This document shows, in pieces, positions 1 to 32,547 of a stretch of 32,547 nucleotides of DNA. The DNA is from Microbacteriaceae bacterium (GTDB lineage: Bacteria > Actinomycetota > Actinomycetes > Actinomycetales > Microbacteriaceae), in NCBI GenBank assembly GCA_022701925.1, contig JAKONM010000313.1, forward strand, positions 1 to 32,547, written 5' to 3'. The position numbers and the translations under genes were made by a program. The stretch's first letter is position 1. The number at the start of each line of letters is the position of its first letter. The notes beneath the pieces are model-generated. The model was not told the DNA's origin. It did no database searches and saw only the letters and a list, made by a program, of their open reading frames with translations.

Positions 1-63
1 TCGCAGGCCGGCATCGCCCAGGGCGACGACGCCAAAGCCCAGAAGCCTCCCGCCGAGGCCTGA
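1..63 (+). CDS. C-terminal end of an upstream phage gene (probably portal protein), truncated by window start
   Basis: Open frame from base 1, SQAGIAQGDDAKAQKPPAEA, stop TGA at 61-63, directly before the prohead protease; portal identity from synteny only. Confidence 0.45.
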   Translation, partial: SQAGIAQGDDAKAQKPPAEA

Positions 64-74
64 AGGATCCCAAC

Positions 75-710
75 ATGACGGTGACCCTGAAGCTCCCGCA
101 GGAGACGCGGGCCGTCGAGGTGCGCGCGGGCTCGTTCGACGAGGCTGCCAACACCATCGACATCATCTGGACCACCGGCGCCGCCGTGCGCCGGTTCGAC
201 TGGAACACCGGCAACGCCTACGACGAGATCCTGGATCTCTCGCCGGGCGCCGTGCGCCTAGAGCGCTTGAACGCCGGCGCGCCGCTCCTGAACAGCCACA
301 ACAGCTACAACCTCAACCAGGTCATCGGCTCGGTCGTGCCGGGCACGGCCAAGATCGACGGCAAGCGCGGGCTCGCCACGATGCTGCTCTCGCGCGCCGC
401 CGGCGACGCCGACATCGTCCAGAAGATCCGCGACGGCGTCATCCGGAACATGTCGGCCGGCTACATCCGCCACAAGATCGAGAAGACGGACGGCGACGAC
501 GGCGACGTCGCGACCTGGCGGGTGATCGACTGGGAGCCGTGCGAGATCTCGGCGGTCGCGATCCCGGCCGACCCGGGCTCGCAGACCCGCTCGCAACCGC
601 AGGAGGCCGTGTTCCCCTGCGTGGTGACCATGCCGGCGCGCCGCGCGCTCGCCGAGAGCACCCGCACGCGCCTGCGGATGCAGGCTCGCCGCCTCGGCCT
701 GTCGGCCTGA
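75..710 (+). CDS. Prohead (HK97-type, S78-like) maturation protease
   Basis: Motifs PLLNSHNSYNLNQVIGSV and VIRNMSAGYIRHKIEK, WEPCEISAVAIPADPGSQTRS typical of phage prohead proteases; upstream of capsid gene. Confidence 0.85.
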   Translation: MTVTLKLPQETRAVEVRAGSFDEAANTIDIIWTTGAAVRRFDWNTGNAYDEILDLSPGAVRLERLNAGAPLLNSHNSYNLNQVIGSVVPGTAKIDGKRGLATMLLSRAAGDADIVQKIRDGVIRNMSAGYIRHKIEKTDGDDGDVATWRVIDWEPCEISAVAIPADPGSQTRSQPQEAVFPCVVTMPARRALAESTRTRLRMQARRLGLSA

Positions 711-804
711 AGCGACCCCCTTTCTGCCCTGCCGCCTGTGCCTGCCCCGGGGCCACAGGATCACGGTCGCTCGCCCCGGAAAGCCCCGCAACGGAGCACT
801 CTCC

Positions 805-2508
805 ATGAAGACCCTCTTCCGGGCGGCGCCCTTCGCGCTCTCCGCTCTCCTCGTCCTGGCCGCGGCCGCCGTGATGGTCGGCGTCCCGGACTTCGCGCAC
901 GCCGCCGTCCACGCCCAGGCGTTCGGCACCCACGCCTTCCACGCGCTGCCCGATCTGTCGATCGCCAGCCTCGGCCTGGCCGGCCTGCGTGCACAGCTAT
1001 CCGACCTGGAGACCCGCGCGAACGCTAAGCTCGACGAGGTCAAGGACGGCCTCGAAGTCGACGCCCTGCGCAAGATCGAGGGCGAGTACGACGCGCTGCT
1101 CAAGGAGGTCGAGACCGTCCGCGGCAAGATCACCGAGGCCGAGAAGGCGCAGACCGCGCCCCCGTCCGAGGGTAGCGCGCTCCTGCGCGCCGCCGCCCTC
1201 AAGGCCGACCGCGAGCGCTCCGCCGCCATCCGCGACCTCGGCCGCCGCGCCGGGATGAAGCAGGAGGACGTCGACGTCGCCTGCGACGGCGACACCAGCG
1301 TCGAGGCCTTCCGCGTGCGCGCCTTCGACTTCATGCACGAGAAGGCCGCGGCCGTGCAGACCGGGGCCGGCGCTCGCGCCCAGATCACCGGCGCCACCGA
1401 CGAGGAGAAGCGCGGCCAGGGTATCGAGAACGCCCTGCTGCACCGGTTCGACCCGGGCAAGAACGAGCTCTCCGAGCACGGCCGCCAGTACCGCGGTATG
1501 ACGCTGCTGGAGATGGGCGGGGACATGCTCGAGGCCCACGGCGTGCGCACGCGCGGCATGTCCAAGCACGAGCGCGCCTCCGCGATGCTGGAGCACCGCG
1601 TCGCCCAGGTCGGCGAGTTCTCGGTGCGCTCGGGAGGCATGCACACCACCGCCGACTTCCCCAACGTGCTGGCCAACGTCGCCAACAAGACCCTGCGCGC
1701 CGGCTACCAGGCCGCCCCGCAGACCTTCCGCCCGCTGGTCCGCGTCGTCACGCTGCCGGACTTCAAGCTCGTCTCCCGCGTCCAGCTCGGCGAGGCGCCC
1801 AAGCTGGAGAAGGTCAATGAGCACGGCGAGTTCAAGCGCGGCACGATGGGTGACGCGGCCGAGAAATACGCGCTCTCGACCTACGGCAAGGTGATCGCCA
1901 TCACGCGCCAGGTCCTGATCAACGACGATCTCGACGCGTTCACCCGGATCCCGCGCTCCTTCGGCGTCGCCGCGGCGAACCTGGAGAGCGACCTGGTCTG
2001 GGCTCAGATCACCGCCAATCCGAACATGGGCGACGGCAACGCGCTGTTCTCGGCCGCGCACGGCAACCTCGCGGTCGCCGGCGTGATCAGCACCACGACC
2101 GTGGGCGCGATGCGCCAGGCGATGCGCGTGCAGACTGGCCTTGACGGCAAGACCCTGCTCAACATCACGCCGACCTACATCATCGTCCCGACCGCCCTGG
2201 AGACCGTGACCGAGCAGTTCCTCGGGCAGATCTTCCCGACCAAGTCCGGCGACGTGGTCACCACGTCGATGAAGAAGCTGGTGCCGATCTCCGAGCCGCG
2301 CCTCGACGCCGTCTCGGCGTCGAACTGGTACCTCTCGGGCGATCCCGGCCAGATCGACGTAGTCGAGCTCGCCTACCTCGAGGGCCAGCAGGGCCTGTTC
2401 ACCGAGACCCGCATGGGCTTCGACGTGGACGGCATGGAGGTGAAGGTCCGCCAGGACGTGGCCGCCAAGGTCATCGACTGGCGCGGCCTGCAGAAGAACC
2501 CGCAGTAA
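805..2508 (+). CDS. Major capsid protein (Mu gpT-like/HK97-fold type) with N-terminal hydrophobic segment and coiled-coil delta-like domain
   Basis: C-terminal half VRVVTLPDFKLVSRVQLGEAPKLEKVNEHGEFKRGTMGDAAEKYALSTYGKVIAITRQVLINDDLDAF..., RQDVAAKVIDWRGLQKNP; GGAG upstream of ATG 805. Confidence 0.85.
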   Translation: MKTLFRAAPFALSALLVLAAAAVMVGVPDFAHAAVHAQAFGTHAFHALPDLSIASLGLAGLRAQLSDLETRANAKLDEVKDGLEVDALRKIEGEYDALLKEVETVRGKITEAEKAQTAPPSEGSALLRAAALKADRERSAAIRDLGRRAGMKQEDVDVACDGDTSVEAFRVRAFDFMHEKAAAVQTGAGARAQITGATDEEKRGQGIENALLHRFDPGKNELSEHGRQYRGMTLLEMGGDMLEAHGVRTRGMSKHERASAMLEHRVAQVGEFSVRSGGMHTTADFPNVLANVANKTLRAGYQAAPQTFRPLVRVVTLPDFKLVSRVQLGEAPKLEKVNEHGEFKRGTMGDAAEKYALSTYGKVIAITRQVLINDDLDAFTRIPRSFGVAAANLESDLVWAQITANPNMGDGNALFSAAHGNLAVAGVISTTTVGAMRQAMRVQTGLDGKTLLNITPTYIIVPTALETVTEQFLGQIFPTKSGDVVTTSMKKLVPISEPRLDAVSASNWYLSGDPGQIDVVELAYLEGQQGLFTETRMGFDVDGMEVKVRQDVAAKVIDWRGLQKNPQ

Positions 2509-2539
2509 GCCACCCCGCCTCCTGAGAACGAGCGAATTG

Positions 2540-2567
2540 GGCCGCCTCCGGGCGGCCTTTCGCTTTT
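2540..2567 (+). terminator. Rho-independent terminator after capsid gene
   Basis: GGCCGCC-TCCG-GGCGGCC stem followed by TTTCGCTTTT. Confidence 0.6.
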
Positions 2568-2597
2568 CCGGACCTCCTGCCTGAGGGCGCTCCCGCC

Positions 2598-2930
2598 ATG
2601 AAGACCTACGTCCAGCCCGGTCATGTCCTGACCGTCACCGCCCCGGCCGACACCAAGTCCGGCGACTTTGTCGTGGTCGGCTCCATCTTCGGTACCGCCA
2701 CCTCCAACGCCCTCATGGGCACCGACCTGGAGCTCGCGATCGGCGGCGTCTACGACGCGCAGCCGAAGGTCGCCGCTCAGGCGTGGGCCCAGGGCGCTCC
2801 AATCTACTGGGACAGCGCGGCCAAGAACTTCACCACGACCGTCGCCGCCAACCTGAAGGTCGGCGTCGCCGCGCTCCCGGCCGCGAACCCGTCCAGCACG
2901 GGCCGCGTCCGCTTCAACGGCTCGTTCTGA
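2598..2930 (+). CDS. DUF2190-type capsid-associated protein
   Basis: MKTYVQPGHVLTVTAPADTKSGDFVVVGSIFGTATSNAL...AQGAPIYWDSAAKNFTTT resembles DUF2190; position after capsid. Confidence 0.75.
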   Translation: MKTYVQPGHVLTVTAPADTKSGDFVVVGSIFGTATSNALMGTDLELAIGGVYDAQPKVAAQAWAQGAPIYWDSAAKNFTTTVAANLKVGVAALPAANPSSTGRVRFNGSF

Positions 2931-2934
2931 TCCG

Positions 2935-3369
2935 ATGCCCTCGCTGTTTTCGGCGCTCGGCCAGATCGCCGGCGCGACGGTCGACGCCGTCTTCAGCGAG
3001 GGCTTCGCGCTGCAGCCGATGGCGCCGCCGGCGGCCGCCTCGGGCCAGCGCCCGAACGTAAACCTCCGTATGGCGGCCAGCACGGCCCGGCCGCAGATCC
3101 CGTTCGACGGCACGTACGTCGAGCCGGGCGAGCTGATGAACGCGCACGGCCGCACCAAGGCCGACAGCACGACCCACTGGATCGCCGGCGCGAAGGCCAT
3201 GGTCGACGTCGCGGTCACGGCGCTGCCGCAGCGCCCGATGGAGCGCGACCGGATCATCCGGCTCGACACTGGCGCGGTGTTCGAGGTCGCGAAGGTCCTG
3301 CCCGGCGATTACGGGCGCCTGCGCATCTTCCTCGTCGACGCCCTGCAGCGGCCGGAGGATCCCCGGTGA
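2935..3369 (+). CDS. Putative head-tail joining/head completion protein
   Basis: Position in head module; C-terminal DRIIRLDTGAVFEVAKVLPGDYGRLRIFLVDA. Confidence 0.45.
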   Translation: MPSLFSALGQIAGATVDAVFSEGFALQPMAPPAAASGQRPNVNLRMAASTARPQIPFDGTYVEPGELMNAHGRTKADSTTHWIAGAKAMVDVAVTALPQRPMERDRIIRLDTGAVFEVAKVLPGDYGRLRIFLVDALQRPEDPR

Positions 3370-4166
3370 GCCTGATCCGCGCCGCCTGCCGCCTGCAGGC
3401 GATCGAGGCGCTGAACAGCGACCCCGTGATCGACGGCATGGTCCGGGGGCGCGTCTACGACAGCCGCATTTCGGCCTTCGACCACAGGGACCCCGTCCCG
3501 ACGATCCTGGTCACGACCGAGGAAACGAAGGGCGAGGCGTGGTCGCACCAGAACGGCGGCGCCCCGTTCGGGCTCGTCTGCGACCTGGTGCTCGAGATCG
3601 CGATGAACTCGGTCGCGACGATGCAGATCAACGGCATGGCCGATCCGGTCGAGGCCATCGGTTACGCCGCCACCGACGCCGAGCTGGAGGCCGACCTCGA
3701 TCTCCTCGAGGAGCGTGCGGTCGAGATCCTGACCCGGGGCGAGACGGCTGCCGCGCAGCTGTTGCGCAGCGCCGTGGTCAAGCGGGTGCCCCATGTCGCC
3801 TCGTCCCGCTTCGCCACGGATCAAACCGGCGAGAAGTTCGCCGTCCATCTGGTGACGCTGCGCATCGAGCTATTCACGCCCGAGGACGAAAATCCGTTCG
3901 CGGTGCCGTCTGGCCCGTACGCCCTGTTGCCAGAGCCGCTGCGCACGATCGCGGCGGCCAGCGATCCGGACGGGCTGCCGCGCTCGATCTGCGACCGCCT
4001 GATCGCGCGGCTCGCGCCGCTCCCGGCGCCGTCCGAGCCCGCGCCCTTCTCCGGCGCCGACATGATCCTGGCCCCGCAGGTCCTCGACGCGGACGACGCG
4101 CCGGACCGCGCCGCCGACATCGCCGCCGGTCGCACCATCGCGATCGCCGCCAACACCCCGCAATGA
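3366..4166 (+). CDS. Hypothetical head-tail connector/tail completion protein
   Basis: ATGA-type overlap region with previous gene, collinear in the head-tail junction; function from synteny. Confidence 0.5.
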   Translation: MSLIRAACRLQAIEALNSDPVIDGMVRGRVYDSRISAFDHRDPVPTILVTTEETKGEAWSHQNGGAPFGLVCDLVLEIAMNSVATMQINGMADPVEAIGYAATDAELEADLDLLEERAVEILTRGETAAAQLLRSAVVKRVPHVASSRFATDQTGEKFAVHLVTLRIELFTPEDENPFAVPSGPYALLPEPLRTIAAASDPDGLPRSICDRLIARLAPLPAPSEPAPFSGADMILAPQVLDADDAPDRAADIAAGRTIAIAANTPQ

Positions 4167-4414
4167 GGCCCCCGATGCGCAAGCACGTCGCCCCCGTCCT
4201 GGCCCAGGCCTCGATCCCCGACCCCGAACGCGGCGGCTTCCTGCCGCCCGAGGGGCGCGAGGTCGCCTGGACCCCGTACTGGGCCGGCATGGCTGCGCGC
4301 GAGGAGATCACGGTGACCGAGGTGCCGGACGAGCCGGCCGCCGGCTCCGAGTCCACCCCGCCCGCCGCGGGCGAGCCCGGCGCCGACGCGCACGAGGCGC
4401 ACCCGGACGCCTGA
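4163..4414 (+). CDS. DUF2635-like small protein (Mu gp38-like)
   Basis: ATGA overlap with preceding stop; MRPPMRKHVAPVLAQASIPDPERGGFLPPEGREVAWTPYWAGMAAREEITV, directly before sheath. Confidence 0.65.
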   Translation: MRPPMRKHVAPVLAQASIPDPERGGFLPPEGREVAWTPYWAGMAAREEITVTEVPDEPAAGSESTPPAAGEPGADAHEAHPDA

Positions 4415-4461
4415 CCCCTGAGGCCGCCCGCGGCCCCGACCCCTCACCCATCCCGCCTCAA

Positions 4462-4488
4462 GGCCGTCCCTCCGGGCGGCCTTTTTCT
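4462..4488 (+). terminator. Rho-independent terminator upstream of sheath gene
   Basis: GGCCGTCC-CTCC-GGGCGGCC followed by TTTTTCTTT. Confidence 0.6.
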
Positions 4489-4505
4489 TTGGAGCGAGCC
4501 CGGAC

Positions 4506-6044
4506 ATGGCCGTCGCCTTCAACAACATGCCCGGCGATATCCGGGTGCCGCTGTTCTACGCCGAGGTGAATGCCGGCGTGCCGCCCTATTCGGGCCTGTC
4601 GCGCCAGATCCTGATGGGCCGGGCGCTGGCGAGCTCGCCGTTGGCTGCGCTCAAGCCGCAGAACATCGGCTCGGCCGACCCGAACTACCTGGCCGGCAAG
4701 GGCTCGATGCTCGCCGACATGATCGCCTGGGCGCGCGCCGGCAACCCGACCGGCGAGCTCTGGGTGATCAACGTCGGCGATCCGGTGGGCGGCGTCGCCG
4801 CGACCGGTTCGCTGGCCATCACCGGAACCGCCACGCAGTCGGGCACTCTCGTGCGCTACGTCGCCGGCGAGCGCTATTCGGTCCCGGTCGCGCTGAACGA
4901 CACCGCCGCGGTGGTCGCCGCCAACCTCGCGGCCAAGATCAACGCCGGCTACACCCGGTTCAACCGCCGGATGGGCGCCCCCGTGGTCGCCACCGCGGCC
5001 ACCGGCACCGTGACGCTGACGGCCAACCACACCGGCACCGAGTACAACGGCGTCCGCATCGAGACCGGCCTCGACGGCGACGAGCTGGAGATCCCCGGCC
5101 TGACCGTGGCGATCACTGCCATGTCCGGCGGCACCGGCGAGGTCGACATGGCGGCGGCGCTTGCAGCCTTCGCAGCCACCCAGTTCGACTGGATCTGCGG
5201 GCCGTACGCCTCGATCGCCCAGCTCAACGCGGCGCGCGACTTCCTCGCCGACTCCGGCGCGGGCCGCTGGGCCCCGACGGTGGGCCTCGACGGGCACTAC
5301 ATCACGGCGGCCAACGGCAACCTGTCGACCCTGACCACGCTGGGCGGGGCCCGCAACGACCGCCACACCTCGATCATCGGGTGCCTGAACTACCCGCACC
5401 CGCTGTGGTCGATCGTGGCCGGCGTCGGCGGCCTGACCGCGTTCTCGAAGAACCTCGGGCGCGCCCTCACCGAGGCGGTGGAGATCGCCCGGCCGCTGCA
5501 GACGATCGTCGTGACCGGCCTGCGCCCGCCCAAGGCCTTGTCCGACCGCTGGGCGCTCGCCGACCGCGACAGCCTGTACCACAACGGCATGTCGGCCCTG
5601 TCGATCAACGCCGACGGCACGGTGGCGATCGAGCGGATCCTGACGACCTACCAGTTCAACGCCTACGGCTCGGCCGACATCACCTTCCTCGGCGTGGAGA
5701 CGATGGCGATCGCCGCCTACGTCAAGCGCTACCTCCGCCTGATCGTCACCTCGACCTACCCGCGGTGCGTACTCAAGGACATCAACCCGAACGGGACGCA
5801 GGGCGTGGTCACGCCGAGCCAGATCCGCTCGACGCTGATCCACGCCTACACGCAGCTCTGCAACGTGGCGTGCCTCGTCGAGAAGGTCGAGCTGTTCGCC
5901 AAGTACCTGATCGTCGAGCGGTCGAGCGACCCGAACCGGGTCAATGCCTACCTGCCGACCGACGTCTCGAACCAGTTCACCGTGTTCGCGGCCAACATCA
6001 CGATCTTCCCAGAGCTGACCGACGGCAACGCCGCGCTCCAGTAG
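4506..6044 (+). CDS. Tail sheath protein (Mu gpL-like)
   Basis: 512 aa; MAVAFNNMPGDIRVPLFYAEVNAGVPPYSGLSRQILMGRAL... and KYLIVERSSDPNRVNAYLPTDVSNQFTVFAANITIFPEL, typical Mu-like sheath. Confidence 0.9.
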   Translation: MAVAFNNMPGDIRVPLFYAEVNAGVPPYSGLSRQILMGRALASSPLAALKPQNIGSADPNYLAGKGSMLADMIAWARAGNPTGELWVINVGDPVGGVAATGSLAITGTATQSGTLVRYVAGERYSVPVALNDTAAVVAANLAAKINAGYTRFNRRMGAPVVATAATGTVTLTANHTGTEYNGVRIETGLDGDELEIPGLTVAITAMSGGTGEVDMAAALAAFAATQFDWICGPYASIAQLNAARDFLADSGAGRWAPTVGLDGHYITAANGNLSTLTTLGGARNDRHTSIIGCLNYPHPLWSIVAGVGGLTAFSKNLGRALTEAVEIARPLQTIVVTGLRPPKALSDRWALADRDSLYHNGMSALSINADGTVAIERILTTYQFNAYGSADITFLGVETMAIAAYVKRYLRLIVTSTYPRCVLKDINPNGTQGVVTPSQIRSTLIHAYTQLCNVACLVEKVELFAKYLIVERSSDPNRVNAYLPTDVSNQFTVFAANITIFPELTDGNAALQ

Positions 6045-6154
6045 CCCGCGGGACGCCCGCGGACGCGCCCTGAGGCCGTCCGCGGGCCCGGCGGCACTCA
6101 TCCCCATCCCAGCCACAGCGCCGCGCCCGTGAGCGCGCTCCGGAGACCACAGCC

Positions 6155-6526
6155 ATGTCCGGCAACAAGGGCGGGCGGTTCACGCTCGACATCAACGGCC
6201 AGACCTTCAGCGGGCGCGCCAAGGCGACGATCAACCCCGCCGGCGCCACGCGCGAGAACGTGGCCAACCAGGACGGCACCAAGTCGTCGATGGTGAAGCC
6301 GAAGCTGCCGTCGCTGGAGCTGACCTTCGACCGCGGCGTCGGCCTGGTCTGGGACGAGGACATGATGCTCCTCGATCTCAACGTCACCTTCGTCGAGACC
6401 GACGCGAAGCGCACGCACCTATTCACCGACGCCTCGTGGTCCGGCGATCCGTCGATCGACACCGAGTCCGGCGAGGTCTCCGGCCTGAAGATCGAGTGCG
6501 CCGCGGCGAACTACCAGGTCACTTGA
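6155..6526 (+). CDS. Tail tube protein (Mu gpM-like)
   Basis: Follows sheath; GGRFTLDINGQTFSGRAKATINPAGATRENVANQDGT. Confidence 0.8.
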   Translation: MSGNKGGRFTLDINGQTFSGRAKATINPAGATRENVANQDGTKSSMVKPKLPSLELTFDRGVGLVWDEDMMLLDLNVTFVETDAKRTHLFTDASWSGDPSIDTESGEVSGLKIECAAANYQVT

Positions 6527-6534
6527 CCCGAGCG

Positions 6535-6864
6535 CTACCGCCGCGGGTCGATCGCGAAGTTGACGATCCAGTAGGCGTTCGGGTCGCCCGGCCTGCGGAT
6601 CTTCGATAGGCCCGAGGTCATCTCGCGCGTCTCCAGGACGATCTTGTCGCCCTTGTCGAAGACGCGGCAGGTCCCGGCGATGCGACCCCGGCGCCAGAGC
6701 TCGTCGGCGGCGCGGTTGTCCTTCTGGTCGATCAGCTCCAGCGCCCGGACCATCAGATCCCGGCTCTCGCACGCGATCATCTCCGTCTGGAGCTCGCCCG
6801 GCATCGCCGCCCTCGCCGCGCCCGCACAGCCGATCAGCGCGACCGCAATCCCCAACCGCAGCAT
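6535..6864 (-). CDS. Small secreted protein of unknown function (putative moron)
   Basis: Reverse-strand ORF between tube and chaperone; MLRLGIAVALIGCAGAARA signal peptide-like start, 109 aa. Confidence 0.65.
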   Translation of the reverse strand: MLRLGIAVALIGCAGAARAAMPGELQTEMIACESRDLMVRALELIDQKDNRAADELWRRGRIAGTCRVFDKGDKIVLETREMTSGLSKIRRPGDPNAYWIVNFAIDPRR

Positions 6865-6888
6865 CCGGCTCCCTCCCGTCCGGAGCGC

Positions 6889-7299
6889 ATGCAAGCACAG
6901 GTGCCGCCCGTGTCCAAGACCGTCCGCATCCCTCTCCCCGAGCCGATCGCCAGCCATGGCGGGCCGATCTCCGAGATCGTGCTGCGCCAGCCGACCTACG
7001 ACGAGTACGTGTCGTGCGGCGGCGAGCCCTACTCGATCGGCGAGAGCGAGGACGGCGCCCTGTTCACCATCGAGAAGCCCGAGGTGATCTGGGCCTACGC
7101 GCAGGCCTGCATGGTCACGCCGAAGGACCCGCTGCTGCTGTCGCAGCTCGGCCCGGGCAACTGGACGGTGGCCCGCGAGGTGCGCAAGGCGATCATGGGT
7201 TTTTTCCGGGCGCCCGCCGCGGCCAGCGCACCCTCGGAGACCTCGCCGACGACATCGTCTTCGAGCTCAACCAGCCCCTCGACGCCGTCGGCCGACTGA
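6889..7299 (+). CDS. Tail assembly chaperone, frame-0 product (Mu gp41/gpG-like)
   Basis: SKTVRIPLPEPIASHGGPISEIVLRQPTYDEYVSCGGEPYSIG; lies between tube and tape measure. Confidence 0.8.
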   Translation: MQAQVPPVSKTVRIPLPEPIASHGGPISEIVLRQPTYDEYVSCGGEPYSIGESEDGALFTIEKPEVIWAYAQACMVTPKDPLLLSQLGPGNWTVAREVRKAIMGFFRAPAAASAPSETSPTTSSSSSTSPSTPSAD

Positions 7300-7388
7300 C
7301 GCCGACGCAGATCATCCACTGGTACGGCCGGGCGGTCGCCCGGGCGGAGAAGCGTAAGCGGGAGGCCGCGCGCAGAGGGCATCGCTGA
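6889..7388 (+). CDS. Tail assembly chaperone, -1 frameshift fusion product (gpGT-like)
   Basis: Slippery GGGTTTTTTC; slip at T7200 TTT TTC leads into frame ...GFFPGARRGQRTLGDLADDIVFELNQPLDAVGRLTPTQIIHWYGRAVARAEKRKREAARRGHR ending TGA 7386-7388. Confidence 0.75.
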
Positions 7389-7390
7389 TC

Positions 7391-10300
7391 ATGACCAGGA
7401 TCATCGAAGCCAAGGCGGTCATCAGCGCCGAGGACCGCACCGGTAAGGTGCTCGACACCATCGCCCGCAAGTTCAAGGAGGCGGGCAAGAGCGCGAAGGT
7501 CGCCTCGGAGATCGCCCGGCTCGGCAAGGAAGCGAACGCCGCCCAGGCCGGGCTGAAGAGCGTCGACAACTTCCGCGCGGTCCAGGCCTCCTTCGGGCAG
7601 GCCCGGGCGGCCTACCGCTCGACGCAGCAAGAGGTCGGGCGCGTCGCCAAGGAGCTGGACAACGCCCGCAAGGCCGCGGCCCAGTTCGACGGTGTGCGCT
7701 CGTTCTCGAAGGGCGGCGCGGTCGCGCAGGAGATGGCGGCCGCTCGCAAGCAGGTGTCCGACCTGGAGCGCCAGTTCATCGGTGCCCAGCGCGCCGTGAA
7801 GGCCTCCGCGTCGACCTACGAGGCGCAGGCCGCCGCCCTGAAGGGGGCCGCCGCCGAGATCGGCGGATCGGGCCTTGCGATCGGCAAGCTCGTGGCCGAG
7901 GAGAACCGGCTCAAGGCCGCGGTCGAGGGCGCGAACGGGGCGATCCGCCGCCAGGAGCAGCTGCTCAAGGCCGAGAGCGGGCTGACCGCCGGCATGGGCG
8001 CGGCCGGCAGCCGGCAGCACGCGAAGATCGCGCAGGACCGCTATCTCACCGACGGCATGAGCGCGCCGGTGCGCGCCGCGCGCGCGCAGCAAGCGCAGGA
8101 GCGGCACGAGGCGATCCTGGCGCAGGCCGAGCGGCGCCAGGCGCGGAACGACGCGCTGAAGGGCGTCGCCGGCATCGCCGGTCTGACTGCGGTGCACAAG
8201 GCCGAGCATTTCGGTGGCCACGCGCTGCACACCTACCAGGAATTCGACAACGAGCGCCGCTTCGGCAAGGCGGTGATGGGGCTGACCGACGAGGAGCAGA
8301 AGCCGCTCGTCGACCAGGCCGTGCACATGGGCGGCAGCACCCGGTACAACGACGTCCAGGTCCTGGAGGCCCAGCGCGAGCTCGCCGCGCGCGGGCTCAA
8401 GAAGGATCAGGTGATGGGCCTGATGGAGCCCGCGGCCGCCCTCGGCCAGTCCCTCGATCTGCGCCTGCCCGATGCGGTCAAGCAGATGGAAGGGGCGATC
8501 TTCGGGTTCAAGAAGGACATCTCGACCCTCGACGCCGCGAAAGCGTCGGCCAAGCGTACCGCCGACGTCCAAGTGAAGGCGGCCAAGATCTCGGGCATGA
8601 CGCCCGAGGACATCAGCCAGACCTACAAGTACGGCGCCACCCCGGCCCGCATGGCCGGCCTGTCCGAGGAGACCCTGCTCGCCTTCGCCGGCATCTCGAA
8701 GAAGGCCAACATGGGAGGCGACGAGGCCGGCGTCGCGTTCCGCGCGCTCGTGGCCAACGCCATGTCGCCGACCCGGGGCGCCAAGGAGGCCATGCTCGCC
8801 AACGGCATGGACTACAAGAACTACCAGAAGATGCCGGACAAGATCGATACGGCGGCCTTCACGAAGACAGTCGCGGCGACGTACGGCGTCCAGCTCGACA
8901 AGGCGACCCAGGGCGCGCTCAACAAGATCTTCACCGACAAGAAGATGATCGCCGACCCATCGAAGTTCACCCCGGCGGTGATGCGATTGCTGTCGGACAA
9001 CCTCGACGGCGACGACGCCAAGTCCAAGAAAAGCATTGCGGGCCTCGCCAACCGGTTCCGCGACAAGAGCATGAAGGGCGTCGACACCGATCGCCTCGTC
9101 GCCGACCTGATGACGGCGATCCCGAAGAACCCGGCGCTCGCGAACGCGATCTTCGGCTCGAAGCAGGGCGCTCGCATCGCCAACGCGCTCGGCGATCCGG
9201 AAACCTTCAAGCACATGCTCGAGGAGCTGCTGCATCACGCCGACGGCTACTCAGACAAGGTCTCCGGAGAGCGCAACGCCGGCTACGACGGCGCCAAGCG
9301 GCGCCTCGACGGCGCCATCACCAACGTCGAGACCAAGCTCGGGCGAGCCTGGGACAACGACGGCAACGGCGGCGCGCTGACCTGGATCACCGACAAGGCC
9401 GGCCATCTCGTCCAGTCGTTCGCCGAGCTCGACAATCGCGTCGTCCAAGCAGCCAGCGTGGTCGCGGCCTTCGGCACGGCGTTCGTCGGGATCAAGAGCC
9501 TCGGGCTGCTCACCAGCGGGTTCGGCCTGGCGCCGGCGGCGGCTTCGCTCACCGCATCGGCCGCGGCCCTCGACGCGGCCGCTCTGAGGCTCGGCGCCGG
9601 CGGCGCGGTCGGAGGCGCGGTCGGGGATGCGGCCAAGACCGCGGGTGCGGGCGCGGCCGGCGCGGGCATCACGGCGGGCGGCCTAGTCACCGGCGGCGTG
9701 ATCCTCGGCGGCGCGGCCGCGGGCGCCTACCTCGACGCCGGGATCTCCGGCGCCACCGGCAGCATCGGCGATCTGATGCGGTACCGCGAGCAGATGCACG
9801 CGGACTCGGAGGCGACGAAGCGGCTGGGCTACGGTTCGTTCAACCTGATGCCGCCGCGGGCGATGCTTCCGGGCGCGGATGGCGGCGCCGACGCCAAGAC
9901 CACGATCGAGGGGTCCGGAGGTCTGATCCACGACTTCCTCTGGGGGCGCCGGAAGGACAGCTACGCGCTGCCGTCGTTCGGCGCCAGCGCCAAGCAGATG
10001 CCCGGGCCGCCCCTTCCGGAGACGCAGGGGCCGCAGCAGCCGGGCAGCGTCCCGCTGCCGCCGCAGCGGCCGCTGTCGCTAGGCGGCGCCCCGCTCCCGG
10101 TAGAGATCGTCGCCTCGTCCCGGGGCGGCGACGCCTCCGGCCAGGGCGATGCGCTGCGCAACACCCTGGACAAGGCCGCCAGCGCCTCGGCCACCGCCGC
10201 CAACGGAGGCAAGCCGCTGGAGGCCACGGTCAAGCCCGATCAGATCGTCGCGAAGGTGTCCGATCTGCCTCCGATCTCCGGCGAGGCCACCGTCACGTTG

Positions 10301-10462
10301 CAGCCGCAGCGGGTGATCGTCGAGCTCAACAGCGACATGCTCACGGCCAAGATCGCCGGGGCGGTGGCGAGCCAGACGGCGAAGATGCCGCTCACCTCGT
10401 CCGGGGCCCGGCCCGGCGCCGTGTCCATGCCGGGGGCGGCGACGACGCCCGGCGCTCAGTAG
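7391..10462 (+). CDS. Tail tape measure protein
   Basis: 1023 aa, coiled-coil N-terminus, TP901-like core (VMGLMEPAAALGQSLDL...MTPEDISQTYKYGATPARMAGLSEETLLAFAGISKKANMGGDEAGVAFR), Gly/Ala-rich hydrophobic region. Confidence 0.9.
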   Translation: MTRIIEAKAVISAEDRTGKVLDTIARKFKEAGKSAKVASEIARLGKEANAAQAGLKSVDNFRAVQASFGQARAAYRSTQQEVGRVAKELDNARKAAAQFDGVRSFSKGGAVAQEMAAARKQVSDLERQFIGAQRAVKASASTYEAQAAALKGAAAEIGGSGLAIGKLVAEENRLKAAVEGANGAIRRQEQLLKAESGLTAGMGAAGSRQHAKIAQDRYLTDGMSAPVRAARAQQAQERHEAILAQAERRQARNDALKGVAGIAGLTAVHKAEHFGGHALHTYQEFDNERRFGKAVMGLTDEEQKPLVDQAVHMGGSTRYNDVQVLEAQRELAARGLKKDQVMGLMEPAAALGQSLDLRLPDAVKQMEGAIFGFKKDISTLDAAKASAKRTADVQVKAAKISGMTPEDISQTYKYGATPARMAGLSEETLLAFAGISKKANMGGDEAGVAFRALVANAMSPTRGAKEAMLANGMDYKNYQKMPDKIDTAAFTKTVAATYGVQLDKATQGALNKIFTDKKMIADPSKFTPAVMRLLSDNLDGDDAKSKKSIAGLANRFRDKSMKGVDTDRLVADLMTAIPKNPALANAIFGSKQGARIANALGDPETFKHMLEELLHHADGYSDKVSGERNAGYDGAKRRLDGAITNVETKLGRAWDNDGNGGALTWITDKAGHLVQSFAELDNRVVQAASVVAAFGTAFVGIKSLGLLTSGFGLAPAAASLTASAAALDAAALRLGAGGAVGGAVGDAAKTAGAGAAGAGITAGGLVTGGVILGGAAAGAYLDAGISGATGSIGDLMRYREQMHADSEATKRLGYGSFNLMPPRAMLPGADGGADAKTTIEGSGGLIHDFLWGRRKDSYALPSFGASAKQMPGPPLPETQGPQQPGSVPLPPQRPLSLGGAPLPVEIVASSRGGDASGQGDALRNTLDKAASASATAANGGKPLEATVKPDQIVAKVSDLPPISGEATVTLQPQRVIVELNSDMLTAKIAGAVASQTAKMPLTSSGARPGAVSMPGAATTPGAQ

Positions 10463-10474
10463 CGCGAGGGCGCC

Positions 10475-11008
10475 ATGCGGGACTGGATCACCACGCTCCG
10501 CGGCGCCTCGTTCGCCGGGGTGCCGTTCTACGTCGACGACGAGGCGATCCCGAAGACGGGGCGCCGCATCGCCGTCCACGAGTACTCGAAGGCCGAGACC
10601 CACGATACGGAGGACATGGGGCGCCTGCCCCGGGAATTCCGGATCAAGGCCTACATCGCCAGCGACAGCGCCGACAGCGACGTCCAGGACCTCGTCGAAG
10701 CCTGCTCGACGGAGGGCGCGTTCACCCTCGTCCTGCCGTTCTTCGGGCCGCAGGAGGTCCGGTGCACGGGCTGCGCCCCGTCCCACAGGAAGGACCGGCT
10801 CGGCTACGTCGAGATCGACCTCGAATTCATCGAGGCCACCGGGGACGAGGGTTCTGAGGGCGGCTTCGACGGGGCCGGCGGCTTCGGCCTCCTGGAGCTC
10901 GGCGATCGGATCGCGGCCTCCGCCCTCGACGGGCTGGCCGACGTCGTCTCCGACGCGATCAGCGCCTTCGTGCCCGACGCGCTCGCCGGGTTCCTGCCCC
11001 CGTTCTGA
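10475..11008 (+). CDS. DNA circularisation N-terminal domain protein (Mu gpN-like, N-terminal part)
   Basis: WITTLRGASFAGVPFYVDDEAIPKTGRRIAVHEYSKAETHDTEDMGRLPREFRIKAYI matches the DNA_circ_N style. Confidence 0.85.
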   Translation: MRDWITTLRGASFAGVPFYVDDEAIPKTGRRIAVHEYSKAETHDTEDMGRLPREFRIKAYIASDSADSDVQDLVEACSTEGAFTLVLPFFGPQEVRCTGCAPSHRKDRLGYVEIDLEFIEATGDEGSEGGFDGAGGFGLLELGDRIAASALDGLADVVSDAISAFVPDALAGFLPPF

Positions 11009-11026
11009 CCGCACCCCGGAGCTGCC

Positions 11027-11770
11027 ATGGCCTCGCCTCCGTCCTCGGCGATCGCCGGCGCGGCCGTGGCCGTCATGGCGCTCGCGGACGTGGTCGCCGG
11101 CCTCGCGCGCGCGCTGCCGGCCCCGACCAAAGACGCGCAGACAGCGAATTCGGCATGCCGCCGGGTCGGCCGGATCCTGGCGCCTCGGATCACCGCACCC
11201 GCCGACGTCGCGGCGATCGCCGCGAGCCTCGTGGCGACGGTCCAGGCGCTCGCCCGGGCGGGCGAGGCCGCCGACGCCGCGGCCGGCCTTTATGCGGCGG
11301 CCGGCGCGACGCGCGGGTGCGCGCCCTCTTCCGCTTCGCCCGCGCTGACGCAGGCCTACGGCCTCGCCCGGGCTACGTGCGTCGCGGTGGAGATGGCCTG
11401 CCTGGGCGAGGCCTTCGTGGCCGAGGCCCGGACCGGCTTCGCCGACCGCCAGTCGGCCAGCGCCGCGCGCCTGCGCATTCGAGCCGCCTACGACGGCGCC
11501 GCCGACCGGATCGCGGCCGCGCTGGGCCAAGCGTCGCTCGCGATCCTCGATACCGCCGCGCGGGAGACTTCCGCCTACCTCGTCCAGGAGGCCGCCTCGC
11601 TCCAGCCGGTGATCCGCGTCGACGCCGCAGGCTCTTTCCCGGCCGCCGCGATCGCGTGGTCGCTCTACGCCGACCCCGAACGCGCCGGCGAGCTGATGGA
11701 CCGCAACGGCGTCGGCACCCCCTTCCACATGCCGGCCACGATCGAGGCCGTGTCGCCGGGTAAGCGCTGA
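11027..11770 (+). CDS. gpN-like C-terminal portion/hypothetical tail protein
   Basis: Same frame as 10475..11008, separated by TGA plus 18 nt; GGAG SD before ATG 11027. Confidence 0.6.
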   Translation: MASPPSSAIAGAAVAVMALADVVAGLARALPAPTKDAQTANSACRRVGRILAPRITAPADVAAIAASLVATVQALARAGEAADAAAGLYAAAGATRGCAPSSASPALTQAYGLARATCVAVEMACLGEAFVAEARTGFADRQSASAARLRIRAAYDGAADRIAAALGQASLAILDTAARETSAYLVQEAASLQPVIRVDAAGSFPAAAIAWSLYADPERAGELMDRNGVGTPFHMPATIEAVSPGKR

Positions 11771-12879
11771 TGCCCTTCGTCGAGGAGATCGTCACGCTGA
11801 CCGTCGACGGCCGGGTGATGATCGGCTGGCAGGACGTGTCGCTCAACCGTAGCCAAGAGTCGGCCGAGATCTCGTTCAATCTCGGGGCGACCAACCCGTC
11901 GTGGAGCGACGAGGCCAAGCGCCTGCGCCACGGCAGAGAGGTCGAGATCCGTACCTCCGCGGTTGGCGGGCGTGCGCGGCCCGGTCGGGGCGATCTGATG
12001 TGCGCGGGCCATATCACCGGCTACGGCGCCAAGTACGCCAAGACCAAACAGGTGACGATCGAGGGCAAGTCGAAGTCGGCCGACGCGGTCGACTGCCATC
12101 CGGTCAAGCACAAGACCGGGCGGTTCGAGAACAAGACCCTGCTCGACATCGCCAAGGAACTCGACGAGGTCCGCTGCGGCTTCAAGACCGATCAGAAGCT
12201 CGACAAGATCGCCAAGGTCCAGCGCCAGCCGCACGACACGATCTTCCAGACCCTGGAGCGCGAGGCGCGCCGCCTCGGCCTGATGCTCTCGGGCCAGCCG
12301 GACGGCTCCATCAACATCACCCGGGCCGGCACCAAGCGCCACGCCGGTGCGCTCATCCTCGGCCAGTCGCCGGTCGAGGAGATGGACGTCAAGATCAAGT
12401 GCGGCGAGAAGTATTCGCACTACGTCGCCCGCGGCCAGAGGTCGAAGGGCGTCGGCAAGGATAATCTCCGCCAAGAGGAGACGGAGAAGGACGGAAGCGT
12501 CAAGCGCAACCGCCCGCTCCTGATCATCCCTGAAGGGGACTGGTCGAAGAAGGAGCTGAAGAAGCGCCTGCGCTGGGAGCGCCTGCGCCGCGCCTCCTTC
12601 GGCACGACGATCTCCGTGAAGGTCGCCACCTGGCGCGACGAGGCCGGCCAGCTCTGGGAGCCGGGCCGCCTGATGGCGATCGTCAACGAGGAAGAGGACA
12701 TCGACGGGGACTACGCGCTGCAGACGGCCAACCTGCGCCAGGGGCAGCAGGAGGGCACGGTCGCCTACTTGACCTTCGTCGATCCGAAGGCGGCCGGCGG
12801 CAAGGACGGCACGGACAAGTCCGACGGGGTGTTCGACCCGGGCGGCGGCATCGACGACGAGGGGGAGGGCGAGGAGTGA
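11770..12879 (+). CDS. Baseplate hub protein (Mu gp44/gpP-like)
   Basis: VTLTVDGRVMIGWQDVSLNRSQESAEISFNL...PHDTIFQTLEREARRLGLMLSGQPDG; syntenic. Confidence 0.85.
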   Translation: MPFVEEIVTLTVDGRVMIGWQDVSLNRSQESAEISFNLGATNPSWSDEAKRLRHGREVEIRTSAVGGRARPGRGDLMCAGHITGYGAKYAKTKQVTIEGKSKSADAVDCHPVKHKTGRFENKTLLDIAKELDEVRCGFKTDQKLDKIAKVQRQPHDTIFQTLEREARRLGLMLSGQPDGSINITRAGTKRHAGALILGQSPVEEMDVKIKCGEKYSHYVARGQRSKGVGKDNLRQEETEKDGSVKRNRPLLIIPEGDWSKKELKKRLRWERLRRASFGTTISVKVATWRDEAGQLWEPGRLMAIVNEEEDIDGDYALQTANLRQGQQEGTVAYLTFVDPKAAGGKDGTDKSDGVFDPGGGIDDEGEGEE

Positions 12880-13367
12880 GCCGCACCAACCTCTTCCGGA
12901 CCGAACTCACCGGCGTCGACGACACCGGCGAGATGCAGACCGGCTCGGGCTACGGCTACGCCGGCGAGGAGGTCGACAAGGTCCAAATCGTGCGCCAGCA
13001 CGGGCTGGCCTCCCATGCCCCCAAGGGCTCGCATGGGATCGGCATCGCCGGCTCCGGCGAGCGCTCGCTGGTGGCCTTCCTCGGGCTGGAGCACCAGGAT
13101 CACCGGCCGCGCGACCTGAAAGAGGGCAACACCACCCTCTACGACGCCAAGGGCAACGCCACGCGCATGCTCGGCGAGGACGGGATCTGGCACGACGCCG
13201 CCGACCGTCCGCAGAAGATGACCGGCAAGACAGTGGCTTTGAAGGCCACCGAAAACGCCAGCATCGGCGGCAAGAAGGTCTACCTCGGTGGCGACGGTAC
13301 GGACGGAACCTACGCTGCGGTGATGACCGACAAAGGCCCGTCCTCGGTCGTCTTCGCGAAGCTCTGA
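12876..13367 (+). CDS. Baseplate spike/assembly protein V (Mu gp45-like)
   Basis: TGVDDTGEMQTGSGYGYAGEEVDKVQIVRQHGLASHAPKGSHGIGIAGSGERSLVAFLG. Confidence 0.85.
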   Translation: MSRTNLFRTELTGVDDTGEMQTGSGYGYAGEEVDKVQIVRQHGLASHAPKGSHGIGIAGSGERSLVAFLGLEHQDHRPRDLKEGNTTLYDAKGNATRMLGEDGIWHDAADRPQKMTGKTVALKATENASIGGKKVYLGGDGTDGTYAAVMTDKGPSSVVFAKL

Positions 13368-13397
13368 CGCGGCCCGCGCCGCCCGGGATCCTCACCC

Positions 13398-13934
13398 ATG
13401 CAGCTCACCCTGACCCCGCTCGCGGACGCGGGCGTGAGCCTGCTGCCGTGGGACATCGTCTGGAACGGCACCGTCGGGGATTTCGCGGTCTCGGCCGGCG
13501 GTGATGACGGGCCCGCCGGCGGCCTGGTCTCGGCCAACCCGCTGCGCACCGCGGTGCTGCTGCTGCTGTTCTCCGATGCGCGCGCCGATCCGGCGTCGCT
13601 GCGGTTCGAGCACAGGGGCGATCGGCGCGGCTGGCCCGGCGACGGCTTCGACGTCGACGCGGCCGCCGGCGAGGCGCCGCTCGGCTCGCTCCTGTGGCTG
13701 TTCCGGCGCAGCCCTCTGCGGGACGCCACCAAGGCGCAGATCGAGGCGGAGGCGCAGCGCGCGCTGAAGCCCCTGATCCGCCAGGGCGCGGTGGCGAAGA
13801 TCACGGCCGCGGCCGCCATCGACAAGGCGAACGGCCGCGTCGCCCTCTCGGTGGGCCTCTACGCCCGCGACGGCTCCCAATCCTACTCGGACAAGTTCGA
13901 CATCCTCTGGAGGCGGGCCGATGGCGGGCTATAG
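13398..13934 (+). CDS. Baseplate wedge protein (Mu gp46-like)
   Basis: Position between gp45 and gp47 homologs; LRTAVLLLLFSDARA...RGWPGDGF...GSLLWLFRRSPL. Confidence 0.8.
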   Translation: MQLTLTPLADAGVSLLPWDIVWNGTVGDFAVSAGGDDGPAGGLVSANPLRTAVLLLLFSDARADPASLRFEHRGDRRGWPGDGFDVDAAAGEAPLGSLLWLFRRSPLRDATKAQIEAEAQRALKPLIRQGAVAKITAAAAIDKANGRVALSVGLYARDGSQSYSDKFDILWRRADGGL

Positions 13935-15027
13935 CGTTCGCTCGCTCACCGAGCTGTCTCAGGCGGCCCGCAAGTACATCACGCAGTCGATCGACGGCGC
14001 GGTGGCCAGCGTCTGGGCCAACACCTTCACGGTGCTGGCCAAGGTCCTGGCGCTGATCGGCCAGGGGCTTGAGCTTCGCCGGAAGTGGTTGGTCAAGCAG
14101 CTTTTCGCCTCGTCCGCCGACCGGGTCTGGCTGATCCGACACGGTTTCGAATTGGGTCTGACACTCGACCCGGCGACCGCCGCGCTCGGGTCCGCCCTCG
14201 GCCCGGCCGCCCCTGGCTTCATAATGCCGGCGGGCCTGCAGTACGTGCGCGGCGATGGCGTGACGTTCGATGTGATCGCCGCGGCCTCGGCGTCGGGCAA
14301 CAGCATTACCCTCGATCTGGAAGCGGATGCGGCGGGGGCGGCCGGCAACACGGATGCCGGTACCACCCTCGCGCTGGTCGACCCTGCCGACGCGCCCGCG
14401 GGCACCCCTGCCACGATCACTGTGCTCGCTGCCTCCGACGGCACCGGCCTGTCCGGCGGCGCCGACGAGGAGGATATCGAGAGCTTCCGGGCGCGCGTGC
14501 TCTACCGCAAGCGCAACCCGCCCCAGGGCGGCTCGGCGCCGGACTACGTCGCGTGGGTGCTGGCCGCCGTGCCGACGGCGGTGGCGGTCTACCCTGACAG
14601 CTTCCAGAACGACAGCCGCTCGGTCTGGATCCAATTCACCGTCTCCGACCAAGCGAATGGCATCCCGACGGCCGGCCAGGTCGCGGCCGCGCAGGCCTAC
14701 GTCAGCGACCCGATCCGGCGCCCGATCACGGCGCGGGCGTTCGTCTCCCCGTCCAACCCGGTGCCGGTCGACATCGTCATCGGCGGCCTGTCGCCGGACA
14801 CCGCGGACATTCGCGCCTCAATCGAGGTCGAGATCGCCGCGGCCTTCACCGACCGCGCCCAGCCCGGCACGCCGTCAAGCCCGTTCCTGTTCTCGGCGTC
14901 GTGGCTCGACGAGGCGATCTCCCGGGCGACCGGGGAAAACCGCCACCGGCTGGTGAGCCCGGCAGCTGACGAGAGCTTCGCCGCAGGCGACCTGCCGGTG
15001 CTCGGCACGATCGAGTACACCGACTGA
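13921..15027 (+). CDS. Baseplate J-like protein (Mu gp47-like)
   Basis: GADEEDIESFRARVLYRKRNPPQGGSAPDYVAWVLAAVPTAVAVYP; typical J-like motif. Confidence 0.9.
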   Translation: MAGYSVRSLTELSQAARKYITQSIDGAVASVWANTFTVLAKVLALIGQGLELRRKWLVKQLFASSADRVWLIRHGFELGLTLDPATAALGSALGPAAPGFIMPAGLQYVRGDGVTFDVIAAASASGNSITLDLEADAAGAAGNTDAGTTLALVDPADAPAGTPATITVLAASDGTGLSGGADEEDIESFRARVLYRKRNPPQGGSAPDYVAWVLAAVPTAVAVYPDSFQNDSRSVWIQFTVSDQANGIPTAGQVAAAQAYVSDPIRRPITARAFVSPSNPVPVDIVIGGLSPDTADIRASIEVEIAAAFTDRAQPGTPSSPFLFSASWLDEAISRATGENRHRLVSPAADESFAAGDLPVLGTIEYTD

Positions 15028-15040
15028 ACGAGGGCCACCG

Positions 15041-15859
15041 ATGAGCGACCTGCCGGCCCTGAGCGACGCGGTTGCCGGCTGGCCGTGCTACGCACTCCCA
15101 ACCGATCCACCCTCGGTGGTCGACCTGGAGGCGCAGCCCACCGCCGACAGCCTGCTGCCGCAGATCCTGCCCTTGACCCCACGCGGGCCGGCCTGGGGCA
15201 CGGACGAGGCCGGCGACGGACGGGGGGCTTCCCCGGTCCAGCGCACGTTCTGGCGCGCTATCGCCGGGTGGGCCGCCGATCACCTGACCCTCGACTGGAC
15301 GGCTGCGACCCAGACGTTCCCTACGGCGATCACCTACACGCTGCCGGACTGGGAGCGGGAATACGGTCTGCCCGGGCCGTGCGCCTCGGGTTACGGCGGT
15401 GTGCCCGTGCGCCAGGCGGCGGTGCGGGCGCGGTTCGCAAGCCTAGGCGGACAATCCCCAGCCTACTTCATCTGTCTCGCCTACAGCCTCGGCTATCAGG
15501 TCACGATCGAGGAGCCGACCCAGTTCCTATGTGACGTGTCCGAATGCGTCGGCTCCGACATCCAAGAAACGTATCTCACTTGCGATGAGGACGAGATCGG
15601 CGACGACGGCGTGCCGGTCGAAGGCTTCCTCCTGCCGACCGATCCGGACGCGGGCGATGAAGTCTCGGATCAGGACGTCTGGCAATACTGGATCGTCCAC
15701 GTCGGCACGCCCGGCGAGACTTGGTTCACCTGCGACGACGGCGAGTGCGACTACGACCCGCTCGAAGGGTTCGTGCCCGCCGCCGATCTGGAGTGCGCGC
15801 TGAACGGGCTCTGCCCGCCGCATACCCAGCTGATCTTCAACTACAACGCTGCGGCCTGA
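15041..15859 (+). CDS. Mu gp48/YmfQ-like (DUF2313) baseplate protein
   Basis: LPQILPLTPRGPAWGTDE...; C-terminal DLECALNGLCPPHTQLIFNYNAAA; follows J-like gene. Confidence 0.75.
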   Translation: MSDLPALSDAVAGWPCYALPTDPPSVVDLEAQPTADSLLPQILPLTPRGPAWGTDEAGDGRGASPVQRTFWRAIAGWAADHLTLDWTAATQTFPTAITYTLPDWEREYGLPGPCASGYGGVPVRQAAVRARFASLGGQSPAYFICLAYSLGYQVTIEEPTQFLCDVSECVGSDIQETYLTCDEDEIGDDGVPVEGFLLPTDPDAGDEVSDQDVWQYWIVHVGTPGETWFTCDDGECDYDPLEGFVPAADLECALNGLCPPHTQLIFNYNAAA

Positions 15860-15957
15860 GCCGCCGAGCCTCCCGCCCCATCGATCCGATCGCCGACCCG
15901 GCCGCGCCCACGCGTCGGGCTGTCGGCATGCGCTCGCGTTTCGCTCCGGAGATCCCC

Positions 15958-16848
15958 GTGCTCTACGTTCCGCCCTCATTCTCGACGGATCCGAACGCCT
16001 CGTACGCCGGCAAGAATGTCGCCGCCGGCAAGCAGGGCTCGAAGGTGCCCCCGGGCGCCCTCGAATACCCGCAGCGCGAGATCATGGCCGTCATCGCGGC
16101 CGCTAATCTCGCGGGCACCAACACCGACCTGACGCAGCTCCTGCAGGCGATCAACATCCTGGCCGCGGCCAAGACCACGACCGCGCTCGGCACTAAGACG
16201 ATCGTCGGCGGCCGGGTGCTGTTCGCCCAAGCGGTCGCCGGCACCTACACCTTCACGCCCGACGTGCCGCTGATCTACGTGCGCGCCGTGGCCGGCGGCG
16301 GCGGTGGTGGGGGTGGCAACGGCTACGCCGGCGCCGGCGGCCTGGGCGCCAACTACTTCGAGGGCGCCTTCGACGTCGTGGTCGGGCAGCCCTACACGAT
16401 CGTGGTCGGCGCGGGCGGCATCGCCGGCGGCGGCTCCGGGGGCGGCGCCCCCGGCGGCAACGGCGGCGCGACCTACCTGGCCCGCCAGGGCGGCGCGACG
16501 CTCGCCCTCGCGCTGGGCGGCACCGGCGGCGGCTCCGGCGGCAACGCCGCCACCGGCTACGTCGGCGTGGCCGGCGCCTCGCCCGGCAAGACCGGCATCG
16601 TCTTCCCGCACGGCGGCTTCGAGCTGCTCGGCTTCGGCGCGCAGAACGGTGTCTACTACGCGGCCGGCGCCACGAACATCGCCCAGGGCGGCATGGGCGG
16701 CGGCGCGCCGATGTTCGCCTCCGCGACCCCCTTCCCGGTCCAGACCGGTCAGTTCGGCGGCACCGGCTGCGGGGGTGGGGGCTCCGGTGGCGCAGGCTCC
16801 GCTCTGGGCGCCGCGGGCGCCCCCGGCTTTCTCACCATCATGGGCTGA
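15958..16848 (+). CDS. Tail fibre with glycine-rich C-terminal domain
   Basis: GTG start with CGGAG upstream (ATG 15928 is an alternative); SKVPPGALEYPQREIMAVIAAANLAGTNTDLTQLLQAI then Gly-rich repeats to the C-terminus. Confidence 0.8.
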   Translation: MLYVPPSFSTDPNASYAGKNVAAGKQGSKVPPGALEYPQREIMAVIAAANLAGTNTDLTQLLQAINILAAAKTTTALGTKTIVGGRVLFAQAVAGTYTFTPDVPLIYVRAVAGGGGGGGGNGYAGAGGLGANYFEGAFDVVVGQPYTIVVGAGGIAGGGSGGGAPGGNGGATYLARQGGATLALALGGTGGGSGGNAATGYVGVAGASPGKTGIVFPHGGFELLGFGAQNGVYYAAGATNIAQGGMGGGAPMFASATPFPVQTGQFGGTGCGGGGSGGAGSALGAAGAPGFLTIMG

Positions 16849-16851
16849 TCG

Positions 16852-17445
16852 ATGTTCGCTCTGATCTGTAACGGGGTCGTCCACGACCTGCTCGCCGTCG
16901 ATCCCGCCCTCGAACTCGATCCGGAGCGCGCCGGCGATCTGAAGGTCGTCGACGTCTCGAACGTCCCCGGCATCGCGGTCGGCTGGTTCGCGAACGCCGA
17001 CGGCACGTTCCGTGCCCCGGCCCTGCCGACGGTCGACCTCGCCGCGCTCAAGGCCTCGCTGAAGGCCCAGGTCGACGCCGCGGCCGAAGCCCTGCGCCTC
17101 ACCCTCATCACCCCAGGCTCCGGCCAGGCGATGGAGTACCAGGAGGCCTACGCCGAGGCCGTCCAGGTCGACGCGGCCGCCAAGGCCGGCCAGGCGGTCG
17201 ACGGCGCGGGCTTCCCGATGCTGACCGCCTCGATCGGCTACGACGTTGACCCACAGACCAAGCTGCCGAGCGTCGACGTGGTCGGCGAGGCGCGCGCGGT
17301 GCTCGCCGCCTACGACGCCTACCAGCGCGCCGGCGCCGCCATCCGCGCCGCCCGGCTGAAGGCCAAGGCGGCGATCGACGCCGCCGCCTCTGTCGACGCG
17401 GCCCGGGCCGCGTTCGCGGCGATCGCATGGCCGACCTTCGCCTGA
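16852..17445 (+). CDS. Putative tail fibre assembly protein
   Basis: Immediately after the Gly-rich fibre; VGWFANADGTFRAPA...AMEYQEAYAEAVQ resembles tfa/DUF4376-style proteins. Confidence 0.6.
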   Translation: MFALICNGVVHDLLAVDPALELDPERAGDLKVVDVSNVPGIAVGWFANADGTFRAPALPTVDLAALKASLKAQVDAAAEALRLTLITPGSGQAMEYQEAYAEAVQVDAAAKAGQAVDGAGFPMLTASIGYDVDPQTKLPSVDVVGEARAVLAAYDAYQRAGAAIRAARLKAKAAIDAAASVDAARAAFAAIAWPTFA

Positions 17446-17473
17446 TCGGGCCCGTCCGCACCTGACCCGCCCA

Positions 17474-17495
17474 CGCCGCCTCGGGGCGGCGTTTT
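17474..17495 (+). terminator. Rho-independent terminator
   Basis: CGCCGCC-TCGG-GGCGGCG-TTTT. Confidence 0.65.
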
Positions 17496-17522
17496 GCTGC
17501 CCGCCTCGAGGAAACCTGCAGC

Positions 17523-18155
17523 ATGACTGCAATCCTGCAGTTGCCTCTAATCCAGGTCGTGTTCGAGACGGCGACCAACGAGGACTGGCGCGACGGCGTC
17601 GCCTTTGCGACCGCCGGCGAGGTCGTCGGTTACGCCGCCCCGGGCAACGCGGGCACGGGCGGGCTCGCCGCGCTGGCCGTCTCGGCGGGCGCCTACATCG
17701 GCGACTACGTCCTCACCCTCACCGGTGCGACCGCCTACCGGGTCACGGACCCGGACGGCTACCTTCTCGGTTCTGGCTTGCTCGGCGTTCCGTTCGCCCG
17801 GTCGGGCGTGAGTTTCACGCTCCAGCCCGGCCCCACTCCCTTCGCGGCGGGCGACACCTTGATCGCCTCGGTTCTGCCGAGCCCGATCGACCTAACCGGG
17901 ATCGGGTTTCGGATGATGGTTAAGGAAAGCCTCTCGCGGGCTACCGTCGACCTCAGCGCCTCCACGGACAACGGCCTGCTGGTCAACGGTGGACCCTCCG
18001 GCGTCCTCGGCCTGGCGGTGCGGCAACCGCTGATGTTCAAGATCCCGGCCGGCGGGCTCGTCTGCGACATCCTCGCGGAGGGCGACGGCGTCGAGCGGCG
18101 CTGCGTCACCGGCACGATCAACCACGTTCTGGGCGTGACGCGCCCCGGGGCTTGA
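17523..18155 (+). CDS. Hypothetical phage protein in fibre locus
   Basis: 210 aa ORF, collinear, beta-rich and Gly-rich composition. Confidence 0.6.
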   Translation: MTAILQLPLIQVVFETATNEDWRDGVAFATAGEVVGYAAPGNAGTGGLAALAVSAGAYIGDYVLTLTGATAYRVTDPDGYLLGSGLLGVPFARSGVSFTLQPGPTPFAAGDTLIASVLPSPIDLTGIGFRMMVKESLSRATVDLSASTDNGLLVNGGPSGVLGLAVRQPLMFKIPAGGLVCDILAEGDGVERRCVTGTINHVLGVTRPGA

Positions 18156-18162
18156 GGACGCC

Positions 18163-18474
18163 ATGACCGAGATGCGCTCCCTCGTGCGCGTGACCGCGCG
18201 CGCCGTGCCGTTGCCGGTGCAGCAGATCGTCCCCGCACCGGCGCCGATCGCCGCCCCGGCGCCGGTCCCGATGATTGAGCGCCCGGCGCGCATCCAGCCC
18301 GGCGGCCTGATTGCCGGGCCGCCCGGGCCCGCCGGCGAACGCGGTGCGGACGGGGCCCCCGGCGCGGCTGGGGCCAAGGGTGATCCGGGACCGGCCGGTC
18401 CCCAGGGCCCGCAGGGTCAGCAAGGCCTGCCGGGCTCGGCGGGCGACGGTACGTTGGACGGGGGCTTCTTCTGA
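18163..18474 (+). CDS. Collagen-like repeat protein
   Basis: G-X-Y run GLIAGPPGPAGERGADGAPGAAGAKGDPGPAGPQGPQGQQGLPGSAG, ends DGGFF. Confidence 0.8.
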   Translation: MTEMRSLVRVTARAVPLPVQQIVPAPAPIAAPAPVPMIERPARIQPGGLIAGPPGPAGERGADGAPGAAGAKGDPGPAGPQGPQGQQGLPGSAGDGTLDGGFF

Positions 18475-19481
18475 TGGCCGCGACGATCAAGCTCAAGCGC
18501 CGCACTTCCGGCGTCGCCGGCTCGCCCGCCGCGCTGGCCTCCGGCGAGATCGCCTTCAACGAGGCGGCCGGCGATCTGAACCTGTACTACGGCGCCGGCG
18601 ACAACGGCGCGGGGCAGGCCACCAGCATCCTGGCGATCGCCGGCTTCGGTACCGCGTTCACCACCAAGGTGGCCGCGTTTCGCCTCGACCAGCTCGCGGC
18701 GGCGTCCGCCCCGCTCGTCGGCGTGGATCCGACCCTGCCCGCCCACCTCGCGACGAAGAACTACGTCGACAACGCCATTCAGGGCCTCGACCCCAAGGCG
18801 TCGGTCCAGTTCGCATCGGCCGGGCCGCTCGCCGCGAACACGCGGGCCGGAAACGTCCTGACCGCCTCCGCGAACGGCGCGCTCAGCGTCGATGGCGGCG
18901 CCCCCGCCGCGGGCCAGCGCATCCTCGTCAAGGATGAGGCTGCGGCGGCCAACAACGGCATCTACGACGTCACCGCGGCCGGATCGTCCACGGCGCCCTA
19001 CGTCCTGACGCGCTCCGCCGACTTCAACCTCTGGGCCGAGGTTCCGGGCGCGTTCGTATTCGTCGAGCAGGGCTCTGCGAACGCCGACACCGGCTGGCTC
19101 TCGACCGCGGACCAGGGCGGCACGCTCAACACCACGGCCATCGGCTTCGCCCAGTTCTCCTCGGCCGGCGCGGTGTCGGCCGGAAACGGCTTGGTGAAGA
19201 GCGGCAACGTCCTCGCGGTGCTGGCCGACGCCGGCATCACCGTATCCGCCGCCGGCGTGCGGATCTCGGCGAGCTACGCCGGCCAGACCTCGATCACCAC
19301 CCTCGGCACCGTCACCGCGGGTGCGTGGAACGGCACCGTGATCGCCCCGGGCTACGGCGGGACCGGCCTCAGCGCGGTGCCGACCGGCCTGCTCAAGGGC
19401 AACGGGACGGCGTACGCGGCCGCCGTGGCCGGCACTGACTATCTCGCGCCCAATTCGACGATCGACGGCGGGACGTTCTGA
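18474..19481 (+). CDS. Tail fibre protein
   Basis: IKLKRRTSGVAGSPAALASGEIAFNEAAGDLNLYYG N-terminus, HLATKNYVDNAIQGLDPK motif; TGATG coupling at both ends; ends DGGTF. Confidence 0.8.
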   Translation: MAATIKLKRRTSGVAGSPAALASGEIAFNEAAGDLNLYYGAGDNGAGQATSILAIAGFGTAFTTKVAAFRLDQLAAASAPLVGVDPTLPAHLATKNYVDNAIQGLDPKASVQFASAGPLAANTRAGNVLTASANGALSVDGGAPAAGQRILVKDEAAAANNGIYDVTAAGSSTAPYVLTRSADFNLWAEVPGAFVFVEQGSANADTGWLSTADQGGTLNTTAIGFAQFSSAGAVSAGNGLVKSGNVLAVLADAGITVSAAGVRISASYAGQTSITTLGTVTAGAWNGTVIAPGYGGTGLSAVPTGLLKGNGTAYAAAVAGTDYLAPNSTIDGGTF

Positions 19482-19762
19482 TGGCCATCACCGCGATCAG
19501 CGTCCTGCGGCGCGACCCCGCGCTCGCCAACGCCTCCGGCCTGATCGCGGGCGCGACCGGCCCGGCCGGAGCCCAGGGACAGGCCGGTGCGTCCGGTCCG
19601 GCCGGATCCCAAGGACAGCCCGGCCTCGCCGGTCGCGGCATCGCGGGGGTCGGCTTCGACGCGAACGGCCACCTCATCGTGACCTACAGCGACGGCTCGA
19701 CCAGCGACGCCGGCACCATCGCCGCCCCGCAGGCCTCAGGCGCCGACGGCGGCACCTTCTAG
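19481..19762 (+). CDS. Second collagen-like repeat protein
   Basis: GLIAGATGPAGAQGQAGASGPAGSQGQPGLAGRG, ends DGGTF. Confidence 0.75.
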   Translation: MAITAISVLRRDPALANASGLIAGATGPAGAQGQAGASGPAGSQGQPGLAGRGIAGVGFDANGHLIVTYSDGSTSDAGTIAAPQASGADGGTF

Positions 19763-19867
19763 GGCCGGCCGGGCCACCGCCTCGCTCGACCCCTGTCCCT
19801 ACGCCGCGCCCCGGTCGGATGAGCCTCCGGCCGTGTGGGCACGCGTGTCCGCGCTTGCGAGTATCCC

Positions 19868-21949
19868 ATGGCCAATGCGATCCAGCTCAAGCGGTCGAGC
19901 ACCGCCGGGGCCGTGCCGAGCGCGCTCGCCGACGGCGAGGTCGCCGTCCAGCAGGCCGACGGCGTCCTGTTCTGGCGCGACGCAGCGCAGGCGGTGCAGC
20001 GCCTGTTGTTTCCCAAGCGCTCGCCGGCGGCCGATGCCGCCTACGCGATCAAGGCGACCGACACCTATGTCGGCGTCTCCGCCCTGACCGCCGCGCGCAC
20101 GCTCACCCTGCCCGCGGCCTCGGCCTATCCGGCCGGCCATATCCTGACGGTCGCGGACGAGAAGGGCGCCTGCAGCGCCAGCCTCACTGTCACTCTGTCT
20201 CCCGCGGGCTCCGACACGGTCAACGGTGCGGCCTCGCTCGTCCTGTCGGTGCCGAACTTCAACGTCCGGCTGTCCAGCGACGGCGCCGCGAAGTGGGTCG
20301 TGTCCGGCCGCGGCGTCCCCCTGCTCGGGGATGCCTCCGGCGCGACGGTCGCGCTCAGCTCGGGCGCCGCCGCCGGCACGCTCGCGAACCAGTTGGCGAC
20401 GATGCCGGTCTCCCCGGCGCAGCAGACCGCGATCAACGCGGCCCAGAGCAACGCGATCAGCTCGGCCGCCTCCGACGCCACCTCGAAAGCCAATACGGCC
20501 CAGAGCAACGCGATCAGCACCGCGGCCTCCGACGCGACCTCGAAAGCCAGCGCCGCCCAGAGCAACGCGATCGCCGCATCGCTTCAGCGTTCCTCCAATC
20601 TATCCGATCTCGGGAATGCCGGGACGGCACGGACCAATCTCGGGCTCGGCGGGGCTGCGACGCTCAGCGTTGGGACGGCGGCCGGGACGGTCGCGGCGGG
20701 CAACGACGCGCGCCTGAACGGGGCGCTCCCTACGGTTCAGATCCTACCCGCGGCGACGCAGACCGGCAGCTTCGCGACCGCGCTGTTCAACCAACAGTTC
20801 AGTGAGCAGTACACCGCCGGCGCCGGGTTCGCGATCGGTCACGCGCTGCTCATGACCCGGACGGGCGGCACGGGCCACCGTGAAGCCGTCCACGTCGAGA
20901 TGATCTCGAACGCGACCCCAGCCGGCTTCTTCAACGTCGGCGGCAACTTCATCGGACACCTCACCGGCGGGTCCGGTTCGTGCTTCGGGCTCAACGCGGT
21001 CGGCTGGGTCGATGCCGGCATCGCCTCGACCGCGGAATGCTCCGCGTTCGAGGCCAATACGGTCGTCAAGGCCGCGTGCAACCGCAAGACCGGCATCCAG
21101 ATTGTCGACTCCGACGGTTCGACCGCGTCGGGCACGGTGTTCGATGCCGGCCTGCTACTCGCCACCAACGGGACCGGCATCGGCTACTCGATCGGGATCC
21201 AGTTCGGCGCGGGCGCCTACACCGACGGGCGCGACCTCGGCATCCTGGCGAACGGCACGCTGATCGGGGTCAAGGCGACCTCGAAGACGTTGCGGGCCGG
21301 CCTCGATCTCGCCGGCGTCACGAACTGGGGCATCGCGCCGATCCTCCTCAACGCCGGCGGCGGCAAGGGCCTGGCCTTCGGCGGGGATCTCGGCGGCGGG
21401 GCCGTCCTCACCGACACGACCGCCAACGGGCACAGGCTCCGGTTCGCGAACGCCCAGACCGTCCTCCAGAACAGCGGTGGCGGCAACATCGTCGGGATCA
21501 GCGACGGCGGCGCGATCTCCTGCGCGGGCGTCACGCTGACGACGCCCAACTCGACCGGCGACGTCTCCGGGATGAGCGTCACGCCGAACGCCAGCGCGAC
21601 GGCGGGGACCCTGGCGCGGCTGATCAACGACCTCGGCGGTTCGGCGAACCTGTCGGCGTCCGGGTATTACCGGGCGCCGAACGGCCTGATCCTGCAGTGG
21701 ACCTCGATCAACCTCGGCTCGACCGCGGATCAATCGTTCTCGTGGCCGATCGCCTTCCCGAACGCGCTGCTCGGCCACGCCAACGCGGTCGAGAGCTCCG
21801 ACACGGCCACCACGTCGGCTTGGACGCTCAAGATGGACGGGGTGACCAAGACCGGCGGCAACGTCCGGGCCCGGGTGACCAACAACGGCGGCACGACGGG
21901 ACAGGCCGCCGGCACGACGATCGCTCGCCTCCTCTCGGTTGGGTACTGA
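19868..21949 (+). CDS. Tail fibre/spike protein with coiled-coil repeats
   Basis: MANAIQLKRSSTAGAVPSALADGEVAVQQADGVLFW; repeated AQSNAIS(S/T)AASDATSKA; NARTNLGLGG-like fibre motif. Confidence 0.8.
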   Translation: MANAIQLKRSSTAGAVPSALADGEVAVQQADGVLFWRDAAQAVQRLLFPKRSPAADAAYAIKATDTYVGVSALTAARTLTLPAASAYPAGHILTVADEKGACSASLTVTLSPAGSDTVNGAASLVLSVPNFNVRLSSDGAAKWVVSGRGVPLLGDASGATVALSSGAAAGTLANQLATMPVSPAQQTAINAAQSNAISSAASDATSKANTAQSNAISTAASDATSKASAAQSNAIAASLQRSSNLSDLGNAGTARTNLGLGGAATLSVGTAAGTVAAGNDARLNGALPTVQILPAATQTGSFATALFNQQFSEQYTAGAGFAIGHALLMTRTGGTGHREAVHVEMISNATPAGFFNVGGNFIGHLTGGSGSCFGLNAVGWVDAGIASTAECSAFEANTVVKAACNRKTGIQIVDSDGSTASGTVFDAGLLLATNGTGIGYSIGIQFGAGAYTDGRDLGILANGTLIGVKATSKTLRAGLDLAGVTNWGIAPILLNAGGGKGLAFGGDLGGGAVLTDTTANGHRLRFANAQTVLQNSGGGNIVGISDGGAISCAGVTLTTPNSTGDVSGMSVTPNASATAGTLARLINDLGGSANLSASGYYRAPNGLILQWTSINLGSTADQSFSWPIAFPNALLGHANAVESSDTATTSAWTLKMDGVTKTGGNVRARVTNNGGTTGQAAGTTIARLLSVGY
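20441..20574 (+). repeat. 57-bp tandem repeat (2 full copies plus partial) within fibre gene
   Basis: gcccagagcaacgcgatc starts at 20441, 20498 and 20555, i.e. exact 57-nt (19-aa) period. Confidence 0.85.
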
Positions 21950-21950
21950 C

Positions 21951-22547
21951 ATGCGGCTCTACGCACGCTTCGGCGCCGACGGTCTGCGGCCGGCGTTCTA
22001 CCCCGACGACGTCTACCCGGACGTCGTCGCGTACGGGCCTCGGCCGGAGGCGAGCGAGGCCGATCCCGATCCGGTCGCCCCGGAGATCTCGCGGACTCGC
22101 CACCCGGCGATCCCCGCGGATGCCGTCGAGATCAGCTACGATCAGTGGCAGGACTTCCTCGCCCACCAGGGCGAGCGGCGCTGGGACGGGGGTGCGCTCG
22201 TCGCGTATAGCCCGACGCCGCCCCCGGCAACGCCTCCCGCCAGCGTTTCGCTCGCCGAATGGCGATCCGCGCTCGATCTCTGGATGATCGACGGCGCGTC
22301 GGGGGCGGCTTCGAAGCTTTCGCAGGTCTACGCCAAGGTCACACCGATCCGGGATGCGGGCAACCCGCTTGGCAAGGTCGCGATGCAGCAGCTCGAATAC
22401 TCCAACAACGTCGAGCTGTCAGCGCTGTTCAAGATCAAGGACGCCTTCGGCTTCGACGAAGCCGCCTGCATCGAGAGCATGTGGCGCGCCGATCGGGTGC
22501 GCTCGGGCGACTTTTCGGGCGTCTGGCCGATCCCAGCAGGGGCTTAG
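21951..22547 (+). CDS. Putative tail fibre assembly/phage protein
   Basis: MRLYARFGADGLRPAFYPDDVYPDVV...AVEISYDQWQDFLAHQGERRWDGGALVAY resembles tfa-type proteins. Confidence 0.6.
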   Translation: MRLYARFGADGLRPAFYPDDVYPDVVAYGPRPEASEADPDPVAPEISRTRHPAIPADAVEISYDQWQDFLAHQGERRWDGGALVAYSPTPPPATPPASVSLAEWRSALDLWMIDGASGAASKLSQVYAKVTPIRDAGNPLGKVAMQQLEYSNNVELSALFKIKDAFGFDEAACIESMWRADRVRSGDFSGVWPIPAGA

Positions 22548-22788
22548 CGTCGTCGCCGCGCCGTGCAACGACAGCCCGGCCGGACCCGAAGGCCCGGCCG
22601 GTTCTTCGGCATCCGCGGCAGGTGTGCGGTCCTATGATGGTCAGCCCACCCGGTTAACGACCCGCTGATCCTCGCCATCACGACCGCGCGATGGCGGGCG
22701 CCTGACCCGACCAACAAACCCCTGACCTCCACCCCGGAGAGCGCCAGCGCTCCCCGTCCGCATGCCCGTGCCTGAAGGGGTCTCCCGC

Positions 22789-23178
22789 ATGGCCCGCTAC
22801 TACGTTTTCGCGACGCAGCCCGAGGCGCAGGCGTGCGTCGACCGCATCAACGTGCGGGCGCGGACCGTCTACGCGGCGCAAGGCTACCAGCTCGACGAGG
22901 CCGGCGCGATCATCGGGCAGCGCGCCAGCGACGGCGCGCCGATGCCGGACGCGGCCAAAACGCTGACCTGGGACATCCCGCGCCAGCGCCGCGACGGCAA
23001 GTGGGTGGTCGCCCATTGCGACCTGGTCCCGGGCGCGACCTTCGTGCTCAAGCCGACTGCGATCCCACCGCTGACCGTGGCTGCGTTCGTCGCTCAGGAC
23101 GTCCCCGCCACCGCGACGGTGGAGGTCGAGGACGCGTCGTGGTGGCCCGCGCCGCCCGTCATAAGGGCGGCCGTCTAA
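22789..23178 (+). CDS. Hypothetical protein in fibre locus
   Basis: MARYYVFATQPEAQACVDRINVRARTVYAAQGYQLDEAG; stop overlaps next ATG (TAATG). Confidence 0.6.
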   Translation: MARYYVFATQPEAQACVDRINVRARTVYAAQGYQLDEAGAIIGQRASDGAPMPDAAKTLTWDIPRQRRDGKWVVAHCDLVPGATFVLKPTAIPPLTVAAFVAQDVPATATVEVEDASWWPAPPVIRAAV

Positions 23179-23858
23179 TGGCTACCCGGCTCTGGACCCC
23201 GGAACAGGATCTGGCGTCCGCACTCGTCGCTCATTGGGATGCGCAGCAGGGTGTTACCCAGGCCGCAGGATCTGTCTCGCAATGGACGGACACCGTCGCC
23301 GGCATCGCCGCAACGCAGGGCACGGCGTCGAACCAGCCGACGTTTTCCGCGACGACTAGGAACGGCAAGCCGGGCCTGTCGTTCGGCGGCAATCAGTTCC
23401 TCAGCTTCAGCTCGGCGACGTTCCCCAAAGGGTCGGCCGCCCGGTCGCTGTTCGTGGCCGGGTACATGGCCAAGAATACGACCAGCACGCGGACGCTGTT
23501 CAACTACGGCTCGACCGGTTCATGGGTAGCGGCCGGCGTCACGGGAGGGAGTGCGGGCAAGGCGCTGGTCGATACCTGGGGGACGTTCACCTCATCGCAG
23601 ACGCTGTGGTCGGAAGCCGACGTGGCGCTGTACTGGCAGGCCTCCGGTTCGGCTCAGTCGATCGTTGTCGATGGTGGCACGGCTTACACCTCGTCGAACA
23701 ACCTCAACACGTCGGGCAACGGCGGCCTCATCGGCACCGACGCCTATGGCGGCCAGCAATGGATTGGCTCCATCCAGCAGGCGCTGGTGTTCAACCGCCT
23801 CCTTACGGCGGACGAACGGCAGCAGCTTGAGGGCTGGGAGAGCTGGTACGACGGCTAG
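23178..23858 (+). CDS. LamG/concanavalin A-like lectin-domain phage adhesin, terminated by in-frame TAG
   Basis: LVAHWDAQQGVTQAAGSVSQWTDTVAG...GKPGLSFGGNQFLSF...WIGSIQQALVFNRLLTADERQQLEGWESWYDG*. Confidence 0.75.
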   Translation: MATRLWTPEQDLASALVAHWDAQQGVTQAAGSVSQWTDTVAGIAATQGTASNQPTFSATTRNGKPGLSFGGNQFLSFSSATFPKGSAARSLFVAGYMAKNTTSTRTLFNYGSTGSWVAAGVTGGSAGKALVDTWGTFTSSQTLWSEADVALYWQASGSAQSIVVDGGTAYTSSNNLNTSGNGGLIGTDAYGGQQWIGSIQQALVFNRLLTADERQQLEGWESWYDG

Positions 23859-25469
23859 GCCGGCGCCAACCTTCCGGCCGGCCACCCGTACAAGTCCGCG
23901 GCCCCGACCGTCACGACGTCCGATGGCGGAACTGTCTACACGGCCAGCATCGGTATCGCGGCCGCCCCGGGCCAGCTTGGGGCGGCCCTGCTCGCCGGCG
24001 TCAGCGCCGCCGCCCTGGCAGTTGCACCGGGGCTGACGGCCGCCGGCGGGGCGCTCTACGGGGCGAGCCTGGCGCTCTCCGCCCTGGCGCCACTCTCCGC
24101 CTCTGCGGCCGCGCAGGTGTCCGCCTCGGCCACGCTCGCCGCCGCGCCCGGCCTGTCCGGGGCGGCGCAGGGCGCGGTGGCCGCCGCGCTGTCGATCGCC
24201 GCACTGGCCGCGCAGGCGGGCGCGTCGGGTCTTTCGGCGGCGTCGGCCCTCGGCCTGGCACAGGCCGCCGGGCTCAGTTCCTCCAGCGCGATCACCGCCG
24301 CCCAGGCGGCCGCGCTGGCCCTGGCGGTGGCGCAGGCGTCGAACGCCGGCGGCGCGACCTACGCGTCGGCCATGGCGCTCGCGGCCTCCGCGCTCCTCGC
24401 CGGCGCGGGGCGGGGATCCGCGGCGGCAGCCGCCGCGCTCGCCATCGCCCCCGGCACCGCCGGTGCCGGCGCGCTCGGTGCAGCCGGCACCCTCGGGCTG
24501 GCTCAAGCCGCCGGTGGCGGCGCCGCCTCCGCCGCCGTCCTCTCGGGGGCGGGTACGCTCGCGCAGGCGCCGGGGGTCTCGACCGCCTCGGCCGTCGTCG
24601 GGTCCGGGGTCGCGAGCCTCGCGCAAGCGCTCGCCGCCTCGATGTCGACCGGCGGGGCGCAGAGCTACAGCGCGGCGATGGCCCTGGCCGCCTCCGCGAT
24701 CCAGACATCGGCGGGGCAAGGGGTCGGCGCCGCCGCCGTGCCGCTGGCGGCGAGCCTCGGGCTCTCAGGGTCGGCCGCCGCCCTGTACGCCGGGGCGGTG
24801 GCGCTGACCCAGGCTCGCGGCCAGGGCGGGCAGGCCACGGCCATCGCGATCGCGGCGGCCGCCCTCGTCCAGGCGATGGGTGTCGCCGTCGGTACGGGCG
24901 GCGGCCAGAGCTACGCCGCGGCGGTCACGCTCGCCGCGCGCGCCCTGCAGGCGGCCGACGCCGCCACCGGCCAGGCGGCGCTCATGAGCCTCGCCGCGGC
25001 CGCGGGCGCCAACGCTGGCGGCACGATCGCCACCGCGGCCTCCGCCGCCCTGGTGAGCCGCGCGGTCGCCATCGCCACCGGGGCGGTCACGCTCGCCCTC
25101 GGCACGAGCTTCCGCGCCGCGACGCAGGTCGCGGCCGGCGGCGGCCTGTTCGTCTCCGGCAGCCTCGTCCTGCCGGCGGCGGAAGGCCTCGCCGGACAGG
25201 CCGGCGTCGCTTCGGCGCCGACGATCGCGTTCACGGCTCGGCTCGACCAGGCCGCGGCCGCGTCGATCGGGGCCGCGGCGGCGGCGCAGTTCGCCGCGCA
25301 AGCCGCGCTCGGCGCGCTGCTTTCCACCGGCGACCCGTACGCGGGCGCGCCGCAGCTCCAGGGGACGCGCGTCGTCACCCTCACCCTCGACGGCCGCCGG
25401 CTGGGCACGCGCACCCTCGCCGGCACGATGCGGGTCAGCCTGACCCTGCAGGGCATCACGCGCCACTAG
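23859..25469 (+). CDS. Continuation of the lectin gene after TAG: lectin-end motif plus very Ala-rich repetitive region (track ORF begins at GTG 24117)
   Basis: Same frame, no stops 23859-25466: AGANLPAGHPYKSAAPTVTTSDGGTVYTASIG...; no ATG and no SD before GTG 24117. Confidence 0.6.
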   Translation, partial: AGANLPAGHPYKSAAPTVTTSDGGTVYTASIGIAAAPGQLGAALLAGVSAAALAVAPGLTAAGGALYGASLALSALAPLSASAAAQVSASATLAAAPGLSGAAQGAVAAALSIAALAAQAGASGLSAASALGLAQAAGLSSSSAITAAQAAALALAVAQASNAGGATYASAMALAASALLAGAGRGSAAAAAALAIAPGTAGAGALGAAGTLGLAQAAGGGAASAAVLSGAGTLAQAPGVSTASAVVGSGVASLAQALAASMSTGGAQSYSAAMALAASAIQTSAGQGVGAAAVPLAASLGLSGSAAALYAGAVALTQARGQGGQATAIAIAAAALVQAMGVAVGTGGGQSYAAAVTLAARALQAADAATGQAALMSLAAAAGANAGGTIATAASAALVSRAVAIATGAVTLALGTSFRAATQVAAGGGLFVSGSLVLPAAEGLAGQAGVASAPTIAFTARLDQAAAASIGAAAAAQFAAQAALGALLSTGDPYAGAPQLQGTRVVTLTLDGRRLGTRTLAGTMRVSLTLQGITRH

Positions 25470-25480
25470 GATCGACCGAC

Positions 25481-26044
25481 ATGATGGGACGTTTGGGCGC
25501 CGGCCTCGCGGCCGCGGGCGGGGCCGTCGCGCGCGCGCTGCTCGGCGGCGCGGTGATGCCGCGCACCTTCCACACCCTGCAGTGCTTCGGCGCCGACGGC
25601 GCACTGAAGTGGGAGGAGACGATCGAGAACCTGACCGTCAACGTCGGGCTCGCGTACATGCTCACCAGCTTCTGGAAGGGCGCGAACTACACCGCCGCTT
25701 TCTACGTCGGGCTGAAGGGCTCGGGCACGATCGCGGCGCCCGACACGATGGCCTCGCATTCCGGCTGGGCCGAGATTACCGCCGTCCAGCAGACCGCCCG
25801 GCAGGCGATCACCTTCGGGGCGGTGTCCGGCACCACCACCGCCTCGCTCGACAACTCGGCAGCGCCGGCAAGCTACACGATGTCGGGCTCGGCCACCGTG
25901 GCGGGCGCCTTCGTCACCACCGACAGCACGCTCGGCGGCACGGCTGGGACGCTGATCGGCGCCTCGGACTTCGCGACCTCGCGCCCGATGGTCGCCGGCG
26001 ACGTGCTCAAGGTCACGACCACGATGACCACAACCAGCGGCTGA
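25481..26044 (+). CDS. Hypothetical phage structural/tail-associated protein
   Basis: 187 aa; MPRTFHTLQCFGADGALKWEETIENLTVNVGLAYMLTSFWKGANYTAAFYVGLKG. Confidence 0.6.
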   Translation: MMGRLGAGLAAAGGAVARALLGGAVMPRTFHTLQCFGADGALKWEETIENLTVNVGLAYMLTSFWKGANYTAAFYVGLKGSGTIAAPDTMASHSGWAEITAVQQTARQAITFGAVSGTTTASLDNSAAPASYTMSGSATVAGAFVTTDSTLGGTAGTLIGASDFATSRPMVAGDVLKVTTTMTTTSG

Positions 26045-26111
26045 GCGCGCCCGCCCGTCCACCGAGCGCCGCCGCGCCGCCGCCCGCCATCCCCGATCGG
26101 AGACCCGCGTC

Positions 26112-26366
26112 ATGAAGGACGTCCGCTTCACCACGACCGTCGAGCACCGCTTCGTCCACGACAAGGACGAGGTGATCACCCCGCACAACGACGTCGCCGC
26201 CCTCGGGGCCCGCGAGGTCGCCCGGGCCGAGATCCACGACACCGACCTGGTCGGCGCTGTGTGGAAGGTGCCCGAGGGCGCCGAGATGCAGGTGCCCGAC
26301 AAGTGCGCCGACAAGCTCGTGGCCCTGGGCTACGCCGAGCTCCTCGACGTCGCCGCGGCGGCCTGA
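26112..26366 (+). CDS. Hypothetical phage protein
   Basis: 84 aa collinear ORF with upstream purine-rich SD-like sequence. Confidence 0.55.
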   Translation: MKDVRFTTTVEHRFVHDKDEVITPHNDVAALGAREVARAEIHDTDLVGAVWKVPEGAEMQVPDKCADKLVALGYAELLDVAAAA

Positions 26367-26368
26367 CC

Positions 26369-26782
26369 ATGGCCGGCGAGCGCAACGGACCCGCGCTCGA
26401 TCAGGGCGCGCTGGTCTACCAGGCGGCGGGCGCGACCTACACGGTCCCGATCAAGGATCCGGACGGCTCCCGCCCGAACGTTATCGGCGCCACCGCCGCT
26501 TGGTGGGCCGGGCCGGTCCCGGCCGGGCGCCCGCAGGGGCCGCAATTCGCCTCGGTCGCGGGCCAGCCGGGCGCGATCACCAAGGCGCTGCAGGTCGTCG
26601 CCGATCCGGACGGCGGCTTCATGGTGATCCTGGACATCGCGCCTGAGGACGTGGCGGGCTTCGCGCCCACCGGCCTCTATCAGCACGAGATCTGGATCAC
26701 CGAGGTCGGGCGCCGGGCCTACCCGATCACGATCGGGACCCTGGTGATCCGCGGCACCGTGAAGGGCTCGGCCGCGGCCTGA
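26369..26782 (+). CDS. Hypothetical phage protein
   Basis: Closely spaced after previous ORF; MAGERNGPALDQGALVYQAAGATYTVPIKDPDGS. Confidence 0.55.
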   Translation: MAGERNGPALDQGALVYQAAGATYTVPIKDPDGSRPNVIGATAAWWAGPVPAGRPQGPQFASVAGQPGAITKALQVVADPDGGFMVILDIAPEDVAGFAPTGLYQHEIWITEVGRRAYPITIGTLVIRGTVKGSAAA

Positions 26783-26897
26783 TCCGAAAAGCGCGGCCCG
26801 CAGTCCTCCAGCCTCACGGGTAGGAGCCGCCCCGCACGCGGGGTCGGGTGGAACAAGCGGGCCGCCCCGAAACCCAACCTCACCTCGGAGATCCACC

Positions 26898-27296
26898 ATG
26901 CTCCTGCAGCGCTTCGCGCTGCGGGCCGCAGTCGTTTGCGCACTGCTGTCCGCATCCCCGCCGGCCCATGCGTGGGCGGGCATCGACTCGACCTACGGGC
27001 GGGAGGTCTTCCGGATCAACCCGAGCCGTCGCACTGCGAATGGCGAGCTGTTCAATCCGATGGGCCAGACGGCGGCGATCTGGGATGTCCCGTTCAACAC
27101 CCGGATGCGGGTCACGCATCTCGCCACCGGCCGGAGCATCGTGGTCCGGGTCAACGATCGGGGGCCCCACAGGCGCTTGGGTCGGCTGATCGACCTCTCG
27201 ACCGGCGCCTGCCGGGCGCTCGGCGCGTGCGGCCTCGCCCGGGTGCGGGTCGAAGTCGTGTCGGGCCCGGGCCGTCGTTGGGCGGACGCGCGATGA
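26898..27296 (+). CDS. RlpA-like double-psi beta-barrel secreted protein
   Basis: Signal peptide MLLQRFALRAAVVCALLSASPPAHA; TANGELFNPMGQTAAIWDVPFNTRMRVTHLATGRSIVVRVNDRGPHRRLGRLIDLSTGACRALG. Confidence 0.85.
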   Translation: MLLQRFALRAAVVCALLSASPPAHAWAGIDSTYGREVFRINPSRRTANGELFNPMGQTAAIWDVPFNTRMRVTHLATGRSIVVRVNDRGPHRRLGRLIDLSTGACRALGACGLARVRVEVVSGPGRRWADAR

Positions 27297-27520
27297 CGGT
27301 GGTCCGGCTTTCGGCGATCCTCCTCGCCCTGGTGCTGCTCGCTTCGCCAGTGACGGCCGGCAAACACTCCCACTTGCCGGCGCGCCCCAACACCGAGGCC
27401 TACCTGCGGGCCGGCCCGATCGCTCCGAACGGCACGCTCATCCGCGACGGCGAGCGCCTGCGGACTCTGGAGCTCAACGAGCTCGCGCCGCTGCGCCTGC
27501 GGATCTCGATCCCCTTCTGA
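27293..27520 (+). CDS. Small secreted protein in lysis cassette
   Basis: ATGA overlap with rlpA-like stop; MTVVRLSAILLALVLLASPVTAG signal peptide. Confidence 0.6.
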   Translation: MTVVRLSAILLALVLLASPVTAGKHSHLPARPNTEAYLRAGPIAPNGTLIRDGERLRTLELNELAPLRLRISIPF

Positions 27521-27529
27521 GGACAAGCC

Positions 27530-28585
27530 ATGACCGACTGGAAGCGGATCCTTCCCGCCGTTGCGCCCCGCGCACGCGCCGACGTCGTGGCCGCGCTGAT
27601 CGCCGCCGACGACCGGATCGCGGCGGCCGAGATCTCGACGCCGCTGCGGCTCGCCCACTTCCTCGCCCAGATGGCCACCGAGTCCGGCGACTTCACCCGC
27701 CTCGAGGAGGACCTGTTCTACTCGGCCGAGCGGCTGTGCCAGGTCTGGCCGAAACGGTTCCCGACGCTGGCGGCCGCCAAGCCCTACGCCCGCAACCCGA
27801 AGGCGCTGGCCGAGAAGGTCTACGGCGGTCGCATGGGCAACGTGAAGCCCGGCGACGGCTGGCGGTACCGCGGCGGCGGCCTGATGCAGAACACCGGCCG
27901 GGCGAACTACCGCGCCGCCGGGTTCGAGGCCGACCCGGACCGGCTGCGCACTCCGGCCGGCGCGATCGCCGCGGCGCTGACCTTCTGGACCGACAACGGT
28001 TGCAACGCGCTCGCCGACGCCGACGACGTCGAGGCCCTGCGTCGCCGGATCAACGGCGGCGACAACGGCCTGCCCGAGTGCCGCGCCTACCTCGCCAAGG
28101 CGAAGGCCGCGCTCCGGACGATCCCGGCGCAGGCGAAGCTGAAGGCGCTGCGCTACCCCGTGGGCAACGTCGACGGCGACCACGGCGACCGCACCACCGG
28201 CGCCGTGCAGCTGCTGCAGAAGAAGGCCGGCCTGCCCGTCACCGGCGAGCTCGACGACGACACGGTGGCGGCGCTCGATACCGCCGAGGCCCTGCCGGTG
28301 CCGGCGAAGGACGCGAACCTCGCCCAGAGCCGCACGGTCCAGGGCGCGGGCGTGGCCGGGTCCTTTGGCTTCGCCGAGGTCGCCCAGAGCGTCAGCGAAC
28401 TGAAGGACCAGGCTGAGAGCGCGCAGGCCCAGATCTCGGCCGGGACCGTCTTCGGCTTCGTCATGGGTGCGCTGATCGTCGCTGGCGCCGCCTACGCCCT
28501 CTACGCGCGCTGGGACGATGCCGGCCGGCCCGTGCCGGACATCCTCGCGCGCCGCTTCCCCCGTCCCGCCGGAGCGCGCGCCTGA
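27530..28585 (+). CDS. GH19-type endolysin with peptidoglycan-binding domain and C-terminal TM helix
   Basis: LRLAHFLAQMATESGDFTRLEEDLFYSAERL...GDGWRYRGGGLMQNTGRANYRAAG; then YPVGNVDGDHGDRTTGAVQLLQKKAGLPVTGELDDDTVAAL; then TVFGFVMGALIVAGAAYALYARW. Confidence 0.85.
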   Translation: MTDWKRILPAVAPRARADVVAALIAADDRIAAAEISTPLRLAHFLAQMATESGDFTRLEEDLFYSAERLCQVWPKRFPTLAAAKPYARNPKALAEKVYGGRMGNVKPGDGWRYRGGGLMQNTGRANYRAAGFEADPDRLRTPAGAIAAALTFWTDNGCNALADADDVEALRRRINGGDNGLPECRAYLAKAKAALRTIPAQAKLKALRYPVGNVDGDHGDRTTGAVQLLQKKAGLPVTGELDDDTVAALDTAEALPVPAKDANLAQSRTVQGAGVAGSFGFAEVAQSVSELKDQAESAQAQISAGTVFGFVMGALIVAGAAYALYARWDDAGRPVPDILARRFPRPAGARA

Positions 28586-29034
28586 TGTTCGACTTCTCCT
28601 GGACCGGCATCCTGCTCGCGGTCGCGCCCCTCCCGTGGGCCGCGATCTCCCCGGTGACGCTGAAGATCCTCAGCGCCGCCTTCTTCATCCTGGTGCTTGG
28701 GCGGATCGTCCTGCCCGCGCGCCTGCGCATCCTCACCGTGACGATGGCCGCCGGCGTCGCCGCCTTCGCCTTCTGCTGGCAGGTCGCGGTGACCGACGGC
28801 GCGCGGCGCATGCAGGCCCACGACCACGCCCTCGCGATCCGGGCGGAGCGCGAGCGGGCCGACCTCGCCGAGGCCCTCAACCGCGATCTCGCCGAGCAGG
28901 CCACCCGCGACCTCGCCGCCGAGCAGGCCGACCGCGCCAAGCTGAAGGATCTCAACGATGTGCTCGCCAAGAACTCGCGCCGCGATGATGTCTGTGTGCC
29001 TCAGCCTCTCAGCCGGCGGTTGCGCCAGCTCTAG
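28585..29034 (+). CDS. Membrane protein with coiled coil, probable Rz-like inner-membrane spanin (possibly holin-like)
   Basis: Hydrophobic N-terminal ~70 aa followed by coiled coil AIRAERERADLAEALNRDLAEQATRDLAAEQADRAKLKDLNDVL. Confidence 0.6.
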   Translation: MFDFSWTGILLAVAPLPWAAISPVTLKILSAAFFILVLGRIVLPARLRILTVTMAAGVAAFAFCWQVAVTDGARRMQAHDHALAIRAERERADLAEALNRDLAEQATRDLAAEQADRAKLKDLNDVLAKNSRRDDVCVPQPLSRRLRQL

Positions 29035-29281
29035 GATCGAGCCGCCCGCGATCGATCCGGCCGCGCCCGCCGATATCCGGGTGACGCTGCCGGCCCCGCC
29101 GGCGGGCATGGAGGCCTGCCTGCGCGGAAGCTTCCCGGATATCCCGGATCGATCCCTGACACAGGGTGATGTCGTCCGGATCATCGCCCGGGCCAAGCTG
29201 CTGGACCGCGAGAAGGCCCGGTGCAGCGACCGGGCGCTGGTCTGGATCGCGGCCGTCCGGCGCGACTTCGCCAGGCCCTGA
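28985..29281 (+). CDS. Candidate Rz1-like outer-membrane spanin (lipoprotein) overlapping the Rz-like gene
   Basis: MMSVCLSLSAGGCASSRIEPPAIDPAAPADIRVTLPAPPAG: short leader, lipobox-like Cys, Pro-rich mature region, overlapping frame. Confidence 0.5.
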   Translation: MMSVCLSLSAGGCASSRIEPPAIDPAAPADIRVTLPAPPAGMEACLRGSFPDIPDRSLTQGDVVRIIARAKLLDREKARCSDRALVWIAAVRRDFARP

Positions 29282-29289
29282 CCGGCACC

Positions 29290-29316
29290 AAGGCCCGCGA
29301 AAGTTTCGCGGGCCTT
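29290..29316 (+). terminator. Perfect inverted repeat after lysis genes, probable terminator
   Basis: AAGGCCCGCGAAAGTTTCGCGGGCCTT, perfectly self-complementary around the central G. Confidence 0.55.
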
Positions 29317-29454
29317 CCTGGCCCGCGCGAGCGGCCGGTTGCGTCTCATCCACCGAACACAAGCCGGCTTGTCTCTCACGGGAGGCCGGTTCGCTTAACA
29401 CAACGCGCGACCGGAACACCGGCGCGCGGCTCTCCGGCCTTGGGGGCCAGGATC

Positions 29455-30090
29455 ATGACCGCACAGCTCCAGCAGCAGCAGATGCAGCCCCTGACCGGAC
29501 GGCCGACCGAGGAGCGCTTGGGCGCGCTCGAAGTCCGCGTCGGTGGGATTGAGGACGGGATCCGACACATCGTCACCAAGCTCGATCAGAAGGATCGCAC
29601 CCCCTGGGGCATGCTGATCGGTGCAGCCGGCTTCATGGTCACGATCATCGGCTCGATCGGCGGCCTCGCCTTCTCCCCGCTGTCGAGCGGCATCGCCGAC
29701 GTGAAGGCGGCGATCGTAAAGTTCGAGGGCAAGACCGAGAGCTACATGAAGCGCGAGGACATCGAGGCGCAGATCTCCGGCGTGCGGGTCTCCTTCGACG
29801 ATCGCTTCAAGGTGAGTGCCGAGCGGCGCAACGACCTGCAGGTGCGCAGCGACGACCGCATGGCACGCATCGAGCGCGACGTCGACGCCCTGCAGAAGGC
29901 CGTCGTTCCCCGGGGCGAGCATGAGCAGACCTGGGCCGGCCAGCGCATGAAGGACGAGGCGTTGCAGCGCCAGATCGACCAGGCACGCAACGAACTGAAC
30001 GGGCTCAACACGCCGCGCGATACGATCCAGGGCATGCAGAAGCGGATCGACGAGCTGGAGCGGGATGCCCGGGCGCCCTCACGCCGTTAG
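29455..30090 (+). CDS. Hypothetical single-TM coiled-coil protein
   Basis: MTAQLQQQQMQPLTGRPTEERLGALEVRVGGIEDGIRHIVTKL, TM TPWGMLIGAAGFMVTIIGSIGGLAF, C-terminal coiled coil. Confidence 0.65.
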   Translation: MTAQLQQQQMQPLTGRPTEERLGALEVRVGGIEDGIRHIVTKLDQKDRTPWGMLIGAAGFMVTIIGSIGGLAFSPLSSGIADVKAAIVKFEGKTESYMKREDIEAQISGVRVSFDDRFKVSAERRNDLQVRSDDRMARIERDVDALQKAVVPRGEHEQTWAGQRMKDEALQRQIDQARNELNGLNTPRDTIQGMQKRIDELERDARAPSRR

Positions 30091-30110
30091 CGCTACTTCA
30101 CACTCCTTTA

Positions 30111-30141
30111 GGCGCCCCGGCTTCGGCCGGGGCGCCTTTCG
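30111..30141 (+). terminator. Strong rho-independent terminator
   Basis: GGCGCCCCGGC-TTCG-GCCGGGGCGCC-TTTCG, 11-bp perfect stem with TTCG tetraloop. Confidence 0.8.
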
Positions 30142-30358
30142 TCGTTCCCGGGCGGAAATGGGCACCTCGCCCGTGCGTCTACTCGAGTTCCAAGGCTGTC
30201 CCTGCCAGCTTCGTCGGCACCCGCCGCGCGGAATTTTTGGTTTCAGTTCGGCTGCAATCGAACCGGCAGGCAGCACGTTCCGGCTTCCATAGCCTCATCG
30301 ATCAGACCAACGCTCCGTCGAGAAGGAAGTGCGGCCAGCTCTTCCTGAAACTCACCAC

Positions 30359-31222
30359 TTAGCTCAATTCCATTCTGTTTTTGCCGAAAGTATAGCTATA
30401 CCGAGCCCGCTCGCTGTACCACGCCTCTTCTTCGGGTGATAAGTGATTATCGTGATACCAAGGAAGGTGCTTGCATGTAAAATGGCCAGCTACTCTCAAT
30501 GCCTGAAGCGGATCACTTTTCGCAAAAAATTTCTTATTGTACACCGCGAATGTCGTGTCGATCATCCCGCGATATATAATATCTCCCCTCTCTGTCGCCC
30601 CAACTTCATTTTCCCAGAACTGTTTCTCCCATTCCCAGACATGATACAAGGCACCATTATTATATATCTTTTTCGTAATCATCAAACTAGGCTGTGAAAT
30701 ATCTATCGCTAGGCCAACCTTACCTACTTGGTACTTGTGTGATATATCAAGCAGCTCTTCTACAAAATTTCTTGGCATTGTTTTACTGAACAGCAAATCT
30801 GGATCGGTAATACAAAAAATTTCAGGCAATGAGGAATACAGCGCATCATCCTCAAACAGCAGCCGAGGTCCGGGATTAGATCCGTCGCCAACAACTTCAA
30901 CGCCATGGCTCGAAATTCTCTTTAGGTACTCTAGAAAAGGCGGGTAGCTCGACCCATTGTCCCAAAGTATTATATTTTTCTGACCTAGCGATATGAGCTG
31001 ATCCACCATCCCTTTTGAGTAAGTTAGATTATCAAACACCGGTACGATGATGGGGACATGCGTCGCCAAAAGGCTGCTGAACTCCTTGGGATGACGTAGC
31101 TTCAACCCCGTGGTCATGGCGACGTCATTTTTTTTATTTTCAGTCACGTCGGCAATTGAAGGATTTCCTAAGGCCCTTTCGCGCCATCTTTTCTTCAAAA
31201 GCGCAAACCAAGATCTGCTCAT
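30359..31222 (-). CDS. Glycosyltransferase-like (GT-A fold) protein, AT-rich moron
   Basis: PIIVPVFDNLTYSKGMVDQLISLGQKNIILWDNGSSYPPFLEYL...LPEIFCITDPDLLFS; ATG at 31222 (TTG 31261 alternative); visibly lower GC than surroundings. Confidence 0.65.
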   Translation of the reverse strand: MSRSWFALLKKRWRERALGNPSIADVTENKKNDVAMTTGLKLRHPKEFSSLLATHVPIIVPVFDNLTYSKGMVDQLISLGQKNIILWDNGSSYPPFLEYLKRISSHGVEVVGDGSNPGPRLLFEDDALYSSLPEIFCITDPDLLFSKTMPRNFVEELLDISHKYQVGKVGLAIDISQPSLMITKKIYNNGALYHVWEWEKQFWENEVGATERGDIIYRGMIDTTFAVYNKKFFAKSDPLQALRVAGHFTCKHLPWYHDNHLSPEEEAWYSERARYSYTFGKNRMELS

Positions 31223-31482
31223 GTTATATGAAGCCTCAATCGAGCGTTCGAGTTTAGCCAACGCAACGTTAATCGTGCGATCTCATGACGTTCCGGTCGA
31301 CCCGGAAGGCATCATTGCCTCTGCTAGCCTAGGGCTCAAGCCGGCGGCGCGCTGATGGTCGGAACGAGCGCCGTCCAGGCGGTGCATGCCGATCGTGTCG
31401 CGTTCACCCAGACGTCGGGTAATCGCTTCCTGAAGGGCTTGGTGCTGGGCATCCCGATCTGGGAGTTCGCGGCGAAGGGCGG

Positions 31483-31713
31483 TTAGGGCTCCAGCGGCTC
31501 GCCCATCCCGATCTCAGCAAGTAGTTCCTTCCCGGCCGGCGTGAGAAACCAGCGGAGGTCCCGAGCGCGGTACGGCGCACGCTCCTCGACCAGCCCCTGC
31601 TCCTGGAGAAGCCGCATCGTCTTGCGGTGGGCCTCGTGCCGCATGCCTTTGGGGTGATGGCCGCACGCGCGGAGGGCCATGACGTGGACCACGGGACGTC
31701 GTTGGGAGGGCAT
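31483..31713 (-). CDS. Hypothetical small winged-helix-like protein
   Basis: HRKTMRLLQEQGLVEERAPYRARDLRWFLTPAGKELLAEIG. Confidence 0.4.
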   Translation of the reverse strand: MPSQRRPVVHVMALRACGHHPKGMRHEAHRKTMRLLQEQGLVEERAPYRARDLRWFLTPAGKELLAEIGMGEPLEP

Positions 31714-31748
31714 GGAGCTGAGCTATCGCGGCCGGCGAGCGTCGTCCA

Positions 31749-32027
31749 TCAGGCCGGCACGGGAGCCTCAAACCGCGCAGGGCAACCCGCCTCTATCCAG
31801 GCGGCAACCAGCCCCTCGCGCAGAAGCCACTCGCCCCGGATACGATGCGCTGCGAATTGCGCATGAAGCGCTTTCTCGTCGTTCATGTACCCGGGCGAGG
31901 CACCGAACAGCACCAGGGTTTCGGGATAGGTCCGCTGCAACTGGGTCCGACGCCAGTTCGGGTCGACGCCTGACCACCCAACTTTCACACGGTCGGCGTA
32001 GCCAAGGGCATACACCTGCCCCAGCAC
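31749..32027 (-). CDS. T5orf172/MUG113-type GIY-YIG nuclease-like protein (5' end uncertain)
   Basis: GQVYALGYADRVKVGWSGVDPNWRRTQLQRTYPETLVLFGASPGYMNDEKALHAQFAAHRIRGEWLL; frame stays open upstream to stop at 32181-32183. Confidence 0.65.
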   Translation of the reverse strand: MLGQVYALGYADRVKVGWSGVDPNWRRTQLQRTYPETLVLFGASPGYMNDEKALHAQFAAHRIRGEWLLREGLVAAWIEAGCPARFEAPVPA

Positions 32028-32422
32028 CGCGAACGAGATCCAGTTGGGCTCGCCATCCGGAACCGGGGGTCGGGTGGCGGCGACCTCGCGAAGCCAGTCG
32101 CGCAGAAGGGATTCGGCGCGACCCTGCGCCTTCGTGTGCAGCGACCGTCGATGCTCCTGACCGTCCAGCGTGAAGCGTCCTCACCACGTTTTTCCGCGTC
32201 GATAGACACAAGGCATTTTGCCGCTCCGTTTTGTGCGGATTTTTGTGCCGACCCCCAAAAATCGCTCGGGGGCCGGCCAGTTCGTCCCTCAGAGGGGAGA
32301 GGCGAACAGGTCCAGAACGGAATGTGCCAAGTTCTGTGCCTTGACGAAGCGCCCTCAGACGTAGTCAAAGACGGTCCTGACGCACCGAAACCGTCAATTT
32401 CGTCAACGGTTTCAGAGCGTAT

Positions 32423-32497
32423 GCCGGTGTAGCACAGCGGTAGTGCAGCGGTTTTGTAAACCGAAGGTCGGGAGTTCGATCCTCTCCACCGGCACCA
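32423..32497 (+). tRNA. tRNA-Thr (anticodon TGT)
   Basis: GCCGGTG/CACCGGC acceptor, D arm GCAC..GTGC, loop TTTGTAA, TTCGATC T-loop, encoded CCA. Confidence 0.93.
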
Positions 32498-32547
32498 AAA
32501 TTCCACAGCAGCCCCAGCAAGTTACGGATTTTATTGAGGATTAAGCG

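Follow-up and report, generated by a model that had tools for sequence, protein, structure and literature searches.

Does the in-frame TAG codon that divides a lectin-type adhesin frame in this phage region separate two natural genes, act as a leaky or switchable stop, or mark a gene that has been broken? In the window, by which we mean the whole stretch of 32,547 nucleotides that was analyzed, an ATG at 23178 opens a frame of 226 residues ending in LEGWESWYDG. Codon 227 is TAG (23856-23858), and beyond it the same frame reopens for 536 residues, beginning with AGANLPAGHPYKSAAPTV and closing at TAG 25470-25472. A preliminary description made from the sequence alone had proposed this layout and a combined length of about 763 residues, and translation showed its coordinates and length to be correct, as 23178-25472 amounts to 763 positions with the stop included. 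The length of the open frame carries little weight by itself, because Ala/Gly-rich GC codons are far from stops: there are 68 single-base routes to a stop across the 537 such codons that follow the TAG. For the same reason, the lack of further stops downstream does not give the date of the event. The GC3 of the downstream frame is 0.93, which is coding-like. A same-frame gene after a stop is also not rare in this window, since five other stops (10460, 11006, 13365, 16846, and 27518) are followed by one, and at all five boundaries the next start lies 3-30 nt downstream of the stop. What is unusual at the adhesin locus is the combination of an absent start, a conserved domain that spans the TAG, and a repeat array that spans the supposed start of the second part.

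The genes of the window are of the myovirus type and include those for a protease, major capsid, decoration, sheath, tube, and tape measure proteins, the baseplate hub and wedge, fibre genes, an endolysin, and an Rz-like protein, the last of which was named from its sequence context. The adhesin gene belongs to the variable fibre module, which follows the baseplate genes and precedes the endolysin. The protease and major capsid protein (75-2508) are encoded by two ORFs in different frames both here and in L067 and by two ORFs in L048; in L044, L045, L050, L051, L068, and L115 they form one fused ORF. The split at 75-2508 was considered as a second broken gene in the window and was dropped, given that L048 and L067 have two ORFs as well. 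A separate feature is an AT-rich ORF of 300 aa on the minus strand (30359-31261), located between the phage genes and a tRNA-Thr at 32423; it had no Pfam match and looks like a late-acquired cargo gene. The assembly to which the contig was assigned (G000) contains WhiB proteins, which are actinobacterial markers, whereas the tRNA-Thr shares 97% identity with a Bosea tRNA-Thr, the right side of the window matches Methylobacterium plasmids, an Rz-like gene is present, and the phage relatives are mostly proteobacterial. Thus, the contig (1-32547, G000:C216) is probably an alphaproteobacterial prophage that was misbinned in an actinobacterial MAG, in which case the MAG's own tRNAs say nothing about the true host. 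The right flank is not shared with congeneric genomes beyond one 43-base stretch. No adhesin homolog was found in 197 MAG relatives, and searches at order and class level around this MAG returned weak general LamG matches only. A search at family level, centred on an alphaproteobacterial genome with 70% GC and covering two genomes, was empty.

The preliminary description had claimed a LamG-like adhesin domain that is interrupted by the stop. When read through the TAG, the protein matched phrog_10356 over residues 4-246 (E 4e-15, 56 bits) in an alignment that crosses the stop; the part before the stop alone matched up to residue 219 (E 3.1e-12, 46 bits), such that reading through gains 10 bits. 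Pfam returned a single match, to CBM96, which was below threshold. AlphaFold predicted a jelly-roll for the read-through domain (pLDDT 70, pTM 0.76), and residues 221-250, around and beyond the stop, had pLDDT values of 78-82 with a strand at 244-247. The best viral Foldseek matches include members of the ConA-like lectin superfamily, with E values as low as 1.8e-13, while the PDB matches were sialidase and toxin lectin domains of the general jelly-roll type, which we read as a resemblance of fold only. The phrog_10356 match and the predicted ConA-like lectin fold therefore bear out the claimed domain. In tblastn searches, the full-length protein (P0001) had no match in phages or plasmids, its lectin part found only weak relatives, and its Ala-rich part had no match in phages. 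The closest relatives, L003, L004, L005, and L006 (35-46% identical), share a pattern of LEGWESWyxG, then a sense codon, and then xGxNLPxxxPyK..P. Comparable domain ends occur in the distant relatives L131 (LEGWLAWQYGLAANLPAGHPFRNKPP) and L129 (LEGYAAWKWGLQALLPGGHPYENSPP) and in the phages Barba26A (LEGYLAWKWGLEASLPADHPYKSTP), Rollin (MEGWAAHKYGLTANLPSGHPYKTVAP), S-CBS4 (LEGYYAHLFGLTANLPSDHPYKLVAP), and KBS-S-2A (MEGYLAHKWGLTANLPAGHPYKTAVP). All ten of these relatives, which are the ones that keep the domain end, have a sense codon at the TAG position followed by an NLPxxHPYK-like end, and none of the ten ends at YDG with a separate gene downstream. An eleventh and more diverged relative, L130, is also without a stop at this position. 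The end signature '(E)GYLAWKWGL..NLPAGHPYK.APP' given in the preliminary description is thus genuine, being present in relatives such as Barba26A and KBS-S-2A. Since this conserved end falls beyond the TAG, the stop sits within the domain, as had been proposed. In several relatives the signature is evidently the natural domain end, because their proteins finish just past it, and in L004 and Barba26A the frame continues beyond the domain. As the gene is written here, its predicted product is without a complete lectin domain, the conserved end being removed by the TAG.

Beyond the domain, a linker (AAPTVTTSDGG, with the counterpart APTVTTAD in L004) leads into an Ala-rich region with a clear 20-residue periodicity; its autocorrelation at lag 20 was 0.74 versus 0.005 (sd 0.086) for shuffles, with a further peak at 40. 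Predicted alone, this Ala-rich part had a pLDDT of 42 and no usable structure. Because the repeat units begin at ~23955, precede GTG 24117, and pass through it in register, the apparent start is a mid-array codon, inside the third unit and ~160 nt after the start of the array. This bears directly upon the proposal of two natural genes, in which a short lectin would end at YDG and GTG 24117 would start an Ala-rich protein of its own. The ORF list does contain 24117-25469, but this GTG is 258 nt downstream of the TAG, in contrast to the short distances at the five same-frame boundaries described above, and the conserved end of the domain comes only after the stop. In agreement with the preliminary description, it is also the first in-frame ATG, GTG, or TTG after the stop, and no Shine-Dalgarno-like sequence was found either there or at later in-frame start candidates. 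We therefore give two natural genes hardly any chance. Rather, since the domain crosses the stop, the array crosses GTG 24117, and the linker is shared with L004, the comparison indicates that 23178-25472 was one gene (Table 1). L004 is the closest relative in layout and has repeat-like sequence beyond its linker up to the end of its contig. The frame of the extension is also conserved in L123, with dN/dS values of 0.54 (353 codons), 0.73 (last 128 codons), and 0.43 (next gene); as these values are not low and L123 is itself a remnant, they point only weakly to selection on the extension. In L123 (3324-5989), a truncated terminase large-subunit-like gene, named from reading its translation, runs straight into an Ala-rich repeat gene, and L123 is apparently a prophage deletion remnant that has lost the head and tail genes between the terminase and the Ala-rich part. 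A complete and intact combination of lectin domain, Ala-rich array, and this C-terminus was not found among the relatives, with L004 stopping at its contig end and L123 keeping the Ala-rich end only.

Table 1. Features of the adhesin locus, in coordinates of the window
Feature	Coordinates	Strand	Basis or remark
Upstream small gene of the fibre module, 138 aa	22762..23178	+	TAA overlaps the adhesin ATG (TAATG)
5' part of the adhesin gene, LamG/ConA-like domain, residues 1-226	23178..23855	+	phrog_10356, relatives, predicted fold
In-frame TAG within the lectin domain	23856..23858	+	Sense codon in 10/10 relatives keeping the domain end
Remainder of the lectin domain, AGANLPAGHPYKSAAPTVT, severed by the stop	23859..23915	+	Alignment of L003-L006; phrog_10356 match to residue 246
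About 19 degenerate 20-residue Ala/Gly-rich repeats	23955..25094	+	Autocorrelation; units written out
GTG called as a start by ORF finding, probably not a start	24117..24119	+	Within a repeat unit, without a Shine-Dalgarno sequence
Conserved C-terminal segment, with TLTLDGRRLGTRTLAGTMRVSLTLQGITRH at its end	25083..25469	+	Matches L123 at 68% identity across 128 aa
Terminal TAG, the natural end of the adhesin gene	25470..25472	+	In L123 a TAA closes the homologous frame at this same residue
Following fibre-module gene, phrog_8123	25481..26044	+	73% identical in L123, where it is also adjacent

If the TAG were leaky or suppressed, the short form would predominate and full-length adhesin would be a minor product. 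The open and coding-like downstream frame, the conservation of the extension end in L123, and the large conserved segment that is removed by truncation are all consistent with such amber readthrough. However, a programmed stop is expected to be shared by at least some relatives and to be placed between domains, whereas this stop is absent at its position in all relatives compared and cuts the lectin fold ahead of its last strand, which would leave a short form that is no clean product. RNA folding downstream of the TAG was average for its composition (z -0.60) with no unusual structure after the stop, and the TAG is followed by GCC, which is not known to stimulate readthrough. The sole tRNA of the window is tRNA-Thr(TGT) and none is a suppressor; a search of the MAG for a suppressor-tRNA pattern was likewise empty, which has little weight because the MAG is probably not the host. 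Furthermore, six other genes of the window end in TAG, and those of the sheath, tape measure, and Rz-like proteins end within a few residues of their relatives, indicating that TAG terminates normally in the window. We therefore regard readthrough as quite improbable, although a low natural leak may occur. Its functional form is more doubtful still, in which truncated lectin would predominate in the virions of this double-stranded DNA phage and the 763-residue adhesin would be present in a few copies, with the ratio of receptor-binding forms set by readthrough; were a useful readthrough rate to exist, it would be news on how tailed phages control adhesin copy number. Much of the same evidence applies to a code-15-like recoding, in which TAG would specify an amino acid throughout. 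Recoded phages do exist (PMC9523058), and TAG as a sense codon would carry the gene past 25472 to a TGA that overlaps the ATG of the next gene, but the normal TAG ends and the lack of a suppressor tRNA in the window speak against this reading. Positions 23840-23880 contain neither a homopolymer nor a short tandem tract that could slip and thereby switch the gene reversibly, as in phase variation, and no reverse-transcriptase family was found among the window proteins searched. We regard recoding or switching as very improbable.

An explanation of a different kind is a base-call, consensus, or minor-variant error in the metagenome assembly, with the phage gene itself intact. The MAG that contains the contig is fragmented (354 contigs). 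Apart from the TAG, the gene shows no damage, the stop amounts to the change of one codon with respect to the relatives, and no other broken gene was seen in the window. In short-read consensus, substitution errors are rare. An IMG/VR contig, L043 (IMGVR_UViG_3300021060_000012), is identical to window positions 253-12505, with 0 differences in 12,253 bases, which shows that assembly of the left half is reproducible, yet it falls short of the TAG site and may share reads with the present contig. We consider an artefact unlikely. Instead, the TAG is probably a real and recent nonsense mutation that truncates the tail-module adhesin of a myovirus-type prophage. Among the options offered by the preliminary description, a nonsense mutation is the best supported, with a sense codon in ten of ten relatives, while readthrough and phase switching gained no positive evidence. 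No second mark of decay was found in the fibre module or in the remaining window; therefore, the mutation would be young, unless the base is an assembly or consensus error. According to this proposed sequence of events, the encoded protein would originally have started with a LamG/ConA-like lectin domain, continued into a long Ala-rich array, and finished in a conserved C-terminal segment, until a point mutation turned codon 227 into TAG. Translation would now end after 226 residues, such that nothing from the final ~20 residues of the lectin domain through the repeats to the C-terminus would be made, and the product would be a truncated and probably poorly folded domain without its extension. 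Assuming that such a product does not work, this copy most likely has an impaired adhesin or none at all, the protein being presumably a receptor-binding part.

The domain is shared with phage LamG/ConA-like virion proteins (phrog_10356 'virion structural protein', BFVD 'Concanavalin A-like lectin/glucanases superfamily', and gp135 of Rheinheimera phage Barba26A), whose domains end in the same signature (EG.xAW.xGL.aNLPxxHPYK..P) and whose position within a virion-protein module is similar; unlike in these proteins, the domain here is interrupted by a TAG before the signature. An in-frame stop followed by a long conserved frame also occurs in virion proteins made by stop-codon readthrough and in phages that recode TAG (code 15, PMC9523058), but this locus differs from them in having no suppressor tRNA, in the use of TAG as a terminator elsewhere, and in a stop that is not conserved and lies inside a fold rather than between domains. 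Tail-protein pairs of the P2 type likewise comprise short and long forms from one start, which arise through a -1 frameshift located between the genes for tape measure and major tail protein (PMC3091744), whereas the frame is unchanged here. Literature searches for tail fibre genes with nonsense mutations or readthrough found nothing directly relevant. The locus has no essential difference from nonsense-mutated, pseudogenised prophage tail or adhesin genes, which similarly have a single in-frame stop, an intact downstream frame, and intact relatives, and it carries only one apparently young lesion. A premature stop in a prophage lectin-type adhesin gene is an ordinary kind of event and, as such, has little significance. 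The gene model is nevertheless corrected to one broken adhesin gene, in place of a lectin and a second, Ala-rich protein begun at GTG 24117. The analysis also describes a phage lectin-type protein whose extension consists of Ala-rich 20-residue repeats, an extension that together with this C-terminus was seen only here and, in part, in L123.
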